The notes under the pieces were generated by a model. That model did not search any database. It was not told the DNA's origin and saw only the letters and a list, made by a program, of their open reading frames with translations. The position numbers were made by a program, and so were the translations under genes. Of a DNA stretch of 64,000 bases, positions 1-64,000 are shown one piece after another; position 1 is the stretch's first letter; each line of letters begins with the position of its first letter. The stretch lies in contig NZ_JAPFQO010000001.1 in the NCBI RefSeq assembly GCF_026241195.1, positions 1 through 64,000 of the forward strand. Direction: 5' to 3'. This DNA is from Pontibacter anaerobius. GTDB taxonomy: Bacteria > Bacteroidota > Bacteroidia > Cytophagales > Hymenobacteraceae.

Positions 1-60
1 ACACTGCGTTTTTACCTAGTGCCGCACATTATTATAAGCGCTTGCCTTGCGCAGCGTTAG
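1..60 (+). CDS. possible C-terminal end of an upstream gene (partial)
   Basis: The plus-strand frame starting at base 1 is open for 19 codons and ends at TAG (58-60), eleven bases before a strong plus-strand terminator hairpin (71-106). That arrangement fits the tail of a gene entering from outside the window. The fragment is too short to recognise any family. The third frame is also open but would run through the terminator, so it is less likely. This is inference from position only. Confidence 0.3.
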   Translation, partial: TLRFYLVPHIIISACLAQR

Positions 61-70
61 CAAATAGCAA

Positions 71-111
71 CAGGAAAGCCCCTGCAGTAACGCAGGGGCT
101 TTCCTGTTTTT
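71..111. terminator. intrinsic terminator, perfect 15-bp stem
   Basis: Arms at 71-85 and 92-106 are exact reverse complements with a 6-nt loop, followed by five T residues on the plus strand. The T tract points to an upstream plus-strand gene. The hairpin also sits 22 nt after the stop of minus-strand aspA, so it may stop both transcripts. Confidence 0.85.
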
Positions 112-127
112 AGAGGTTATTAACAGT

Positions 128-1537
128 TTAGCTGTTAATAAATTTAGGATGTATAAGGTTCTCAATAGAGAAAATCTCTTCCCATTTCTCCTGGGTAATC
201 CTTTTTCGTTCTGTAACAGTAATGTCATGGATAGATTTACCAGTAGCTAAAGCTTCTTTGGCAATAGAAGCAGACTCTTCGTATCCCAATATTGGGTTAA
301 GTGCTGTAATGATTCCCACGCTGTTCATGACCATATTAGCACAGATCTCCTCATTGGCTGTAATTCCATCTATACATTTATTTTTCAAAGTATAAACAGC
401 GTTTTCCATAAAGGTAAGCGAACTAAACAAGCTGTAGGCAATAACTGGCTCCATTACGTTTAGCTGTAGCTGACCCGCTTCGGCAGCCATAGTTACTGTC
501 ATATCGGTACCTATTACATAGAAAGCCGTTTGATTAACTACCTCGGGTATTACTGGATTAACCTTACCAGGCATAATAGAAGAACCTGGTTGCATACGTG
601 GTAAGTTAATCTCATTTATACCTGCACGTGGGCCGGAAGAGAGTAAGCGGAGGTCGTTACAAATCTTGGAGATTTTGATTGCAGAGCGCTTCATCACACC
701 TGAAACCTGTACATAAGCACCAGTATCGCAAGTGGCCTCAATTAAGTCCTCTGCCAGCACTACCGGAATATCGGTTAAATCACGAAGATGGGTTGTAACA
801 ATCTGGGGATAACCCTCGGGCGCATTAATAGAAGTTCCGATAGCGGTTGCACCCATGTTTATCTCGCAAATCAGCATCTTAGCTTCGTTAAGGCGCTGAA
901 TATCTTCTTTGATGGTAGTGGAAAAACCATGAAATTCTGCTCCCAGTGTCATGGGCACAGCATCCTGCAGCTGTGTACGGCCCATTTTCAATACTTCTTT
1001 AAACTCTTCGCCTTTACTGGCAAACGATTGCTGTAAGGCCTGAAGGCTTTCTATAAAGCTTTCAATCTTTCGGTATAAAGCCAGGCGAAAGGCCGTAGGG
1101 TAAGCGTCGTTTGTAGACTGTGAGAAGTTGACATGGTTGTTCGGGTGTACAAACTGGTACTCACCTTTCTTATGGCCAAGTATCTCCAGTGCCAGGTTAG
1201 CTACCACCTCATTTACATTCATGTTTACAGATGTGCCCGCGCCACCCTGTATCATATCTGTAACAAACTGATCCAGGTACTCTCCGGCAATAAGCTTGTC
1301 GCAAGCTTGACAGATGGCATCTGCGATCTCAGGCTTTAGTACACCGCAATCGCGGTTTGCCATGGCTGCAGCTTTTTTAACATAGCCAAAGGATTGTATA
1401 AACAACGGCTCCCTGGAGATTGGAATACCTGTAATGTTGAAGTTGTCTAAAGCGCGTGTAGTTTGAATACCATAGTAAGCGGAGTTAGGGATTTCCATCT
1501 CTCCTAAAAAGTCGTGCTCTGTTCTGAACTCGCTCAT
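128..1537 (-). CDS. aspA: aspartate ammonia-lyase
   Basis: Cytoplasmic tetrameric lyase that converts L-aspartate to fumarate and ammonia. At 469 aa it is close to the 478 aa of E. coli AspA and aligns along its whole length. Visible family motifs are TSVNMN at residues 102-107, STNDAYP at 141-147, and the mobile catalytic signature GSSIMPGKVNP at 318-328. The N-terminal TEHDFLGEMEIP and the run AAEAGQLQLNVMEPVI favour aspartase over class II fumarase. The ATG at 1537 starts with MSEFRTEHD as expected. rnd lies 31 nt upstream on the same strand, so co-transcription is likely. The product feeds fumarate into the TCA cycle, whose 2-oxoglutarate dehydrogenase is encoded at 6.7-12.9 kb. Confidence 0.93.
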   Translation of the reverse strand: MSEFRTEHDFLGEMEIPNSAYYGIQTTRALDNFNITGIPISREPLFIQSFGYVKKAAAMANRDCGVLKPEIADAICQACDKLIAGEYLDQFVTDMIQGGAGTSVNMNVNEVVANLALEILGHKKGEYQFVHPNNHVNFSQSTNDAYPTAFRLALYRKIESFIESLQALQQSFASKGEEFKEVLKMGRTQLQDAVPMTLGAEFHGFSTTIKEDIQRLNEAKMLICEINMGATAIGTSINAPEGYPQIVTTHLRDLTDIPVVLAEDLIEATCDTGAYVQVSGVMKRSAIKISKICNDLRLLSSGPRAGINEINLPRMQPGSSIMPGKVNPVIPEVVNQTAFYVIGTDMTVTMAAEAGQLQLNVMEPVIAYSLFSSLTFMENAVYTLKNKCIDGITANEEICANMVMNSVGIITALNPILGYEESASIAKEALATGKSIHDITVTERKRITQEKWEEIFSIENLIHPKFINS

Positions 1538-1568
1538 AAGTTATAGGTAGTAGTAGTGTATTTTGCTT

Positions 1569-2753
1569 TTAACTATTAGAATCATACTTTAAAACAGGTG
1601 CTGGCAGGCTAACCCCGATTTCCTCAGCAGTAGCCAACACAATGGCAGTCGCATACTTCTTGGTACAGCGCAATTGTCCCGTAAAGCTGTAGTCATTTAT
1701 AACACTCTGGGTAATAATGAGCCTGGCAGCATATTCACCGTAGGTTTCTACAATCTGTTTCTGCACTTTGGTCAGTTCTTCTTTGCGCTGCTCCGTTTCC
1801 GGTGTTCGGAGTGGGCGCTGCCAGCGGTTTTCCGGATAATCGTGGCTGATATTATTTTCTTTTGCGGACTCTTTTGCGTTGAGCAGCGCCTCTTTCAGCA
1901 ACTGCTCGTTGCGTGCGCGTTTCAGGCCACCATGTATACCGCGCGTGTGGTTAAGCCACTCGTGTATATCGGTGTTCGGATTATTGGCCAACTCAACCAG
2001 GGCCTCATTAGAGATAATATAAGGAGCAGGTTTGTTAAACTGCTTACCCATACGCTCTCTGAAAGCGAAAAGCTCTTTCAGGACATACTGTTGGTAATAA
2101 TTAAGTCTGAAAGCATTACGCAGCTTTAGGTGTGGGTTTGTGGGCTCAGTATAAGTGAGCGCCTCAAGCAGTTCGTTCTCCTCTTGTAGCCAATGCAAAC
2201 GGCCACGTTGCTCCACCTCCGTTACAAGCTTAGCCTTAATACGGTGCAGGTAAATAACATCCAGGGCAGCGTACTGTAGCTGCGCCTCAGTTAGCGGGCG
2301 CTTGTTCCAGTTGCTCGACTGCTGTGATTTATCAATCTCAATGTTAAATTCCTCTTTAAGCACAGTTGCAAGGGAAGAGCGCTCGTAGTTCAGAACCTTA
2401 GCGGCTACATCGGTATCCATCACTCCTTTAATGTTGCAGCCCATTTTGTCGAGCAGGAGGATGTCGTTGTTAGAGTGATGTATGATTTTGGTAATTGCAG
2501 CATTCTGCAACAGTTCGAACAGTGGCTGCAGGTTGGCAATGGCAAAAGGATCTATAATATAGCAGACGCCGCTTTCATCGGCAATCTGTACGAGGCAAAG
2601 GTTAAAACCGTAAGTAAAGCGATTCTGGTCAAACTCCAGGTCCAGGGCTAGTTCTGTACTTTTGCTCAGCAGCCTCATCAACTCCTGTAACTGCTCCTGT
2701 TCCTCAACCAGTTTTATCGTTACGCCATCATATATCAGCGTTTTATTTTCCAT
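1569..2753 (-). CDS. rnd: ribonuclease D (DEDDy 3'-5' exonuclease with HRDC domain)
   Basis: Exoribonuclease predicted to trim 3' ends of tRNA and other stable RNA precursors. The protein has 394 aa. The DEDDy catalytic set is visible: D38 and E40 in ALDLE, D97 in HHSNNDILLL, and Y161/D165 in YAALD. The family signature NWNKRPLTEAQLQYAALDV precedes an HRDC domain at roughly residues 215-300. The C-terminal part (about 320-394) looks like a second degenerate helical domain, as in other RNase D proteins. The ATG at 2753 precedes MENKTLIYDG. The gene ends 31 nt before aspA, suggesting a two-gene transcript. The DEDDy residues all appear intact. Confidence 0.92.
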   Translation of the reverse strand: MENKTLIYDGVTIKLVEEQEQLQELMRLLSKSTELALDLEFDQNRFTYGFNLCLVQIADESGVCYIIDPFAIANLQPLFELLQNAAITKIIHHSNNDILLLDKMGCNIKGVMDTDVAAKVLNYERSSLATVLKEEFNIEIDKSQQSSNWNKRPLTEAQLQYAALDVIYLHRIKAKLVTEVEQRGRLHWLQEENELLEALTYTEPTNPHLKLRNAFRLNYYQQYVLKELFAFRERMGKQFNKPAPYIISNEALVELANNPNTDIHEWLNHTRGIHGGLKRARNEQLLKEALLNAKESAKENNISHDYPENRWQRPLRTPETEQRKEELTKVQKQIVETYGEYAARLIITQSVINDYSFTGQLRCTKKYATAIVLATAEEIGVSLPAPVLKYDSNS

Positions 2754-2831
2754 TCCTAAATATAAAAAGGTTTAAAGCATAAATAGCTTTCCAGCCCTTC
2801 TTTTTAAGTGTTGCAGTACCCATGTGGGCAT

Positions 2832-2866
2832 AAAAAAAGGTCTCTGCCTTTGGAGCAGAGACCTTT
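2832..2866 (-). terminator. terminator of the small acidic lipoprotein gene
   Basis: The arms 2836-2847 and 2855-2866 pair over 12 bp around a 7-nt loop. On the minus strand the stem is followed by a run of seven T residues (A-run 2832-2838 on plus). It lies 22 nt beyond the stop of the 2889-3125 gene. Confidence 0.85.
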
Positions 2867-2888
2867 CCCAATTTTAAAATATCTTTAA

Positions 2889-3125
2889 TTACTCGATAGG
2901 AGGCTGTTCTTCCTCTATGTCATCGGCTACACCATCATTTACGGTAGTATCTTCTAACATGATAGTGGTATCTTCCTCCATATCCATGTCATCTTCCATC
3001 TCAGTTTCTACCTCATCAGTAGTTTCAATGGTTTCTGACTCAGTTGTTGTATTGTTATCGGTGCCGCAAGCCGTGAAAGCGAAAGCTGCAAAAGCGGCAA
3101 ATGCGAATTTCCAAATCTTTTTCAT
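2889..3125 (-). CDS. small acidic lipoprotein
   Basis: A 78-aa protein of no recognised family. It opens with a lipoprotein signal peptide (MKKIWKF, an Ala/Phe-rich core with AAFAAFAFTAC) whose lipobox cysteine is C20, followed by Gly. The mature part is almost wholly Glu, Asp and Thr, with short reiterated blocks such as ETIETTDEVETEMEDDMDM. It is predicted to be an anchored, highly negative, disordered peptide exported by the Sec pathway; the Bacteroidota surface-export signal (acidic residues after the Cys) is loosely present. It has its own terminator, so it is probably monocistronic. A role in metal or envelope stress binding is conceivable but not shown. Confidence 0.75.
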   Translation of the reverse strand: MKKIWKFAFAAFAAFAFTACGTDNNTTTESETIETTDEVETEMEDDMDMEEDTTIMLEDTTVNDGVADDIEEEQPPIE

Positions 3126-3392
3126 AATCGTGTAAAAATTGATTTTGTACTTATTTATACGAGAGACTCTAATAAGTAACCCCTTTGCCGATGTTTAGTA
3201 GCATATTTTAAAGTAAAGGACAATAATACGCCAGTGAATGGCTGGAATATTTGTGTAAAAAGAGGAGCTACAGAAACATTAAGAAAAATAAAAATATTAC
3301 ATTTATAAGAAGCAGTTTAACTAGAAAAGCATTTTTGTATGTCTCTACCGAAGTATAACTATGTGGTGTAGTTTATATTTTGCCAGCCAGGT
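3126..3392. other. intergenic, AT-rich, no gene seen
   Basis: The AT-rich spacer between the small acidic lipoprotein and the M28 peptidase terminator has no open frame with coding character. It should hold the promoter of the 3125 gene on the minus strand, but no clear TAnnTTTG box was found. One copy of the AAGTATAA oligomer is present near 3354. Confidence 0.5.
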
Positions 3393-3451
3393 AACTATAA
3401 AAGCAGAGCACCACGCAGGAAAGCACTGCGGGGTGCTCTGCTTTTATAGTT
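3393..3451 (-). terminator. long hairpin terminator after the M28 peptidase
   Basis: The arms 3393-3418 and 3426-3451 pair over 26 bp with one mismatch and a 7-nt loop. The U-rich segment is inside the stem (AAAAGC/GCTTTT). It starts 12 nt after the peptidase stop. Confidence 0.8.
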
Positions 3452-3462
3452 CGAATCAATTC

Positions 3463-5193
3463 TTATTCTGATGGAGAAGCGTGGGAAAGCGTTTCTTCGC
3501 GTTTCGCTTTGAACTCGGTGCCTTCTTTCCATTCCGGGTACTTCTCGGTGTTGGCAACTCTGTAACCAACGCGCAGGAAGAGCTGTAAATCTTCCGCGGC
3601 TCCTTCAAAATTCAGACCTTCGTGTACTTCATCGGTGAGTTTGTGGTAGTCGTTGGCTGTGAAACGCTCTTTCCACTTCTTGACGTAGTCTGCTGGCTGA
3701 TTGCGGGCTACTACGCCGGAGCTGGCATAGAGGGCTGGTACTCCCTGCTTGGCAAACTCAAAGTGGTCGGAGCGGTAAAAAGAGCCGGTTTCCGGTGTGG
3801 CTTCGGGCACAATGCGACGGTTCTGGGATTTCGCCTCCTGCGCCAGCACATCTTCCAGCGTAGAGTTGCCGAAGCCAACCACCACCACATCCTCTGTAGG
3901 ACCATAGGCGTTCAGGACGTCCATGTTAATCACCGCCACAGTTTTCTCCAGCGGGTAAAGTGGGGTGTTGGCATAGTATTTAGAACCCAACAGGCCTTTT
4001 TCTTCGGCAGTTACTGCCAGGAAAAGTATAGAGCGCTTAGGTTTTGTTTCCATGCTGCTAAAAGCCTCGGCCAGTTCGATCAAGCCTGCAGTACCTGTGG
4101 CGTTATCCAAAGCCCCGTTGTATACTTGGTCGCCCTGAAGCGTGGTGTCTTTGCCCAGGTGGTCCCAGTGCGCGGTATAGATCACGTACTCATCCTTCAG
4201 TTTCGGGTCAGAGCCTTCTAGCTTGGCAATCACGTTCTGCGACTGTACCTCGCGCAGCTTGTTTTTGATGTTGAAGCTGGCAGTAGCTTTTAGCGGCACC
4301 GGCTTAAAGTCTTTCTGTTTGGCAGCCTCTTTAAGGTTGTCAAAATTTCGGCCCAGGGCTGTGAAGATCTCGCGTGCTTTCGGCTCCGTTATCCAGGCCT
4401 CCACATCGGCGCGGTTCATGTTTTTGTCAGGGGTTATAATCTCAAAGCCTTCGCGGCTATGGCTGCCGGAGATCACCTCGTAGGGATACCCAGCCGGGCC
4501 CGTTTCATGGATGATGATGGCGGCAGCGGCGCCTTTCTCAGCGGCAATTTCATACTTGTAGGTCCAGCGGCCATAATAGGTCATAGCCTTTCCACCGAAG
4601 ATGGTGCTGTCTAGTTGCTCCGGGTTAGCGGGGTCAGGAACAGGCGGGTCGCTCACCAGCATCACGATGGTTTTACCCTTCACATCCAGCCCTTTATAAT
4701 CATCCCAACCAAACTCGGGGGCTACAACGCCATACCCTACAAAGACCATATCAGAGCTATTGACTTCCGCTGCAGGCACATAGCGGCGCGTGAGGGCTAC
4801 GTAATCATCCGGAAAACTGAGCTTGATGTTTTTGCCGTTAGCGTTAATTGTAGCTGTGGGAGTGGGGGTGTAGCCAAACATCGGCACCTTTTGCACATAG
4901 CTGCCATCAGGGTTACCCGGTTGCAGGCCTAGGTTTTTGAAGTGGCGCGTCAGGTATGCCACGGTAGAATCTTCGCCTACAGAGCCAGGGGCGCGGCCCT
5001 CAAACTTGTCGGAGGCAAGGGTGGTGGTATGGGCCAGCAGGTCTGATGCGGAGATGCTTTGCAGGGCTGGCTGTAGATTGGTGCTGTCGGCGGCCGCGGC
5101 CTCCTGCTCAGCCTCGCTCACCTCGCGGGAGCTTTCGTTGCAGCCCATTGCCAGCAGCCCAAGCAGGCCAAGTAGCGGAAGGTATTTCTTCAT
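3463..5193 (-). CDS. M28 family zinc peptidase, lipoprotein
   Basis: Envelope metallopeptidase related to aminopeptidases that use two zinc ions. The frame opens earlier (5220), but the ATG at 5193 gives a proper lipoprotein signal: [18 protein letters not shown]. From this start it has 576 aa. The M28 ligand motifs are in order: HWDHLG (first His and Asp), GALDNATG (bridging Asp), [10 protein letters not shown] (catalytic and metal Glu), NMDVLN (Asp) and YRSDHFEFA (His). The region between about residues 130 and 290 looks like the inserted PA-type domain common in this group. The protein is probably attached to a membrane facing the periplasm or surface and digests peptides. It is monocistronic with a strong terminator. 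Confidence 0.88.
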
Positions 5194-5265
5194 AGGTGTA
5201 AAGTGTTGGTTTAGTGTCACCTCAAGATAACGAAAAATCCATACTTTATACTTATGATTTTATTC

Positions 5266-5772
5266 TTAAGCTGCTATCTCCCAGCTATCAGGCACGCCAC
5301 TATGAAGTTCACGTATCAGGGTAACTATACTTTCCTCAGCATGTTTCAGCTGGCATTCCCAGATAACCAGGCGCTGCCAGCCTGCTGCGCGGTACATATA
5401 CTTATACTTTGCGTCTCGGGCCTGATTCTGCTCAAACTTATTTTGCCAGAAGGTAGTGTTGGATTTAGGCAGGCTGGGCTGGCAGTAGGGGCAGCGGTGC
5501 CAGAAGCAGCCATGCACAAAAACAGCCAGGCGGCGTGAAGGATAGCAGATATCTGGTTTGCCCGGGGCTTTAGGCCAATGTACCCGGTAGCCGCGCAGGC
5601 CGGCGTACCACAGCGCCTTGCGCAGTTTTAGCTCAGGCTGTGTGTTCTTAGCTTTATTGCCCCGCATGTTGCGGCTAACCTTTTCTTGGGCCGTTAGGGG
5701 TAGTTGGGGCTTTTTGTACTTTCTCTTCTTTGGCAATGCTATTCCTGTACCTTTTGCACAGGGATAACACAA
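5266..5772 (-). CDS. vsr: very short patch repair (Vsr) endonuclease, orphan
   Basis: DNA mismatch endonuclease that nicks 5' of the T in T:G mismatches produced by 5-methylcytosine deamination. The protein has up to 168 aa. Family landmarks: SRNMRGNKAKNTQPE near residues 33-47, PGKPDICYP with catalytic D74, VHGCFWHRCPYC at 86-97 (zinc/active-site His and Cys), and IWECQL near the end. No in-frame ATG exists before residue 36, and residues 26-35 belong to the conserved family start, so translation must begin at a TTG: either 5772 or 5736. No cytosine methyltransferase is next to it, although vsr usually accompanies one. mutS lies 20 kb away. Confidence 0.88.
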   Translation of the reverse strand: MCYPCAKGTGIALPKKRKYKKPQLPLTAQEKVSRNMRGNKAKNTQPELKLRKALWYAGLRGYRVHWPKAPGKPDICYPSRRLAVFVHGCFWHRCPYCQPSLPKSNTTFWQNKFEQNQARDAKYKYMYRAAGWQRLVIWECQLKHAEESIVTLIRELHSGVPDSWEIAA

Positions 5773-5871
5773 ATTAAGGCAGCAGAGTTTTATTCATGCT
5801 CAGAACTATAGCAAGCCAGGGCAGGAGGTCTTCATAACTTGGAGAGGCGGACGCGAAATAAAAGTTTGTAA

Positions 5872-6171
5872 TTAGATGCGGTAGTAAATCCGCGACATGG
5901 TACTGTCGTAAGGGTCATAGCCGGGGCGTTTCTTGCTGAAGCGTTCGTCCATGATTTTGGGCTGCTGCAGCCGGCTCAGCAGGTAACAGTGCCAGCCCTG
6001 CTTTTGAGGGTCAGTTCGGGAAGTACGCCAGGCAAGAAGACACGTTTCATGCTGCTTGTTCTGCCCCAGTAGGTGCGGCTCCACCAAGTGGTTTTCCCCT
6101 TCATAATCGAAACTAATCAGGAGCCGGGCCCCGATAGCCTTCGATAGTTCTTCCAGCAGATAGCTATACAT
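5872..6171 (-). CDS. small WYL-domain-like protein
   Basis: A 99-aa soluble protein. The core ISFDYEGENHLVEPHLLG (about residues 19-36) followed by CLLAWRTSR and a late basic segment resembles the ligand-sensing WYL fold found in regulators and defence-associated proteins. Here no helix-turn-helix is attached, so it is a stand-alone domain. ATG at 6171. It is 99 nt upstream of vsr on the same strand and could be co-transcribed with it. The match is by pattern only; the function is unknown. Confidence 0.6.
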   Translation of the reverse strand: MYSYLLEELSKAIGARLLISFDYEGENHLVEPHLLGQNKQHETCLLAWRTSRTDPQKQGWHCYLLSRLQQPKIMDERFSKKRPGYDPYDSTMSRIYYRI

Positions 6172-6700
6172 GATTTCCTATAGTTTAGGACCCAAAATGC
6201 CTGCATTGCTGCTCCTTAACAGCCCCACGATGACAGCTCATGCGTGATGAGCTATACTCCATGCTATAAAATTGAAGAGAATCTTGTTGTTGTAACAGGA
6301 AAATATATAGATGAAAGTAACTATAAGTATACTTTAGATATTTTGTGTTATGTGGGAATTGTAAGCTGTATTCAAGCTTTTTTAAGAAATAGTTGTGAGC
6401 TGCTAGACAAGAAGTAACATATGCCCCGATGAATAAATTAAGCTAGCAGAGGCGAAGGGCTTGTCGCAAAGCTGGTGGGAAGTTCTGCTGCTGCCTTCCT
6501 ATAACGGCAGGATACGCTGGAAAGTATAGATTATCTTTTATAATTAAGGTACAGCCACTCTATTGGCGCATCTTTTTAACATTAAGCTGATTTTAGAGTT
6601 TTGAACCCGTAAAGGTAACCGGATAAGGGGATATAAGGTATGATAGAAGAAGTTTTGTTGTTGATAATAAGGCATATTTGCTGATGCGAATACAAGTAAT
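6172..6700. other. intergenic region upstream of sucA
   Basis: About 530 bp without a credible gene. It contains two AAGTATA-type oligomers (near 6329 and 6522) and AT-rich stretches. It separates the minus-strand WYL-like gene from plus-strand sucA, so it must hold the promoters of both; only the sucA promoter could be located (next entry). Confidence 0.5.
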
Positions 6701-6729
6701 TTGTTTTTTCAATAATACCTCTAACTTTG
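6701..6729 (+). promoter_or_regulatory. sucA promoter, Bacteroidota consensus
   Basis: TTG (6701-6703), an 18-nt spacer and TAACTTTG (6722-6729) match the Bacteroidota primary sigma factor consensus TTG/TAnnTTTG. Transcription would begin near 6736, about 20 nt before the ATG at 6757. This rules out the earlier in-frame TTG at 6727 as the start. Confidence 0.7.
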
Positions 6730-6756
6730 CCTTTAACACATGCAGTAGTTTATACT

Positions 6757-9513
6757 ATGGATAAATATACATACATCGCCAATGCGCACGGCGATTACAT
6801 TGATGGGCTGTACAAGGCTTATCAGCAGGACCCGGAGTCAGTAGACGCGGGGTGGCGCAAGTTTTTCGAAGGTTTTGAGTTTGCCACGGCTTATGGCGAA
6901 AACGGCCATGAGGCTGGCGAAGCGGTAGCACCGGCTCCTGTAAAAGGTGCTGTTGCCGCCGGTGAGTCTGAGAAAGAGGTTGCCGTACGTAACCTGATCC
7001 ACGCATACCGTACGCGTGGCCACCTGCGCTCTAAAACCAACCCGGTGCGCACCCGCAAAGACCGCAAAGCAAGGCTGGACCTGGCAGATTTTGGCTTAAC
7101 AGATGCTGACCTGGACACAGTTTTCCAGGTAGGCGATACCATCGGCATCGGGCCGGCAACGCTACGCGATATTGAGGCGGCGCTGAAGAAGATCTACGAA
7201 GGTTCTATCGGTTTTGAATACATGTACATCCGCGACCCGGAGGTGCTGGAGTGGTTCAAGCAGAAGGTAGAGAAGGATTCTCTGAATTTTAACCCAGGCA
7301 TAGAGTATAAAAAGCGCATCCTCTCCAAGCTAAATGAGGCGGTGGTATTTGAGAACTTCCTGCACACAAAGTTCTTGGGCCAGAAGCGCTTCTCGCTGGA
7401 AGGCGGCGAGACAACCATTCCTGCGCTGGATGCTATTATAGATAAAGGTTCTGAACTCGGTGTTGAAGAAGTAGTGATAGGTATGGCACACCGTGGCCGC
7501 CTGAACGTGCTGGCCAACATCATGGGCAAAACCTATGAACAAATTTTCTCTGAGTTTGAGGGAACCGCCGTGCCGGACCTGACCATGGGTGATGGCGACG
7601 TAAAGTATCACATGGGATACTCCTCTGAGGTTACCACGCCATCCGGCAAGAAAGTAAACCTGAAACTGGCCCCGAACCCATCGCACCTGGAGGCGGTGAA
7701 CCCGGTAGTAGAAGGTTTTGTGCGTGCTAAAATTGACTGCATGTATGACAAAGACCTGGATAAGGTATTGCCTATACTTATACACGGAGACGCTGCCGTA
7801 GCTGGCCAGGGCATTGTGTACGAGGTTACGCAGATGGCTAACCTGGAGGGCTATAACACCGGCGGTACCATTCACTTTGTGATCAACAACCAGGTAGGTT
7901 TTACCACTGATTTTGAAGATGCACGCTCCTCTATCTACAGTACTGACGTTGCCAAGATAATTGACGCACCGGTACTGCATGTGAACGGAGACGATCCGGA
8001 GGCAGTGGTGTTTGCCATGCGTTTTGCCATGGAGTATCGCCAGAAGGTGAACAACGACATCTTTATTGACATGGTGTGCTACCGTCGCCACGGCCACAAC
8101 GAGTCGGACGAGCCGAAGTTTACGCAGCCGCAACTGTACAACATCATCTCTAAACACCCTAACCCCCGCGAGGTATATAACAAGCAACTGATTTCACGTG
8201 GTGAGGTAGACGCTGACCTGGCGAAAAGTATGGATAAGGAGTTCCGCAAAATGCTGCAGGACCGCCTGGACATGGTGAAGCAGAAGCCGCTGCCTTACAA
8301 TTACCAGCAAATGGAGAAGGAGTGGCAGGAGCTACGCCGCTCTAAGCCGGAAGACTTTAACCAATCTCCTGATACAGGCGTGTCGGCAGAGGCGATAGCG
8401 GCTGTTGGTAAAGCACTGACTACCCTGCCGCAAGGCTTTAAGCCGCTGAAGCAGATCGAGAAGCTGATAAAAGAGCGTAAGGAAATGTTCTTTGAGAGCA
8501 AGCAGCTGAACTGGGCAGCCGGAGAGTTGCTGGCGTACGGCTCTGTGCTGCTTGACGGGAAAGTTGTTCGTTTCTCAGGGCAGGATGTGCAGCGTGGTAC
8601 TTTCTCACACCGCCATGCGGTGCTGCATGATGCTGTTACCAGCGCCCCTTACAACAGCCTGAACCACATGAACGAGGAGCAAGGCTCTTTCGAGATCTAC
8701 AACTCACTGCTGTCAGAGTATGGTGTGCTGGGCTTTGAGTTTGGCTATGCCATGGCTAACCCGAATGCGCTGGTAATCTGGGAGGCTCAGTTTGGTGACT
8801 TTGCCAACGGTGCACAGGTGATGATTGACCAGTTTATCTCTTCCACGGAATCTAAGTGGCAGCGTATGAATGGCTTGGTAATGCTGTTGCCGCACGGTTA
8901 CGAAGGCCAGGGGCCAGAGCACTCCAATGCCCGTCCTGAGCGCTTCCTGCAGCTGGCAGCCGAGAACAACATGTTCGTTACGTACATTACCACACCGGCT
9001 AACCTGTTCCACTTTATGCGCCGCCAGCTGGCCCTGCCGTTCCGTAAGCCTGCTGTGAATATGTCGCCTAAATCGTTGCTGCGCCACCCGGCTGTGGTTT
9101 CTCCTATTGAGGACTTCACGTCAGGAGGCTTTAAGGAGGTGATCGGCGATACTTACGCATCGGCTAAGTTGGTGAAGAAAGTGTTGCTGTGCTCAGGCAA
9201 AGTATACTTTGACCTACTGGAAGAGCAGCAAAACAACAAACGTAAGGACGTTGCCATTATCCGTATGGAGCAGCTGGCACCGTTCCCGAAAGTACAGTTA
9301 GAGGCTGAGCTTAAGAAGTATAAAAACGCGAAAGTATACTGGGTGCAGGAAGAGCCGGAGAACATGGGCGCCTGGACGTACATCCTGCGCATCATGCGTA
9401 ACGGCATAGAGGATGTTGTGGCCCGTAAGGCCAGCGCGTCGCCGGCAACCGGTTACCTGAAGGTGCACGCCAAAGAACAACAGGAGCTGATCGCAAGAGC
9501 ATTCGCTGTTTAA
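6757..9513 (+). CDS. sucA: 2-oxoglutarate dehydrogenase E1 component
   Basis: Thiamine-diphosphate-dependent decarboxylase of the 2-oxoglutarate dehydrogenase complex; it decarboxylates 2-oxoglutarate and passes the succinyl group to lipoyl-E2. From the ATG at 6757 it has 918 aa, typical for the family. The N-terminal E2-docking segment (HGDYIDGLYKAYQQDPE, GWRKFFEGF) is present. The ThDP/active-site motifs HRGRLNVL, NPSHLEAVNPVVEG, HGDAAVAGQG and RRHGHNE follow, then the transketolase-like half with EAQFGDFANGAQV. It lies 98 nt upstream of sucB; lpdA comes next, so all three enzymes of the complex are encoded together. The start is supported by the promoter at 6701-6729. Confidence 0.96.
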   Translation: MDKYTYIANAHGDYIDGLYKAYQQDPESVDAGWRKFFEGFEFATAYGENGHEAGEAVAPAPVKGAVAAGESEKEVAVRNLIHAYRTRGHLRSKTNPVRTRKDRKARLDLADFGLTDADLDTVFQVGDTIGIGPATLRDIEAALKKIYEGSIGFEYMYIRDPEVLEWFKQKVEKDSLNFNPGIEYKKRILSKLNEAVVFENFLHTKFLGQKRFSLEGGETTIPALDAIIDKGSELGVEEVVIGMAHRGRLNVLANIMGKTYEQIFSEFEGTAVPDLTMGDGDVKYHMGYSSEVTTPSGKKVNLKLAPNPSHLEAVNPVVEGFVRAKIDCMYDKDLDKVLPILIHGDAAVAGQGIVYEVTQMANLEGYNTGGTIHFVINNQVGFTTDFEDARSSIYSTDVAKIIDAPVLHVNGDDPEAVVFAMRFAMEYRQKVNNDIFIDMVCYRRHGHNESDEPKFTQPQLYNIISKHPNPREVYNKQLISRGEVDADLAKSMDKEFRKMLQDRLDMVKQKPLPYNYQQMEKEWQELRRSKPEDFNQSPDTGVSAEAIAAVGKALTTLPQGFKPLKQIEKLIKERKEMFFESKQLNWAAGELLAYGSVLLDGKVVRFSGQDVQRGTFSHRHAVLHDAVTSAPYNSLNHMNEEQGSFEIYNSLLSEYGVLGFEFGYAMANPNALVIWEAQFGDFANGAQVMIDQFISSTESKWQRMNGLVMLLPHGYEGQGPEHSNARPERFLQLAAENNMFVTYITTPANLFHFMRRQLALPFRKPAVNMSPKSLLRHPAVVSPIEDFTSGGFKEVIGDTYASAKLVKKVLLCSGKVYFDLLEEQQNNKRKDVAIIRMEQLAPFPKVQLEAELKKYKNAKVYWVQEEPENMGAWTYILRIMRNGIEDVVARKASASPATGYLKVHAKEQQELIARAFAV

Positions 9514-9519
9514 TGTATA

Positions 9520-9605
9520 ATGTATAGTGAGTAATGATTAATGAAAGTATATTAGTCATTACTCATTATTCATTCGTAATTCTTAAATCGTAATTCATAA
9601 TTGAT
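9520..9605. repeat. AT-rich reiterated spacer between sucA and sucB
   Basis: The spacer is built from variants of TAATTCATAATT and AGTAATGATTAATG, including an inverted pair (AGTAATGA near 9530 and TCATTACT near 9556). Similar reiterated spacers occur at 17185-17350 and 50330-50400. It may be a low-complexity intergenic repeat and may fold into a weak hairpin between the two cistrons. Confidence 0.5.
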
Positions 9606-9611
9606 AAAAAT

Positions 9612-11180
9612 ATGAGCTTAGAAGTTAAAGTGCCTGCCGTAGGTGAGTCGATCACTGAGGTAACTATAGCCCAGTGGCTGAAAAAAGACGGCGACCGAGT
9701 GGAGATGGATGAGGTGATTGCGGAGCTGGAATCTGACAAGGCCACATTCGAACTGCCAGCCGAAGCCGCAGGCATTTTACGCATTGTAGCGCAGGAAGGC
9801 GACACCATAGATGTGGGCGCTGTTATCTGCCGCATTGACCAGGACGGTGCAGCTGCTTCTGCCCCGGCTGCTCCTGCCGCTGAGCAAGCTGCTACCCCAG
9901 CAGCACAAGAGTCCGCTCCGGCTGCTACTGGCGGTGCCGGCGAGGCTGTAGAAATGAAAGTGCCAACTGTAGGCGAGTCTATCACGGAGGTAACCATTGC
10001 CAGCTGGCTGAAAAAAGACGGCGACCAGGTAGAGATGGATGAGGTGATTGCAGAACTGGAGTCTGACAAAGCTACGTTTGAGCTGCCGGCTGAGGCTGCA
10101 GGCACCTTGGAGATCGTAGCGAAAGAAGGCGATACGGTAGAGATCGGTGGTCTGCTTTGCCGCATTGTGCCGGGTGCCGGAGCTGTTAAGGCAAATGCGC
10201 AGGCCAATGCCAAGCAGGAGGCAGCTAACCAGCAAGTGGCTGCTAAGCCTGCTGCTGCCCCATCAGGTGCACAAACCTATGCTTCGGGTACGCCATCTCC
10301 GGCTGCGGGTAAGATATTGGCAGAGAAAGGAATTAACGCTGCCGATGTACAGGGCACAGGCCGTGATGGCCGCATCACGAAAGAAGATGCGCAGAACGCG
10401 CAGCAAGCTGCCGCGAAACCGGCTGCTGCCCCTGCTGCTAAGCAAGAGGCTGCTGCCGAGGCTCCGACCGCTACCGGCGATCGTAACCAACGCCGTGAGA
10501 AAATGAGCTCGCTGCGTAAAACGGTTGCTCGCCGCCTGGTGCAGGTGAAAAACGAAACGGCTATGTTAACCACCTTCAACGAGGTAGATATGAAGCCGAT
10601 CATGGACATCCGCGCCAAGTATAAAGACAAGTTTAAGGAAGTACACGAGGTAGGCCTAGGCTTCATGTCGTTCTTTACCAAAGCTTGTACTGTTGCCCTG
10701 AAGGAGTGGCCTGCAGTTAACGCGCAGATCGACGGCAACGAAATGGTATTCAGTGATTTTGTGGATGTTTCCATCGCTGTTTCTTCGCCGAAAGGGCTGG
10801 TAGTGCCAGTTATCCGCAATGCGGAAAGCTTGACGCTGGATGGCATCGAGAAAGAAGTTATCCGCCTGGCTAAAAAGGCCCGTGATGGCAAACTTTCTAT
10901 CGAGGAGATGACGGGTGGTACCTTTACCATTACCAACGGTGGTGTGTTTGGTTCTATGATGTCTACACCGATCATCAACGCGCCGCAGTCGGCTATACTT
11001 GGCATGCACAACATCGTGCAGCGCCCGGTGGCTATTAACGGACAAGTGGAGATCCGCCCGATGATGTACCTGGCCCTTTCTTACGACCACCGCATCATCG
11101 ATGGTCGCGAGTCTGTAAGCTTTTTAGTTCGAGTTAAAGAACTGTTAGAAGATCCGATGAGATTACTTCTTGGTGTATAA
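9612..11180 (+). CDS. sucB: dihydrolipoyl succinyltransferase E2 with two lipoyl domains
   Basis: Core of the 2-oxoglutarate dehydrogenase complex; transfers succinyl from lipoyl-lysine to CoA. The protein has 522 aa, longer than the roughly 400 aa of single-lipoyl E2o. Domains: lipoyl 1 (residues 3-76, lysine K43 in ESDKATFE), Ala/Pro linker, lipoyl 2 (114-186, lysine K153), linker, E1/E3-binding domain (about 228-262, [13 protein letters not shown] ... [12 protein letters not shown]), then the catalytic domain (about 295-522) with the active-site motif [11 protein letters not shown] (H493, D497). The two lipoyl domains differ at only three of 47 positions in their core. A 98-nt spacer follows sucA. 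Preceding gene order and the TVGESITE motif favour E2o over pyruvate dehydrogenase E2. Confidence 0.93.
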
Positions 11181-11235
11181 TTTATTGAGATAAGGAAGGA
11201 GGGGTAAGCGAAGAAGTTTGCTCCTCCTTTTTATT

Positions 11236-11394
11236 GAACCCACCCCTGCCCCTCCCAAGAGGGGAATCGTGAACGATTATCATCCCCCAGCCCCCTTCAA
11301 AGGGGGACAATCATGCACGAGTGTTCCCCTCCTGTTTTTAGGAGGGGTTAGGGGAGGTAAAAATCCCCTCCTCGGAGGGGCAGGGGTGGGTTCA
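11236..11394. repeat. R1 palindromic repeat composite with 20-bp terminal inverted repeats
   Basis: The ends 11236-11255 and 11375-11394 are exact reverse complements (20 nt, AACCCACCCCTGCCCC type). Inside are further nested palindromes: CCCCC/GGGGG near 11285-11305 and CCCCTCC/GGAGGGG near 11325-11347. The unit CCCCTCCTCGGAGGGG...GGGTGGGTT recurs at 22126-22153, 25852-25880 and 40684-40714. No transposase is encoded. It lies between sucB and lpdA in the transcript and could form a large stem. Confidence 0.8.
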
Positions 11395-11455
11395 ACATTA
11401 GCAGAAAAATCAAATAAAAAAACGAGCGTATAGTGCTCCTTAAAGTATAAAACAA

Positions 11456-12859
11456 ATGAAATACGATGTTACTGTAATCGGTTCTGGTCCTGGGGGCTAC
11501 GTGGCAGCGATCCGTTGTGCGCAGCTGGGCCTGAAAACCGCTATCATAGAGAAGTACAACGTGCTGGGTGGTACCTGCCTTAACGTAGGCTGTATCCCTT
11601 CCAAAGCTTTGCTCGACTCATCAGAGCACTACCATAATGCGGCGCACAACTTTAAGACGCATGGCATTGAGCTGAACGACCTGCAGGTGAACATGGAGCA
11701 GATGATCAAGCGTAAGGGCGAGGTGGTGAAGTCGAACAACGACGGCATTGCTTTCCTGATGAAGAAGAACAAGATCGATACCTACTATGGCCTGGGCTCA
11801 TTCGTGAACAAGAACACGATCAAGATCACAGACGCAGAAGGTAAAGAGCAGCAGATCGAAACGGATAAAACTATCATTGCGACTGGTTCTAAGCCGACTG
11901 CATTGCCGTTCCTGCCTATCGACAAGAAGCGCATCATCACCTCCACAGAGGCTTTAACCCTGACGGAGGTTCCTAAGAAAATGATCGTGATCGGTGGTGG
12001 TGTGATTGGCCTGGAGCTCGGGTCTGTGTATGCTCGCCTGGGTACTAAAGTACAGGTGATCGAGTACATGGATTCCATTATCCCGACAATGGACCGCGCA
12101 CTGGGCAAGGAACTGATGCGTGTACTGAAGAAAACGCTAGGCTTTGAGTTCTTCATGAGCCACAAAGTTACCGGCGCCACCAACGAAGGGGAAGTTGTGA
12201 AAGTAACTGCCGAGAGTCCGAAAGGAGAGGCTGTGACCTTCGACGGGGACTACGTGCTGGTATCAGTTGGTCGTAAGCCATACACTGAAGGCTTAGGTTT
12301 AGAGAACGCCGGTGTGCAGATGGGTGAGCGTGGTATGATTGCCGTGAACGACCATCTGGAGACAAACGTGCCGGGCATCTATGCCATTGGTGACGTAGTG
12401 CGAGGCGCCATGCTGGCACACAAAGCCGAAGAAGAAGGCGTACTGGTAGCAGAGCAGCTGGTTGGCCAGAAGCCGCACATCAACTATAACCTGATCCCGG
12501 GCGTGGTGTATACCTGGCCGGAAGTAGCAGGCGTAGGCTTTACTGAGGAGCAGCTGAAAGAGCAGGGCCGTGCCTACAAGTCCGGCTCGTTCCCGTTCAA
12601 AGCGTCTGGCCGTGCCAAGGCATCTGGTGATACAGATGGATTTGTAAAAGTATTGGCTGACAAGGAAACTGATGAGATCTTGGGCGTGCACATGATCGGA
12701 CCGCGTATAGCTGACTTGATTGCTGAGGCAGTAACCGCCATGGAGTTCCGCGCCTCAGCCGAGGACGTGGCCCGCATGAGCCACGCGCACCCGACTTTTG
12801 CGGAAGCGATGAAGGAGGCCTGCCTGGCAGCTACGGATAACAGAGCGATCCATATCTAA
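11456..12859 (+). CDS. lpdA: dihydrolipoyl dehydrogenase (E3)
   Basis: FAD flavoprotein that reoxidises dihydrolipoyl groups with NAD+, here serving the adjacent E1/E2. The protein has 467 aa. The FAD-binding GSGPGGYVAAI lies at residues 9-19, the redox disulfide GGTCLNVGC at 38-46 (C41, C46), and the NAD-binding GGGVIGLELGSVYARLG near 180-196. The second FAD motif is GIYAIGDV, and the C-terminal His-Glu pair is in HAHPTFAEAM (H445, E450). It is separated from sucB by 275 nt that hold an R1 repeat. A terminator follows at 12886-12913. The same E3 may also serve other 2-oxoacid dehydrogenases. Confidence 0.95.
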   Translation: MKYDVTVIGSGPGGYVAAIRCAQLGLKTAIIEKYNVLGGTCLNVGCIPSKALLDSSEHYHNAAHNFKTHGIELNDLQVNMEQMIKRKGEVVKSNNDGIAFLMKKNKIDTYYGLGSFVNKNTIKITDAEGKEQQIETDKTIIATGSKPTALPFLPIDKKRIITSTEALTLTEVPKKMIVIGGGVIGLELGSVYARLGTKVQVIEYMDSIIPTMDRALGKELMRVLKKTLGFEFFMSHKVTGATNEGEVVKVTAESPKGEAVTFDGDYVLVSVGRKPYTEGLGLENAGVQMGERGMIAVNDHLETNVPGIYAIGDVVRGAMLAHKAEEEGVLVAEQLVGQKPHINYNLIPGVVYTWPEVAGVGFTEEQLKEQGRAYKSGSFPFKASGRAKASGDTDGFVKVLADKETDEILGVHMIGPRIADLIAEAVTAMEFRASAEDVARMSHAHPTFAEAMKEACLAATDNRAIHI

Positions 12860-12885
12860 GCGAAGTATAAAGTATAAATATAGGG

Positions 12886-12920
12886 CAGCGCCACTCTGAA
12901 AAGGGTGGCGCTGTTGTTTG
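12886..12920 (+). terminator. terminator after lpdA
   Basis: The arms 12886-12894 and 12905-12913 pair over 9 bp (CAGCGCCAC/GTGGCGCTG) and are followed by TTGTTTGT. The same stem sequence is reused in the terminator at 13920-13949. Confidence 0.75.
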
Positions 12921-13107
12921 TAAGCTACTCTCGCAGCACACACACACAAATCCAGGGAATACTGGATTATACCGTTTCTTTCGGATTGTCCGGAGGGGAG
13001 CTTTCGACTTTTTTCAATAAAATGCTGCTGCCCAGGCAACCATTACGATCCGGCTCGCATCTTTACCAACAAACACCATTTGCAAAGTATAACCTTAACC
13101 ATAAACT

Positions 13108-13899
13108 ATGATGAGAAAAGTATCTGTACTACTGGTAATGCTCATGCTGCCACTGCTTTCCTGGGCTCAAACCAAGGTAAACGCCTCCGAGATTATCGCC
13201 AAGATTAACCGCGGAGAGGCCGTGTCTTATAAAAACGCCGAGATTGTGGGCGACCTGGACATGACCAAGCTCAAGAACATGAAGCTCGTGAAGGGTGGCG
13301 ACAGCAAGTATAATTCGAAGGAGTATGCGAGTACGGTAACGGCACCGCTCACTTTTGTAAACTGTACCTTTACAGGAGATGTGCTGGCTTACTTCAACCC
13401 TGAAAACGACATCAACCTGAAGGGCAACAACAGCGAAGTGTACAACACTAATTTTGAGAAGGACGTGCTTTTCGAGAACTGCACCTTTAAGGAGAAGGCG
13501 GCCTTTAAGTACAGCGAGTTTGAGGGAATCGCCTCGTTTATGAGCAGCCGCTTTGCAGAGGAGGCGCTTTTTAAGTATGCCGATTTCGAGAAAAGCGTGA
13601 ACTTCAGCAATGCGCGCTTCGGCGGTGAGGCCAACTTTAAGTATGTGGAGTTTCCGGAGAGGGCCAGCTTTGCCGGGGCCAACTTCACCAGAGAGGCCAA
13701 CTTTAAGTACGCCAAGTTTGAGCGCGGCGCAAACTTCGAGAAGGCGCTGTTTGACGGCACTGCCAACTTCAAGTACACCAAAGTGTCTGATTCCTTCAAC
13801 ATAAAAGGCGCTAACTTCCGGGGCGACAATGACTTTAAGTACACCGAGCTTAACAACAGAAAAGTGACGCTCTCGTCGCTACAAAGTATGAATAAATAA
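13108..13899 (+). CDS. secreted pentapeptide-repeat protein
   Basis: A 263-aa exported protein. It has a Sec signal peptide (MMRKVSVLLVMLMLPLLSWA-Q, cleavage around residue 20/21) and then, from about residue 110, pentapeptide repeats of A(N/D/S)F type: for example FENCTFKEKAAFKYSEF, EANFKYVEFPERASF, ANFKYAKFERGANF. A right-handed quadrilateral beta-helix is expected. Pentapeptide-repeat proteins are better known from the cytoplasm (MfpA/Qnr); a secreted one is probably structural or binds a partner outside the cell. Two ATGs (13108, 13111) are possible. It sits between terminators and is likely monocistronic. The role is unknown. Confidence 0.8.
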   Translation: MMRKVSVLLVMLMLPLLSWAQTKVNASEIIAKINRGEAVSYKNAEIVGDLDMTKLKNMKLVKGGDSKYNSKEYASTVTAPLTFVNCTFTGDVLAYFNPENDINLKGNNSEVYNTNFEKDVLFENCTFKEKAAFKYSEFEGIASFMSSRFAEEALFKYADFEKSVNFSNARFGGEANFKYVEFPERASFAGANFTREANFKYAKFERGANFEKALFDGTANFKYTKVSDSFNIKGANFRGDNDFKYTELNNRKVTLSSLQSMNK

Positions 13900-13919
13900 C
13901 AAGAGCTTACTTGTGCGGG

Positions 13920-13953
13920 CAGCGCCACCTCCTAAAAGAGGTGGCGCTGTGTT
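13920..13953. terminator. bidirectional terminator between convergent genes
   Basis: The arms 13920-13931 and 13938-13949 pair over 12 bp around CTAAAA, with GTTTTTAT after the stem on plus. It lies between the plus-strand pentapeptide gene and the minus-strand gene at 13955. The stem shares CAGCGCCAC/GTGGCGCTG with the lpdA terminator. Confidence 0.8.
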
Positions 13954-13954
13954 T

Positions 13955-14515
13955 TTATACTCCCCGTAGCACCAACTCCAGCACCTTGCCTAGTCCTTCC
14001 TCAGCAGTGTAGCCCTGCACCGGAGGCAGGTCCAGCAACGAGGCCCGCACCTTGTTCAGTAGCTCCAGGCTTAAAGGTTGTTCATACTTGGCGCAGGCCA
14101 CGGCGGCGGCAAGAGCAGTTTTAAGGTGGTTGGCTTTTACGCGCAGGGTATGCAGCGAGTAGCGGCCAGGGTGCAGGTGCACGTGCCGCCCCTCCTGCAC
14201 GCCCCAGCGCAGCGCCCAGGCGGAGCCGTCGGAGAGGGTGCAGATGCGGTAACCGTTAAGGGCAAGGTAAGGCCGGAAAGCCTCCGGCTGCAGTAAACCC
14301 TGCTGCTGCAAGTATAGAACCACCTCTTCCGAGATCTGCAACGGCGAGAGCGGCCCGATGTATAAATCCAGCTGCGAGCCGCCGATCCTCCTGAAGGCTC
14401 TCTTCAGCTCCTGCTCCGGCAGCAGCACCCCCGCCTGCGCAAACTCCCGGATATAGCCCAGGTGGTGCTTAAGCGGGTGAAACAGGATAGGCTTGGGCAG
14501 TGGCTGCGTGGTCAT
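13955..14515 (-). CDS. conserved hypothetical protein
   Basis: A 186-aa soluble protein of no family I can name. The frame can be extended to a GTG at 14539, but the ATG at 14515 (MTTQPLPKPILF) is preferred. Composition is rich in Leu, Gln and Arg, with segments such as HPLKHHLGYIREFA, GGSQLDLYIGPLSP and a hydrophobic C-terminal helix (GLGKVLELVLRGV). There is no signal peptide or membrane segment. Normal GC content for the window and clean start and stop argue that it is real. It converges with the pentapeptide gene. A TAATTTTG box on the minus strand at 14594-14601 may be its -7 element, without a clear -33. Confidence 0.65.
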   Translation of the reverse strand: MTTQPLPKPILFHPLKHHLGYIREFAQAGVLLPEQELKRAFRRIGGSQLDLYIGPLSPLQISEEVVLYLQQQGLLQPEAFRPYLALNGYRICTLSDGSAWALRWGVQEGRHVHLHPGRYSLHTLRVKANHLKTALAAAVACAKYEQPLSLELLNKVRASLLDLPPVQGYTAEEGLGKVLELVLRGV

Positions 14516-14614
14516 TATTGTAAAATACTTGTTTTGCACTTGCTTGTGCTTGTACTGCAGGTTGTTTTGTTATGTTAAAAACATTAAATTAAACAAAATT
14601 AAATCTGAAAAATC

Positions 14615-14836
14615 ATGTCTAACTTACTGTTGTTTATCGGTGGAATCGGGGTAGTGGAGATATTTATACTTCTGATTCCGCTTCTTATATGGGGTTACGC
14701 TGTAATAGAGATCGTGACAGGCACCTTTAAGGATAGCATTGATAAGGTGGTGTGGCTACTAGTGGTTTTAATGATTCCGGTGCTTGGCGTTATATTTTAC
14801 TATCTGATAGGCCGGAGAAAACTGGCGAATCAATAG
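14615..14836 (+). CDS. small PLDc_N-type membrane protein
   Basis: A 73-aa protein with two transmembrane helices (about residues 4-33 and 45-66). The second half, VVWLLVVLMIPVLGVIFYYL followed by IGRRK, matches the phospholipase D nuclease N-terminal (PLDc_N) module that precedes cardiolipin synthase catalytic domains; here it stands alone with no catalytic HKD motif. Short stand-alone PLDc_N proteins are common in Bacteroidota and have no known function. It is in its own unit, followed by a strong terminator at 14857-14883. Confidence 0.8.
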   Translation: MSNLLLFIGGIGVVEIFILLIPLLIWGYAVIEIVTGTFKDSIDKVVWLLVVLMIPVLGVIFYYLIGRRKLANQ

Positions 14837-14856
14837 GTCTGTTAAAGTATACAAGC

Positions 14857-14897
14857 AGCCCCTCAGGTTATGCCTGAGGGGCTTCCTATTTTATTTT
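14857..14897 (+). terminator. terminator after the PLDc_N gene
   Basis: The arms 14857-14867 and 14873-14883 pair over 11 bp with a 5-nt loop, followed by a T-rich tract (TTCCTATTTTATTTTTG). Confidence 0.85.
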
Positions 14898-15168
14898 TGT
14901 TGGTTAAGCAACCAAAGCACCCTCCTCTGCATCTATTCTTCACAAAGCCGCTACTCCGGCCTTTTACCCGCTTTATACTTATCACCCTTACCCGCTTACT
15001 AAAATGCAACTGCTGTTAAGCACAGTTGGTAGACACAGATATGTGGTAAGTCGATATAAAAGCGTTGTAAGTATAAAGTAAGGCAGAAATTATATAATGA
15101 TCGGTACTTTGCATAGCACACTACCGTAAAAATAAGGAAGTATTAAGCCAATAGAATAGCCACAGCCT
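14898..15168. other. intergenic region upstream of the ABC exporter operon
   Basis: No gene was seen. The region contains AAGTATAA-type oligomers (for example near 15068) and an AT-rich segment close to 15090-15150. It should carry the promoter for the exporter operon; no full TTG/TAnnTTTG pair was recognised. Confidence 0.45.
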
Positions 15169-15888
15169 ATGATACAGCTTCAGGACATACACAAGTACTA
15201 CGCCGTAGGGCAAAACAAGCTGCACGTGCTCAAGGGCATTGATATGCATGTGCAGGAGGGGGAGTTTGTGTCGATCATGGGTTCTTCGGGCTCTGGAAAA
15301 TCTACGCTGCTCAATATCTTGGGTATCCTCGATGACTATGACCAGGGCAGCTATACTTTGGCAGGCACTCCCATTCGTAACCTGAGTGCTGCCAAGGCGG
15401 CATACTACCGCAACCGCTTCCTGGGCTTCGTGTTCCAGTCGTTTAACCTGCTCTCGTTTAAGAACGCGATAGAGAACGTGGCCCTGCCGCTTTACTACCA
15501 GAAGGTAGGCCGCAAGGAGCGTAACAAACTGGCCCTGGAGTACCTGGATATGGTTGGCCTGAAGGAGTGGGCCGAGCACTCGCCCAACGAAATGTCGGGT
15601 GGACAGCGGCAGCGGGTAGCCATTGCACGGGCCCTTATCTCGCAGCCCAAACTCATACTTGCCGACGAGCCAACCGGCGCCCTCGACACCCAGACCTCTT
15701 ATGAGGTGATGGACATCTTTAAAGAAGTGAACCGCAAAGGCATGACTGTGATGATCGTGACACACGAAAACGACATCGCTGCGCAAACACACCGCGTCAT
15801 CCGGCTGAAGGATGGCCTGATCGTGAACGACGACCACGGCTTGCCCGAAGTGGCAGAAGCAACGGGTGTAGGCGTGGCCGACCGCTAG
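15169..15888 (+). CDS. MacB/LolD-type ABC transporter ATPase
   Basis: ATP-hydrolysing subunit of a tripartite ABC exporter. At 239 aa it has the typical length. Walker A is GSSGSGKS at residues 38-45, the Q-loop is in VFQSFNLL, the ABC signature is SGGQRQR at 143-149, Walker B is LILADEP at 162-168 and the H-loop is H199 in VTHE. The NLL and FVFQSFNLL features match the MacB/LolD branch (type VII ABC systems, mechanotransmission), which moves substrates in the periplasm rather than across the membrane. It is the first gene of a four-gene operon (ATPase, permease, permease, adaptor). No outer-membrane TolC homologue is in the window. The substrate is unknown; peptides, lipoproteins or drugs are possible. 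Confidence 0.88.
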   Translation: MIQLQDIHKYYAVGQNKLHVLKGIDMHVQEGEFVSIMGSSGSGKSTLLNILGILDDYDQGSYTLAGTPIRNLSAAKAAYYRNRFLGFVFQSFNLLSFKNAIENVALPLYYQKVGRKERNKLALEYLDMVGLKEWAEHSPNEMSGGQRQRVAIARALISQPKLILADEPTGALDTQTSYEVMDIFKEVNRKGMTVMIVTHENDIAAQTHRVIRLKDGLIVNDDHGLPEVAEATGVGVADR

Positions 15889-15936
15889 TGCTACCCTCTT
15901 ATCAACAACCAGGCAACTTAACCACCAGCAAATAAT

Positions 15937-17175
15937 ATGTTCGACATAGATAAATGGCAGGAGATACTAGGCACAATGCGCAAAAACAAGCTGCGCACCT
16001 TCCTGACGGCCTTTGGGGTTTTCTGGGGCATCTTTATGCTGGTGCTGCTGCTGGGAGCGGGCAAAGGCATGGAAAACGGTATTTATAACCGCTTCGGCGA
16101 TGGTGCCAAGAACAGTGTTTTTGTGTGGAGCGGCAAAACGGCTGTAGCCCATAAAGGCATGAAGCCCGGCCGTGAGATAAAGTTTACCAACGAAGACCTG
16201 AGTGCGATAGAGCGGGAGGTAACGGATCTGAACATGATGGCGCCGCGCAACCGGGTGTGGGGCGAGTATACCATCAACTATAAAAAGCAAAACGGCTCTT
16301 ACCAGGTGTTCGGTGCCGAGCCAAGCTTTATGGAAATGAACGGGGAGCGCGCTTTCCGGGGCCGCCTCCTTAATGAGTACGACGAACGTGAAAAGCGCAA
16401 AGTGATCGTGCTGGGCGAGCAGGCAGCGCAGGTACTGTTCGGAGAGCAGAACCCGGTTGGGGAGTACGTGAACATCCGGGGCATACACTTTAAGGTGGTG
16501 GGTACTTTTAAGGTGCGCGGCAACAACGGTGGCCGTCGCGAAGAGCGCGCCTATATCCCATTCACAACGTTGCAGACTGCCTTTAACCAGCCTAACCAGG
16601 TGCACCTAATGTTGCTCACCGCCCAGGATGGCGTGCCAGCCAAAGAAATGGAAGATAAGCTGCGCGCACTGCTGGCTCAGCGGCACAAGTTCTCTGCCGA
16701 GGATGACATGGCCATCGGCATGAACAATACAGAGGCAGAGTACCTGAAGCTGCAGGGGCTGTTTAGCGGTATCCGCATCTTTGTCTGGATTGTGGGCATT
16801 GGCACTTTGATAGCCGGTATCGTGGGCGTGAGCAACATCATGCTGATCATTGTAAAGGAGCGCACCCGCGAAATTGGGGTACGGAAGGCGTTGGGGGCAA
16901 CACCGCTCTCCATCGTGAGCCTTATTCTGCAGGAGTCTGTGGTGATTACGGCCTTTTCCGGGTACCTGGGGCTGCTGTTCGGCACTGCGCTGCTGGCGCT
17001 GGTGGAGCATTTGCTGGCGGGTACGGAGCTGCCATTCTTCGCAAACCCAGAGGTAGACCTGGGCGTTGCGCTGTCGGCTACCGTGGTGCTGGTGCTGTCA
17101 GGGGCTATTGCTGGCCTCGTCCCCGCCCTGAAGGCTGCCAACATCAAGCCCATCGAGGCGCTGCGGGCGGATTAA
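15937..17175 (+). CDS. MacB-type ABC transporter permease, copy 1
   Basis: Membrane subunit of 412 aa. The first transmembrane helix (about residues 20-45, LTAFGVFWGIFMLVLLLGAG) is followed by a large periplasmic MacB_PCD domain, then three C-terminal helices of the FtsX domain, including the conserved TREIGVRKALGATPLSI coupling segment. It lies 48 nt after the ATPase gene. It is clearly paralogous to the next permease (same N-terminus pattern DIDKW...KLRT.LTAFGVFWGIFML and same C-terminal FtsX region). The two permeases probably form a heterodimer, with one shared ATPase. Confidence 0.88.
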   Translation: MFDIDKWQEILGTMRKNKLRTFLTAFGVFWGIFMLVLLLGAGKGMENGIYNRFGDGAKNSVFVWSGKTAVAHKGMKPGREIKFTNEDLSAIEREVTDLNMMAPRNRVWGEYTINYKKQNGSYQVFGAEPSFMEMNGERAFRGRLLNEYDEREKRKVIVLGEQAAQVLFGEQNPVGEYVNIRGIHFKVVGTFKVRGNNGGRREERAYIPFTTLQTAFNQPNQVHLMLLTAQDGVPAKEMEDKLRALLAQRHKFSAEDDMAIGMNNTEAEYLKLQGLFSGIRIFVWIVGIGTLIAGIVGVSNIMLIIVKERTREIGVRKALGATPLSIVSLILQESVVITAFSGYLGLLFGTALLALVEHLLAGTELPFFANPEVDLGVALSATVVLVLSGAIAGLVPALKAANIKPIEALRAD

Positions 17176-17184
17176 AGTATAAAT

Positions 17185-17350
17185 TGTGAATGAGTGGATG
17201 AGTGAATCAGGTAGAAAAGTAGAGAGGTAAAGAAGTATAAAACGGATCCTGTTAATTATTTAATCCTATAAATCCTGATTCGGACAATCAACTATTTTAC
17301 CATTAAACCATTCAGCGATAAAGATTCACTCCATCACTTAATCATTCATC
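17185..17350. repeat. low-complexity inverted spacer between permease genes
   Basis: The spacer begins with TGAATGAGTGGATGAGTGAATC and ends with a loosely complementary GATTCACTCC...AATCATTCA, so the two ends could pair imperfectly. The same kind of reiterated spacer lies between sucA and sucB and upstream of ccmF. No gene. Confidence 0.45.
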
Positions 17351-17363
17351 TGAAACTGAAGCT

Positions 17364-18614
17364 ATGATCGACATCGATAAATGGACCGAGATCTACAATA
17401 CCGTAAAGAAGCACAAGCTCCGTACGGCGCTGACAGCCTTTGGGGTGTTCTGGGGTATCTTCATGCTGGTTGTGCTGCTGGGAGCAGGCAAGGGGCTGGA
17501 AAACGGCGTAATGAGTGAGTTTAATATCGCTAAGAATGCCGTGTTTATCTGGACACAGCGCACCAGCGTGCCTTACATGGGCCTGAAAGCCGGAAGAACC
17601 ATACAGATGACGAACGATGATGTGGCCGCCATAAAGGCTAAGGTTCCGGAGGTGGGGGTGGTGGCGCCAAGCAACCAGCTGTGGGGCGATTTTGCGGTGA
17701 ACTACCAAGACAAGAGCTCTGCCTTTACCGTTAACGGCGAAACTCCCGAAGTGCTGTTCGTAAAGCCGCTGATAATCAAAACGGGCCGCTTTGTAAATGA
17801 CATCGACATACAGGAGAAACGCAAGGTAGCCGTGGTGGGGCCACGCGTGCTGGAGGTGCTCTTCCCGAACGAGAAAAACCCACTGGGGAAGTATATCAGC
17901 ATAAAAGGCAGCTACTTTCAGGTAGTAGGCACCTTCGACCCCGTGGGTAAGGGGGAGGACATCGTGGAAGAGAGTAAGATAATCTACATCCCGCAGACAG
18001 CCCTGCAGCAAACGTTTAACCAGGTAAACAAGGTGGGTTTTATGGCAATGGTGCCCAAGCCGGGCGTGCCAGCCGCGGTGATAGAGGAGAAAGTAAAGAC
18101 CCTGCTGATGGAGCGCCACCAGGTAGCTCCCACCGATCTGAAAGCATTTGGCTCGGCCAACGTGGAAAAGGAGTACCAGGATATACAGGGGCTGTTTATC
18201 GGTATTTCCGGCTTTAGCTGGTTGGTAAGTATAGGCACCATCATCGCGGGTATTATCGGGGTGGGTAACATCATGCTGATCGTGGTGAAGGAGCGAACCA
18301 AAGAGATCGGTATCCGCAAAGCGCTGGGCGCCACGCCGCTGTCCATCATCAGCCTGATCATACAGGAATCCATCGTGATAACGGGACTGGCGGGCTATGT
18401 GGGGTTGCTTGTTGGTACTGGCATTATCGCACTGATAGAATACTTTATGCGCAAGTTTGATGTGCAGGCGGGCTTTTTCGGGATGCCGGAGGTTAACCCA
18501 GGGATAGCGATTACAGCCACTGTGCTGCTGGTGGTTACCGGTGCGTTGGCCGGGCTCATACCTGCCGCCAAAGCTGCCGGGGTAAATCCGGTAATGGCGC
18601 TGAAAGACGAGTAA
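17364..18614 (+). CDS. MacB-type ABC transporter permease, copy 2
   Basis: A 416-aa permease with the same layout as copy 1: one N-terminal transmembrane helix, a MacB_PCD periplasmic domain (about 45-285) and an FtsX domain with three helices at the C-terminus. The TKEIGIRKALGATPLSI segment before the second helix is the ATPase coupling region. Side by side with copy 1 it shows extensive similarity at both ends and divergence in the periplasmic part, as expected for subunits that recognise cargo asymmetrically. It sits 188 nt after copy 1 and 49 nt before the adaptor gene. Confidence 0.88.
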   Translation: MIDIDKWTEIYNTVKKHKLRTALTAFGVFWGIFMLVVLLGAGKGLENGVMSEFNIAKNAVFIWTQRTSVPYMGLKAGRTIQMTNDDVAAIKAKVPEVGVVAPSNQLWGDFAVNYQDKSSAFTVNGETPEVLFVKPLIIKTGRFVNDIDIQEKRKVAVVGPRVLEVLFPNEKNPLGKYISIKGSYFQVVGTFDPVGKGEDIVEESKIIYIPQTALQQTFNQVNKVGFMAMVPKPGVPAAVIEEKVKTLLMERHQVAPTDLKAFGSANVEKEYQDIQGLFIGISGFSWLVSIGTIIAGIIGVGNIMLIVVKERTKEIGIRKALGATPLSIISLIIQESIVITGLAGYVGLLVGTGIIALIEYFMRKFDVQAGFFGMPEVNPGIAITATVLLVVTGALAGLIPAAKAAGVNPVMALKDE

Positions 18615-18663
18615 TCCTACATAGAAACAAAATATAGAACAAACACATAATCATTCATCAACT

Positions 18664-19758
18664 ATGAAAAAGGTACTATTAGGCGTATTCATCCTGGTTT
18701 TCCTGGGCCTGTCTGGCTGGCTGGGCTACTATTTCTACAACAAGGCCAACACCGACCCCATCGTGTACAAAACAGAGGCACCGTTCGAGACGGCGATCGT
18801 GAAGAAAACGGTGGCCACGGGCTCTATCGTGCCGCGCAAGGAGGTGCAGATAAAGTCGCAGGTGTCGGGCATTGTGGAGGAGCTGTACGTGGAGGCCGGG
18901 GAGGTGGTAAAGAAGGGGCAGTTGCTCGCCAAGATCCGCATTGTGCCCAACATGGTTAGCGTAAACAATGCCGAAACCCAGCTGCAAACCGCCAAGCTTA
19001 ATTTTGAGGAGGCGAAGCGGGAGTTGGCGCGCTACCAGCAACTGTATGAGGAGAAGGTAGTGCCGGAGCAGGAGTTCCGTAAGTACAAAGCCGATTACGA
19101 GTTAAAGCGGGAAAACCTGTCTGCGGCCGAAAGCAACCTGCAACTGGTGCGTGAGGGCTCCTCGCGCAAGCGTGGGCAGTCTTCTAACCTGGTGTACTCT
19201 ACCATCGAGGGCATGCTGCTGGATGTGCCGGTGAAAGTGGGTACCTCCATTATCGAGCGCAACAACTTTAACGAGGGCACCACTATCGCCTCGGTGGCCG
19301 ATATGCGCAGCCTCATTTTCGAGGGTAAGATCGATGAGTCGGAGGTGGGTAAGCTGAAGGAGAACATGGACCTGCTGCTGACTATCGGTGCCATAGAGGG
19401 CCGAGTGTTCGACGCCAAACTGGAATACATTGCCCCGAAAGGCGTGGATGAGGAGGGCTCCATCAAGTTCCCGATACGGGCAAAAGTGCTGCTGAATGAG
19501 AAAGACTTTATACGTGCCGGCTACAGCGCCAACGCCGATATTGTGCTGGACAAGCGGGAAAATGCACTGGCTATAAAGGAAAGCATGCTGAAGTTTGAGA
19601 AAGAGCATCCGTATGTGGAGGTGGAGACGGCGCCGCAGCAGTTTGAGAAGCGCATGATCAAAACCGGGCTTTCGGACGGAATCAACATAGAGGTAGTATC
19701 GGGCCTCCAGAAAAAAGACAAAGTGAAAGTGCCGGATACCAGCACTACCCAGATCTAA
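18664..19758 (+). CDS. HlyD/MacA-like periplasmic adaptor subunit
   Basis: Membrane fusion protein of 364 aa that should link the permeases to an outer-membrane channel. It has an N-terminal membrane anchor (about residues 4-26), a barrel-sandwich half motif VQIKSQVSGIVEELYVEAGE near 60-80, an alpha-helical hairpin (about 98-165, coiled-coil-like KLNFEEAKRELARYQQLYEE) and a beta-barrel region. The C-terminal domain ends with KKDKVKVPDTSTTQI. It is the last gene of the exporter operon and is followed by a terminator at 19789-19814. MacA-type adaptors act with the ATPase/permease encoded upstream. The absence of a neighbouring TolC suggests use of a shared outer-membrane factor. Confidence 0.87.
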   Translation: MKKVLLGVFILVFLGLSGWLGYYFYNKANTDPIVYKTEAPFETAIVKKTVATGSIVPRKEVQIKSQVSGIVEELYVEAGEVVKKGQLLAKIRIVPNMVSVNNAETQLQTAKLNFEEAKRELARYQQLYEEKVVPEQEFRKYKADYELKRENLSAAESNLQLVREGSSRKRGQSSNLVYSTIEGMLLDVPVKVGTSIIERNNFNEGTTIASVADMRSLIFEGKIDESEVGKLKENMDLLLTIGAIEGRVFDAKLEYIAPKGVDEEGSIKFPIRAKVLLNEKDFIRAGYSANADIVLDKRENALAIKESMLKFEKEHPYVEVETAPQQFEKRMIKTGLSDGINIEVVSGLQKKDKVKVPDTSTTQI

Positions 19759-19788
19759 AGTATACTACATGATGGTGTTTGTTTGAGA

Positions 19789-19815
19789 AAGCGGGTCCTG
19801 AGCCCGCTTTTTTTA
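19789..19815 (+). terminator. terminator of the ABC exporter operon
   Basis: The arms 19789-19795 (AAGCGGG) and 19803-19809 (CCCGCTT) form a stem around a 7-nt loop and run into a T tract up to 19814. Confidence 0.8.
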
Positions 19816-19962
19816 TGCCAGCCACTCGCACGTCTGCTACCAAAAAGCAGCGGTTGGTGGAATGCTGCGCGTGGCTCACGGAATAGTGAAAGCATAGCTT
19901 AACAATTGATGTACGCAGTGGTAAAATAAGTATATATGTGTAACCTGTTGTTCTGTAAACAA

Positions 19963-20448
19963 ATGAAAAACAAACTTTTATACTACCAAAAGCTGCTTTT
20001 GCTGTGCCTGCTGCTTTGCTGCCTGGGCACTTCCTGCGGCGAAGACGATGAGGGCGACATCGGACTTGATAAAGAAATTGAGTTTAATGGAATTGCGCTG
20101 CTAGGCTCCAATGAGCGGCCTGCGGTTACAACAGCAGGTGCAGGGGAAATGGACGCTGTGTACGACGATGTGAACAATACACTAAGGTATACCATAACCT
20201 GGCAACTCGGCAACCCAGACGACGCGACCACCGCCATGCACTTCCACGGTCCTGCAGATGTAAACTCCAGCGCCCCACCTGTTGTTACCATCGAGGGCTT
20301 TGATACTGACGATAACGGCAACCTGTCGGGCACTACCCGCAAGCTTACACAGGAGGAAGAAGACGACCTGAAAGCCGGGCTTTGGTACCTGAACATCCAC
20401 AGCACCTCTCATCCTGCCGGTGAGCTCCGTGGAAACCTGGTGCAGTAG
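19963..20448 (+). CDS. CHRD domain lipoprotein
   Basis: The ATG at 19963 (MKNKLLYYQ) is preferred over an earlier in-frame start because it begins a lipoprotein signal peptide ending in the lipobox LGTSC. The mature protein (about 130 aa) carries a CHRD domain: FNGIALLGSNERP at the start, MHFHGPAD in the middle and YLNIHSTSHPAGELRGNLVQ at the end. CHRD was first described in chordin and is widespread in bacteria, where its function is unknown; it is thought to bind in immunoglobulin-like fashion. It is expected on the periplasmic or outer face. It seems monocistronic. The 161 aa length is usual for single-CHRD proteins. Confidence 0.85.
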   Translation: MKNKLLYYQKLLLLCLLLCCLGTSCGEDDEGDIGLDKEIEFNGIALLGSNERPAVTTAGAGEMDAVYDDVNNTLRYTITWQLGNPDDATTAMHFHGPADVNSSAPPVVTIEGFDTDDNGNLSGTTRKLTQEEEDDLKAGLWYLNIHSTSHPAGELRGNLVQ

Positions 20449-20474
20449 AAGAATGAAGTACTCGGGCTGCACAC

Positions 20475-21074
20475 TTAGTTAAAGATCCACTTCAGCAGGA
20501 AGTGGGAAGGTAGGTAAACCCCAAGCGGGAAGAAGAGCATGACGGCCAGAAAGTATAATCTAGCGGGTATGCTGTGCTGCGGACTGTTGCCCGGACCAAA
20601 AACCCAGTTAATGTTCTCCTGCGGATCCGTTAAAAAATAGGTGAGCGGCAGCACTACCCAGGCCAGTGCACTTTGCCAGTAAAGCGCCTCGGGCTGGTAC
20701 CCCCATTGCGCTAAAAGCCACACTACAAGTATAGGCAGTACCACATGAAACAGCGACAGCCCACGAAGGAACAGGCTTTTGCTTTTATCAAACATATAGG
20801 CACTTAAGCCCAGTAACTGCCTGCCCGTTAAAAGCCGCCCGAAGTAGTCCAGGTTCCAGATGATCTCCAGCGCAAGTACACCCACGGCTGTCATACTTAG
20901 CAGCAGCCCGGAACTGGTCCAGAGTACTATACCAACTGAAAAAAGCGCGATGTCTGAGAACCACAGAAAGTTGCCCGGGCCATAGTTTTTCCAGTAAACC
21001 GGTATCAATACCACTAAAAAGGCGGTGTAGGCCAGCTGCAGCCAGGGCGGAACGATGGTTAGGTCGGTATCCAT
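20475..21074 (-). CDS. conserved multi-pass membrane protein
   Basis: A 199-aa protein with five to six predicted transmembrane helices and no signal peptide. The N-terminal motif NYGPGNFLWFSDIALF and the later FDKSKSLFLRGLSLFHVVLPI and NPQENINWVFGPG-like segment (here DPQENINWVFGPG) are shared by a widely distributed family of uncharacterised membrane proteins that I recognise only from pattern. It converges with the CHRD gene, with 26 nt between stop codons, and is transcribed away from the GNAT gene. ATG at 21074. Function unknown. Confidence 0.75.
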   Translation of the reverse strand: MDTDLTIVPPWLQLAYTAFLVVLIPVYWKNYGPGNFLWFSDIALFSVGIVLWTSSGLLLSMTAVGVLALEIIWNLDYFGRLLTGRQLLGLSAYMFDKSKSLFLRGLSLFHVVLPILVVWLLAQWGYQPEALYWQSALAWVVLPLTYFLTDPQENINWVFGPGNSPQHSIPARLYFLAVMLFFPLGVYLPSHFLLKWIFN

Positions 21075-21151
21075 ACTTTAGGGGAGGTTGATGCATAGTA
21101 TACTGCAATCAGAAGTTTAAAGTATAAACACTGGCAGTCGCGGCAATTTTT

Positions 21152-21159
21152 TACCTTTG
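21152..21159 (+). promoter_or_regulatory. -7 box upstream of the GNAT gene
   Basis: TACCTTTG fits the Bacteroidota TAnnTTTG element and lies 25 nt before the ATG at 21184. No good TTG at the -33 position was found. The in-frame start at 21157 lies inside this box, which supports the downstream ATG. Confidence 0.5.
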
Positions 21160-21183
21160 CGGCAATTATACTTACAGATCACC

Positions 21184-21678
21184 ATGGCACAGCATTACAA
21201 CACGCCTTCCGCAATACAAATCGTTGACTTTAACCTGTTCTACGCGCAGGCCTTTTACGACCTCAACCACGAGTGGATCTCCAAGTACTTCGTGATGGAG
21301 GACGCCGACACCAAATCGCTCAGCGATCCGCAAGGGTACATCATTAACAAGGGTGGCCATATCCTGATGGCGCTTTTTAACGGGGAGCCGGTGGGTACCT
21401 GTGCGTTGATAAACGAAGGCGACGGGGTGTTTGAACTGGCCAAAATGGCCGTTGCGCCCAAAATGCAAGGTATGAAGATCGGTAAGATGCTGGGCGAGGC
21501 CGCCATAGACAGAGCCCGCCGCGTAGGGGCCCACAAAGTATACCTGGTGTCGAACCGCCGCCTGCAAACCGCCCTAAACCTGTACCAGCGCCTGGGCTTT
21601 GTGGAAGTGCCGATGCCGCCGAGCATCTATGAGCGGGCGGATATTAAGATGGAGTTGGAGTTGAAGGAGGAGGTATAA
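21184..21678 (+). CDS. GNAT family N-acetyltransferase
   Basis: Acetyl-CoA-dependent acetyltransferase, 164 aa from the ATG at 21184. The GNAT fold is visible from ILMALFNGEPVGTCALI, through FELAKMAVAPKMQGMKIGKML (motif A, acetyl-CoA pyrophosphate-binding Q-x-x-x-x-G segment), to KVYLVSNRRLQTALNLYQRL followed by GF (motif B). The N-terminal half (residues 1-50) contains YDLNHEWISKYF, a segment common in a MarR-associated GNAT subfamily; here no MarR domain is fused. The substrate cannot be predicted. It stands alone between the divergent membrane protein gene and the repeat-rich spacer. Confidence 0.85.
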   Translation: MAQHYNTPSAIQIVDFNLFYAQAFYDLNHEWISKYFVMEDADTKSLSDPQGYIINKGGHILMALFNGEPVGTCALINEGDGVFELAKMAVAPKMQGMKIGKMLGEAAIDRARRVGAHKVYLVSNRRLQTALNLYQRLGFVEVPMPPSIYERADIKMELELKEEV

Positions 21679-21785
21679 GTTATACTTTCGTAATTATTTA
21701 CCCGCTGGTGCGAGTTTTCAACTCGTGTCTTTTTATAGTGTTGAGTCTGTGATTCGACTGTAGCCATACTTTATGCTTTCAAGCT

Positions 21786-21842
21786 GTTGCTGTTCCGGAC
21801 ATCCCTGTCCGGAACCTCTCTGCCGCGGATTTCCAAATCCGC
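21786..21842. repeat. R3 palindromes (GGACATCC / GGATTT family)
   Basis: Two adjacent hairpins: GTTCCGGAC...GTCCGGAAC at 21792-21815 (9-bp stem) and GCGGATTT-CC-AAATCCGC at 21825-21842 (8-bp stem). The same sequence family is expanded at 25681-25823. They begin the composite repeat block that fills the spacer between the GNAT gene and the outer-membrane receptor. Confidence 0.75.
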
Positions 21843-21910
21843 GCAATCCGTACTTTATACTTCGATAGCCGCTGCTTTCTGCCACTTGACACAAGCTATC
21901 CTTTCTTTCA

Positions 21911-22105
21911 GCAGTTCATCCTCAGTCTTACGAACCTAAAATTTCACCTCTGGCTTTGGCTCCCTCTAGCCCGGGAGGGCTCGTCTTCGGGCATCGCGCT
22001 GGGAGCTTTTCTTTGCTCGCTGTCGCTTTGCAATCCCTTCGGGACCGAAAAACTCCAAAGGCGCTCAACCCAAAGACTGGGAACATATTCGATAGCCACC
22101 GCTCA
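21911..22105. repeat. R2 interspersed repeat, copy 1
   Basis: About 190 bp that recur in diverged form at 40411-40605. Shared blocks include AGTCTTAC, CCTAAA(A/G)TTTCACCTC, CCCGGGAGGGCTCG, CATCGCGC, CTTCGG, GGCGCTCAACCCAAAGACTG and GATAGCCAC. The plus frame can be read as a short peptide (SSPGGL..HRA), but both copies drift with indels, so it is probably a non-coding mobile or structural repeat. An R1 copy follows it immediately. Confidence 0.75.
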
Positions 22106-22125
22106 CGGAGCTTCAGATCAATTCC

Positions 22126-22251
22126 GCTCCTCGGAGGGGCTAGGGGTGGGTTCATACTTTTGCTGATGACAGCCATCCCCAACGATGAAACTTACATTTC
22201 AACATCAGTAATTACAGGCTCCCCTCCTTTGACAAGGAGGGGCAGGGGGGA
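22126..22251. repeat. R1 repeat copies downstream of R2
   Basis: Two R1-type units: GCTCCTCGGAGGGGCTAGG...GGGTT at 22126-22153, and CTCCCCTCCTTTGACAAGGAGGGG followed by CAGGGG at 22219-22251, which is itself a hairpin. The second is 20 nt from the stop of the minus-strand receptor gene and may act as its terminator. Confidence 0.7.
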
Positions 22252-22271
22252 TACGGTGCTGCAGCCAAATG

Positions 22272-24770
22272 CTAAAACTCATCCTCATCCCCACCGCTAT
22301 TCTGCTCTTCGCGGTTGTTTCGGCGGTTACGGCGATCACTGTCGTCGCTGTTGAGGCGGTAGGTGAAGCCCAGGTACACGATGCGGCTCTGGCGGCGGTT
22401 CTCGATCTCGGAGCGGAACTCAGGCCCGTAGCTCAGGAAGTTGAACTGGCGGGTGTTGAACAGGTCGGAAACGCGCAGTGAGATGGTGCCGTTCTTCTTC
22501 AGCACGTCTTTCTTCATGCCCAGGTCAGCGCTGAACATCTCTTCCATTTTTCCCTGAATATCATTCCTGGGCGCGCGGTAGAAGGCCGAGAGTTGTATAT
22601 CCAGATCTTTCCACACGGTCATGGTAGAGTTTAGCCTGGAGTTCCAGTTGAACTGGGTGCTGCTCAGTTCGGTGTCGTTTTGGGTGGTGCTTAGCTCCGT
22701 TCTAAACCCTGACCAGCTGGCGTTCAGTTTCCACCATTTGGTAACAGGATAATCGATTCCTAACTCAAAGCCATAAGAAGTGTTGTCCGATAAATTTATA
22801 AAAGTCGTTTCAGTGGCAGGAATGGTATCTGGATCCGTACTATTAGGGTCTAAAACAACTACAGTAGATTCCCTGAATCGCTCGATCTCATCGGTGGTGT
22901 GGCGGTAGAAAACGGTGGCATTAAGTGAGGCCTGGCCCCAGTAGCGCAGGTAGCCCAGCTCCAGCGAGTTTACGAACTCCGGGTTCAGGTTCGGGTTGCC
23001 GAAGTATACGTTATACTTGTCAGATCGGTCCACGAATGGGTTCAGGAAACGGCTGCGTGGCCTGTTGATGCGGCGGCTGTAGCTGAACTGCACCTTATTG
23101 TCCTCATTAAAATCGTTCGTGATAAAAAAGGTCGGGAAGAGGCTGAAATAGTTGTTGTTGTATGCTTCGTTGGAGGTGCGTTGGTCTGATTTCGTCAGCG
23201 TTTGCTCGGCGCGCACGCCCAGCTGGTAGGTTATACTTTTAAACCTGTTGCTGTAGTTGGTGTACACCGAGTATACTTGCTCATCATACACAAAGTGGTT
23301 GCTCTGGTTAACGTCATACTCCATGGCCCCGGTTTCTTCGTTCAAGTTAAAGAAGCGGGAGTCCTCGTCCAGCCGTTCATAAGAGGTTCTGAAGCCAGCC
23401 TCCAGGCGGCTATCCTCTGAAAAGGGATGTACGTAATCGGCCTTGGTCACAAACTCATAGTTACCGTCATCTACCAGCGTTTCCTGCACTTCTGGGGCTT
23501 CATCGGTGCCTACCTGTCTTTCTTCAAAAAGGGCAATCTCGTCATCCACATTGGTATTGTACACCACGTCAGCGGTCAGTTCCTGGCCTTTACGGTCGAA
23601 GGTCTGGCGGTAGCCCAGCGTCAGGTCCACAGCCTTCTCGTCCTCGGTCTCGTTGGTGTTGCGGGTGCGGGTACTCTGCAGCGTGCGGTTCTCGTCCAAG
23701 AAGCGGTAAAAAATATCCTCAGAATCCTCATCCTGGCCAAAGCGGTACAAAGCAGAAGCCGATAACGTGTGGCGGGGCGTGAGGTAGTAGTCCGCGCCGA
23801 GGCGGAAGTTATGGGAGAGGTCGGTGCTGTTACGTTCGCCCTCCTGAAGGTTATAACTGGTGCTGTCTAGCTGGCCGGCGTCGTTCAGGTAAAAGTTGGT
23901 GGTGTTGTTTTTTCGGGTGCCGGGCCGGGTGCGGTGCCTGAAATCATAACCGCCGTTCAAAGACCATTTATCATACCTGTAGTTGAGGTTAAGCGAGGTG
24001 TTGTAGTTGTCGTAGGTGCCGGCGGTGATGGAGGCGGAGCCATTGAAGCCGGGCTTCTTCTCCTTTTTCAGCACCAGGTTGATGATGCCCGAGGTGCCCT
24101 CCGGGTTATACTTGGAGGAGGGGTTGGTGATGAGCTCGATGCTCTCGATCATGTTGGCCGGTATCTGGTCCATCGTCAGCTCCGACAGCGCCGAACGCTT
24201 TCCATCAATAAGTATGGTTACATTGGAGCTGCCGCGCATGCTCACGTTGCCGTCTATATCCACATCCACGGAAGGCAGGTTCTGCATCACCTCCGCCACG
24301 GATCCGCTCTGTGCTGCCAGGTCCTGGCTCACGTTAACTACTTTCTTGTCCAGCTCGTATTCCACCACCTGGCGCTGCGCCACCACCTCCACCTCGCCAA
24401 GTTTGGTAGAGGTGGCGCTCAGGTTTACATTGCCCAGGGCCACCTCTGGTTTTGCGGGGGTAATGCTGATGCCGGAGATGAACTTAGTGGGGTAGCCTAC
24501 CATGGAGGCGCGCAAGATGTACTTTCCGGCAGGTATGCGCTCCAGAATAAAAACACCTTCTACATCGGTGGTGGCACCGGTCACCAGGCTGGAGTCGGAG
24601 GCGGTGAGGAGCACCACGTTTGCAAAACTGATCGGCTTGCTTGTGCCAGCTTCCAGAAGTGTACCGCTAACCCTGCCGTTTTCAGCAGTGGGTTGGCCCT
24701 GCGCCGAAAGCGCTGGCGGGATAAGTATAAACAGGAGGTAAAGTAGCAAGTGTAGGTAAGTCTTCATCAT
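22272..24770 (-). CDS. TonB-dependent receptor-like outer membrane protein (OMP_b-brl family)
   Basis: A large outer-membrane beta-barrel of 832 aa. Order: signal peptide (MMKTYLHLLLYLLFILIPPALSAQ), a carboxypeptidase-regulatory-like domain (about 33-115, VSGTLLEAGTSKPISFANVVL), a plug domain (about 120-245, VAEVMQNLPSVDVDIDGNVSM), then a 22-strand-type barrel with repeated aromatic strands. The C-terminal tail is unusual: after the last strand it continues with charged low-complexity NSDDSDRRNRRNNREEQN. It belongs with the CarboxypepD_reg/OMP_b-brl_3 proteins of Bacteroidota, whose substrates are mostly unknown. No SusD partner is adjacent. Two ATGs (24770, 24767) are equivalent. Confidence 0.85.
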   Translation of the reverse strand: MMKTYLHLLLYLLFILIPPALSAQGQPTAENGRVSGTLLEAGTSKPISFANVVLLTASDSSLVTGATTDVEGVFILERIPAGKYILRASMVGYPTKFISGISITPAKPEVALGNVNLSATSTKLGEVEVVAQRQVVEYELDKKVVNVSQDLAAQSGSVAEVMQNLPSVDVDIDGNVSMRGSSNVTILIDGKRSALSELTMDQIPANMIESIELITNPSSKYNPEGTSGIINLVLKKEKKPGFNGSASITAGTYDNYNTSLNLNYRYDKWSLNGGYDFRHRTRPGTRKNNTTNFYLNDAGQLDSTSYNLQEGERNSTDLSHNFRLGADYYLTPRHTLSASALYRFGQDEDSEDIFYRFLDENRTLQSTRTRNTNETEDEKAVDLTLGYRQTFDRKGQELTADVVYNTNVDDEIALFEERQVGTDEAPEVQETLVDDGNYEFVTKADYVHPFSEDSRLEAGFRTSYERLDEDSRFFNLNEETGAMEYDVNQSNHFVYDEQVYSVYTNYSNRFKSITYQLGVRAEQTLTKSDQRTSNEAYNNNYFSLFPTFFITNDFNEDNKVQFSYSRRINRPRSRFLNPFVDRSDKYNVYFGNPNLNPEFVNSLELGYLRYWGQASLNATVFYRHTTDEIERFRESTVVVLDPNSTDPDTIPATETTFINLSDNTSYGFELGIDYPVTKWWKLNASWSGFRTELSTTQNDTELSSTQFNWNSRLNSTMTVWKDLDIQLSAFYRAPRNDIQGKMEEMFSADLGMKKDVLKKNGTISLRVSDLFNTRQFNFLSYGPEFRSEIENRRQSRIVYLGFTYRLNSDDSDRRNRRNNREEQNSGGDEDEF

Positions 24771-24924
24771 AGTCTTGTTAAGATTGTTTGCCCAAAGGCA
24801 CTTAGCGTATTACAGAGGCATGCTGCGGAGCGGCGGGTGAAGGCCCCGTATATACTGCGACAAATGAGAAGGGCGAAGGTTTAAAACCTATGCCTGGTTT
24901 TTAGTAGAAATGTGAATTTTAAGC

Positions 24925-24955
24925 AAAAAAAGAGCGCCAGCCACAGCCAACGCTC
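24925..24955 (-). terminator. terminator after the SpoU methyltransferase gene
   Basis: The arms 24932-24941 and 24946-24955 pair over 10 bp with three G-U wobbles and a CACA loop (plus-strand reading). On the minus strand the stem is followed by seven T residues (A-run at 24925-24931). It lies 31 nt after the stop at 24987. Confidence 0.75.
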
Positions 24956-24986
24956 CCTTATACTTTACACCATGGGTTAGTTTGAT

Positions 24987-25526
24987 TTATACTTCCCGAG
25001 CCAAGGTTTTACTCAGGAAATCCCACACCACCACCCCGGTGGCCACCGAGATGTTGAGCGAGTGCTTCGTGCCGAACTGCGGAATCTCCAGCACAAAGTC
25101 CGACAGGTTGATCACCTCCTGCTCCACGCCGAACACCTCGTTGCCCAGCACCAGCGCATACTTCTGGCCCGGCTCCGGGCTGAAATCGTTGAGTTTTATA
25201 CTTTGCTCGGCCTGCTCCACCGACCCGATCCGATAGCCCTGTTCCTTCAACTGCTTCACCAGTTCCAGCGTGTCCGGCACATGCTCCCAGGCTACCGACT
25301 CCGTGGCGCCCAGGGCGGTTTTCTCGATGTCGCGGTGCGGGGGCTTGCCCGTGATGCCGCAGAGGTATACTTTCTCAGCCATAAAGGCATCGGCCGTGCG
25401 GAAAACCGAGCCCACGTTATTCAGGCTGCGCACGTTGTCGAGCACCAAGACTAACGGTATTTTTTTCTTATTTTTGAATTCTTCAACTGAGTCGCGGTTG
25501 AGGTCATCCATCGAAAGTTTACGCAT
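24987..25526 (-). CDS. SpoU/TrmH family RNA 2'-O-methyltransferase
   Basis: SAM-dependent methyltransferase of 179 aa with the knotted SPOUT fold. The three family motifs are present: motif 1 DNVRSLNNVGSVFRTADAF (about residues 30-48), motif 2 ALVLGNEVFGVEQEV near 125, and motif 3 IPQFGTKHSLNISVATGVVV near 150. No N-terminal substrate-binding domain (as in RlmB) is present, so it is a minimal TrmH/TrmL-like enzyme, probably acting on tRNA. ATG at 25526. It is transcribed divergently from mutS across a repeat-rich spacer and has its own terminator. Confidence 0.88.
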   Translation of the reverse strand: MRKLSMDDLNRDSVEEFKNKKKIPLVLVLDNVRSLNNVGSVFRTADAFMAEKVYLCGITGKPPHRDIEKTALGATESVAWEHVPDTLELVKQLKEQGYRIGSVEQAEQSIKLNDFSPEPGQKYALVLGNEVFGVEQEVINLSDFVLEIPQFGTKHSLNISVATGVVVWDFLSKTLAREV

Positions 25527-25678
25527 TCTTTTTAGACATTAGACGCTAGACATGAGATATTAGACTTTGCATCCAGCGCAGCTGCAAAGTTCCGGTGGTT
25601 TTAGGCAAAAGTCAAACTGTGTCCGAAATCTTGGATGGTTAAATTGTTGGAGGAAGTATAAAGTATAAATTCTTGCGC

Positions 25679-25880
25679 TGTTTCGGACATCTGTGTCCGA
25701 AACCCATCTGCCGAGGACATCCTTGTCCGCGCTCATAGTAATACGGGGACAAGGATGTCCCCGGCAGAGAGCTTTCGGACGAGGACGTCCGAAAGAGCAA
25801 CAAGTCCCGGATTGCAAATCCGGAACAGCGGCAGAGCCAACAAAGTATGAATTCCCCTCCTCGGAGGGGTAGGAATGGCT
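25679..25880. repeat. R3+R1 palindrome cluster upstream of mutS
   Basis: Six short palindromes follow one another: 25681-25702 (9-bp stem, TTTCGGACA), 25713-25730 (GGACA/TGTCC), 25745-25762 (GGGGACA/TGTCCCC), 25772-25795 (10-bp stem CTTTCGGACG/CGTCCGAAAG), 25807-25823 (CCGGATT/AATCCGG), then an R1 unit at 25852-25880. Loops are 3-4 nt. GGACA/TGTCC or GGATT is the common core. No transposase is nearby. The cluster fills the divergent spacer between the SpoU gene and mutS. Confidence 0.8.
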
Positions 25881-25960
25881 TTTAGGTCCACTCCCCAAAA
25901 TCAATTACAAAGTATAAACCGGGTGCAAAATCACCCGCAAAGTATAAAGTATAAAACAGT

Positions 25961-28594
25961 ATGAAAGGAGAAGGCAAAGGCACGGTAACGCCACTGATGA
26001 AGCAATACAACGCCATAAAGGCGAAGCATCCGGGGGCGCTGCTGCTGTTCAGGGTAGGGGATTTTTACGAGACCTTCGGCGAGGATGCCATCAAGGCGAG
26101 TAAGATACTGGACATCGTACTGACCAAGCGCGGCAACGGCTCGGCCTCCGAAACGGCCCTGGCCGGCTTCCCGCACCACTCCCTCGACACGTACCTGCCC
26201 AAGCTGGTGCGCGCCGGCGAGCGCGTAGCCATCTGCGACCAGCTGGAGGATCCGAAAACGGTAAAAGGTATCGTGAAACGCGGCGTAACCGAGCTGGTGA
26301 CGCCGGGCGTGTCCTTTAACGACCAGGTGCTGGAGAAGCGCAGCAACAATTATCTGGCCGCCGTGCATTTCGGTAAAACCGAGACGGGCGTGTCTTTCCT
26401 GGACGTCTCTACAGGTGAGTTCATCACCGCACAGGGCGATAGGAACTACATCGGCAAGCTGCTGCAAAGCCTGGCCCCGGCCGAGGTGCTGTTCTGCAAG
26501 CGCGAGAAGGAAACGTTTATAGAGCGCTACGGTCCCGATTTTCGCTACTATGCGCTGGATGAGTGGGTATTCAAGTATGATTTTGCCTACGAGTCGCTGA
26601 CGCGCCAGTTTGGCACCGCCTCCCTTAAAGGCTTTGGTATTGAGGGGATGAGCGAGGCTATTATCTCCGCCGGAACCATCCTGCATTACCTTGCCGAAAC
26701 ACAGCACAACGAAATTAGCCACATCGCCACCATCTCCCGCCTGGAGGAGGATAAGTATGTGTGGCTGGACCGCTTTACCGTGCGCAACCTGGAGCTGGTG
26801 TACCCGCAGCATCCGGAAGGCGTGCCGCTGATCAACGTGCTGGATCAAACCGTGACGCCGATGGGTGCTCGCCTGCTGAAGAAGTGGGTGGTGCTACCGC
26901 TGAAGGATGTGACCCAGATCCGCCGGCGCCTAGATACCGTGGAGGCTCTGACGCAGCACCGCGAGCTGCTGGATGAACTGGTGCAGCACCTGAAGCAGAT
27001 AAACGACCTGGAGCGACTGATCTCTAAAGTGGCCGTGCGCCGCGTAAACCCGCGCGAGCTGGTGCAGCTGGCCAAGGCGCTGGAGGCTATACTTCCTATC
27101 AAAAAGCTGCTTTCCGCCAGTGGCATACCTGCTTTGGTAAAACTGGCTGACCAATTGGCACCCTGCGACGGCCTGCGTGAGGAGATCCGCAACATACTGA
27201 AGCCGGAGCCGCCGATGCTCACCAATCAGGGCAACATGATCAACGAGGGGGTGAACGCGGAGCTGGACGAGCTGCGCGCCATCGCTTTCTCGGGCAAGGA
27301 TTACCTGGCGCAGGTGCAGCAGCGCGAGATCAAGAACACGGGCATCAGCTCGCTTAAAATCGCCTATAACAAAGTGTTTGGTTATTACCTGGAGGTAACG
27401 CACGCGCACAAAGACAAGGTGCCGGCTAGCTGGATTCGCAAGCAAACGCTGGTAAACGCCGAACGCTACATCACCGAGGAGCTGAAAACCTACGAGGAGA
27501 AGATCCTGAACGCCGAGGATCGCATCTTCACCATCGAGTTCAGCCTGTTTAACGAGCTGGTGCTCCAGGCCATGGATTACGTGGCGCAGGTGCAGCAGAA
27601 CGCCAAGGTGATCGGGGTGATCGACTGCCTGAGCGCCTTTGCAGGCATTGCCTTGAGCAATAATTACGTGAAGCCGGAGGTTAGCGACAGCCATGTGCTA
27701 GATATCAAAAAAGGCCGCCACCCGGTTATAGAGAAGCAGCTACCATTGGGCGAGACCTATGTGCCGAACGATATCTTTCTGGACAACGAGGAGCAGCAAG
27801 TAATCATCATCACTGGTCCGAACATGGCCGGTAAGAGTGCCCTGCTACGCCAAACGGCCCTGATCGTGCTGATGGCTCAGATCGGGTGCTTTGTGCCTGC
27901 GGAGGCCGCTAAAATCGGTATCATCGACAAGATATTCACCCGTGTGGGAGCATCTGACAACCTGTCGCGCGGTGAGTCTACTTTTATGGTGGAGATGACC
28001 GAGACGGCCAGCATCCTGAACAACCTCTCGGACCGCAGTCTGGTGCTGATGGACGAGATCGGCCGCGGCACCAGCACCTACGATGGTATCTCGATTGCCT
28101 GGGCCATTGTAGAGCACCTGCACAACCACCCGAAGTTCAAAGCCAAAACGCTTTTCGCCACGCACTACCACGAGCTGAACCAGCTGGCCGAAGAGTTGCC
28201 GCGCGTGAAGAACTACAACGTGTCGGTGCGCGAGGCGGGCGGCAAGATCCTGTTCATGCGCAAGCTGGTGCCGGGCGGCAGTGAGCACAGCTTCGGTATA
28301 CACGTGGCGCAGATGGCCGGCATGCCCAACAACGTGGTGCTGCGCGCCGATGAGATCATGCACCACCTGGAGAAGGAGAAGGTATCGGAGCAGGCGCCGA
28401 AGCAGAAGATGAAAACCGCGCCGAAGAACAACTTCCAGCTTAGCATGTTCGAGCTGCACGACCCGCAGCTGGAGCGTGTGAAAGAGCTGATGGAGCAGCT
28501 CGACATTAATACCATCACGCCGGTGGAGGCCCTCTTGAAGCTGAACGAGCTGAAGCTGCTGCTGCAGGACAAGCAGCAGGCAGGGGTGCGCTAG
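25961..28594 (+). CDS. mutS: DNA mismatch repair protein MutS
   Basis: Mismatch-recognition ATPase of 877 aa. The N-terminal mismatch-binding domain carries the FxE motif in VGDFYETFGEDA near residues 33-44. Then come the connector, lever and clamp domains. The ATPase has Walker A GPNMAGKSALLRQTA near residue 619, signature DNLSRGESTF, Walker B LVLMDEIGRGTS and the ATHYHEL His switch. The C-terminal extension (after about 800) ends with the beta-clamp/tetramer-like helices. Start: ATG at 25961 within MKGEGKGTVTPLMKQYNAIK. A terminator follows at 28804-28838. It is the housekeeping MutS1; Vsr at 5.3 kb acts in a competing T:G repair path. Confidence 0.96.
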   Translation: MKGEGKGTVTPLMKQYNAIKAKHPGALLLFRVGDFYETFGEDAIKASKILDIVLTKRGNGSASETALAGFPHHSLDTYLPKLVRAGERVAICDQLEDPKTVKGIVKRGVTELVTPGVSFNDQVLEKRSNNYLAAVHFGKTETGVSFLDVSTGEFITAQGDRNYIGKLLQSLAPAEVLFCKREKETFIERYGPDFRYYALDEWVFKYDFAYESLTRQFGTASLKGFGIEGMSEAIISAGTILHYLAETQHNEISHIATISRLEEDKYVWLDRFTVRNLELVYPQHPEGVPLINVLDQTVTPMGARLLKKWVVLPLKDVTQIRRRLDTVEALTQHRELLDELVQHLKQINDLERLISKVAVRRVNPRELVQLAKALEAILPIKKLLSASGIPALVKLADQLAPCDGLREEIRNILKPEPPMLTNQGNMINEGVNAELDELRAIAFSGKDYLAQVQQREIKNTGISSLKIAYNKVFGYYLEVTHAHKDKVPASWIRKQTLVNAERYITEELKTYEEKILNAEDRIFTIEFSLFNELVLQAMDYVAQVQQNAKVIGVIDCLSAFAGIALSNNYVKPEVSDSHVLDIKKGRHPVIEKQLPLGETYVPNDIFLDNEEQQVIIITGPNMAGKSALLRQTALIVLMAQIGCFVPAEAAKIGIIDKIFTRVGASDNLSRGESTFMVEMTETASILNNLSDRSLVLMDEIGRGTSTYDGISIAWAIVEHLHNHPKFKAKTLFATHYHELNQLAEELPRVKNYNVSVREAGGKILFMRKLVPGGSEHSFGIHVAQMAGMPNNVVLRADEIMHHLEKEKVSEQAPKQKMKTAPKNNFQLSMFELHDPQLERVKELMEQLDINTITPVEALLKLNELKLLLQDKQQAGVR

Positions 28595-28607
28595 GAGCGG
28601 ATATTAC

Positions 28608-28730
28608 TCCGGGGGCAGGGGAAAGCGTTTTGCCGGCCCGTGGCACAGGGGATTTATACTTGCCGCCGGAGCTGTAAGTATACTTTTAAGTATGAATTCC
28701 TTGTTTTCTGCCCCCGGAAGTATAAATTTA
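28608..28730. repeat. inverted repeat and AAGTAT-oligomer cluster after mutS
   Basis: An 11-nt inverted repeat (TCCGGGGGCAG at 28608-28618, CTGCCCCCGGA at 28708-28718) encloses about 90 nt, which together with the flank contain five AAGTAT/ATACTT oligomers, including the overlapping palindrome AAGTATACTT near 28676-28685. No gene is present. It resembles a small structured element of unknown nature. Confidence 0.5.
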
Positions 28731-28803
28731 CATTAAATCTCAGGCGCTGCAGCTGGCGGCACCTCAGCAATTAAAAAAAGAATGAAAATTTTCTGGCTGA
28801 TTA

Positions 28804-28838
28804 TCAGCATAGAAGCATGCTGAGGCTGATTTTTTTTA
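28804..28838 (+). terminator. terminator after mutS
   Basis: TCAGCAT (28804-28810) pairs with ATGCTGA (28817-28823), then GGCTGA precedes a run of T residues (28830-28838). Confidence 0.7.
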
Positions 28839-28847
28839 AGGCAGCTA

Positions 28848-28877
28848 TTGACATGTCAGATTTTGTCTCTATCTTTG
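28848..28877 (+). promoter_or_regulatory. promoter of the tRNA pair
   Basis: TTGACA at 28848, a 19-nt spacer after TTG, and TATCTTTG at 28870-28877: a complete Bacteroidota TTG-N19-TAnnTTTG promoter. The start would be near 28884, about 35 nt before tRNA-Gly. Confidence 0.8.
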
Positions 28878-28917
28878 CATCACTAAATCACTACGGCGGT
28901 TTAGGAAAAACAAAAAA

Positions 28918-28990
28918 GCGGGAGTAGCTCAGTTGGTAGAGCGCGACCTTGCCAAGGTCGAGGCCGCGGGTTCGAATCCCGTCTCCCGCT
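28918..28990 (+). tRNA. tRNA-Gly (anticodon GCC)
   Basis: A 73-nt cloverleaf: acceptor stem GCGGGAG/CTCCCGC, D arm AGCTCAGTTGGTAGAGC, anticodon stem CGACC/GGTCG with loop TTGCCAA (anticodon GCC), and T arm GCGGGTTCGAATCCCGT. The CCA is not encoded. The discriminator base is T. It is followed by a terminator-like hairpin at 29008-29032. Confidence 0.95.
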
Positions 28991-29007
28991 CTCGAAAAGC
29001 AAGACAG

Positions 29008-29040
29008 AAGACGTTGTGATAAGCAACGTCTTTGTTTTTT
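29008..29040 (+). terminator. terminator after tRNA-Gly
   Basis: The arms 29008-29016 (AAGACGTTG) and 29024-29032 (CAACGTCTT) pair over 9 bp, then a GTTTTTT tract. Confidence 0.85.
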
Positions 29041-29072
29041 AAAGTCACTTCTCTGGGAATAGCCCGGAGGTT

Positions 29073-29156
29073 GCCGGGATGGTGGAACTGGTAGACACGC
29101 AAGACTTAAAATCTTGTGAGCGCAAGCTCGTGCGGGTTCGATTCCCGCTCCTGGTA
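29073..29156 (+). tRNA. tRNA-Leu (anticodon UAA)
   Basis: An 84-nt class II tRNA: acceptor GCCGGGA/TCCTGGT (two G-U pairs), anticodon loop CTTAAAA (anticodon TAA), variable-arm hairpin GAGCGCAAGCTC, T arm GCGGGTTCGATTCCCGC, discriminator A. The CCA is not encoded. It has its own terminator at 29166-29200. The terminator upstream suggests a separate promoter or readthrough from tRNA-Gly. Confidence 0.93.
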
Positions 29157-29165
29157 CTAGAATTT

Positions 29166-29207
29166 AAAAGGGTTGTAAGCATAAAGCTTGCAACCCTTTT
29201 TTGTTTT
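29166..29207 (+). terminator. terminator after tRNA-Leu
   Basis: The arms 29166-29180 and 29186-29200 pair over 15 bp with one G-U wobble and a 5-nt loop, followed by TTGTTTT. Confidence 0.88.
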
Positions 29208-29443
29208 CAGGCTGATTGATTAATTGAATCTCCATCTCACTGTAAACTCCATCAACTACCTTCTATCAGCCAAATAGCATTTCTATTTTCCTGCCCCTAG
29301 CTGTTAATCACAGTAAATGCCCCTTAGCAACGGTTAATCGATGGTATAACTACATTTATCTTTTGTTATATTTTCGTTAACATATATATAATATAGGATT
29401 TTTTCTGTTTATTGCCGCGCCTTACCATCCATAACCATCACAC

Positions 29444-31294
29444 ATGAAACATTTATACTTAACTAAGTGGGTTGTCCTGCTGGTTTCTTTATTTTCCTTG
29501 ACCTCCTGCGAGTCGGAGCTGGACAAAGTCAGCCCGACAGTTGTAAACGTGGCGGCAACTGCGCCTGCTACTATTGCGCCTTACGACGAGGATTTTGAAA
29601 CAGGGTATAAGGGAAGCTATGCGGCAGCCTCTGTTCCCTTTGCCAATGGTAGTTGGAGTTTCCAGGAGGCTCTGACGGGCAACACCTCCTCTGATGTCAA
29701 ATCCGGTTTGCAGTCAGCGCGTATCCGCGACCTTGGCCTGATCGGCATGGAGTTCGACCTGCCTGACGGTGCCAAGTCTTTTGCCTTCAGCTATGCCAAG
29801 TATGGCAAAGACAAGAACTCGCAGCTCGAGGTTTACTATTCTACCGACGGTGGCTCCTCCTGGCAGCAGGCGGGCAGCACTGTTACTGTGAGCAGCTTCT
29901 CACTTCAGCAGCTATCTATTCCGCTTAATGTAACGGGGCCGGTGCGCTTCCAGATCAGAAAAGTAGGAGGGGGTAGCAACCGCGTTAACGTGGACAACGT
30001 CTCGGTTGAGGCAAACCCAGTGGTTGTAGCGCCAGCCTTTGCAGAAGACTTCGAAGGAGGTTCCAAGGGTAGCTACGCTAGTGGCTCTGTAAGCCTTGCC
30101 TCCGGCAGCTGGCTGCTAAACGAGGCGTTGATCGGGACGCTGGACTCAGATAGAAAGGTTGGAACAAAGTCTGTGCGTATCCGCGATCTGGGTTCACTGG
30201 CGATGGAGTTCGACCTGGGTGATGCGCAAGCTGTGCAGATCAGCCATGCCGTGTACGGAACGGACGGGGCAAGCACCTGGGAACTGCAAGCGTCTACCAA
30301 CGGAGGAGCCTCCTGGACTAAAGTTGGGAACACCGTTACCAGCTCATCTATTACCCTGGAAACGATATCCTTTGATGTGGCTTTTACATCGCCTGTCAGA
30401 TTCAGAGTGGTGAAGTTGAGCGGTGCCGGAAACCGTATTAACATCGATAACTTTATCGTGAACGGCTCGGGAGGCAGTGGCTCAGGCAGCGGCTCAGGAG
30501 GTTCAGGCGGTACGGGCGGTACTGGAGGCGGCACGAGCTCTGGTTTAGGAGCTGTGCACCTTACCATGGGCAACCCTACCAATGCGGTGATAGACCTGAA
30601 TGCGGTAAACAACTACCTGCTGGAGAAAGAGGAGTATGTAATGTCTTACAGCCGCGACCGCGGATCTGCCAACTGGGTAAGCTGGCACCTGGACGAGGCC
30701 TGGCTGGGCAGCACTCCTAGGCAAGATGATTTCCGTGCGGATATTACCCTGCCTGCCGGCTGGTATCAGGTAGGGTCTACCGACTATACTGGCAGCGGGT
30801 TTGACCGTGGCCACATGTGCCCTTCCGCTGACCGTACTCTGTCTGTAGACGACAACTCCAACACGTTCTTAATGACGAACATGATCCCGCAGGCCCCAAA
30901 CAACAACCGTTTAGGCTGGGCTAGCCTGGAGAGCTACTGCCGCTCTATGCTTACTGGCGGATATGAGATCTATATTATCTCAGGGGTATACGGCGTTGGC
31001 GGAACTGGTTCTAACGGCTATGCTACCACTATTGCCGGCGGCATGGTAACGGTGCCATCCAATACCTGGAAAGTTATTCTTATCATTCCGGACGGAGACG
31101 ATGACGTGAACCGTGTAACGACTAACACACGCGTAATCGCCATCGACATGCCAAACGACCAGAATGTTTCCTCAGACTGGAGAACCTACAGAACTTCCGT
31201 TGACATGATCGAGGCGAAAACCGGTTACGATTTCTTCAGCTTGGTAGCCGACAACGTGGAAAATGTAATAGAGGCCTCTGTTGATAACTTGTAA
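29444..31294 (+). CDS. secreted DNA/RNA non-specific endonuclease lipoprotein with two beta-sandwich repeats
   Basis: A 616-aa modular protein: lipoprotein signal peptide with lipobox LTSC, two tandem approximately 145-residue beta-sandwich domains (about 50-190 and 200-345, both opening with EDFE.G.KGSYA), a Gly/Ser/Thr-rich linker (about 345-365), and a NUC1 ββα-metal nuclease domain. The nuclease motif DRGHMCPSADR begins near residue D454 and the magnesium Asn is in TNMIPQAPNNN. Such nucleases digest extracellular DNA and RNA for nutrients or act on invaders. The β-sandwich modules resemble carbohydrate- or surface-binding domains. The gene is followed by a terminator and is not in an operon. 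The lipobox implies surface or periplasmic anchoring. Confidence 0.85.
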   Translation: MKHLYLTKWVVLLVSLFSLTSCESELDKVSPTVVNVAATAPATIAPYDEDFETGYKGSYAAASVPFANGSWSFQEALTGNTSSDVKSGLQSARIRDLGLIGMEFDLPDGAKSFAFSYAKYGKDKNSQLEVYYSTDGGSSWQQAGSTVTVSSFSLQQLSIPLNVTGPVRFQIRKVGGGSNRVNVDNVSVEANPVVVAPAFAEDFEGGSKGSYASGSVSLASGSWLLNEALIGTLDSDRKVGTKSVRIRDLGSLAMEFDLGDAQAVQISHAVYGTDGASTWELQASTNGGASWTKVGNTVTSSSITLETISFDVAFTSPVRFRVVKLSGAGNRINIDNFIVNGSGGSGSGSGSGGSGGTGGTGGGTSSGLGAVHLTMGNPTNAVIDLNAVNNYLLEKEEYVMSYSRDRGSANWVSWHLDEAWLGSTPRQDDFRADITLPAGWYQVGSTDYTGSGFDRGHMCPSADRTLSVDDNSNTFLMTNMIPQAPNNNRLGWASLESYCRSMLTGGYEIYIISGVYGVGGTGSNGYATTIAGGMVTVPSNTWKVILIIPDGDDDVNRVTTNTRVIAIDMPNDQNVSSDWRTYRTSVDMIEAKTGYDFFSLVADNVENVIEASVDNL

Positions 31295-31321
31295 AGAACT
31301 GTAAATTTAACCTGGTAAGGC

Positions 31322-31352
31322 AAAGGCACGCTCACGTAGGGCGTGCCTTTTA
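31322..31352 (+). terminator. terminator after the nuclease gene
   Basis: The arms 31322-31331 (AAAGGCACGC) and 31341-31350 (GCGTGCCTTT) pair over 10 bp around a 9-nt loop, then TTAT. Confidence 0.8.
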
Positions 31353-31647
31353 TGTTGCTGCCAGCCTGTAGTGAGGTAAGTGGAATAGCTATGTTATCTG
31401 CTGCCCGTGAAAGATTTTTAATTGGACTAAAATATTAAAGTTGCCTGCAGTTATTCAATATAAAAATTAAACTATATTTGGCAATCTGGTACCTAGCGAC
31501 ATCTTTTATAAGTGTTAAGGCAATAAAATATTGTACTTAATATTGTGAAAAAGGGAGATGGGGATGATGACTTAGTTGAATTTATCCTTTCGCTCGTGTA
31601 CGCTACAACAAGATTTAAATAGAGAGTAAGACAACAAAAAAGTAAAC
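31353..31647. other. intergenic region with a possible promoter box
   Basis: No gene was seen in about 295 bp of AT-rich DNA. TATATTTG at 31473-31480 fits the TAnnTTTG box. The triplet at the -33 distance is TTA (31451), not TTG. If used, it would give the lipoprotein gene a leader of about 160 nt. Confidence 0.4.
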
Positions 31648-32004
31648 ATGAAAGCATTTAGACTTTTATTAACAATGGCCGTGGCAGTGGTGCTTATGGT
31701 AGGTATGAGCAGCTGCAACAAATGTGATAATGAAAACCCGCGTGCAAGGGTAATTAATCATGGAAGTTTAGTTGCCAGCGTACAGATTAAAACATCCAAC
31801 GGCAACACAGAAAATATTAACAATGTGATGCCTAACACAAGCTCTGATACAAGGAGTTATGCAAAAGGGCTGGTAACCTTCACCATTACGCTGGATAAAA
31901 CCGAATTGGTGGAAACAGTTCAGATGGACAGCTGCTATGAGTATGACATCGTGATTGATGCCAATAACAGCATCAGCACAGTGTCGCGGGACCTGAATGA
32001 TTAG
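31648..32004 (+). CDS. small lipoprotein
   Basis: A 118-aa protein of unknown family. The signal peptide MKAFRLLLTMAVAVVLMVGM ends in a SSC lipobox (C23), followed by NKCDNENP. The mature part (about 95 aa) is Asn/Ser/Thr-rich and looks like a small β-sandwich: NPRARVINHGSLVASVQIKT, then FTITLDKTELVETVQMDSCYE and IVIDANN. The pattern resembles periplasmic immunoglobulin-like lipoproteins. Two further Cys residues (C26 and C99) could be paired. It is preceded by an isolated leader and followed by a bidirectional hairpin. Confidence 0.7.
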   Translation: MKAFRLLLTMAVAVVLMVGMSSCNKCDNENPRARVINHGSLVASVQIKTSNGNTENINNVMPNTSSDTRSYAKGLVTFTITLDKTELVETVQMDSCYEYDIVIDANNSISTVSRDLND

Positions 32005-32113
32005 GTAACTATAGCCACATTAACAGCAGCGCTTTGATGGAGCTGAGGAACAGAGTATAAACTGCAGCTGACAGTACATTTTAAAACAAGGCTTAGAGAG
32101 CCGGACAAGTATA

Positions 32114-32166
32114 AGAAAACTCTCAGAGTGATTACTATTCGCTAGTAAGCATCCTGAGAGTTTTCT
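32114..32166. terminator. long hairpin between convergent genes
   Basis: The outer arms 32114-32126 and 32154-32166 pair over 13 bp (AGAAAACTCTCAG/CTGAGAGTTTTCT); an inner TTACTA/TAGTAA pair (32132-32137, 32143-32148) extends it. It lies between the lipoprotein gene and the end of rodA on the opposite strand and can serve both. Confidence 0.75.
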
Positions 32167-32213
32167 ATACTCAAAGCTCCAAAAGAGTCTTAGGGATTAA
32201 CCTTTATTTGGTG

Positions 32214-33530
32214 CTACCTTGCCAGGTCCTTCGCTCTGTTGGCATCTATTGCCAGAAGTATGAACAGAAGGATCGTAAACGACCACAGCGAGGAACCACC
32301 GTAACTGAAAAACGGCAACGGAATACCCACCACCGGGGCCAGGCCAATCGTCATGCCCACGTTCACCAGGAAGTGAAAGAAGATGATAGAGGCCACACAG
32401 TAGCCGTAGGTGCGGGCAAAAACTGACTTCTGTCGCTCGGCTATACTTACAATGCGCACGAGCAGTACCATAAAGAGGGCAATAAGGACCGTGCTGCCTA
32501 TCCAGCCATGTTCTTCGCCGATGGTGCAGAAGATGAAGTCGGTGCTCTGCTCGGGCACAAAGTCGAACTTAGTTTGCGTACCCTCCAGAAAACCCTTGCC
32601 CCAGAAACCGCCGGAGCCAATCGCTATCTTCGACTGCGTTACGTTCCAGCCATAGCCCAGCGGATCCGCCTCGGGGTTAATAAGCGCCTTAATACGATTT
32701 TGCTGGTGCGGCTGCAGCACATCATTCACAAAGAAATCCACACTAAAGATCATCGCTACAACAACACCCCACAGGGCAATCATAACTTTGAAGCGGCGTA
32801 GCAGCCGGTAATCCATCCAGGTAGCCAGGGCCATCAGAATTGTGATGCCGGCAATTAAGTACAGCTTGGGCACTAGCAGCGTAAGTATAAAAATGGCCGC
32901 AGCTGAGCCTCCGATAATAAGTATAAGCGGCGACATGCCCTCCCGGAAATAAGCCAGTATAAAGGCGGCAAATACCAGCGCAGAGCCTGTTTCATTCTGA
33001 AGTATAATTATGACAGGCGGCACAAACGTAATAGCAGCCAGAATCATCTGATCTTTAAAGTTCTGCTGGCGCAGGTTTATACTTCCCAGAAACTTGGAGG
33101 CCGCCAGCGCTGTGGCAAACTTGGCTAACTCGGCGGGCTGCAGGCGTATGCCGCCACCCAGATCGAGCCAGGAGCGGGAGCCAGCGATAGGCTTAGCCAC
33201 CACTAGTGTTACGAGCAGCAACAGTATGATAAAGCCATAAATGGGGTAGGCGAGGTGCTCGTATACTTTATAATCCACCACCATCAGCACAATGATCAGC
33301 AGAAGCGAGGCGCCAATCCAGGCCAGCTGTTTACCTGAGTTAATATCCATGCTGAAAATGTTGATCACATTGTCGGGGCTGTAAACAGCAGCGTAGATAT
33401 TCATCCAACCCAAGGCAACCAGCAGGAAATACAGCAGCACGGTTACCCAATCCAGGTGCGGAGCCAGAAAACCGGAACTGCGGCGGCTCCTGGTGGTGCT
33501 TGACAATGTCTGTCCGAGTACTTTCTCCAT
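32214..33530 (-). CDS. rodA: peptidoglycan polymerase RodA (SEDS family)
   Basis: Multi-pass glycosyltransferase that polymerises lipid II for sidewall growth, working with PBP2. The protein has 438 aa and about ten membrane helices. SEDS signatures include SRSWLDLGGGIRLQPAELAKF (near residues 113-133), QNETGSALVFAA, GGFWGKGFLEGTQTKFDFVPEQSTDFIF and PLPFFSYGGSS near the end. It is the last gene of mreB-mreC-mreD-mrdA-rodA and starts 4 nt after the mrdA stop, so coupled translation is likely. FtsW would be the septal paralogue; gene order identifies this one as RodA. Confidence 0.92.
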   Translation of the reverse strand: MEKVLGQTLSSTTRSRRSSGFLAPHLDWVTVLLYFLLVALGWMNIYAAVYSPDNVINIFSMDINSGKQLAWIGASLLLIIVLMVVDYKVYEHLAYPIYGFIILLLLVTLVVAKPIAGSRSWLDLGGGIRLQPAELAKFATALAASKFLGSINLRQQNFKDQMILAAITFVPPVIIILQNETGSALVFAAFILAYFREGMSPLILIIGGSAAAIFILTLLVPKLYLIAGITILMALATWMDYRLLRRFKVMIALWGVVVAMIFSVDFFVNDVLQPHQQNRIKALINPEADPLGYGWNVTQSKIAIGSGGFWGKGFLEGTQTKFDFVPEQSTDFIFCTIGEEHGWIGSTVLIALFMVLLVRIVSIAERQKSVFARTYGYCVASIIFFHFLVNVGMTIGLAPVVGIPLPFFSYGGSSLWSFTILLFILLAIDANRAKDLAR

Positions 33531-33534
33531 GGCC

Positions 33535-35364
33535 TTACTTCGATTTAATGTTAAGGTATTCCCTGCTCAGTACCCATTTCTCCTGCTGCTTAATGGTAAC
33601 CGTATCGGTTAGGTACTGCTCTATCATCAGGCCGGCTATAGGGGCTGCCGACTGGCCACCCCACTTACCGTGCTCCACATATACAGCTATGGCAATTTTG
33701 GGATTATCTCTCGGGGCAAAAGCTACGAACACGGCATGGTCAGGGCCCTGTGGGTTTTGCGCCGTACCGGTCTTACCGCATACTTCAATGCCTACTTTAT
33801 CCAGGTTAGCCCTACGGCCCGTACCAGCGCGCACCACTTCAGACATACCGGCAATGATCGGCTCGAAGTGCTGCGGGCTCACAGCGGCATAATGTTTCTC
33901 CTGGTACTCTTTTAGTGGCTTTCCGTCTTCACCCACAGAGCGAATGATGTGCGGTGTAAAATAATGGCCCCTGTTGGCAATGATGGCCATAAAATTAGCC
34001 ATTTGCAGTGGCGTAACCCCTAGCTCACCCTGGCCTATGCTAAGGGAGTAAATAGTGGAGTATTTCCAGCGGTTTTTGCCGTACACGCGGTCATACAGGT
34101 CGGTAGAGGCCACAATGCCTTTCTTCTCCCCCGGGATATCGATACCCAGCTGTTGCCCGAATCCAAAGCTCAACACTTTCTCCCGCCACTCCTTCAGGCC
34201 AATGGCTGTGTCTGTAAACGTGTTAGGCGACTTACCCTGGTTGATAAGCGCCTTGTAAGCCTGGTAAAAGTAGGGATTACAGGAGTGCTGCACCGCACCG
34301 TACAGATTCAGTGGGGAGGGGTGATCGTGGCAGTTTACCAGCGATTTGTTGCAGGCATACGTGGTGTTCGGGTTTATGGCGCCCTCTTCCAGTGCGATCA
34401 GCGCCTGTGTCAGCTTAAATATGGAGCCTGGCGGGTTTTGGTCGGCCATGATGGGGCGGTTGAACATGGTTTTGTTCGAGTCCTGAAGCAACTCCATGTA
34501 GTTCTTGCCATAGTCTTTGCCGGTAAACAGGTTCGGGTCGTAGAACGGTGCCGATACATAAGCCAGCACCTCGCCGGTAGCGGGCTCTATTGCCACAATA
34601 CTTCCCTTGGCGCCGTTCATCAGGTACTCCCCATAGGCCTGCAGGTCCAGGTCGATGGTACTCACGAGGTTTTCGCCAGCCACCGCCAGGGTATCAAAGG
34701 CACCCTCACGGAAAGAGCCTTTCTCCACACCGCGCACGTTTACCATTTTATACTTTACGCCGCGCTGGCCCATCAAATACTTCTCATACTCCAGTTCTAT
34801 ACCAGCTTTGCCAATGTAGTCGCCGGGGCGGTAGCCGTTGTAGGTGCTGTCCTCCAACTGCCTCGGGCTGATTTCGGCAATGTAGCCCAAGGCATGCCCC
34901 AGGCTTTGGTGCGGGTAGCCGCGCGCCGTTCTGGCGTTAATGTAGAAGCCCGGAAAATCAATAAGGTTGTTCTGGATATAAGCGAATTCCTGCGTGCTCA
35001 GCTTCTGGTAGAAAGGGGAGGGCTGTACGTAGGAAAAGGAACGGGCCTTTTTCAGACGCTCCCGCACGTCCTCCAGCGGTAACTTTACAAGTTCCGCAAG
35101 GCGCAGGGTGTCCAGGTTCTTTACATCCTTCGGTACCACCATCAGGTCGTACACAGGCGTGTTCTGTACCAGCAGCTTGCCGTTGCGGTCGTAGATCAGG
35201 CCCCGGAAAGGGTACTGAATGATGGGCTTGATAGCATTGGTCTCTGCAGCCTGTTTGTAGCTGCTGTCTACCACCTGTATATAGAAAAGCCTGATGGCGA
35301 AAACGATTCCCACCATCAGGAAAATGCCCTGAATTACGTATTTTCTGTTTTCTAAGTACTTCAT
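33535..35364 (-). CDS. mrdA: penicillin-binding protein 2 (elongasome transpeptidase)
   Basis: Class B PBP of 609 aa that cross-links peptidoglycan made by RodA. One N-terminal membrane helix (about residues 12-31), pedestal/dimerisation domain (about 45-240), then the transpeptidase domain with active-site S314 in SIFK, the SCN triad at 361-363 and KTGTAQ at 531-536. The variant SIFK instead of STFK is seen in other Bacteroidota PBP2s. It overlaps mreD by 4 nt and is 4 nt from rodA. β-Lactams such as mecillinam target this enzyme family. Confidence 0.93.
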   Translation of the reverse strand: MKYLENRKYVIQGIFLMVGIVFAIRLFYIQVVDSSYKQAAETNAIKPIIQYPFRGLIYDRNGKLLVQNTPVYDLMVVPKDVKNLDTLRLAELVKLPLEDVRERLKKARSFSYVQPSPFYQKLSTQEFAYIQNNLIDFPGFYINARTARGYPHQSLGHALGYIAEISPRQLEDSTYNGYRPGDYIGKAGIELEYEKYLMGQRGVKYKMVNVRGVEKGSFREGAFDTLAVAGENLVSTIDLDLQAYGEYLMNGAKGSIVAIEPATGEVLAYVSAPFYDPNLFTGKDYGKNYMELLQDSNKTMFNRPIMADQNPPGSIFKLTQALIALEEGAINPNTTYACNKSLVNCHDHPSPLNLYGAVQHSCNPYFYQAYKALINQGKSPNTFTDTAIGLKEWREKVLSFGFGQQLGIDIPGEKKGIVASTDLYDRVYGKNRWKYSTIYSLSIGQGELGVTPLQMANFMAIIANRGHYFTPHIIRSVGEDGKPLKEYQEKHYAAVSPQHFEPIIAGMSEVVRAGTGRRANLDKVGIEVCGKTGTAQNPQGPDHAVFVAFAPRDNPKIAIAVYVEHGKWGGQSAAPIAGLMIEQYLTDTVTIKQQEKWVLSREYLNIKSK

Positions 35365-35894
35365 CGGTAATCTATTCGCTCTCGCTTAGGTGAGAAGAAC
35401 AGAAGTTGTATAATAACCACAACGATACCAGTGAACAGGGTGCTGAACAGCGTCTTCGCCAGGGTATAAAGTGCCGTCTGGAAATTGATGGTCTCCAGGA
35501 AAAACACAGCCGCATGGTGAAGCAGGATCAGCGTGAAGGCGTAGGTAAGAAACCAGCGTGTGCCCATCACGTGTATGTTTACCGCATCGCTGCTGTCGTA
35601 ACCATCACGGGGTGTCAGAAGGTTCAATACATGTGGTCTTAAAAAGGCCAGCAAAACGCTTGCCGCTGCATGTATGCCCATGGTGTCGTAAAACACATCC
35701 ACGGTAAAGCCAACTATAAAACCAAGGAATAGTAACCATACCCTGTTGATAGTCAGGGGTAAGTATAGCAGAAAGGCAACATAGATAAAGCAGAAGCCCA
35801 TGCTGTAGAGCACCAGGTTATCCATTAGCAGCACCTGAAGTGCCACGAATAAAAAAAACTGGAAGATATGATTTAAGCCAAAGCTATTGTTCAT
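35361..35894 (-). CDS. mreD: rod shape-determining protein MreD
   Basis: Small integral membrane protein, 177 aa, with about five helices; it links MreC to the RodA/PBP2 synthase. Bacteroidota MreD diverges widely in sequence. Here identity rests on length, topology (for example LLMDNLVLYSMGFCFIYVAF and RWFLTYAFTLILLHHAAVFF), and its place between mreC and mrdA, which it overlaps by 11 and 4 nt respectively. It begins with ATG at 35894 and ends with basic KRERIDYR. Confidence 0.82.
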   Translation of the reverse strand: MNNSFGLNHIFQFFLFVALQVLLMDNLVLYSMGFCFIYVAFLLYLPLTINRVWLLFLGFIVGFTVDVFYDTMGIHAAASVLLAFLRPHVLNLLTPRDGYDSSDAVNIHVMGTRWFLTYAFTLILLHHAAVFFLETINFQTALYTLAKTLFSTLFTGIVVVIIQLLFFSPKRERIDYR

Positions 35895-36750
35895 CTGTTA
35901 TGATGCCTGCGTTTTGTTCTAAGGTATCACGTTCTACTTTGTACATGTTCTCTACCACATACACATAAGAGAGCTGCGCAAAGTCAACACTCAGTTTCAC
36001 CCCTATCGTGTAAAAGCTCTTGTCCGGCTCCTGCTCAATCGAGCTGATGGTGCCCACCATGATTCCTTCCGGAAAAACGGTGTTAAAGCCGCTTGTTACG
36101 ATGGTGTCGCCTTTTTCAGGCTTCACGTGCAGCGGAATGTAGTCAAGCAACGCCGTGCGGTAGTCGCCGCCCTGCCACTTAATGGTGCCGAAGGTGTTAT
36201 CCTTCACCAGTTTGGCTGAGATCAGCATCTGCGAGTGCAGCAGCGAGGTGATGGTGGCATAGTGCTCAGACACAGTCTTTACACGGCCCACCACGCCCGA
36301 AGGAGCAATTACCCCCATGCCTGGCTGCACCCCATCGGCTGTGCCTTTCGAGATTGTCAGGTAATTATTCATGCGGCGCACCGAATTATTAATTACCCGA
36401 CCGGCCTGCAGGTGGTAAGGGTATGCCCGGCTGGTGTCGCTCGAAGTATAGTAAGTCGTATCCAAACTTGCCGTACTGTCTGTCAGAGTCAGCTGGCGGT
36501 ACTGCATCAACTCCTGGCGCAGGGCCGCGTTCTCGGTGGCCAGCGCCTGGTTAATGCCCGTAAGCCGGAAATAGTCTGTGATTCCGCTCTGAAACTCCAG
36601 TACCTGCCCCACGTACCTGTTTGCCGAGTTAAAAAAGGCAGCGCCCTGGTATGTGTTGTAACGCACGATCAGGAACACACTTAGCGCCTCCAGCAACAGG
36701 AACACGAGGAACGCACGGAACCGGTAAATAAATGCAAATAGATTCCGCAT
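35884..36750 (-). CDS. mreC: rod shape-determining protein MreC
   Basis: Bitopic membrane protein of 288 aa that scaffolds the elongasome in the periplasm. It has an N-terminal membrane helix (about residues 10-29, FRAFLVFLLLEALSVFLIVR), a coiled-coil segment (about 60-85, GINQALATENAALRQELMQY), and the β-barrel-like region with GVVGRVKTVSEHYATITSLLH and GDTIVTSGFNTVFPEGIMVG. Its 3' end overlaps mreD by 11 nt. It follows mreB by 9 nt. Length and layout are typical for Bacteroidota MreC. Confidence 0.92.
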   Translation of the reverse strand: MRNLFAFIYRFRAFLVFLLLEALSVFLIVRYNTYQGAAFFNSANRYVGQVLEFQSGITDYFRLTGINQALATENAALRQELMQYRQLTLTDSTASLDTTYYTSSDTSRAYPYHLQAGRVINNSVRRMNNYLTISKGTADGVQPGMGVIAPSGVVGRVKTVSEHYATITSLLHSQMLISAKLVKDNTFGTIKWQGGDYRTALLDYIPLHVKPEKGDTIVTSGFNTVFPEGIMVGTISSIEQEPDKSFYTIGVKLSVDFAQLSYVYVVENMYKVERDTLEQNAGIITDEQ

Positions 36751-36759
36751 GCGGCCCTG

Positions 36760-37785
36760 TTATGTTAGCAGGACATTCTTGAATCCATCGATGTTTTTGA
36801 TGGCGGCACCCGTGCCACGCACTACCGCTCTCAGCGGGTCTTCGGCAATGTGGATCGGGAGCTTTGTTTTGGCAGCCAGGCGCTTATCGAAGCCTCTCAG
36901 CAGAGCCCCGCCACCCGTCAGGTGAATACCGTTGTCGTAGATGTCGGCAGATAGCTCCGGCGGCGCGATCTCCAGCGCCTTCAGCACGGCCTCCTCAATC
37001 TTAGACACTGACTTATCCAGCGCGATGGCGATCTCCTGATACGTTACTTTGATTACCTTCGGAATGCCGGTCATCAGGTCGCGGCCTCGGATCTCGTAGT
37101 CGGCTGGCGGGTTCTCCAGCTCCGTAAGCGCGGCACCTACTTCTATCTTAATCTTCTCGGCAGAGCGCTCACCTATCAGCAGGTTGTGCTGGCGGCGCAT
37201 ATAGTCCAGAATGTCTTTGGTGAACACGTCGCCGGCGATGCGGATGGACTGGTCGCACACGATACCGGAAAGGGCCACCACGGCGATCTCTGTCGTACCA
37301 CCCCCGATGTCCACGATCATAGAGCCGATAGGCTGCTCCACATCGATGCCGATACCGATCGCTGCAGCCATCGGTTCCTGTATCATCCATACTTCCTTGG
37401 CGCCGGCATGCTGCGCAGAGTCACGTACGGCACGCTTTTCCACCTCGGTAATGCCCGACGGGATGCAGATAACCATGCGGTGCGACGGCTGGAACAGGCG
37501 GCGGCCCGTGTCGATCATCTTGATCATGCCCCGGATCATCTCCTCAGCGGCGTGGAAGTCGGCGATCACCCCGTCCTTTAGCGGGCGGATGGTTTTGATG
37601 TTCTCGTGCGTCTTCTCGTGCATCTGCATGGCGTTGCGGCCAATGGCTAGCACGCGGCCCGTTGTGCGGTCCACGGCGATGATGGAAGGCTCATCTACTA
37701 CAATTTTATCGTTGTGGATGATCAGGGTATTGGCAGTACCCAGGTCAATGGCTATATCGCTGGTTAAGAAGTTAAATAGTCCCAT
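36760..37785 (-). CDS. mreB: actin-like cytoskeletal protein MreB
   Basis: ATP-binding filament protein of 341 aa that directs lateral wall synthesis. The actin-fold phosphate loops are present: AIDLGTANTLI (about residues 12-22), IVDIGGGTTEIAVVALSG (about 158-175), and the adenosine motif GGALLRGFDKRL near the C-terminus. EPMAAAIGIGID (about 136-147) is a classic MreB motif. First gene of the five-gene elongasome operon. A TAATTTTG -7 box on the minus strand (plus 37858-37865) suggests transcription begins about 65 nt upstream of the ATG. Confidence 0.95.
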   Translation of the reverse strand: MGLFNFLTSDIAIDLGTANTLIIHNDKIVVDEPSIIAVDRTTGRVLAIGRNAMQMHEKTHENIKTIRPLKDGVIADFHAAEEMIRGMIKMIDTGRRLFQPSHRMVICIPSGITEVEKRAVRDSAQHAGAKEVWMIQEPMAAAIGIGIDVEQPIGSMIVDIGGGTTEIAVVALSGIVCDQSIRIAGDVFTKDILDYMRRQHNLLIGERSAEKIKIEVGAALTELENPPADYEIRGRDLMTGIPKVIKVTYQEIAIALDKSVSKIEEAVLKALEIAPPELSADIYDNGIHLTGGGALLRGFDKRLAAKTKLPIHIAEDPLRAVVRGTGAAIKNIDGFKNVLLT

Positions 37786-37857
37786 GGTGAAGTATGAAAG
37801 GCGTGCGGTTGCCCGTTATATTTTCAATATACAATATTTCTAGTCAGAAACTTGCGG

Positions 37858-37865
37858 CAAAATTA
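37858..37865 (-). promoter_or_regulatory. possible -7 box of the mreBCD-mrdA-rodA operon
   Basis: Read on the minus strand the bases are TAATTTTG, matching TAnnTTTG, about 73 nt upstream of the mreB ATG. No TTG is found at 18-20 nt distance, so support is partial. Confidence 0.4.
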
Positions 37866-38002
37866 GTGAAATTCAGTGGAATTAATAATGCAAGTTATCT
37901 ACTGTTACCCGAATAAACTTTTATTTATAGGTGAAATCTATTCAATTTATGCCTGTCTGCTTAGCTAACGCTGTATATGGGCTTAAATTGGGCTTTACTT
38001 AG

Positions 38003-38043
38003 AAAACAAAAAATCCCCGGCCTCATCAGAAACCGGGGACTTT
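38003..38043 (-). terminator. terminator after purH
   Basis: TCCCCGG (38014-38020) and CCGGGGA (38033-38039) form the stem with a 12-nt loop; on the minus strand it runs into ATTTTTTGTTTT. It separates purH from the mre operon. Confidence 0.8.
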
Positions 38044-38073
38044 TATTGTAAAGTGAAATTATACTTCAGCGGA

Positions 38074-39597
38074 TTAATGCTTGAAGTGGCGCACGCCTGT
38101 CATGACCATGGCCATGTTGTGGGCATCGCAGTAGTCGATAGAGTCTTGGTCTTTGATAGAGCCGCCTGGCTGTACCACCGCTTTTATTCCTGCCTTGTCG
38201 GCAATCTCCACACAATCCGGGAACGGGAAGAAGGCGTCGGAGGCCATCACGGTCTTGCTCACGTCAAAGCCAAAGCTGTTCGCTTTCTCAATGGCCTGGC
38301 GCAGGGCATCCACGCGGGAGGTCTGGCCCACGCCGCTGGCGAACATCATCTTGTCGGTGGCCAGCACAATGGTGTTAGACTTGGTGTGCTTGCATACCTT
38401 GGCGGCAAACACCAGCGCCTTTTTCTCCTCGGTTGTAGGCTGGCGCTTGGTGGCGGTTTTAAAATCGGACTCTGTTTCGGTTGCCAGGTCTTTGTCCTGC
38501 TCAATTACGCCGTTCAGCAGCGTCTTGAACTGCTTGGCTGATAGCTCCACCGGCTTCTGCTTCAGCAGGATGCGGTTTTTCTTCGTCTTCAGCAGCTCCA
38601 GTGCGTCCGCGTCAAACTCCGGTGCGATCAGCACCTCGAAGAACAGCTTATTCAGCTCCTCTGCCACGGCCATGTCGATGGTGCGGTTGGCGATGATCAC
38701 ACCTCCGAAAGCCGATACCGGGTCCGAAGAAAGGGCGTTCAGGTAAGCCTCCTTCATCGTTTCGCCAGTGGCCACGCCGCAGGCATTGGTATGCTTCAGG
38801 ATAGCCACGACTGGCTCCTCGAACTCCGCGGCCAGGGCTACGGCAGCGTCCACATCCACCAGGTTGTTGTAAGAAAGTTGCTTGCCGTTCAGTTGCTCGA
38901 ACAAGTCCTCCAACTTGCCGTAGAAAGTGCCTTTCTGGTGCGGGTTCTCGCCGTAGCGCAGCGGCATGCTGTGCTGCACGCTCTGCTTAAAGGCCTGCGT
39001 CTCCTCCCCGGCGTTCATGTAATTGAAGATGTGGGTGTCGTAGTGCGAGGATACATTGAAGGCCTTGGCAGCGAAGCGCTTGCGGTCCTCCAGTTCCGTG
39101 GCACCGTCTTTCTCTTTCAGCAGCTCCACCACCTCGTCATACTGTTCTCTGGACGACACGATCAGCACATCCTTAAAGTTCTTGGCTGCCGCACGGATCA
39201 GGGAGATGCCGCCAATGTCGATTTTCTCGATCACATCTGCTTCTGAGGCTCCGGAGGCAACGGTTTCCTCAAATGGGTAGAGGTCCACCACTACCAGGTC
39301 GATTGGCGGAATTTCATACTTCTCACGCTCCGACAGGTCGCTGTCGTTGTCGCGGCGGTGCAGGATGCCACCGAACACCTTCGGGTGCAGGGTTTTTACG
39401 CGTCCTCCGAAGATGGACGGGTAATCTGTCAGGTCTTCTACGGCTACCACGGTAGCGCCCTGTTTCTCCAGGAAGGTTTGCGTGCCACCGGTAGAGTAGA
39501 TGGTGACGCCGTGTTTCTTCAGGAGCTCCACCAGCGGCTCCAGGCGGTCTTTGTAGTAAACCGATATCAGTGCGGATTTGATTTTAACGGGTTGCAT
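38074..39597 (-). CDS. purH: bifunctional AICAR formyltransferase/IMP cyclohydrolase
   Basis: Performs the last two steps of purine synthesis: formylation of AICAR and ring closure to IMP. From the ATG at 39597 (MQPVKIKSALISVYYKD) it has 507 aa; an ATG at 39603 is equally possible. The open frame extends further upstream but there it only overlaps purN. The IMP cyclohydrolase/MGS-like domain (about 1-140) begins with KSALISVYYKDRLEPLVELL and contains YSTGGTQ. The formyltransferase domain contains YGENPHQKGTF, the catalytic KHTNACGVA and the late KAVVQPGGSIKDQD. It follows purN by 31 nt and is likely co-transcribed. Confidence 0.95.
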   Translation of the reverse strand: MQPVKIKSALISVYYKDRLEPLVELLKKHGVTIYSTGGTQTFLEKQGATVVAVEDLTDYPSIFGGRVKTLHPKVFGGILHRRDNDSDLSEREKYEIPPIDLVVVDLYPFEETVASGASEADVIEKIDIGGISLIRAAAKNFKDVLIVSSREQYDEVVELLKEKDGATELEDRKRFAAKAFNVSSHYDTHIFNYMNAGEETQAFKQSVQHSMPLRYGENPHQKGTFYGKLEDLFEQLNGKQLSYNNLVDVDAAVALAAEFEEPVVAILKHTNACGVATGETMKEAYLNALSSDPVSAFGGVIIANRTIDMAVAEELNKLFFEVLIAPEFDADALELLKTKKNRILLKQKPVELSAKQFKTLLNGVIEQDKDLATETESDFKTATKRQPTTEEKKALVFAAKVCKHTKSNTIVLATDKMMFASGVGQTSRVDALRQAIEKANSFGFDVSKTVMASDAFFPFPDCVEIADKAGIKAVVQPGGSIKDQDSIDYCDAHNMAMVMTGVRHFKH

Positions 39598-39628
39598 GGG
39601 CATGAAGGTATTGGGTTGTTGATTGATT

Positions 39629-40222
39629 TTATACTTGGTCCTGGGTGAGCAGCAATTTCTCCACCACCTCCGGCAGGTACTTGTGCTCGAGTTGCAGTAC
39701 GCGCTGGGCCAGTTCTTCGGGGGTATCCTCCGGGTATACCGGACAGTACTCCTGAAGTATGAACTCGCCTTTGTCATACTCCTCGTTGATGTGGTGTATG
39801 GTGATGCCGGACTGTTCATCGCCGGCCTGCACCACGGCAGTGTGTACGTTGAGGCCGTGCATACCCTTGCCGCCGTAACGGGGCAGCAGGGCAGGGTGTA
39901 TATTGATAATGCGGTTCGGGAAAGCGCGCAGCAGGCTCTGCGGCACCAGCCACAGGAAACCGGCCAGCACGATCAGGTCCGGCTTGAATTGCTGTATCTG
40001 CTCCAGCACCTTGTCAGTGTTGTAGAACTCATCCCTGGTAAATAAAAAAGCCGGGACGTGGAAGGTCTCGGCTCGTTTCAGGGCATACGCTTTCGGGTTG
40101 TTGGAGAACAGGGCGGCCACACGTATGGCTGGGTGGTGCTCGAAATGCTCCAGCAGCCGCTGTGCGTTGCTCCCCGACCCCGAGGCGAAGATGACTATAT
40201 TTTTCTTATCCGTAGGTTTCAA
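39629..40222 (-). CDS. purN: phosphoribosylglycinamide formyltransferase
   Basis: Transfers formyl from 10-formyltetrahydrofolate to GAR in purine synthesis. About 197 aa. Motifs: FASGSGSNAQRL for the phosphate-binding loop, NIHPALLPRYGGKGMHG with catalytic Asn-His, and DEQSGITIHHINEEYDKG with the catalytic Asp. There is no in-frame ATG near the family start. TTG at 40222 (just before KPTDKKNIVIFAS) or TTG at 40249 must initiate. The first gives a typical length. It sits directly upstream of purH. Confidence 0.92.
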   Translation of the reverse strand: MKPTDKKNIVIFASGSGSNAQRLLEHFEHHPAIRVAALFSNNPKAYALKRAETFHVPAFLFTRDEFYNTDKVLEQIQQFKPDLIVLAGFLWLVPQSLLRAFPNRIINIHPALLPRYGGKGMHGLNVHTAVVQAGDEQSGITIHHINEEYDKGEFILQEYCPVYPEDTPEELAQRVLQLEHKYLPEVVEKLLLTQDQV

Positions 40223-40249
40223 AAGTATGGGCTTGCGATGAAGCTGCAA

Positions 40250-40410
40250 ATATAGTTGGTTCTGGTGTAGATGTAAATGTATAAGTATAAAATCATGGTT
40301 CAGACTTTTGTTTTGCTGGTATAGCTGCTCCTCTTTTATACATACTTGGGCTATACTTGGTAGCTGTTGTTGATACTCAGTCTATACTTTTCATGGCTAT
40401 CCTTACTAGC
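40250..40410. other. oligomer-rich intergenic stretch
   Basis: No gene. At least five AAGTAT/ATACTT oligomers lie within about 160 bp (for example near 40283, 40340-40360 and 40384). It leads into the R2/R1 repeat block. Confidence 0.5.
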
Positions 40411-40605
40411 CGCTGCTGATCCTTAGTCTTACATACCTAAAGTTTCACCTCCTGCCTTGGCTCCTTCCAGCCCGGGAGGGCTCGCCTTCCCGCATCGCGC
40501 GGTGTACATTTCCTTTGCTCCTGACGTCGCAATGCCTTCGGCACCGGAAATCTACAAGGCGCTCAACCCAAAGACTGGGATCAGTTTGATAGCCACTGCT
40601 GATGC
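40411..40605. repeat. R2 interspersed repeat, copy 2
   Basis: Second copy of the approximately 190-bp R2 unit (first at 21911-22105), in the same orientation. It shares CTTAGTCTTAC, CCTAAAGTTTCACCTC, CCCGGGAGGGCTCG, CATCGCGC, CTTCGGCACCG, GGCGCTCAACCCAAAGACTG and GATAGCCACTG. The middle has diverged. As in copy 1, R1 units follow downstream. Confidence 0.75.
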
Positions 40606-40620
40606 AATTGGAACCGGACT

Positions 40621-40826
40621 CCCTCTCCTGTTTTGGGGGTAGGGGCCCTCGAGAAAAGGAGAGGGCTGGGGTGAGGTGATCATTCCCCTCCTCGGAGGGG
40701 CAGGGGTGGGTTTATACTTTGCAGGGACAGGTCGCGACCTGCCCGGGCTATGCCTGCTGCTATGCAATGTATAATTTGGCCTAAGCAGCTAAAGAAATTC
40801 CCCGCCTTAGACAAGGAGGGGAGCTT
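40621..40826. repeat. R1 repeat units downstream of R2 copy 2
   Basis: Three palindromic units: CCCTCTCCT (40621-40629)/AGGAGAGGG (40657-40665); CCCCTCCTCGGAGGGGCAGG...GGGTTTATAC at 40684-40714; and a degraded CCCCGCCTTAGACAAGGAGGGG at 40800-40822. The last one lies 28 nt from the stop of the SRPBCC gene on the minus strand. Confidence 0.72.
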
Positions 40827-40849
40827 GGATGTTTAAAGTCTAAACCTGT

Positions 40850-41233
40850 TTACTCTCCCTCGTAAAAGTCGATCAGGGCAGCGAAGTAGGCGTCGTCCCA
40901 GCCCTCAGTGATGTCTTCGTAGGCATCGTCGGGGATGTTGGTGTGGCGCAATTCGGCGGAGGTGCCATACTTGTGCGGGTGCAGTTTAATGGTAACGATG
41001 GACGGCTCCTCCTGCTCCCCGAAATACCACTGCTGCACGAGCTTTTTACCCTCCTCAAACTCCAGGTTCTTGCCGGTTATACTTCCTTCCCACAACGAGA
41101 ACTCCGAGCCTGGCTCTGTAGACATTTCCGCCGGCTCGCCCGTCCAGAGCTGCAAAGTATAAGGGTTGGTCAGGGCCACGTACACTTCCTCGGGCTCGGC
41201 AGGTATGATGTAGTATTTCTTATAGGCTTTCAT
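40850..41233 (-). CDS. SRPBCC/AHSA1-like START-domain protein
   Basis: A 127-aa soluble protein with the helix-grip fold of the AHSA1 (activator of Hsp90 ATPase homologue) group. YIIPAEPEEVYVALTNP starts the domain and the middle contains GSEFSLWEGSITGKNLEFEE. The later LRHTNIPDDAYEDITEGWDD resembles the C-terminal helix region (TEGWDD.YF is usual). It may bind a hydrophobic ligand; no enzymatic residues are visible. ATG at 41233. It is 13 nt from the HAD gene upstream, so likely the same transcript. Confidence 0.82.
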   Translation of the reverse strand: MKAYKKYYIIPAEPEEVYVALTNPYTLQLWTGEPAEMSTEPGSEFSLWEGSITGKNLEFEEGKKLVQQWYFGEQEEPSIVTIKLHPHKYGTSAELRHTNIPDDAYEDITEGWDDAYFAALIDFYEGE

Positions 41234-41246
41234 GTATGCTTATACT

Positions 41247-42071
41247 TTACTTCCAGTATTTTTCTATGGCCACGGCTACACCATCTTCGGTGCTTTTCAG
41301 GGTGATCTCATTAGCCACGGCCTTTACCTCGTCACGGGCGTTGGCCACTGCTATGCCCATGCCCACTTCCTGCAGCATGTGTATGTCGTTGTAATTGTCG
41401 CCGAAGGCCATTACCTCGTGCATAGCTATGCCGAATCGCTCTTTTAGCAGCAGCTCCAGGGCAGTGGCCTTTGAAATGGCGCGTGGGGCTATCTCTAGGT
41501 AGGTGTCTTTGGAGCGGTAGGCGTGCACCTGATCGGCGTAGTGGCTGCTGAGCTTCTGCTCCAGGGCGTCAATCTCGTCGGCGGGGCCCATGCACATCAC
41601 TTTGTGGGCGCCTGTCTCAGCCTGGTGCCACTTCTCTAGTATAAGTTCCAATTCGGCAATCTGCGGAGATACTTTCGTGACGCGCTCCTCCCGCTCGGCC
41701 CAGAAATCGAAAGCCGGGGCATACCAGTTGTCCTGCTCATAGAGGCTCACATGTATGTCGGTTTCTTTGGTAAAGTCGTGGATAACCTGGCACAGGGCAG
41801 GCTGAATCTGCACAGAATCCAGTTGCAGAGGCTCGGTTTTGCCACCCTCAAAGTGGATAACATAGCCGCCGTTAAAGCAGATAAGCGGGTGGTGGAGTAT
41901 CTCCAGCTGCTGCTGCAGGTGGCGCATGGCGCTTGGCATGCGCGAAGAAGCCAGGATAACAGGAACGTCTTTGTCCAGGTTTCTGAAAGTATGGATGGTG
42001 CGCTGCGACAGTTGGCGCTCGCTGTTCAGCAGTGTGCCGTCTATATCAGTGCAGATAGCTCGGAATTTCAT
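41247..42071 (-). CDS. Cof-type HAD-IIB family phosphatase
   Basis: Phosphatase of 274 aa. Motif I is ICTDIDGTLLNSERQL (nucleophile Asp near residue 9), motif II is ILASSRMPSAM, motif III Lys is in the IAPRAISKATALELLL segment, and motif IV is AFGDNYNDIHML near residue 225. The α/β cap (about 85-190) defines subtype IIB (Cof). Such enzymes dephosphorylate sugar phosphates, FMN or pyridoxal phosphate; the substrate here cannot be told. ATG at 42071. It is 61 nt from the DUF4442 gene and 13 nt from the SRPBCC gene. Confidence 0.88.
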   Translation of the reverse strand: MKFRAICTDIDGTLLNSERQLSQRTIHTFRNLDKDVPVILASSRMPSAMRHLQQQLEILHHPLICFNGGYVIHFEGGKTEPLQLDSVQIQPALCQVIHDFTKETDIHVSLYEQDNWYAPAFDFWAEREERVTKVSPQIAELELILEKWHQAETGAHKVMCMGPADEIDALEQKLSSHYADQVHAYRSKDTYLEIAPRAISKATALELLLKERFGIAMHEVMAFGDNYNDIHMLQEVGMGIAVANARDEVKAVANEITLKSTEDGVAVAIEKYWK

Positions 42072-42132
42072 GAGGTGGTACTATGGTTTGGGCTGCAAGT
42101 TACAAGTATGGCCGGCCAAAAGCGAATAAACC

Positions 42133-42639
42133 TCAGCCCTTTAGACTGCCTTTCGCCTTCAGCGACCAGGTAAAGCGGAATTCTGCCACCTGGTCTCCTG
42201 CTTCATCTGTGCCTATGCTTGTGGCTACTATGGTTACGCCCTCACCGGTTGCTTTAGTCTGCTCGGCGGCATCGTGTATGCGCTGGCCGTCGTGGCAGGT
42301 AAAGGTTATTTTGCCTACGGCCTTCTTCGTGAAGTTTGCCTCCATGTTTACCACCAGCATCGATACCGCGGGTACGGCTTTATACACGTGCATCATGCAC
42401 AAAGCCCCCGTAGACAGTTCGGCGGCCATACTTAAGCAGGCAAAGTAGATAGAGTTAAACGGGTTTTTGTTGATATACTTATAGGGTATGGTAACAGAGG
42501 CTTGGGCTGGGGTGATGGTGGTAACACGCAGCCCAGCCAGGTACGCCATGGGCAACTTGGCCAGCAGAAAGAGGCGGAATTTTACCGGCGATGTTACCAG
42601 TCTGCGAAATTCTGCGGCGGTGTCTTGCTGGATGTCCAT
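42133..42639 (-). CDS. DUF4442 hot-dog fold protein
   Basis: A 168-aa protein of the DUF4442 family, related to acyl-CoA thioesterases. Diagnostic features are PVKFRLFLLAKLPMAYLAGLR, the central NKNPFNSIYFACLSMAAELS segment (usual family signature NPF.S.Y.A.L.MAAE) and VVNMEANFTKKAVGKITFTC. No confirmed function; likely acts on a fatty acyl thioester. ATG at 42639. The neighbours (HAD, SRPBCC) give no pathway hint. Confidence 0.85.
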   Translation of the reverse strand: MDIQQDTAAEFRRLVTSPVKFRLFLLAKLPMAYLAGLRVTTITPAQASVTIPYKYINKNPFNSIYFACLSMAAELSTGALCMMHVYKAVPAVSMLVVNMEANFTKKAVGKITFTCHDGQRIHDAAEQTKATGEGVTIVATSIGTDEAGDQVAEFRFTWSLKAKGSLKG

Positions 42640-42729
42640 GGGCTGGCTGTTTATACTTTAAACCTTATGCATACTTTGTGAGGGTAGAGGTGCGGGAGAA
42701 CTCAGCCGCCGTTGGCACGAGGCGAAATA

Positions 42730-43161
42730 CTAAATACCGCTGTCCTGGCTGCATCCTTTGCACGTCCCTTCCGCCGAAAAGTGCAGCCGGTCTGCCATAT
42801 ACCCTTCCGGCAGCGTAAGGAGCGGAATGTCCACATCGTTCAGGCAGAATGTTTGGCCGCAGGTGTTGCAGTTAAAGTGTATGTGGTTGTCGCGGTGCTT
42901 GTGCTGTGAGCAGGTGTCGGGTTCGCAAAGGGCAAATTTTATGGCTCCACTTACATCTTTTATGCTATGTATCAGCCCTTTGTCCTCAAAGGAATAGAGC
43001 GTGCGGTAGATCGTTACGCGGTCATAGTCTTTGCCGATAAGCCTTTCCAGGTCTGCGTGCGAGAGCGCATGGTCGTTCTGCAAAAACTGCTGCAGCACCT
43101 GCAGGCGGCATCCTGTTTTACGCAAACCATAGTCTGATAGCAGCTGTTGTGCTTTGTCCAT
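42730..43161 (-). CDS. Fur family transcriptional regulator
   Basis: Metal-responsive repressor. From ATG 43161 (MDKAQQLLSDYGLRKT) it has 143 aa. It has the winged helix (about 1-80, RKTGCRLQVLQQFL and DRVTIYRTLYSFEDKGLI), then the metal-sensing domain with HKHRDNHIHFNCNTCGQTFCL and the C-terminal CKGC. The two CxxC pairs are the structural zinc site. Which metal (iron, zinc or manganese) is sensed cannot be read from sequence; the H-rich loop resembles Zur/Fur. An ATG at 43179 is an alternative. The promoter at 43192-43221 excludes an earlier in-frame start at 43194. Confidence 0.87.
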   Translation of the reverse strand: MDKAQQLLSDYGLRKTGCRLQVLQQFLQNDHALSHADLERLIGKDYDRVTIYRTLYSFEDKGLIHSIKDVSGAIKFALCEPDTCSQHKHRDNHIHFNCNTCGQTFCLNDVDIPLLTLPEGYMADRLHFSAEGTCKGCSQDSGI

Positions 43162-43191
43162 TGTAATTGCTACACCCATTACTAACAATGT

Positions 43192-43221
43192 CAAATATAC
43201 TTACTTACCTCAATAAAGCAA
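43192..43221 (-). promoter_or_regulatory. promoter of the Fur-family gene
   Basis: Minus-strand reading: TTG (43221-43219), 19-nt spacer, TATATTTG (43199-43192), a perfect Bacteroidota promoter. Transcription would start near 43185, leaving a leader of about 24 nt to the ATG at 43161 and ruling out the start at 43194. Autoregulation is plausible but no operator could be defined. Confidence 0.7.
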
Positions 43222-43366
43222 TAAACGGGAAGGGAGCTTAAAAGATATATAGTAAAAAAAGTATAAAAAAAGTGGAGCAAAAGCAGGCCTTTTACGTAAG
43301 AAAGCTAATATTATTATCTACAGTTATATTGTCATACCTAATATTGGAATGTTAAAATTTTTAACA

Positions 43367-44110
43367 ATGAAAAAAGCTCTACATGTTATTGCTGCCGTGG
43401 TGGCTCTCTTTCTGGCAACTGGCGTCAGCAACGCACAAACTAAAGAACCTACCGTTAATGGAACCTTGGATGTGATATCAGAGCAGGGAAATCTTGTGGT
43501 GGGCCAGGATATACCTTGGCAGGCCATTATTAATTCTTTTGACCGCGAAGGAGAGTTGGCCAACCTGGAGATTAAACTGCACAACCCGGCACAAAGCGAA
43601 AACTTTACATTGCAATACAACTCCAACCGTGAGGCAACCACTGAGGATGAGGCAGTTTACTCTGTGGTAACCTTTGAGGACGGCGTTGCCACCATCGGCC
43701 CGGAGGGTGGCGAGGCGCTGCCAGAGGCCTACCAGGAATATTTCAAAATCAACTTCTCTGCCCCCGGTATTTATACTTATGACCTTATTTTACGCCGCGA
43801 AGACGGCAACCCGCTGGCATCAGTTACCGAAACAGTTACGGTGGGCACAGTGGCAGGTATGGACGACATGATCGGAGATACCCGTGTGGCTGTATACCCT
43901 ACGGTATCGCAAGGCATGGTAAAGTTGAGCCTGGGCAGCATCCGTAACGCCGATGTGGCTGTAATGGATATACTTGGCCGCAATGTGCTGCATCTGCGCA
44001 ATGCAAACGGCACCGTAGAAATTAACACGCAGCACTACGCCCGCGGCACCTACTTCGTTAAAGTAATGACTGAGGGCGATGTAGCTTCCAGCCGCCTGAT
44101 TGTGAGATAA
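43367..44110 (+). CDS. secreted protein with T9SS C-terminal sorting domain
   Basis: From the ATG at 43367 it has a Sec signal peptide (MKKALHVIAAVVALFLATGVSNAQ), about 247 aa. The central region (about 25-160) looks like a β-sandwich, with NPLASVTETVTVGTVAG. The C-terminal 75 residues are a type A type IX secretion sorting domain: VAVYPTVSQGMVKLSLG, then VAVMDILGRNVLHLR, then QHYARGTYFVKVM and RLIVR at the end. The protein is thus probably passed across the outer membrane and attached to the surface. The earlier start at 43349 would disrupt the signal peptide. Function of the cargo unknown. Confidence 0.85.
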   Translation: MKKALHVIAAVVALFLATGVSNAQTKEPTVNGTLDVISEQGNLVVGQDIPWQAIINSFDREGELANLEIKLHNPAQSENFTLQYNSNREATTEDEAVYSVVTFEDGVATIGPEGGEALPEAYQEYFKINFSAPGIYTYDLILRREDGNPLASVTETVTVGTVAGMDDMIGDTRVAVYPTVSQGMVKLSLGSIRNADVAVMDILGRNVLHLRNANGTVEINTQHYARGTYFVKVMTEGDVASSRLIVR

Positions 44111-44134
44111 ACAATTTTACTTATTGGTTACGTT

Positions 44135-44168
44135 AAAAGCCCGGGCCCCTAGCTCCGGGCTTTTGTGC
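44135..44168. terminator. terminator between convergent genes
   Basis: The arms 44135-44144 (AAAAGCCCGG) and 44155-44164 (CCGGGCTTTT) pair over 10 bp. It serves the plus-strand T9SS cargo gene and, 6 nt from its stop, the minus-strand UbiA gene. Confidence 0.82.
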
Positions 44169-44169
44169 T

Positions 44170-45012
44170 TTACAGCAGCAGCATGGATAAGATACCCAGC
44201 AGCATAATGAGCTTGTTTAGGTTGCTGAGGAAGGTAAAGTCTCGCTTGCGGTCGGCACGCACCAGTTTAACCACCAGCCACACACTGGGCAGCAGTACCA
44301 GCGCTACCATATACACATCAAAAACCCATCCGGAGGAGGGGTGGGCTATAACGATGATCACAAAGGCCTGGAAAAGTGCCAGTAAAGGGTACAGCACCAG
44401 CTTGGCACCGCGCATGCCAGCCACTATAGGCAGGGTGCGGCACTCGAAAGAGGCGTCGCCTTTCATGTCCTCAATGTCTTTTATGATCTCCCGGATAAGG
44501 GAGATCAACAGGGCAAACAGTGCGTAGCCCAGCGTGATCTGGTTCAGGGTATCATCGTAAACGGCCACCACCAGCAGCATAGACGCCGACAGCAGCGCGA
44601 TGGCCACATTGCCGACCAGAAGCATTTTCTTGAGCCGGGCCGAGTAGCCCCAGAGCAGCAACACGGCACCCAGGTTTATAAGCGCTACAGGTATGGAAAG
44701 CAAAAGGCCGAGCAAGACACCAACCCCGGACAAGATTAAGTGGGCAAACATAGCTCTGCGCCGGCGTATGCGGCGGCCAATCAGCAGCCTACCCGGCTTG
44801 TTGATGGCATCGATCTTAATGTCGTAGTAGTCGTTGATGATGTAACCGGCCGCCGCGATGCACACCGTGGAGAGCACCAGCAGCCAGAAATTCCCGTCTA
44901 GCAGCCTGCGCCATTCTAGTCCCGGCGCCAGGAGACAAGCCTGCACCAGCGCCTGGCTCAGCACGATCATCACCAGGTTGCGGGCACGTATCAGGGTCAG
45001 GATGTGTTTCAC
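44170..45012 (-). CDS. UbiA family prenyltransferase (GGGP transferase-like)
   Basis: Integral membrane prenyltransferase of 280 aa with about eight helices. The first Asp-rich motif is NDYYDIKID (residues 60-68), the second is EIIKDIEDMKGD near 190. The set NKPGRLLIGRRIRRR after motif 1 is typical of the Bacteroidota enzyme often annotated as geranylgeranylglycerol-phosphate geranylgeranyltransferase-like, though menaquinone (MenA) or heme-related members share the fold. Initiation is at GTG (45012). It starts about 120 nt from cspA. The exact isoprenoid acceptor is not visible in sequence. Confidence 0.8.
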   Translation of the reverse strand: MKHILTLIRARNLVMIVLSQALVQACLLAPGLEWRRLLDGNFWLLVLSTVCIAAAGYIINDYYDIKIDAINKPGRLLIGRRIRRRRAMFAHLILSGVGVLLGLLLSIPVALINLGAVLLLWGYSARLKKMLLVGNVAIALLSASMLLVVAVYDDTLNQITLGYALFALLISLIREIIKDIEDMKGDASFECRTLPIVAGMRGAKLVLYPLLALFQAFVIIVIAHPSSGWVFDVYMVALVLLPSVWLVVKLVRADRKRDFTFLSNLNKLIMLLGILSMLLL

Positions 45013-45080
45013 AGTCTGTAAAAGTATGGGTGCGCAAATAGCATTGCTGTAAAATTACGACACATCGATTAGCGGGCAAT

Positions 45081-45108
45081 AAAAAAAGCCCCTGTGGTAG
45101 GGGCTTTT
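45081..45108 (-). terminator. terminator after the cold-shock gene
   Basis: The arms 45084-45093 (AAAAGCCCCT) and 45099-45108 (AGGGGCTTTT) pair over 10 bp; on the minus strand a further TTT follows. It lies 25 nt from the stop of the cold-shock gene. Confidence 0.82.
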
Positions 45109-45132
45109 CCTGTGCATGTAAAGTATGTCTGT

Positions 45133-45327
45133 TTAGAACTTCTTCACGTTTACAGCATTGATTCCTTTTTTGCCTTCTACCGTGTCGAATTCAACGCGGT
45201 CGTTCTGCTGGATCTGCAGACCGTTCAGGCCAGTTACGTGTACAAAGAAATCTTCGTTAGTGTCGTCCTCGGTGATAAAGCCGAAGCCTTTTGACTCGAT
45301 AAAGAACTTTACTTTTCCTGTCTTCAT
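45133..45327 (-). CDS. cold-shock protein (CspA family)
   Basis: A 64-aa single-strand nucleic acid-binding β-barrel. RNP1 is SKGFGFI and RNP2 is DFFVHV; the start MKTGKVKFF and end INAVNVKKF are canonical. It acts as an RNA chaperone. The upstream region on the minus strand (45328-45430) is very A/T-rich, consistent with a long 5' leader that may fold thermally, as in E. coli cspA. The number of Csp paralogues elsewhere is unknown, so no specific gene letter is assigned. Confidence 0.93.
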   Translation of the reverse strand: MKTGKVKFFIESKGFGFITEDDTNEDFFVHVTGLNGLQIQQNDRVEFDTVEGKKGINAVNVKKF

Positions 45328-45449
45328 AAAAAATTGAACTGTTGATGGTAATTAAACTGATGGTAAACTAAAAATAATTTTCTATATATCCAATAATATA
45401 TTAAATAAAATCTGCAATTTATTTACAAAATAGTATAAATGCAATTGTG

Positions 45450-45947
45450 CTACCAGTTATCCTGCCCCTTCATAATAGTCTCAATGAGCTCGCGCACGGC
45501 TCCTCTGCCGCCATTTTTAGTGGAAACAAACGTCGAGATGGCTTTAATGTCCTCGGCAGCATCGGCGGGGCAGGCACGGAGACCGCAGCGCTGCATCACC
45601 TCGTAATCAGGCATGTCGTCGCCCATGTAGGCCACGGTGGCGGGGTTAACGCCCTGCATGTACAGGTAATCCTCCATGGTCTCCACCTTGTCCTCTATCC
45701 CCAGAAAGATATCCTCGATGCCTAGCTGCTCCAGGCGGCGGCGTACCCCCGGCTCGTTTTTGCCGGAGATGATGGCTACCCGAAAGCCCTGGCTGATAGC
45801 GTGCTTGATGGCAAATCCATCTTTGATGTTAAAGGCGCGCACCTGCTCACCATCGGCAAAACAGTAAAGCAGGCCGTCGGTCAGTACGCCATCCACATCA
45901 AAAATAAAGGTGTTGATGCGGGTAAGGTCTGTTTGAGTAATAGACAT
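45450..45947 (-). CDS. kdsC: 3-deoxy-D-manno-octulosonate 8-phosphate phosphatase
   Basis: HAD-superfamily C0-type phosphatase, 165 aa, that makes Kdo for lipopolysaccharide. It has motif I FIFDVDGVLTDG, motif II AIISGKNEPGV, Lys in GIEDKVETM, and motif IV AYMGDDMPDYEVM. No cap domain is present, as expected for tetrameric KdsC. The C-terminal tail (GGRGAVRELIETIMKGQ) inserts in the neighbouring subunit active site. ATG at 45947. Presence of Kdo synthesis supports a Gram-negative envelope. Confidence 0.92.
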   Translation of the reverse strand: MSITQTDLTRINTFIFDVDGVLTDGLLYCFADGEQVRAFNIKDGFAIKHAISQGFRVAIISGKNEPGVRRRLEQLGIEDIFLGIEDKVETMEDYLYMQGVNPATVAYMGDDMPDYEVMQRCGLRACPADAAEDIKAISTFVSTKNGGRGAVRELIETIMKGQDNW

Positions 45948-46022
45948 AAGTATGAGTTTGCTGGCAAAGGGTTTCTGGAGTGAAAGGCTCTGCCGGTTTG
46001 GTTTTTAATTCTTGAAAATACA

Positions 46023-46050
46023 AAAGGCTCCTTCGAGTGAAAGAGCCTTT
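46023..46050 (-). terminator. possible terminator after iscX
   Basis: AAAGGCTC (46023-46030) and GAGCCTTT (46043-46050) pair over 8 bp with a 12-nt loop. It lies 46 nt beyond the iscX stop. The T tract on the minus strand is modest. Confidence 0.55.
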
Positions 46051-46096
46051 AAAAGTATAGAAAATTATGAATTTATACGTGCAGTGCAGGTATGAT

Positions 46097-46333
46097 TTAG
46101 TCCTGGTTGTCGCGCCACTCGTAAACCCAGGCTGCCTGGATCTGCTCCAGGTGCCCTTCGTTGGCCTGTTCGCGGGTGCCTTCAAAGTTCGGCAGCGACA
46201 GTACCCACTCCAGCAGTTCGGTGAAACGGATGCGGTAAATCTTAGACTCAGTAAAGTCATCGCCGAACTTCTCGTAAAGTGCCATCGCGATGTCTTCGTA
46301 ATCGTTCCAGTGTATTGGTGGCTCGTAGCTCAT
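46097..46333 (-). CDS. iscX: IscX-like Fe-S assembly protein
   Basis: A 78-aa acidic protein resembling E. coli IscX/YfhJ: HWNDYEDIAMALYEKF at the start, RFTELLEWVLSLPNFEG in the middle and the ASNE-like QANEGHLEQIQAAWVYEW at the end. IscX modulates the cysteine desulfurase IscS as an iron-dependent regulator. It follows the ferredoxin gene (gap 74 nt), the same partner order as at the 3' end of isc operons, but IscS, IscU and IscA are not in the window. ATG at 46333. Confidence 0.85.
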   Translation of the reverse strand: MSYEPPIHWNDYEDIAMALYEKFGDDFTESKIYRIRFTELLEWVLSLPNFEGTREQANEGHLEQIQAAWVYEWRDNQD

Positions 46334-46407
46334 ACTTGGTCAGTTATCGGTTTTCTGTTAACACTTATCACCAACTGATAAATGTTACTTGTTGATTGTT
46401 AAATGAA

Positions 46408-46737
46408 TTAGTGGCCCAGGAAGTCCTGCTCCGGAATAGTTACCACAATGTCTTCGTTGCCCTGCACCACGCACTGGCAGCCCAGGCGGGAGTTAATGCG
46501 CGGGTCAACGGCGCGGTCGATGTAATCCTCTTCTTTGTCTGAGATCTCCGGAAGGTCATCCATACCGGCCTCGATGTACACGTGGCAGGTACTGCAGCCG
46601 CACACGCCACCGCAGTTGTGCTGCAGTTTTATGCTGTTATTCAGGGCTACGTCCAGCACCGATTCGCCTTCTACGGCCGGATGCGTTTCGTCGGGAGAGC
46701 CATCAGCAAACTTAAATGTTATATTTACAACTTTCAT
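46408..46737 (-). CDS. fdx: 2Fe-2S ferredoxin (Isc/adrenodoxin type)
   Basis: A 109-aa electron carrier. The cluster ligands are C42, C48, C51 and C87 (C-x5-C-x2-C-xn-C, adrenodoxin/Fdx-type spacing), visible as NCGGVCGCSTCHVYIEAG and RLGCQCVV. Extra Cys residues C46 and C89 are noted. The context with IscX supports a role in Fe-S cluster assembly, supplying electrons to IscU. ATG at 46737. Identification as Fdx rather than a redox ferredoxin of a P450 system rests on the neighbour gene. Confidence 0.9.
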   Translation of the reverse strand: MKVVNITFKFADGSPDETHPAVEGESVLDVALNNSIKLQHNCGGVCGCSTCHVYIEAGMDDLPEISDKEEDYIDRAVDPRINSRLGCQCVVQGNEDIVVTIPEQDFLGH

Positions 46738-46846
46738 GTCTGTGTCTTTATGCTAAAGTGCAAAGTTACAAAGCCAGCTTACCGAATCAAAGTATACGGC
46801 AGGGCTTATACACTGCCTTTGTTTAACAGGTATTACGGGTAAATAG

Positions 46847-47626
46847 TTAGCCTCTGTCTTTGGTGGCTTGTATACTTTGCGTCAGCAAGTGGTACAGCTC
46901 CTGCAGTTGGGGGTGCTGCCGGAGCATGTGCAGGTGCGTTTCAATCACGTTTTGGTCGTGGCGGCTGGCGGGGCCGGTTTGCACAGCATAAGGGTCGTGC
47001 TGCATGGCTTTGGTGATAGTTTCCTGTATCAGGGGCTGTAGCAGTTGTAAGGGCAGGTCGGCTTCCTGCAGCAGTTGCCGGCTGATGCCCAGCAGGTGGT
47101 TGGTGAAATTACAGGCAAACACCGCTGCCAGGTGCAGCTGCCTGCGGGCGTCCGGGGCAACTGCCTCCACGGTGTCGCTTATACTTTGTGCCAGTTCCTG
47201 CAACAGTTGCAGCGTGTCCTCGTTCTGCGCCTCCACAAGTATGGGCACGCTTTTAAGATCAACAGATTTGGCTTTGGAAAACGTCTGCAGCGGGTAAAAA
47301 ATGCCTGTGTGGGCCCCTGAAACCGCAGCAAGTATATGCAGCGGCTGCGATCCGGAAGTATGGGCCACCACTGTTCCCAGCTTCACCTCCAGTTCTGCGG
47401 CTACAGTAGCAAGCGCGGCATCAGGCACGGCTATCAGCACCACTTCCGCAGGTATGTTTTGCAGGTCGAGCGTACCAATGGGCTGTGCCTGCGGCAGGAG
47501 CCGGGCCAGTTCCTCGCGCGTGGTGGCGGAGCGGCTGTAGATGGCGGTAAGGGTATGGCCTGCTCTCTGCAGCGCCTGCGCCAGGTGCCAGGCCACGTTT
47601 CCTGCTCCGATAATGGCTATGTTCAT
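46847..47626 (-). CDS. Rossmann-fold/DUF2520 family protein
   Basis: A 259-aa NAD(P)-binding protein. From the ATG at 47626 (MNIAIIGAGNVAWHLAQAL) the dinucleotide loop GAGNVA is at the start; the frame extends further but the earlier residues do not fit the fold. The second half (about 125-250) is the DUF2520 helical domain: HTGIFYPLQTFSKAK and HLAAVFACNFTNHLLGIS are characteristic of this F420/NADP-oxidoreductase-like family. These proteins resemble pyrroline-5-carboxylate or 6-phosphogluconate dehydrogenases but their substrate is unknown. It is the minus-strand gene between fdx and ccmF. Confidence 0.85.
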   Translation of the reverse strand: MNIAIIGAGNVAWHLAQALQRAGHTLTAIYSRSATTREELARLLPQAQPIGTLDLQNIPAEVVLIAVPDAALATVAAELEVKLGTVVAHTSGSQPLHILAAVSGAHTGIFYPLQTFSKAKSVDLKSVPILVEAQNEDTLQLLQELAQSISDTVEAVAPDARRQLHLAAVFACNFTNHLLGISRQLLQEADLPLQLLQPLIQETITKAMQHDPYAVQTGPASRHDQNVIETHLHMLRQHPQLQELYHLLTQSIQATKDRG

Positions 47627-47680
47627 ACTTGATTTATACTTTGCTGCTGATGGCAAGTTAAGTGGTATGGCCTGCAAAAC

Positions 47681-47713
47681 AAAAAAGCCTTTGCTTATAC
47701 AGCAAAGGCTTTT
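47681..47713 (-). terminator. terminator of the ccm cluster
   Basis: The arms 47683-47695 and 47701-47713 pair over 13 bp with a 5-nt loop, then T-rich on the minus strand (A-run 47681-47686). It lies 19 nt after the stop of ccmF. Confidence 0.88.
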
Positions 47714-47731
47714 CTCTACGTGGGGCTGCAG

Positions 47732-50326
47732 TTAAGCTGCCTGCACTTTTCTTTTCTCTTTCGGAGCCGCTGGTCTGGCTTTTGCGCCGCCGTCCTTGCG
47801 GCGTACAATGGCCATCACAAAACCGATCGACATCACAATAGTGCCTATCCAGAGGATGTTTACGAAAGGTTTCTCTATCGCTTTCAGGATGATGTAATCC
47901 TTTTGAGAAGCGTTCACCCCGATTTTAAACCTGTTGTTCTCTGTGTCGATGTTCAGGAACGTAAGGCGCAGACCAAGGTCAGCAACCTCTTCCGGAACGC
48001 GGCCCATCATTTGGTTTTTGATCATCAGCACCGGGTGCGCATGGTAATTCTTACGCTCCCCGAAGATCTTCAGGTCTGCCTGCACGGCTACATCGCCTGC
48101 CTCCAGAGCCACGCCGGGAACTTGTTTTATCTGTTCGATACCGTTAAACACAGCCACGTAGTCGTTCAGGATAATGGTGTCGCCAATGGCCAGGTCGTAC
48201 TCCTGCAGCTCACCCCAGTCTTTCTCCTCGTTCGGGTCCGGCACAGAGGATACGTGCGTGTACAGGTCCTTATCGGCAAAGTGCTTGATGTCCGGCGAGG
48301 CCAGCAGACCCATGTTCGGGTTCACCTGGGCACGCGGGTAAAGCGTAAAGTTGCCGTCGCCTTCGCGCTCCTTGTACTGTACCTTGTAGTACGTATTCTC
48401 CGGAGAGTACAGATCCAGTGTATCCCCTGTCTCAAAGTATACTTTATCCTCCTGCACTATCTGTCCGCGGGCTATAGCTTTGTAAGGGTCAGCCGTCGGG
48501 AAGAGCAGCTCGGTGTTTACGTAGCCCGGTACGCCAACCACCTCCTGAAACTGGCCATGGTAGCTTACGCTATATTTCTGCATTTCTACTGGCGTGTTGC
48601 GCCACAGCAGTACGTTATCGCGGTTTATCTCCTCCGGAAACTCTCTGGAATACACCATACCTGAGGTATTCTGCGAGATGATGTTGTCATAGCCAGAAGA
48701 GAACAGGATGCCGAGCAGCATCAGGGCGATGCCTATGTGCGCCACCGCACCACCGGAGAGCGATATTTTCTTGTGCAGCAGGCTCAGAATGATGCTCAGG
48801 TTGGCAAATACGGCAAAGAGTGCGGCCACCAGCAGTATGATAAACACCGGGTTGTCCATGGTCTCGTGCAGCATGCCGAGCTTAGAGAGCACGATAATAA
48901 GGCTGGCGAACAGCAGCGTCAGCATGCCCGGCAGGGTAATCGCGTCTACGAAGCTACCTTTCTCGCCTTTGCGCCACCACAGCAACTGGCCCACACCGCT
49001 AAGTATGGCAATCGCCACACCGCCCCACAGCTGGAACTTGGTGTAGTGCGCAATCTGGTCGGCAGGCAGGGCGGCGTTAGATTCTATCCCGATAAAGCCC
49101 AGGAAGGAGTTGTAAACCGGAATGGAGGTAGTAAACAGCACCTGGAAAGCAGCCAGGCACAGTACTATGGCCCCGATGAACACCCAGAACTCGCCGCTAT
49201 AGGTTGTCAGTTCTTTGTCGGTTGTAGGGATGCTCTTCCAGCGATACACCAGCAGGGCTACGGCCATCACGGCGAAAGCCGCCAGGTAAGTAAACAGCTG
49301 CCCAGAGAGGCCAAGGTCGGTGAAGGAGTGCACGGAGGCATTGCCCAGAATGCCGCTTCGGGTAAGGAAGGTAGCGTAAAGTATAAGTATGAATGAGGCG
49401 ATGACCAGGATGTAAGAAGCCTTCAGCCCCGACTTGCCACGGTTATAAGCAATCATAGTATGGATTGCGCCCACCAGCACCAGCCACGGAATGTACACGG
49501 CATTCTCTACCGGGTCCCAGTTCCAGTAGCCTCCGAAGTTAAGCGTTTCGTAAGCCCAGTAAGCCCCCATCATGATACCGATGCCCAACGTTACAGCCGC
49601 AAAGTGCGACCATGGCAGCGCCGGCTTAATCCACTCATGGAACTTGCCTTTCCAGAGGCCAGCCATCGCAAAGGCAAAAGGCACCAGCGTGGCGGCAAAG
49701 CCCAGGAACAGCGTAGGCGGGTGAATCACCATCCAGTAGTTCTGCAGCAGTGGGTTAAGGCCTGTGCCATCGGCTGGCACAAAGTCCGGGTCCATGGCAA
49801 ACACCGGGGTGTCCGGCATAAAGTCGCGCATCAGGATGAAAGGGGAGGAGCCTATCTTCAGGTCGCCGATCACCACACCCAGGATCATGGAGGTCAGGAA
49901 AAGCTGCACGAAGGAGAAAATGCCCATTACCGGGGCCTCCCATACTTTGTTTTTGCCGCTTCTGTTAATCAGCACCACGCCCAGCAGCACATGCCAGAAA
50001 ATCCAGAGCAGGAAGGAACCTTCCTGGCCTTCCCAGAAGCTGGAGATCATGTAATGCACCGGCAAGTGGTTGGAGGAGTGGCTCCAAGCGTAATAATATT
50101 CATAGCGATGCTCATGAATGATGTTGAACAGCGCAAAAACGATCATCATAACGGCGGCACCGTGTACGTAGAAAGCCCCGCGCGCCAGCTTACGCCAGCT
50201 ATCGTCGCCGGAGATGTCTACCGTGGCTCGAGACGCCATAAAGTATGCATAAGAGGACACTATGGCCGCCACAAAAGCCACAATCACACTTGCATGGCCA
50301 ATATCCCCGATCAGCGTATTAATCAT
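47732..50326 (-). CDS. ccmF: cytochrome c heme lyase CcmF-like protein
   Basis: Large membrane heme-handling protein, 864 aa, that attaches heme from CcmE to apocytochrome c. It has many membrane helices, the WWD domain (GGYWNWDPVENAVYIPWLV) and flanking His in membrane loops (for example SHSSNHLPVHYM, MVIHPPTLFLG). The C-terminal periplasmic domain and final helix (FVNILWIGTIVMSIGFVMAIV) end with basic residues. The size exceeds E. coli CcmF (647 aa), as in other Bacteroidota. It is the last gene of the ccmB-C-D-E-F order. A 5' spacer with low-complexity repeats (50330-50400) lies before ccmE. Confidence 0.9.
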   Translation of the reverse strand: MINTLIGDIGHASVIVAFVAAIVSSYAYFMASRATVDISGDDSWRKLARGAFYVHGAAVMMIVFALFNIIHEHRYEYYYAWSHSSNHLPVHYMISSFWEGQEGSFLLWIFWHVLLGVVLINRSGKNKVWEAPVMGIFSFVQLFLTSMILGVVIGDLKIGSSPFILMRDFMPDTPVFAMDPDFVPADGTGLNPLLQNYWMVIHPPTLFLGFAATLVPFAFAMAGLWKGKFHEWIKPALPWSHFAAVTLGIGIMMGAYWAYETLNFGGYWNWDPVENAVYIPWLVLVGAIHTMIAYNRGKSGLKASYILVIASFILILYATFLTRSGILGNASVHSFTDLGLSGQLFTYLAAFAVMAVALLVYRWKSIPTTDKELTTYSGEFWVFIGAIVLCLAAFQVLFTTSIPVYNSFLGFIGIESNAALPADQIAHYTKFQLWGGVAIAILSGVGQLLWWRKGEKGSFVDAITLPGMLTLLFASLIIVLSKLGMLHETMDNPVFIILLVAALFAVFANLSIILSLLHKKISLSGGAVAHIGIALMLLGILFSSGYDNIISQNTSGMVYSREFPEEINRDNVLLWRNTPVEMQKYSVSYHGQFQEVVGVPGYVNTELLFPTADPYKAIARGQIVQEDKVYFETGDTLDLYSPENTYYKVQYKEREGDGNFTLYPRAQVNPNMGLLASPDIKHFADKDLYTHVSSVPDPNEEKDWGELQEYDLAIGDTIILNDYVAVFNGIEQIKQVPGVALEAGDVAVQADLKIFGERKNYHAHPVLMIKNQMMGRVPEEVADLGLRLTFLNIDTENNRFKIGVNASQKDYIILKAIEKPFVNILWIGTIVMSIGFVMAIVRRKDGGAKARPAAPKEKRKVQAA

Positions 50327-50329
50327 CTT

Positions 50330-50400
50330 TGAATGTTAGAGAGTTGAAAAGTTAGAGAGTTCAGGAGTTAGCGAGTTTAGTAGTTAACACTTCTTTAACT
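50330..50400. repeat. reiterated spacer between ccmE and ccmF
   Basis: The spacer is made from near-repeats of AGTTAGAGAGTT: GTTAGAGAGTTGAAAAGTTAGAG, then AGTTCAGGAGTTAGCGAGTTTAG. Similar low-complexity spacers are at 9520-9605 and 17185-17350. No gene. Confidence 0.5.
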
Positions 50401-50412
50401 CCCAAACTTAAA

Positions 50413-50838
50413 TTATAGGCTAGCAGTGTTTTGCTGGATTTCCTTCTCCACGTACTTGGATGGGCACTTGAGCAGGATCTTGTCGGCCACAAACACGCTG
50501 TTTTGCATGTTACCCGTTATCACTACCTGCTCCGAACGCTCAAAGTCCTGAGGCTTGGGGTTAAAGTACACCACCTTCTGCTCTACGCGGTTGGTATCCA
50601 CCAGCATAAATGTAAAGTAGTTCGGGTCTACAAGCGGGTCATAGTTCATGCCTACAATATGGCCCTGCGGGTCTTTCTTCAGGCGGCCCACCACGTGCAC
50701 TTTGGTCATGTCACCGTCCTCGGCGCGCTCAATGGCCTCGCCAAATGATACATAGGTGCTGGCATCGCCCACCGAAGACATCATGATGACGATTGCGACA
50801 GCGATCACTAAAATCCCGATGATGTGTGTCTTTTTCAT
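50413..50838 (-). CDS. ccmE: cytochrome c maturation protein CcmE, CxxxY variant
   Basis: Periplasmic heme chaperone of 141 aa with one N-terminal membrane anchor (about residues 7-24) and an OB-fold. In E. coli the heme is attached to His130 in HxxxY. Here the equivalent segment is KCPSKYVEKE, i.e. CxxxY: Cys at residue 125 and Tyr at 129. This variant is known from some archaea and Desulfovibrio. Otherwise domain layout is normal: VVGRLKKDPQGHIVGM and VNYTVPD-like loops. It sits between ccmD and ccmF. Confidence 0.88.
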   Translation of the reverse strand: MKKTHIIGILVIAVAIVIMMSSVGDASTYVSFGEAIERAEDGDMTKVHVVGRLKKDPQGHIVGMNYDPLVDPNYFTFMLVDTNRVEQKVVYFNPKPQDFERSEQVVITGNMQNSVFVADKILLKCPSKYVEKEIQQNTASL

Positions 50839-50942
50839 CTTAGTAAAAGTATAGGTACTCTTTTTCTGTTAGCCTAACACGCAGCGGATCGTTTTAAATC
50901 CATCCTGCTTAAAACTAATTATACTCTTTTCAGGGCGGTGTT

Positions 50943-51215
50943 TTACCTGTTTACCAGGTCGTCTTTCAGCTGCTTCTCCAGGCGGCTCACCTTGCGGTCT
51001 ATGGCTACCATATAAGCAATAGAGCCCGCCAGCACGGTTAGCAGCACCACTACCACCACGTAGATCTTGCCGTCCTGACGCAGGGTGTCGGCCATCTCTA
51101 CCTCCGGCTCTGCCGCCGAATACTCTACTTCTGTTGTTTGTGCCTGTGCCGGCTGCAGGCCCGCTGCGGCGCCAAGTATGAAGCACCACATGGCCAGTAT
51201 TCTAAACAGTTTCAT
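50943..51215 (-). CDS. ccmD: CcmD-like small membrane protein
   Basis: A 90-aa protein with a Sec signal peptide (MKLFRILAMWCFILGAAAGLQPAQAQ) and one transmembrane helix (about residues 50-71, KIYVVVVVLLTVLAGSIAYM) followed by the basic segment DRKVSRLEKQLKDDL typical of CcmD. E. coli CcmD is shorter and lacks the signal peptide. It overlaps ccmC by 14 nt, supporting a shared operon. CcmD helps release holoCcmE from the ABC component. Confidence 0.78.
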   Translation of the reverse strand: MKLFRILAMWCFILGAAAGLQPAQAQTTEVEYSAAEPEVEMADTLRQDGKIYVVVVVLLTVLAGSIAYMVAIDRKVSRLEKQLKDDLVNR

Positions 51216-51867
51216 ATAAGCGTTGTCTCAGTATTTCTAATCTCGATTTCACGTTCACCATCCAGATGCCCAGCAGCGTCCAGCCGATTACGGCAGGGTA
51301 AAACACCATGCGCAGGCGGCTGTCCAGGTCGTAGGTGTTAAAGCCGGGGTTGCCTCCGTTGCCCGGATGCAGCGAGTCGGTGAGGCGCGGAAGTATAAAC
51401 AGCAGCGGGATAAGCGCCGCAAACGCGAAGATGTTATACACCGCACTGATGCGGGCACGCTGCTGCTGCTCGCTAAAGGAGCTGCGCAGCACCAGGTAAG
51501 CAAAGTAGATCAGCAGGCCAATGGCGGCCCCGTTTTGCTTCGGGTCGTTGCTCCAGTATTCGCCCCAGGTAAACTTGGCCCACTCCATACCTGTAACTAT
51601 ACCCAGCACACCGAAAAGAATACCTACTTTGGCAGCCTCATGGGCAATCACATCGCTTTTGATAGTGGGGTTACGCAGGTACTTGATGGAGTAAATTACC
51701 GATACCAGCAAAATCAGGATCATGCCGAACCACATGGGCACGTGGAAGTACAGGTTGCGGATGGTTTCGTTAAGTATGGCCAGCCGCGGCACTTCAGTTA
51801 GCATACCAGCCACCACTGTATAAACCAGTAGCACCACCGCCAGTATTTTCCACCAATTCTTTTTCAT
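51202..51867 (-). CDS. ccmC: heme exporter protein CcmC
   Basis: Membrane heme-handling protein of 221 aa with six helices. The WWD-type tryptophan-rich segment reads WAKFTWGEYWSNDPKQNG, a Bacteroidota version of WGxxWxWD, and a conserved His is in LYFHVPMWF. With CcmD it loads heme onto CcmE. ATG at 51867. It overlaps the small CcmD gene and is preceded by ccmB. No CcmA ATPase is encoded within the window. Confidence 0.9.
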   Translation of the reverse strand: MKKNWWKILAVVLLVYTVVAGMLTEVPRLAILNETIRNLYFHVPMWFGMILILLVSVIYSIKYLRNPTIKSDVIAHEAAKVGILFGVLGIVTGMEWAKFTWGEYWSNDPKQNGAAIGLLIYFAYLVLRSSFSEQQQRARISAVYNIFAFAALIPLLFILPRLTDSLHPGNGGNPGFNTYDLDSRLRMVFYPAVIGWTLLGIWMVNVKSRLEILRQRLYETV

Positions 51868-52049
51868 TTCTCTTTATTATAAGACACCGTGTTAAGCACA
51901 TAAGCCGTGCCTTCTTGCCTTTCACTCTTTTTTTTGATTTCACAGCGCAGCCATTTCATGCTGCTGCCTAACCAAAAGACATTTTATCTTCTCAAATCGT
52001 TCTGTTTCTTGCTGCTGCAAGTATAACACAACCTGTTTTTGCCTGCGCG

Positions 52050-52718
52050 TTACGAGCGCCAAAGGTACGGGAATAAGATGTAAGAAACAGTGACGACAAT
52101 CATGTTTATGGCAAGCAAGGTAAGCAGTTCGTCGAGGCTGGCGCTACGGTCTAACCCGTCCATGGCGTTTTTCGACATCTTTATCAGCATAAGCAGCATC
52201 GGCACGATAACCGGGAAGCTCAACACGGCCATGAGCGTGCTGCTATTGGCGGCCTTGCTGGCGATACTCGAGATCATAGTGAGCGAAGTGGAGAAACCCA
52301 CAGCCCCCAACAGGATAGAAAGCAGGAACATGGGCACATCCTGCACCGGGTTGCCCAGCACAAAGCCATAAAACACAAAGCAGATTACGGCCAGCAACAG
52401 CATGAGCATGGTGTTGTAGATGATCTTGGCAAGTATAATGCCCTGCGGGCTCACAATGGAGTAGAAGTACAGCAGCCGCCCCCGGTTCTCCTGCATAAAG
52501 CTTTTGGCGATGGCGTTAACTGACACAAACAGCAGGATGATCCAGAGCATGGCGTTCCAGACAGGGGCCACCAGGATGTTAGAGCGCATGCCAAAGCTCA
52601 GGTAGCACACAAACACCACACTGCCCACGTACAGCAGCATGCCATTCAGGGCATACTTTTGCCGCCACTCCAGCACCAGGTCTTTCTGAATCAGGTATAA
52701 GATCTCTTTAAACAGCAC
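52050..52718 (-). CDS. ccmB: heme exporter protein CcmB
   Basis: Membrane subunit of the CcmABCD heme ABC transporter; 222 aa with six helices. The Bacteroidota CcmB pattern is visible: QKDLVLEWRQKYALNGMLLY near the N-terminus, QENRGRLLYFYSIVSPQGI, NPVQDVPMFLLSILLGAVGFS and KAANSSTLMAVLSFPVIVPMLL. The only possible start is GTG at 52718. The partner ATPase CcmA is not next to it: the gene upstream is phoU. A 180-nt spacer containing the phoU terminator separates the two. Confidence 0.88.
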   Translation of the reverse strand: MLFKEILYLIQKDLVLEWRQKYALNGMLLYVGSVVFVCYLSFGMRSNILVAPVWNAMLWIILLFVSVNAIAKSFMQENRGRLLYFYSIVSPQGIILAKIIYNTMLMLLLAVICFVFYGFVLGNPVQDVPMFLLSILLGAVGFSTSLTMISSIASKAANSSTLMAVLSFPVIVPMLLMLIKMSKNAMDGLDRSASLDELLTLLAINMIVVTVSYILFPYLWRS

Positions 52719-52844
52719 GTTCTTTTATTTTCGCACAAAGTTAAGGCACAAAAGCTTGAGAAGGTAACATTTGGCTGCTGATTGTGGAATGCCTGGGTGC
52801 TCCTGGGCCGGGTAGCCTGCCGTTTTATACCTGGGGCGAAACAA

Positions 52845-52877
52845 AAAAGGCACAGAACGCGCTGTTCTGTGCCTTTT
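52845..52877 (-). terminator. terminator of the pst-phoU operon
   Basis: The arms 52845-52858 and 52864-52877 pair over 14 bp with a 5-nt loop; on the minus strand a further run of T follows. It ends the transcript 22 nt after the phoU stop and insulates ccmB. Confidence 0.9.
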
Positions 52878-52898
52878 CAGGAGTACAAAGTATAAATT

Positions 52899-53618
52899 TT
52901 ACCCCTCGTTATTATTATTGTTGTTGTTCCCGTTCTTGCCGGAGCTTTTCTTTTTTTTCTTGTCGCCCCTGTGCTTTACTACCTTGGCCTCACGGTAGAA
53001 GATGATCTCCTCGGCAATGTTAGTCACCTGGTCGCCAACACGCTCCAGCTTCTTGATGATGGAAAGTATGGCCAGCGCCTCCGAAATCCTTTCCGGGTGT
53101 TGCGCCATATACTTTGTTGCCACGGCATCAGACTTACGATAGATCTTGTTTAAAACCTTGTCGCGCTTGATCAGGGCTTTGGCCATAACGGGGTCATTGT
53201 TCTTGAAAGCCAGCCGGCAATCATCTAGCATTGCCAGGGCCTCCTCATACATAGGTAGCACCTTTGTCATCTCCAGCAGTTGCGGCTCTACGGGTGCCTC
53301 CAGCTTCTTCACGAAGCGGGCTATACCTTCGGCAGTATCACCGATGCGCTCCAGGTTGGTGTTGATCTTAAGCACGGCCAGCACCAGGCGCAGGTCTACG
53401 GCCACTGGCGTAAACAGGGCAAAGAAATTCTCGCACATGCGGTCTATCTTCACGTCGAACTGGTTTACCTTGCGGTCGCGCTTAATAATCTGCTTGGCCA
53501 GTTCCACGTCTGCCTTTAGCATGGCCTCACGGCCGCTCTGCAGCTGATACTCTACCAGGTCCCACATCTCCAGGAGTTTGGTCTTTAAGCGCTCAAGTTC
53601 AATATCTATATGCGGCAT
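52899..53618 (-). CDS. phoU: phosphate signalling protein PhoU
   Basis: Cytoplasmic metal-binding helical bundle, 239 aa, that couples the PstSCAB transporter to the PhoR/PhoB two-component system and represses the Pho regulon under phosphate sufficiency. Two PhoU three-helix units are visible (about 1-110 and 115-210), with the E/D-rich metal sites DLRLVLAVLKINTNLERIGD and LSIIKKLERVGDQVTNIAEE. The C-terminus is unusual: after VKHRGDKKKKKSSGKNG it has eight Asn residues ending in EG, encoded by a run of AAC/AAT codons. PhoR and PhoB are not in the window. Confidence 0.92.
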   Translation of the reverse strand: MPHIDIELERLKTKLLEMWDLVEYQLQSGREAMLKADVELAKQIIKRDRKVNQFDVKIDRMCENFFALFTPVAVDLRLVLAVLKINTNLERIGDTAEGIARFVKKLEAPVEPQLLEMTKVLPMYEEALAMLDDCRLAFKNNDPVMAKALIKRDKVLNKIYRKSDAVATKYMAQHPERISEALAILSIIKKLERVGDQVTNIAEEIIFYREAKVVKHRGDKKKKKSSGKNGNNNNNNNEG

Positions 53619-53678
53619 TATGTTTTATGATTTTGGGTTAGAATCTACAAGTACAGCAGTGTGGTGGTTTTGGGCGGA

Positions 53679-54440
53679 TCAACCAAAACGACCTGTAATG
53701 TAATTCTGGGTACGCTCATCCTTAGGGCTGGTGAACATGGTTTTGGTTTTGTTAAACTCCACCAACTCACCCATGTAGAAGAAGGCAGTATAATCGCTAA
53801 CGCGGCCAGCCTGCTGCATGTTGTGCGTTACAATTACAATCGTGTAATCATTTTTGAGCTCATAGATCAGCTCCTCCACTTTAGCCGTCGAGATAGGGTC
53901 CAGGGCCGATGCGGGCTCATCCATTAAAAGTATGGAAGGCGATATGGCCAGGGCACGTGCAATACACAAACGCTGCTGCTGGCCACCCGAAAGTGCAAGG
54001 GCAGACTTGTGCAGTTTGTCCTTTACCTCTTCCCACAGGGCGGCGCGTCTTAGCGAGGTCTCTGCGGCCTCCTCCAGCACAGACTTCTTTTTAATGCCTT
54101 GTATCTTCAGGCCGTACACTACATTCTCATAAATGCTTTTCGGGAAAGGGTTAGGCTTTTGAAACACCATGCCTACTTCTTTGCGGAGCTCATCCACGCG
54201 GACATCCTTTCTGTATATATCCTTGCCATCGATGAGGATTTCTCCTTCCGCCCTAAAGCCTTCAATATAGTCGTTCATGCGGTTAAAGGTGCGCAGAAAC
54301 GTAGACTTGCCACAGCCAGACGGACCGATGAAAGCCGTTACCGCCTTCTCTTCCATGGCGATGTTAATATTCTTCAGTGCGTGAAAGTCGCCGTAGTAAC
54401 CGTTGAGGTCTTTAGCCTCTAGTTTTATTCTTTTGCTCAT
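53679..54440 (-). CDS. pstB: phosphate ABC transporter ATPase PstB
   Basis: ATP-hydrolysing subunit of the high-affinity phosphate importer, 253 aa. Walker A is GPSGCGKST (about residues 37-45), signature [15 protein letters not shown], Walker [13 protein letters not shown] and the His switch in VTHNM. The ALDPIST segment is typical for PstB. The stop is 60 nt from the phoU start, the start 9 nt from the pstA stop. Expression should follow phosphate limitation with pstS and pstCA. Confidence 0.95.
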
Positions 54441-54449
54441 GGTGTAGTG

Positions 54450-55307
54450 TTACCACTTTATTTTTTTCTGCTGCTTGTTGCGCAAGTATACGGCAAGGCC
54501 GTTCAGCATAAAGGTGATGATCAATAAGATAATAATGGCCGCGGCGGCATTCGTTAGGAAAGCCTCCTGCGGTCTGGAGGTCCAGTTAAAGATCTGGATC
54601 GGTAGTACAGTGAACTCATCCAGCGGGGTGCTCGGCGTAAAAGGCACGTAAGCCAGCGCCCCGATCACAATCAGCGGAGCCGCCTCGCCCACCGCTCTCG
54701 ACAGCGCCAGGATAATACCGGTTAGTATACCACCGAACGAAGCTGGAAGCACCTGGTTCCAGACTGTCTGCCACTTAGAGGCGCCCAAGGCAAAGGAGCC
54801 GTCGCGGATACTGCGAGGCACCGCCTTTATGGCCTCACGGGTCGTAACAATAATGATCGGCAGGATCAGCAGCGACAGCGTAAGCGCACCGGCCAAAAGG
54901 CTGCCCCCCAGGCGCATCTGCCGCACAAAAATCTCGAGGCCCAGCAAGCCGTAAATGATGGAGGGTACACCGGCCAGGTTGGCAATGTTAATCTCCAGGA
55001 AGTTATTCAGCCTGTTCTTGGTGCTGTACTCCTCTAAGTATACACCGGCTGCCACTCCAAGCGGAAAAGCGATGATGGTCGTCAGTACCAGGATCCAAAG
55101 CGTGCCCACCCAGGCGGTAAGTATACCGGCGCGGCTGGCTCTGCGCGATGGCAGGCTGGTTAAAAAGTCCCAATCGATACGGGCTGCGCCTTCCAGTATA
55201 ATGTCAAATAGAAAGATCGCCAGCACTACCAGCCCTATAAAGGTACAAAAGATGCCGAAAAACTGAAAGGCCTTGTCTTTTAGCCTGTTGATGTCAGAGT
55301 TAGTCAT
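54450..55307 (-). CDS. pstA: phosphate ABC transporter permease PstA
   Basis: Membrane permease of 285 aa with six helices. The EAA loop is represented by [27 protein letters not shown]; the N-terminal region has a helix at about 20-38 ([18 protein letters not shown]). It pairs with PstC to form the channel. It overlaps pstC by 8 nt, so translation is coupled, and it ends 9 nt before pstB. Length agrees with PstA. Confidence 0.93.
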
Positions 55308-56205
55308 ATTTTTCCTGGTATTTCTTCTTTATCCAGAAGCTGAGGTTGTTCAGTGCGAAGGTGAAGACAAAGAGGGTGATGCCTGCCGCAAAGATGGTTT
55401 TATACTCCAGCGAGCCTTGCGGCACATCCCCTAAGCTAACCTGCACAATATACGTGGTGATCGTCTCGATCGGAACGAGCGGGTTCAGGGTCAGGCGCGG
55501 TTGCTGTCCAGCGGCAATCGCTACAATCATAGTTTCGCCCACAGCCCTGGAGATGGCAAGTATAACAGACACCACAATGCCTGACGAGGCGGCCGGCACC
55601 ATCACCCCGAAAGAGGTTTGCAGGCGGGTAGAACCCATGCCATAGGCTGCCTCCCGCAAAGAGCGCGGCACCGAACTGATGGCATCCTCACTTAAAGAGG
55701 AAATCATGGGGATGATCATGACCCCCATCACGATACCCGCTGAAAGTGCGTTGAAACCAGCCAGGGAAGGAATAATGGTCTGCAGAAAGGGCGTCACCAC
55801 GGTTAAGGCGAAGAAGCCGTACACTACCGTCGGGATGGTAGCCAGTATCTCAAGCAAGGGCTTCACATACTGCTTCATGCGGTTATGAGCGTACTCATTC
55901 AGGTAAACTGCAATGGTAAGGCCGATCGGCAGTGCTACGGCAATGGCAACGGCCGTGGTAAGCAAGGTACCTGCAACCAGCGGCATAATGCCGAACTTCT
56001 TGTCGGCAAACAGCGGCGTCCACTCTTTCTCGGTTAGGAAGTCAGACAAAGGGACTACCTGGAAAAAACTGATAGACTCTGAGAGCAATACCCAGATAAT
56101 GCCTACGGTAATGAGTATCGTGATTACGGCGGATAACCACAATAAGCCCTCGATAATTTTTTCTGATACTCTCAAGGTGCTGTTTTGATTTGGAAACGCA
56201 GGCAC
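55300..56205 (-). CDS. pstC: phosphate ABC transporter permease PstC
   Basis: Membrane permease of up to 301 aa with six helices and the EAA-type loop [21 protein letters not shown]. No ATG exists near the N-terminus. The GTG at 56205 lies within a strong intercistronic hairpin (56198-56232); a TTG at 56175 ([14 protein letters not shown]) is the alternative. Sequestering the start could lower permease synthesis relative to PstS. pstS lies 45 nt upstream. It overlaps pstA by 8 nt. Confidence 0.92.
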
Positions 56206-56232
56206 AGCAACTGTAAAAGTTGCTGTGCCTGC
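56198..56232 (-). promoter_or_regulatory. intercistronic hairpin between pstS and pstC
   Basis: The arms 56198-56212 and 56218-56232 are perfect 15-bp reverse complements with a 5-nt loop, but the minus-strand sequence after it is not T-rich. It spans the only early pstC start codon. Such hairpins usually stabilise the upstream mRNA (high PstS) and damp the downstream genes. Could also be a weak terminator. Confidence 0.7.
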
Positions 56233-56250
56233 GCTTTGTTTAGTTTGATT

Positions 56251-57240
56251 TTACTTTTGAGCACCTGTGGCAAATTGCTCAAACTTCTGCTTCTGCTCCT
56301 TGTACATTTCGTCGGGCAGCGGGATATAGCCAACTTCCTGGCTTAACTCTCCGGCATTATCAAGGTAGAAGTTCACGAAATCTACAGCGGCCTCGTTAGC
56401 AGCAGCTTTAGAGCTTACGTAGATGAACAACGGACGGGAAAGCGGGGCATAGGAACCATCCTTCACAGTCTCCAGCGAAGGGGCGATAGCGCCTGCGCCA
56501 TTTGAGTCGTCCATGTCGTTTACCGGCACAACCTTCAGCTTGCCCTGGTTCTCCTCATAGTAAGCAAAACCGAAGAAGCCTAACGCGTTTACGTCGGTAG
56601 ACACACCCTGTACCAGCACGTTGTCATCCTCGCTGGCGGTATAATCGCCGCGGCTGGCACCACTCTCACCTACCACAGCCTCTGTAAAGTAATCATAAGT
56701 GCCAGACTCTACGCCCGGGCCATACAGGTGCATCTCCTGGTCAGGCCACTCCGGACGTATCTGGTTCCATTTCTTGATCGTGCCTTGTGCAGCCGGCTCC
56801 CAGATCTTCTTCAGTTCATCAGTGGTAATGTCCTTTACCCAGTTGTTTTCCGGGTGTACCACCACCGTAAGGCCGTCATATGCTACTGGCAGCTCTATGT
56901 AAGAAATATTATTGGCTTTAGCCAGGCTGTCTTCCGATGGCTTTATCTGACGTGAAGCGTCTACGATATCAATATCACCGCGTGTGAACTTCTTGAAACC
57001 TCCGCCTGTGCCAGACACACCCACTGTTACTTTAACATCCGGGGCCTCCGCACGGTACTCTTCCGCTACAGCCTCAGTAATAGGATAGACAGTGGACGAA
57101 CCATCTATCTGGATGCTGCCGGTTACTTCTCCGTTGGCTTCTTCACCATTGTTGCCGCCGCCGCAGGCACTGAACAGAACTGTTGCGCCTAAAAGTACCG
57201 CTGCGTTTAATTTTACGCTTGTAAGCTTAAAGTTTAGCAT
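56251..57240 (-). CDS. pstS: phosphate-binding lipoprotein PstS
   Basis: High-affinity phosphate-binding protein of 329 aa. Lipoprotein signal with the lipobox FSACGGG (C26). The PBP fold begins with [22 protein letters not shown]; the phosphate-binding Ser/Thr/Arg patches are [25 protein letters not shown] and [14 protein letters not shown] with GASRGDYT. First gene of pstS-C-A-B-phoU; the only hairpin before pstC is noted above. It delivers phosphate to PstCA. The upstream spacer (57241-57443) has no obvious Pho half-site array, so the main Pho control may lie further upstream at the porin or elsewhere. Confidence 0.95.
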
Positions 57241-57340
57241 AAGCCAGAGTTGGATTAGGTTATAGATTATTTTAAAATCAGGTTTACTCTCCCTAAAAAC
57301 TTGTGTTGATATACTCTAATGTGCACCAACTAGTTGTATG

Positions 57341-57398
57341 AAGGGGGCTGTCTCGCGCTGTCTGCTTAAATTGGACTGCAAAGCGAGGCAGGCCCCTT
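57341..57398 (-). terminator. hairpin between the porin and pstS genes
   Basis: The arms 57341-57356 and 57383-57398 pair over 16 positions with one mismatch and one G-U; the loop is 26 nt. The minus-strand sequence following it is not T-rich. It may be a partial terminator after the porin gene. Confidence 0.5.
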
Positions 57399-57443
57399 CC
57401 TTAAGAAGTATGGGATATGAAGTATTCGTAAAGGACTGGCGGC

Positions 57444-58628
57444 TTACAGGGCTACCTCCATTTGGAGCCTGAACAGGTAGGTGTTCTCCCGGCCGGGCTG
57501 ATCCTGAAGCGTTACATCGCTCTGTACCTTTAAACTATGGCCCACGATATACTTAGATACTCCCAGCGTGTACTGCTCCTGAGCGCTTAGCCTGGTTGCC
57601 TTCTCAGGGTTATAAGTTGTGTAACGGCCTGCTATTTCCCAATTGCTCGGGAAAAGGTAACCCGCCTGTAAGTTAAAGGCATTGCCTGTCACAAATGTCT
57701 CTTCTACTGCACCTTCGTCAGTACGAAGTACTACAGGGCCGTCCTTAGCCGTGCTGTTGGCATATTCCGCCATAGAGGAGAAACCTCTGTACTTGAACAT
57801 GGCATCCAGAAACACAGTATGCAGATCACGGTGACCGCTCAGGAAGTCGCCCAGCTGACCTCTGGCACGTGAGGCCTCATCATTAAAGTCATAAGCGGCT
57901 GCAATGGCTAACTTAGGTGTTTCTTCGCGTGCCAGGTCGCTGCCTACGTAAGCGCCATCTCCTGCAAACTCACCAAAAGGCATCACCTCCACCTTTGCAG
58001 TATAGTCGTAGCCACCGGCGTTGTTCACGGTAATGTCGCGGCCTTCACCCATCGATACAGAGGCGATTTCACGAACCACAGCCGTACCAAACGTATGTGT
58101 GTGGTGTAACTGCAAGCCGGCATCGCGGTCTATGTTAAAGCGGGAGTTCAGCAGGCTTCGGTCTACAAACTGCATTTTCTGAGAAGAAACGATACGCTCA
58201 CGGTTGCCAGGCAGCTTTGTCTGGCCTACCCACAGTTCCCAGCCCGGAGAGAAGTTCCACTTCGCTACCGCATCCAGAATGATGTTATCGGCATTGTTTG
58301 CCATGGCTGGGTTATCGTTGCCGATGTCGCTGTTGCTCAGGCCGAGCTCTATTTTATACTCCAGTTTAGGCGAGTAAGCAAAACCTTCGAACTTAAGACG
58401 GGCTCTGCGGATCAGGAAACGGTCATCCAGCTGATTAGTGCTGTTGTTGATGGCGCCCTGGTACAGCATCTGGAAACGAGTGCCGAACTTCAGGCTAAAG
58501 GAAGAGTCTGCGGCAACAAACTGCAGGCCCTTGCCAAATTTAGAATTGTTGATAGTCTGTGCCTCTGCTGTGTTTAGCGCAAGACATCCCAGAGCTACAA
58601 AAAATACGCTTTTCAGCTTCTTGTACAC
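57444..58628 (-). CDS. phosphate-selective porin OprO/OprP-like protein
   Basis: Outer-membrane porin of 394 aa: signal peptide MYKKLKSVFFVALGCLALNTAEAQ, then GLQFVAADSSFSLKFGTRFQ as the first strand and a 16-strand barrel ending in Phe-rich YLFRLQMEVAL. The N-terminal RARLKFEGFAYSPKLEYKIEL and the DAVAKWNFSPGWELWVGQTKLP segment match the Porin_O_P family of Pseudomonas, which passes phosphate or polyphosphate. Initiation appears to be at GTG (58628). It is the gene immediately upstream of pstS and has a candidate Pho box array in its promoter (58802-58840). Phosphate specificity is inferred from context. Confidence 0.88.
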   Translation of the reverse strand: MYKKLKSVFFVALGCLALNTAEAQTINNSKFGKGLQFVAADSSFSLKFGTRFQMLYQGAINNSTNQLDDRFLIRRARLKFEGFAYSPKLEYKIELGLSNSDIGNDNPAMANNADNIILDAVAKWNFSPGWELWVGQTKLPGNRERIVSSQKMQFVDRSLLNSRFNIDRDAGLQLHHTHTFGTAVVREIASVSMGEGRDITVNNAGGYDYTAKVEVMPFGEFAGDGAYVGSDLAREETPKLAIAAAYDFNDEASRARGQLGDFLSGHRDLHTVFLDAMFKYRGFSSMAEYANSTAKDGPVVLRTDEGAVEETFVTGNAFNLQAGYLFPSNWEIAGRYTTYNPEKATRLSAQEQYTLGVSKYIVGHSLKVQSDVTLQDQPGRENTYLFRLQMEVAL

Positions 58629-58783
58629 GGTACTTTCAGTTTTAGTGAGAAATCAAACTTTTATATGCTTCCATTGCTTTGTGATGCCGGTAACTAGTCA
58701 GGTTACCCGTGTTGCGTCACTTGCTTTATGCCTTAGCGCTACCTTAGTCAGGGGTAGCAGCAGTGGCTTCTGAAATCATGCTG

Positions 58784-58840
58784 CAAAATAAGTGCTTTAT
58801 TATTACTGCTGCTTTACCGCAATGTTAAGTAAATGTTAAG
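58784..58840 (-). promoter_or_regulatory. candidate Pho box and -7 element for the porin gene
   Basis: Four half-sites at exact 11-bp steps on the minus strand: CTTAAC (58840-58835), CTTAAC (58829-58824), GGTAAA (58818-58813), AGTAAT (58807-58802). A 10-nt gap follows, then TTATTTTG (58791-58784), one base off TAnnTTTG. No TTG -33 element is present, as expected for an activated promoter. This mirrors the geometry on the other side (58960-59080). Confidence 0.65.
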
Positions 58841-58959
58841 ACTTGCATGGAAGTATAAAACCGAGGGTGCTGTCGTAAATGGCTAACTATCAATGGTACG
58901 CTCTGTTTTTGGCTCAAAGTATAACAAGTATACTATCTATAAGCTATACTTAATGTTAC

Positions 58960-59080
58960 GGTAACGCACAGGTAAAACTGCGGTAAAACTAACGTAACCA
59001 CCGCTTAACAAATAGCCTCCATGCTTAACCATAGCATAACCCCTGCTTAAACATAAGGTAAAACGCCTGCTCTACTTTTG
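58960..59080 (+). promoter_or_regulatory. candidate Pho box array with -7 element
   Basis: Hexamers begin at 58960 GGTAAC, 58971 GGTAAA, 58982 GGTAAA, 58993 CGTAAC, 59004 CTTAAC (all 11 bp apart), then after a 20-bp step 59024 CTTAAC, 59035 CATAAC, 59046 CTTAAA, 59057 GGTAAA (again 11 bp apart). A 10-nt gap leads to TACTTTTG at 59073-59080, a perfect TAnnTTTG box. There is no TTG -33. 11-bp direct repeats of CTTAAC type are the known layout for PhoB-family regulators (for example cyanobacterial SphR boxes). The target is the lipoprotein gene at 59197. Confidence 0.75.
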
Positions 59081-59085
59081 TGACA

Positions 59086-59196
59086 GATATCAGGGAGGAA
59101 AGAGAGCTTTCCCGCTCCGGTCTCAGAGACCTATAGTATAAAGCCTCCGCCCGGACCTGATCCTGAAGTGTCACCAATCAATTAAAGTAGAACTTT
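59086..59196 (+). other. 5' leader of the lipoprotein gene
   Basis: If transcription begins near 59086, the leader is about 110 nt. It contains two small hairpins, GGAAAG-AGAG-CTTTCC (59097-59112) and GGTCTC-A-GAGACC (59119-59131), and one AGTATAAAG oligomer. Confidence 0.45.
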
Positions 59197-60588
59197 ATGA
59201 AAATCACTGGTAAATTTTTGCTTGCACTGCTGCTAACAGGTTCAGTGTGCACCTTTACATCATGCGACGATGACAACGATGGCGCGCCTGCTATAGAGGA
59301 GCCGCAAGGAGAGGAGATTGTGGTAACAGAGGGCCCAAACGGCACCGGTACCACCACCTGGACGGCCAACAACACTTATATATTAGATGGCTTCGTGTTC
59401 GTTAACTCCGGCCAGACCTTAACCATTGAGCCAGGCACAATTATTAAAGGCAAGCCGGGCGAGGGTGAGAATGCCAGTGCCCTTATTGTAGCGCGCGGCG
59501 GTAAGATCATAGCCCAGGGCACTGCCGACAAGCCGATCATCTTCACTGCACTGCAGGACGATGTGACCAAGGTAGATGATATGCCGCTGGATGCCACAGG
59601 ACAGTGGGGTGGTGTGATCATACTTGGTAGCGCTACTATTAATAAGACGGGCGGCGAGGGTGCCATCGAGGGTATACCTGCCGAGGAGCCGAGAGGAATC
59701 TACGGCGGCACCAACGATACCGATAACTCGGGCGTGTTTAAGTATGTTTCTATCCGCCATGCCGGTACGCTGATAGGGGGTGGCAACGAGATAAACGGCC
59801 TGACCATGGGCGGTGTCGGTTCCGGTACTACTATAGAGTATGTGGAAGTATACGGCAACCAGGACGACGGCTTTGAGTGGTTCGGGGGCACCGTGAACAC
59901 CAAATACCTGGTATCGGCCTTTAACGGCGACGACCAGTTTGACTATGATCAGGGCTGGAGAGGCAACAACCAGTTCTGGTTCGGCATCTACCGCGAGGGC
60001 GAAGGCGGTACAGGCGGCGAGTTTGATGGCGGTTCTAAGCCGGATGATGCTGTGCCATTCTCTATCCCAACTATCTCCAACGCTACCATACTTGGCGGCA
60101 AGTCGCTGGACGGGCAAAATGCCGTGATGCTGGTTGACAACGCCGGCGGTAAGATCTACAATAGCATCTTCGGTGAGTTTAGAGGCGGCATTGTGGTAGA
60201 GGATCTGGATGACGCCAACGTAGGCGACAGCCGCCAAAGACTGGAAGCCGGCGACCTGCTGTTCCGCAACAACATCTTCATGAGCATGGCGGACAACACC
60301 TTTGAGGGCATCACGGCTGTATCGGCCAACCAAGGCTACCTGCTTGACCACCTGAAGGCGACAGACAACAAGAACCTTGTAACTGCTGACCCGGTACTGG
60401 CGGGCATCAGCCGCCAGAACAACAAGGGCCTTAACCCGCTTGCCTCCTCCGGCAGCGCCGCCCTTTCTGGTGCCACCATGCCTGAAGGCAGCTTCTTTAA
60501 GAATGTGAACTACGTGGGTGCCTTTGATGGCACTACCAACTGGATGAAAGGCTGGACTTACATCGACCAGCTAGGTTATCTGCAATAG
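59197..60588 (+). CDS. β-helix-type outer-membrane/surface lipoprotein, predicted Pho-regulated
   Basis: A 463-aa lipoprotein (signal MKITGKFLLALLLTGSVCTF, lipobox TSC with C23, then acidic DDDNDG: a Bacteroidota surface-export type start). From about residue 50 it has β-helix-like turns: VNSGQTLTIEPGTIIKG, ASALIVARGGKIIAQGTAD and the PIIFTALQDDVT pattern; the middle contains EYVEVYGNQDDGFEWFGGT and DNAGGKIYNSIFGEFRGG. Such right-handed β-helix proteins are often found next to TonB-dependent receptors. It is 89 nt upstream of a large TonB receptor gene and separated from it by a terminator. The Pho box array in front suggests induction by phosphate limitation. No enzymatic motif was seen. Confidence 0.8.
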   Translation: MKITGKFLLALLLTGSVCTFTSCDDDNDGAPAIEEPQGEEIVVTEGPNGTGTTTWTANNTYILDGFVFVNSGQTLTIEPGTIIKGKPGEGENASALIVARGGKIIAQGTADKPIIFTALQDDVTKVDDMPLDATGQWGGVIILGSATINKTGGEGAIEGIPAEEPRGIYGGTNDTDNSGVFKYVSIRHAGTLIGGGNEINGLTMGGVGSGTTIEYVEVYGNQDDGFEWFGGTVNTKYLVSAFNGDDQFDYDQGWRGNNQFWFGIYREGEGGTGGEFDGGSKPDDAVPFSIPTISNATILGGKSLDGQNAVMLVDNAGGKIYNSIFGEFRGGIVVEDLDDANVGDSRQRLEAGDLLFRNNIFMSMADNTFEGITAVSANQGYLLDHLKATDNKNLVTADPVLAGISRQNNKGLNPLASSGSAALSGATMPEGSFFKNVNYVGAFDGTTNWMKGWTYIDQLGYLQ

Positions 60589-60596
60589 CAAAAGAT

Positions 60597-60637
60597 AGCG
60601 CCCGGCACTCCGACTAACGTAGCCGGGCGCTTTTTTT
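60597..60637 (+). terminator. terminator or attenuator between lipoprotein and TonB receptor genes
   Basis: The arms 60597-60606 and 60622-60631 pair over 10 bp (AGCGCCCGGC/GCCGGGCGCT), then a T tract. As the receptor gene starts 41 nt later without an obvious promoter, readthrough is likely. Confidence 0.8.
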
Positions 60638-60677
60638 ATGTTTCCTGGATTTTCTCACCAATCTTAATTTTTATACT

Positions 60678-63533
60678 ATGTTTTCTAAAATTACAGGCTT
60701 AGTAAGCTTGTTGTGCTTGAGTGCAACCATTGCATTTGCACAGAGTGGCATCATCAGAGGGCAGCTCACAAGTAGCGAAACCGGCGAAGAGCTGATAGGG
60801 GCTACCGTGGTAATAAAAAGTATATCCAACGGTGCAGCCACTGACCTGGATGGTAAATTTAACCTGAACAACATTGCGCCTGGCACTTACGAGGTGCAGG
60901 CATCCTACATCTCCTACGAGCCTAAAACGGTAACTGGGGTTGTAGTAAAGGCTAATGAAGTAACCGTGCTGAACATCCAATTAGGGTCAGCCACTACCAA
61001 ACTACAGGAAGTAGTGATAGAAGGCAGGGCCATCAAAAGCTCTGAAAACACACTGCGCAACACGCAGAAAAAAGCTGCCGTGGTGATGGATGGCGTTTCG
61101 GCGGAGCAGTTCTCCCGCAGCGGCGACAGCGACGCAGCGGCAGCCCTTACCCGCGTTACGGGCATCTCGCTGGAGGGCAGCAAGTATGTGTATGTGCGTG
61201 GCCTCGGCGACCGCTATGTGAAAACATCCCTCAACGGTGCCGAGATACCGGGCCTAGACCCGAACCGCAACACGGTGCAGATGGACCTTTTCCCCTCGAA
61301 CCTGCTCGATAACCTGACGGTGTCCAAAACTTTCACTCCCGATATGCCGGGCAGCTTCTCCGGCGGTTTTGTGAACATCACCACCAAAGATTTCCCCGAC
61401 AGGTTCACGCTGCAGCTCTCCACCTCCGTTGGCTACAACGATCAGGCTACCTTCAATAACAAATTCCTGAGCTCTAACAAGGGTAAAACTGATTGGCTAG
61501 GCTACGATGACGGAACCCGCGCCGTGCCGGATGCGATTAATTACACCATCCCTTACGAGAGCTTTACCAACAAGCAGCAGGCTGAGCAGATAGACCAGGC
61601 CACGAAAGCATTCAATACCGATATGGGCCCCACCCGCATCACAGCGCCTATCAACCGCTCGCACGCCTTCTCGCTGGGCAACCAGACCGAGCTTTTCGGC
61701 AGGCAACTTGGCTACGTGGTGGGCTTATCGTACCAGCGCAACTTCTCCTACTACAACAATGGCACTTTTGGCCTGTGGGAACTGAACAGCGCCGGGGCCA
61801 GCAGGCTGAACAACAATAGCTTGTATGAAGATGAAAAAGGTGTGGAAGAAGTATCGCTGGGCTTTCTGTCGAATTTTGCCTACAAGTTTAACAGCAACAA
61901 CAAGTTATCGCTTAACCTGATGCGCAACCAGAGCGGCAGCAACTCCAGCCGTTTCCTGTTCGGTACCTTTCCGGCCATCTCAGGCGTGAACGACGGGCGC
62001 GCGATATTCGAGTCGAGGGCGCTGCACTATACACAGCGTGCCCTGAACAGCGCACAGCTGAAGGGCGAGCACGTGGTGCCGGGGCTGAATAACAGTAAGA
62101 TCGACTGGCTGACCTCGTTCACGCTGTCGCAGCAGGATGAGCCGGACCTGCGCTTCTTTGCCAACGATTATTACCTGAACGGCTCCGACACCACTTACCG
62201 CATCCAGCTTGCAGCCTACACTTTGCCGGCACGCTTCTTCCGCGATCTGGATGAGATCAACCTGGATGTGAAAGTAAATGTGGAGACGCCGTTCGAGATC
62301 TGGAACGGACTGGAGGCAAAGACAAAGTTCGGTGCCGCCGCCCTGCTGAAAGACAGGAAATTCAGGGAGAACATTTACCGCTACCGCTTTAATGAAGGCT
62401 ACGGCTACAACGGCAGCATCACGGATTTCTTCTCGCCGGAGAAACTGGGCATAGTGGCCACGCCGCAGGACCCGGAGAGCGGCGGTATCTACCGCTATGG
62501 TGTGTACCTGCAGGACGGCACCCAGCGCACCAACAATTATGATGGAGAGGAGGCGGTGTATGCGGGCTATGGTATGATTGACCTGCCGCTGACCGAAAAG
62601 CTGCGTGTGGTGACAGGTGCCCGTGTGGAGGTAACTGACATCTTTGTGCAGAGCTTCAACAAATCGCTGGAGCCCGGCGACCTGAACCAGGTAGATGTGC
62701 TGCCGTCGGTTAACGCTACCTATAGCCTTACCGATAATATGAACCTGCGGGCGGGCTATTCCAGAACACTGGCAAGGCCAAACTTCCGTGAGATCGCGCC
62801 TTATACCTCGTTCGACTTTGTGGGTGAGCCGGCCTTTACCGGTAACGCTAACCTGGAGCGCACCACCATCGATAACTTCGACACAAGATGGGAGTGGTAC
62901 CCGAACCTGGGCGAGTACATCAGCGTGAGCGCCTTCTACAAAAACTTCCAGAACCCGATCGAGCGCACCATCAACACACTGGCGCAGAACAACGAGATCT
63001 TTATCCAGAACGTGGACAACGCCAAAGTATACGGGCTGGAGTTTGAGCTGAACAAGCGCCTGTCATTCGTCGCGCCTTTTCTGGAGAACTTTATACTTGG
63101 GTCTAACCTGTCGCTGATAAAATCAGAGGTAAGTATAAAAGCGCTGGAGCTGGAGCAGATCAGAGCCGTGCGCCCCAATGCGGATGATACCAGACCCTTG
63201 TTCGGACAGTCGCCGTTTGTAGCCAATGCCAGCCTGACATACCAGAGCGAGCCGCTGGGGCTGATGGCCACGGCCAACTACAACGTGTTCGGCGACAGGA
63301 TCTCGGCTATCTCGGTAGGGGGCACACCAAACATCTACGAGCGCTCGCGGCCAATGGCAAGCATAGTTGTGTCTAAACGTTTGGGCGATGCCTTCACGGC
63401 GAAGCTATCAGCGGATAACCTTTTTAACCCTGAGTTTGTGAACAGCCATGAGTATAACGGGCAGGAGTATATCTACTCTTCTTACAAGCAAGGGCGAACC
63501 TTCTCCGCCGGCATCACATTCCTGATCGACTAA
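60678..63533 (+). CDS. TonB-dependent receptor, predicted Pho-regulated
   Basis: Large outer-membrane transporter, 951 aa: signal peptide MFSKITGLVSLLCLSATIAFA, carboxypeptidase-regulatory-like domain (about 25-95, IRGQLTSSETGEELIGATVV), plug (about 115-245, EVVIEGRAIKSSENTLRNTQ; KKAAVVMDGVSAEQFSRSGD; GLGDRYVKTSLNGAEIPGLD), and a 22-strand barrel ending in the aromatic strand FSAGITFLID. The plug is of the type in which ALTRVTGISLEGSKYVYVRG is strongly conserved. There is no SusD partner; the preceding β-helix lipoprotein is the likely partner. The position beside the pst-phoU-porin genes and a Pho box suggests uptake of a phosphorus compound or of a phosphate-linked substrate. The substrate is unknown. 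Confidence 0.85.
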   Translation: MFSKITGLVSLLCLSATIAFAQSGIIRGQLTSSETGEELIGATVVIKSISNGAATDLDGKFNLNNIAPGTYEVQASYISYEPKTVTGVVVKANEVTVLNIQLGSATTKLQEVVIEGRAIKSSENTLRNTQKKAAVVMDGVSAEQFSRSGDSDAAAALTRVTGISLEGSKYVYVRGLGDRYVKTSLNGAEIPGLDPNRNTVQMDLFPSNLLDNLTVSKTFTPDMPGSFSGGFVNITTKDFPDRFTLQLSTSVGYNDQATFNNKFLSSNKGKTDWLGYDDGTRAVPDAINYTIPYESFTNKQQAEQIDQATKAFNTDMGPTRITAPINRSHAFSLGNQTELFGRQLGYVVGLSYQRNFSYYNNGTFGLWELNSAGASRLNNNSLYEDEKGVEEVSLGFLSNFAYKFNSNNKLSLNLMRNQSGSNSSRFLFGTFPAISGVNDGRAIFESRALHYTQRALNSAQLKGEHVVPGLNNSKIDWLTSFTLSQQDEPDLRFFANDYYLNGSDTTYRIQLAAYTLPARFFRDLDEINLDVKVNVETPFEIWNGLEAKTKFGAAALLKDRKFRENIYRYRFNEGYGYNGSITDFFSPEKLGIVATPQDPESGGIYRYGVYLQDGTQRTNNYDGEEAVYAGYGMIDLPLTEKLRVVTGARVEVTDIFVQSFNKSLEPGDLNQVDVLPSVNATYSLTDNMNLRAGYSRTLARPNFREIAPYTSFDFVGEPAFTGNANLERTTIDNFDTRWEWYPNLGEYISVSAFYKNFQNPIERTINTLAQNNEIFIQNVDNAKVYGLEFELNKRLSFVAPFLENFILGSNLSLIKSEVSIKALELEQIRAVRPNADDTRPLFGQSPFVANASLTYQSEPLGLMATANYNVFGDRISAISVGGTPNIYERSRPMASIVVSKRLGDAFTAKLSADNLFNPEFVNSHEYNGQEYIYSSYKQGRTFSAGITFLID

Positions 63534-63613
63534 CTAGAGAAACTGGTGGCCCGTGTAGGGTGAGAAGCACCGTGGCAGCCAGGAGCAGGCGGATTAGTCA
63601 CCCGATCTGCGAG

Positions 63614-63645
63614 AACCCGCCGTTTGGCGGGTTTCTTTATTTATG
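63614..63645 (+). terminator. terminator after the TonB receptor gene
   Basis: The arms 63614-63621 (AACCCGCC) and 63626-63633 (GGCGGGTT) pair over 8 bp with a GTTT loop, followed by TCTTTATTTAT. Confidence 0.85.
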
Positions 63646-63647
63646 GC

Positions 63648-63842
63648 TTAGAAGGTGGAAACAGGCGCATCGCCGCCGCAGGAGCGCAGCAGAAATATAG
63701 CTACCACGACCAACACAACCAGGGCTAACGACCCAAAGCAGCCGCAGCCGCCCCGGCCTCCCCGGCCTCCCCGGCCTCCTGTTCTGCCGCCGCCGCCGAA
63801 CAGCTTTCTTAAAAAATACAGTTTCAAAAGTCCTCTCCACAT
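63648..63842 (-). CDS. small Gly/Arg-repeat membrane protein
   Basis: A 64-aa protein from the ATG at 63842. N-terminal basic MWRGLLKLYFLRKLF, then GGGGRTGGRGGRGGRGGCG, then one hydrophobic helix CFGSLALVVLVVVAIFLLRS and a tail with CGGDAPVSTF. The repeat is encoded by three 9-bp CCCGGCCTC units (63752-63778, plus strand), so it could change in copy number by slippage. An upstream open extension to 63980 is unlikely to be translated. The family is unknown. It ends just beyond the terminator of the TonB gene, on the opposite strand. Confidence 0.6.
   Translation of the reverse strand: MWRGLLKLYFLRKLFGGGGRTGGRGGRGGRGGCGCFGSLALVVLVVVAIFLLRSCGGDAPVSTF
63752..63778. repeat. 9-bp tandem repeat (three copies)
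   Basis: Three exact CCCGGCCTC units in a row, inside the small Gly/Arg-repeat gene on the minus strand. This is a potential slippage site. Confidence 0.8.
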
Positions 63843-63945
63843 AGTTTTAGCAAAGTATAAGCCGTAAAAAAATCTCCCGCTGCAGCCAGGTGCAACGGGG
63901 GATAATTGGTACGTGAGAGGTTTTGCCAGCGTTTTGGCTATTGCC

Positions 63946-64000
63946 CTAGCTGATTGGCACCTTCCGAAGTATAGTTTCAATGAAGTCTTTGGTGCGGATA
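63946..64000 (-). CDS. possible C-terminal end of a gene entering from beyond the window
   Basis: The minus-strand frame that ends at TAG (63948-63946) is open for 17 codons to the window edge and reads IRTKDFIETILRKVPIS. Codon use is ordinary for the window. It is too short to identify and could be chance. Confidence 0.3.
   Translation of the reverse strand, partial: IRTKDFIETILRKVPIS

What the first reader, a model, noticed from the sequence alone, without database searches (positions are those of the whole stretch)
58960..59080. Nine-half-site, 11-bp-periodic Pho box-like array driving a lipoprotein/TonB receptor pair
Hexamers of CTTAAC/GGTAAA type start at 58960, 58971, 58982, 58993 and 59004, then 59024, 59035, 59046 and 59057. 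All steps are 11 bp except one of 20. The last ends exactly 10 nt before a perfect TAnnTTTG box (59073-59080), with no TTG -33. This is what is known for PhoB-family activated promoters (direct repeats on one face of the helix, overlapping the -33). The sequence pattern is direct; its assignment to Pho control is inference supported by the adjacent pst-phoU and porin genes. Pho boxes of Bacteroidota are poorly described, so this site may define a consensus.
Basis: partly seen in the sequence, partly recalled or inferred. Interest (0 to 1): 0.8.

Follow-up and report, generated by a model that had tools for sequence, protein, structure and literature searches.

The report
Phosphate-starvation control array in Bacteroidota
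A row of evenly spaced short DNA repeats, very probably landing sites for the phosphate-starvation regulator, sits in front of nutrient-uptake genes in this bacterium, and the same layout recurs in front of phosphate genes in its relatives, which gives a concrete and testable description of a kind of control site that is poorly described in this phylum.

Summary
The array is real and has a twin on the opposite strand. Upstream of the lipoprotein/TonB genes lie ten (not nine) NNTAA(C/A/T) half-sites in 11-bp steps with one 20-bp step, ending 10 nt before TACTTTTG. An unreported second array (four half-sites, 10 nt, TTATTTTG) faces the porin gene that leads pstSCAB-phoU. A genome-wide scan for the composite (three half-sites, 11-bp steps, 10 nt, TAnnTTTG, at most one mismatch) found 108 sites in 44 same-genus genomes against 7 for the reversed pattern; 10-bp steps or a 13-nt spacer left 10 and 7 sites in 45 genomes. 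Of 95 sites read, 56 precede phosphorus-type genes or pst-linked receptors: porins, PlcP-like phosphoesterase, PhoX, nuclease, GDPD, this lipoprotein. Across the class, sites also precede pstS and a phoB homologue. An unselected fourth half-site occurs in 53 of 70 sites; the 20-bp step recurs in four gene families. Best reading: a Bacteroidota Pho box, with PhoB-type activation replacing the -33 element. Binding and phosphate response were not tested. The genus's own phoB promoters lack the composite. A related regulator's motif (Riemerella PhoP, TTTAACA) is already in print.

The parts
59024..59062 (+). Proximal block: four half-sites CTTAAC (59024), CATAAC (59035), CTTAAA (59046), GGTAAA (59057), 11-bp steps
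   Evidence: fourth half-site at this register in 53 of 70 relatives' sites
58949..59009 (+). Distal block: six half-sites CTTAAT (58949), GGTAAC (58960), GGTAAA (58971), GGTAAA (58982), CGTAAC (58993), CTTAAC (59004), 11-bp steps; joined to the proximal block by a 20-bp step (59004 to 59024)
   Evidence: 20-bp step in 25 of 70 relatives' sites, at least half the members of 4 gene families
59063..59072 (+). Ten-nt spacer between the last half-site and the -7 box
   Evidence: a 13-nt spacer gives 7 sites in 45 genus genomes, ten nt gives 108 in 44
59073..59080 (+). -7 box TACTTTTG (TAnnTTTG), no TTG at -33
   Evidence: the -33/-7 promoter consensus of Bacteroidota is recalled, from no call
58802..58840 (-). 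Second array, opposite strand: CTTAAC (58835-58840), CTTAAC (58824-58829), GGTAAA (58813-58818), AGTAAT (58802-58807)
   Evidence: model score 46.1, second best of 173,338 places scored
58784..58791 (-). -7-like box TTATTTTG of the porin-pst promoter, ten nt after the last half-site
59197..60588 (+). Lipoprotein (463 aa) by its N-terminus, predicted beta-strand-rich, probably beta-helix; no Pfam or NCBIfam family at E 0.001
60678..63533 (+). TonB-dependent receptor (951 aa)
57444..58628 (-). Porin_O_P family porin, first gene of the porin-pst-phoU run
56251..57240 (-). pstS
   Evidence: over the curated cut-off of TIGR02136
53679..56205 (-). pstC, pstA, pstB reading frames (named from gene order; no family scan was run on these three)
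52899..53618 (-). phoU

Best explanation
It is a Pho operator of Bacteroidota. Under phosphate starvation a PhoB-type response regulator (probably the one encoded at G000:C1:252800-253510, next to a histidine kinase) is thought to bind head-to-tail on the 11-bp repeats: two dimers on the four half-sites of the proximal block, which take the place of a -33 element and bring RNA polymerase to the -7 box exactly ten nt downstream. Further protomers on the distal block, set 20 bp away, would strengthen binding. Two such operators, back to back, would switch on the lipoprotein/TonB genes on one side and porin-pstSCAB-phoU on the other. Shown: the sequence architecture, its spacing-dependent enrichment in relatives, the downstream genes, and the synteny. 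Inferred: which protein binds, that it activates, that phosphate is the signal, and that the porin promoter reads through pst.
For: Array beyond chance and, in the window, confined to this intergenic region. Only exact match of the composite in the 4.65-Mb genome. Genus scan: 108 sites against 7 reversed-pattern sites in 44 genomes; 10-bp steps give 10 sites and a 13-nt spacer gives 7, in 45 genomes each, sets that overlap but are not identical. Downstream genes of the 95 sites read: 56 phosphorus-type genes or pst-linked receptors. Fourth half-site, not part of the search, in 53 of 70, against 0-4 at each of six off-register positions. Class scan: 24 sites against 4 in 247 genomes, including sites before pstS (no mismatch) and before a PhoB-type regulator 53% identical to the window genome's. 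Orthologous promoters keep the layout in six of six Pontibacter and Rufibacter loci. Porin and pstS follow each other on one strand in 22 of 22 loci where pstS was seen. In 20 of 37 related loci the lipoprotein lies within the fetched stretch beside pst, phoU or phoB matches, other phyla included. E. coli Pho box lies 10 bp from the -10 and the cyanobacterial half-site is CTTAACCT (PMC1906773, passages); Riemerella PhoP motif TTTAACA (PMC9603813, passages).
Against: No binding or expression data. The phoB promoter of this genome and of 29 further genus loci has at most a two-half-site element (best model score 2.4), so autoregulation by the full composite is not seen there. In this genome few other targets were found; PhoX was not found and the PlcP-like protein had only a 24%-identical match; the glpD array scores -6.1, like chance. 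24 of 95 genus sites read precede genes with no visible phosphorus link or no gene, and MarC (7), a 494-aa protein (4) and SusC-type receptors (4) are recurrent but of unproven link. The 20 TonB receptors in the 56 count by linkage, and two of them were not divergent from a porin. The 'PlcP-like' protein has Pfam Metallophos_2 but its best, sub-cut-off NCBIfam match is an LpxH-type diphosphatase. Five of 23 class sites precede unrelated or no genes. The 20-bp step is not prominent outside the genus: 2 of 23 class sites. 17 of 37 related loci, the three Rufibacter ones included, show no pst, phoU or phoB match in the fetched stretch, some of which are short. Three of six flavobacterial promoters have only one half-site in register. 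In F. johnsoniae the OprP gene of the phoBR cluster was not induced at low phosphate (PMC8115612 table).
Confidence: 0.9

Rival explanations
1. The array is bound by another OmpR/PhoB-family regulator that answers to envelope or oxygen stress rather than phosphate; such regulators also use direct repeats.
For: The Riemerella motif was judged by its authors to resemble that of ArcA (PMC9603813 passages). MarC and several SusC-type receptors, with no obvious phosphorus role, carry the composite. The genome has a second full-length regulator of this family at C9:94419.
Against: 56 of 95 genus sites precede phosphorus-type genes or pst-linked receptors, and the class scan reaches pstS and a phoB homologue. 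Only two regulators match TIGR02154 over its length here, and the better one is next to a histidine kinase and closest to PhoB.
Confidence: 0.06
2. The repeats work mainly as a repressor site or as a site of mixed sign rather than as an activator.
For: Dense arrays can repress (general knowledge); no expression data are at hand.
Against: The fixed ten-nt distance to the -7 box and the lack of a TTG at -33 match activated Pho promoters, and lipoprotein and receptor genes of a similar cluster in F. johnsoniae are induced at low phosphate (PMC8115612).
Confidence: 0.03
3. The repeats are a satellite-like heptamer family, such as the TAACTGA repeats reported from some Bacteroidetes, without a promoter role.
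For: Direct repeats of a TAAC-containing unit in intergenic DNA (PMC4679880, passages).
Against: The unit is 11 bp with a degenerate spacer, not a tandem TAACTGA heptamer; the place relative to the -7 box is fixed, and the genes downstream share a theme.
Confidence: 0.01

Closest known systems
Pho box of E. coli (PhoB)
   Same: 11-nt direct-repeat units, placed 10 bp upstream of the -10 element, before phosphate-uptake genes (PMC4415409 and PMC1906773, passages).
   Different: Half-site CTTAAC/NNTAAM instead of CTGTCAT; four half-sites in register rather than a two-unit box; -7 box TAnnTTTG; additional block after a 20-bp step.
SphR Pho box of cyanobacteria
   Same: Consensus CTTAACCT with 3-bp linker, that is an 11-bp period, three or more repeats (PMC1906773, passages).
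   Different: The last two letters CT are not conserved here; four repeats rather than three; fixed spacing to a TAnnTTTG box.
PhoP core binding region of Bacillus subtilis (recalled)
   Same: Four TTAACA-like repeats in 11-bp steps just upstream of the promoter, two dimers.
   Different: Other phylum and sigma factor. This comparison is from memory and rests on no call.
Riemerella anatipestifer PhoP DAP-seq motif
   Same: Bacteroidota; most conserved letters TTTAACA; peak upstream of the phoPR operon (PMC9603813, passages).
   Different: The passages read describe neither arrays nor a fixed distance to the promoter; the main text holds 'direct repeat', '11 bp' and 'Pho box' 0 times. Its figures were not seen.
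Phosphate-depletion regulon of Flavobacterium johnsoniae
   Same: Lipoprotein of beta-helix type (IPR011050) next to a TonB receptor, PhoBR and OprP; pf12850 PlcP, PhoX, MauG-like and SusC-like genes (PMC8115612, passages and part of Table 1).
   Different: No promoter analysis in the main text ('promoter' and 'Pho box' occur 0 times).
Putative Pho boxes near plcP in marine heterotrophs
   Same: Bioinformatic Pho-box sites near plcP gene clusters; a flavobacterium is among the strains studied (PMC4796936, passages).

Membership tests
Pho box (PhoB-family operator) | Direct repeats with 11-nt units | tested here: met
   10-bp steps give 10 sites in 45 genomes against 108 in 44 for 11-bp steps
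Pho box (PhoB-family operator) | Fixed place about 10 bp upstream of the -10/-7 element | tested here: met
   13-nt spacer gives 7 sites in 45 genomes
Pho box (PhoB-family operator) | Stands before phosphate-acquisition genes in several genomes | tested here: met
   56 of 95 genus sites read, 20 of these being TonB receptors counted by linkage; 15 of 23 class sites by sequence match, 3 more by eye
Pho box (PhoB-family operator) | Bound by phosphorylated PhoB-type regulator | not testable with these tools
   Needs a footprint; only a PhoB-like gene was located
Pho box (PhoB-family operator) | Gene induced by phosphate limitation | not testable with these tools
   Induction of genes of a similar cluster is reported for F. 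johnsoniae (PMC8115612)
E. coli Pho box | Half-site CTGTCAT | tested here: not met
   Commonest half-sites are CTTAAC (46), CATAAC (42), CTTAAA (26) of 280
Cyanobacterial SphR Pho box | 8-bp repeat CTTAACCT | tested here: inconclusive
   The CTTAAC part is met, the closing CT is not conserved
phoB autoregulation by this operator | Full composite upstream of phoB | tested here: not met
   30 genus loci, best score 2.4; but one class genome has it 17 nt before a PhoB-type gene (L235)
TAACTGA repeat family | Tandem TAACTGA heptamers | tested here: not met
   Period is 11 bp with degenerate spacer; family known from passages of PMC4679880

The most novel reading that the evidence does not exclude
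Bacteroidota use a Pho operator of defined two-block design: four half-sites that occupy the -33 region at a fixed ten nt from TAnnTTTG, plus an optional distal block joined by a 20-bp instead of a 22-bp step. The two missing base pairs equal the drift of four 11-bp steps against a 10.5-bp helix, so two four-site blocks (centres 53 bp apart, 5.05 turns) would lie on one face and let two PhoB tetramers co-operate. The promoter would need no -33 element at all.
Probability: 0.5. Interest if true: 0.65.

Novelty: new variant of a known kind. Interest (0 to 1): 0.58.

Why it matters
It gives an explicit consensus, roughly CTTAAC-N5-CATAAC-N5-NTTAAM-N5-GGTAAM-N10-TAnnTTTG, with which Pho regulons can be predicted in a phylum where I found phosphate genes described mostly from expression data. 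It also offers a clean test of how a PhoB-type activator works with the -33/-7 promoters of Bacteroidota, and it points to unassigned candidate members (a MarC-family protein, a 494-aa protein, SusC-type receptors).

Tried and rejected
Own-genome array before glpD (C4:23.0 kb): it looked good as a triple of TTAAC but scores -6.1 with the model, like chance; dropped. An array inside a coding sequence (L002) and one at the start of a coding sequence (L022) were taken as chance without a test; of the other own-genome hits I looked at the neighbours of only some. phoB autoregulation: tested on 30 loci of the genus and not supported for the full composite. The 20-bp step as a class-wide rule: not supported (2 of 23 class sites). 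PlcP-like, PhoX and a second porin in the own genome as further tests: a 24%-identical match, none, and one Porin_O_P in all. TAACTGA repeats considered and rejected. Foldseek gave only weak matches to beta-helix proteins (best E 7e-3, none at or below 0.001), so the fold of the lipoprotein rests on the model's strands (mean pLDDT 74.7) rather than on a firm match; a sequence search of solved structures gave nothing. Kinship of the window lipoprotein with the F. johnsoniae FI/FII forms or with Caulobacter ElpS was not tested by sequence; of the ElpS paper I saw abstract and outline (PMC2996285).

Full report
What is there. The sequence at 58949-59080 holds ten half-sites of the form NNTAA(C/A/T), eleven bp apart, with one 20-bp step between 59004 and 59024. 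The last ends ten nt before TACTTTTG. With the core TAA[AC] alone, none of 5000 dinucleotide shuffles reached the observed five-unit chain or the seven 11-bp steps. In the whole window, on both strands, the only chains of three or more are the two blocks of this array and one on the minus strand at 58838. That third chain is a separate operator: CTTAAC, CTTAAC, GGTAAA, AGTAAT, ten nt, TTATTTTG, pointing at the porin gene. The porin is followed on the same strand by pstS, pstC, pstA, pstB and phoU (the same order in L039, L040 and L044), and a simple scan of 57100-59300 found no terminator-like site. One intergenic region thus carries two back-to-back copies of the same design.

Orthologous promoters. 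Six named relatives with the same gene (Pontibacter ummariensis, P. diazotrophicus, P. silvestris, three Rufibacter) keep the layout. In the window and the three Pontibacter all four proximal half-sites are TAA[AC]; in the Rufibacter ones three, three and two are, the others being TAAT. Of 1000 shuffles each, 0, 0, 0, 0, 0, 2 and 0 did as well (order: window, L039 to L044). All seven have ten nt before TAnnTTTG. P. ummariensis shows blocks of six and four half-sites 20 bp apart. Of seven flavobacterial loci I could place the start codon in six: three had two half-sites in register (1, 1 and 3 of 1000 shuffles as good) and three had one (52, 31 and 73 of 1000), so the evidence there is mixed.

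Genome-wide test. The composite TAAM-N7-TAAM-N7-TAAM-N10-TANNTTTG with no mismatch occurs once in the 4.65-Mb genome, at this site. With at most one mismatch, 80 of 120 genomes of the family have a match. In the 44 genomes of the genus among them (the own one included) there are 108 sites against 7 for the pattern read backwards. Two spacing controls in 45 genomes of the genus (a draw that overlaps the first) gave 10 sites (10-bp steps) and 7 sites (13-nt spacer). So both the 11-bp step and the ten-nt distance matter.

What the sites stand before. Of the 105 non-own genus sites, 95 were listed and read, in 38 genomes; ten in four genomes were not listed. The gene taken was the longest frame starting 5 to 450 nt downstream. 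Clusters: TonB receptor 20 (18 of them divergent from a porin gene), the window's porin family 8, a second Porin_O_P family 8, a Metallophos_2 (PlcP-like) phosphoesterase 8, this lipoprotein family 4, PhoX 3, Exo_endo_phos nuclease 3, NPP-like 1, GDPD 1; together 56. Family names come from one representative per cluster; the NPP-like gene rests on sub-cut-off matches of its 84%-identical homologue in this genome to alkaline-phosphatase-type families. Recurrent but without a proven phosphorus link: MarC 7, a 494-aa protein 4, SusC-type receptors 4. The remaining 24 are a purL-like gene (2, named by eye), 19 singletons and 3 without a gene. pstS follows a porin on the same strand in all 22 loci where it was seen.

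Internal structure. I aligned 70 sites (the groups above, one SusC site left out by oversight). A fourth half-site, which the search did not ask for, is in register in 53 of 70; six off-register positions gave 0, 0, 0, 1, 0 and 4. A fifth at 22 bp is almost absent (2 of 70). Instead TAA[AC] stands at 31 bp, that is after a 20-bp step, in 25 of 70, followed at 11-bp steps by 22, 14 and 12. The 20-bp step is present in at least half the members of four unrelated gene groups: TonB receptor 16 of 20, lipoprotein 4 of 4, PhoX 3 of 3, GDPD 1 of 1. It is not seen in the porin_w, PlcP-like, MarC and SusC groups. Commonest half-sites differ by place: CTTAAC farthest from the promoter, CATAAC next, and (G/T)TAA(C/A) nearest. 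Orthologues inflate these counts, and the search pattern came from the window's own site, so only the unselected positions, the spacing controls and the gene identities are independent evidence.

Own genome. A model built from the 70 sites of relatives ranks the two window operators first and second among 173,338 places scored (52.8 and 46.1), MarC third (38.7) and the NPP-like gene fourth (17.3). The next are 13.2 and 4.9, and the backwards control peaks at -4.4. The scored stretches were the window and five chosen pieces, not the whole genome. The PlcP-like protein has only a 24%-identical match and PhoX was not found, so this genome offers few further targets. The best PhoB candidate is at C1:252800-253510, beside a histidine kinase; its score for TIGR02154 (222.9) is below the curated cut-off of 296.2, as in 10 of the 12 control genomes in which that family rang. 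Its promoter has only a two-half-site element that recurs, by eye, in part of the genus, not the composite.

Wider range. In 247 genomes of the class the four-half-site version with at most one mismatch gave 24 sites in 24 genomes against 4 for the backwards pattern; so most genomes of the class have no site at this stringency. Of the 23 outside the window, 15 precede genes matched by sequence: lipoprotein 4, TonB receptor 5, PstS 1 (no mismatch), PhoB-type regulator 1, Porin_O_P 1, MauG 1, purple acid phosphatase 1, GDPD 1. Three more look by eye like a PhoX-type protein and two porins. Five do not fit. The 20-bp step is not conspicuous there (2 of 23). In 20 of 37 related loci, among them ones labelled Latescibacterota, Gemmatimonadetes and Verrucomicrobia, the lipoprotein gene has pst, phoU or phoB matches in the fetched stretch; 17, among them the three Rufibacter, do not, some being short contigs.

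Mechanism. From the general biology of PhoB-family regulators (head-to-tail binding on 11-nt repeats, PMC4415409 passages; 10 bp to the -10 in E. coli, PMC1906773 passages), the simplest model is activation by PhoB bound to four half-sites that replace the -33 element. The 20-bp step removes the 2 bp by which four 11-bp steps outrun a 10.5-bp helix (arithmetic), which would keep the two blocks on one face; this last point is inference.

What is known. Searches for 'Pho box' with Bacteroidetes, phosphate and TonB, with Flavobacterium, and with Bacteroidota returned 0, 3 and 1 papers. Three of these four I saw only as listings, with titles on other phyla. The fourth (PMC4796936, passages) mentions putative Pho-box sites near plcP clusters of marine bacteria, but the passages give no consensus. 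The library holds open-licence papers only, so this is no proof of absence. The Riemerella PhoP DAP-seq paper (passages) reports TTTAACA as the most conserved letters, which agrees with the half-site here and is the nearest prior description I found. The F. johnsoniae study (passages and part of its table) shows strong low-phosphate induction of a lipoprotein/TonB pair next to phoBR, of pf12850 PlcP, PhoX and MauG-like genes, types also found downstream of the composite here; its OprP gene was not induced.

Noticed in passing
G000:C1:659917-659973 (L082, L232), upstream of a MarC-family gene: A four-half-site composite precedes a MarC-family membrane protein, and the same holds at 7 genus sites; I know of no phosphate role for MarC, so it may be an unrecognised member of the regulon.
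   Followed up: partly
L235:1501-1555: In one class-level genome the composite stands 17 nt before a PhoB-type response regulator, whereas 30 phoB loci of the window's genus lack it.
   Followed up: partly
L261-L290, about 110-180 nt upstream of phoB: A two-half-site element of the type GTTAAC-N5-ATTATG recurs, by eye, upstream of phoB in part of the genus, without a -7 box at ten nt; purpose unknown.
   Followed up: no
L194, L196, L170 and 15 similar loci: In these species the gene divergent from the porin is a different TonB receptor (about 30% identical to the window's) instead of the lipoprotein/TonB pair; 16 of 20 such receptor sites keep the 20-bp step: gene exchange under a kept promoter.
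   Followed up: partly
L078 (own genome), L201, L207: Near-matches of the composite before a gene that looks like purL by eye, in three genomes; could be chance kept by orthology or a link between phosphate and purine synthesis.
   Followed up: no
G000:C9:96489-96545 (L233): An 11-bp array of TTTAAT-type half-sites with TAGGTTTG in register scores 13.2, fifth best place; downstream gene not examined.
   Followed up: no
L045-L048, L050, L051, L053-L057, L059, L063, L064, L072, L074: The lipoprotein family (mostly with a TonB receptor) lies near pst, phoU or phoB matches in several lineages outside the window's family, non-Bacteroidota included, which suggests an old, widespread phosphate-acquisition unit of unknown substrate.
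   Followed up: partly
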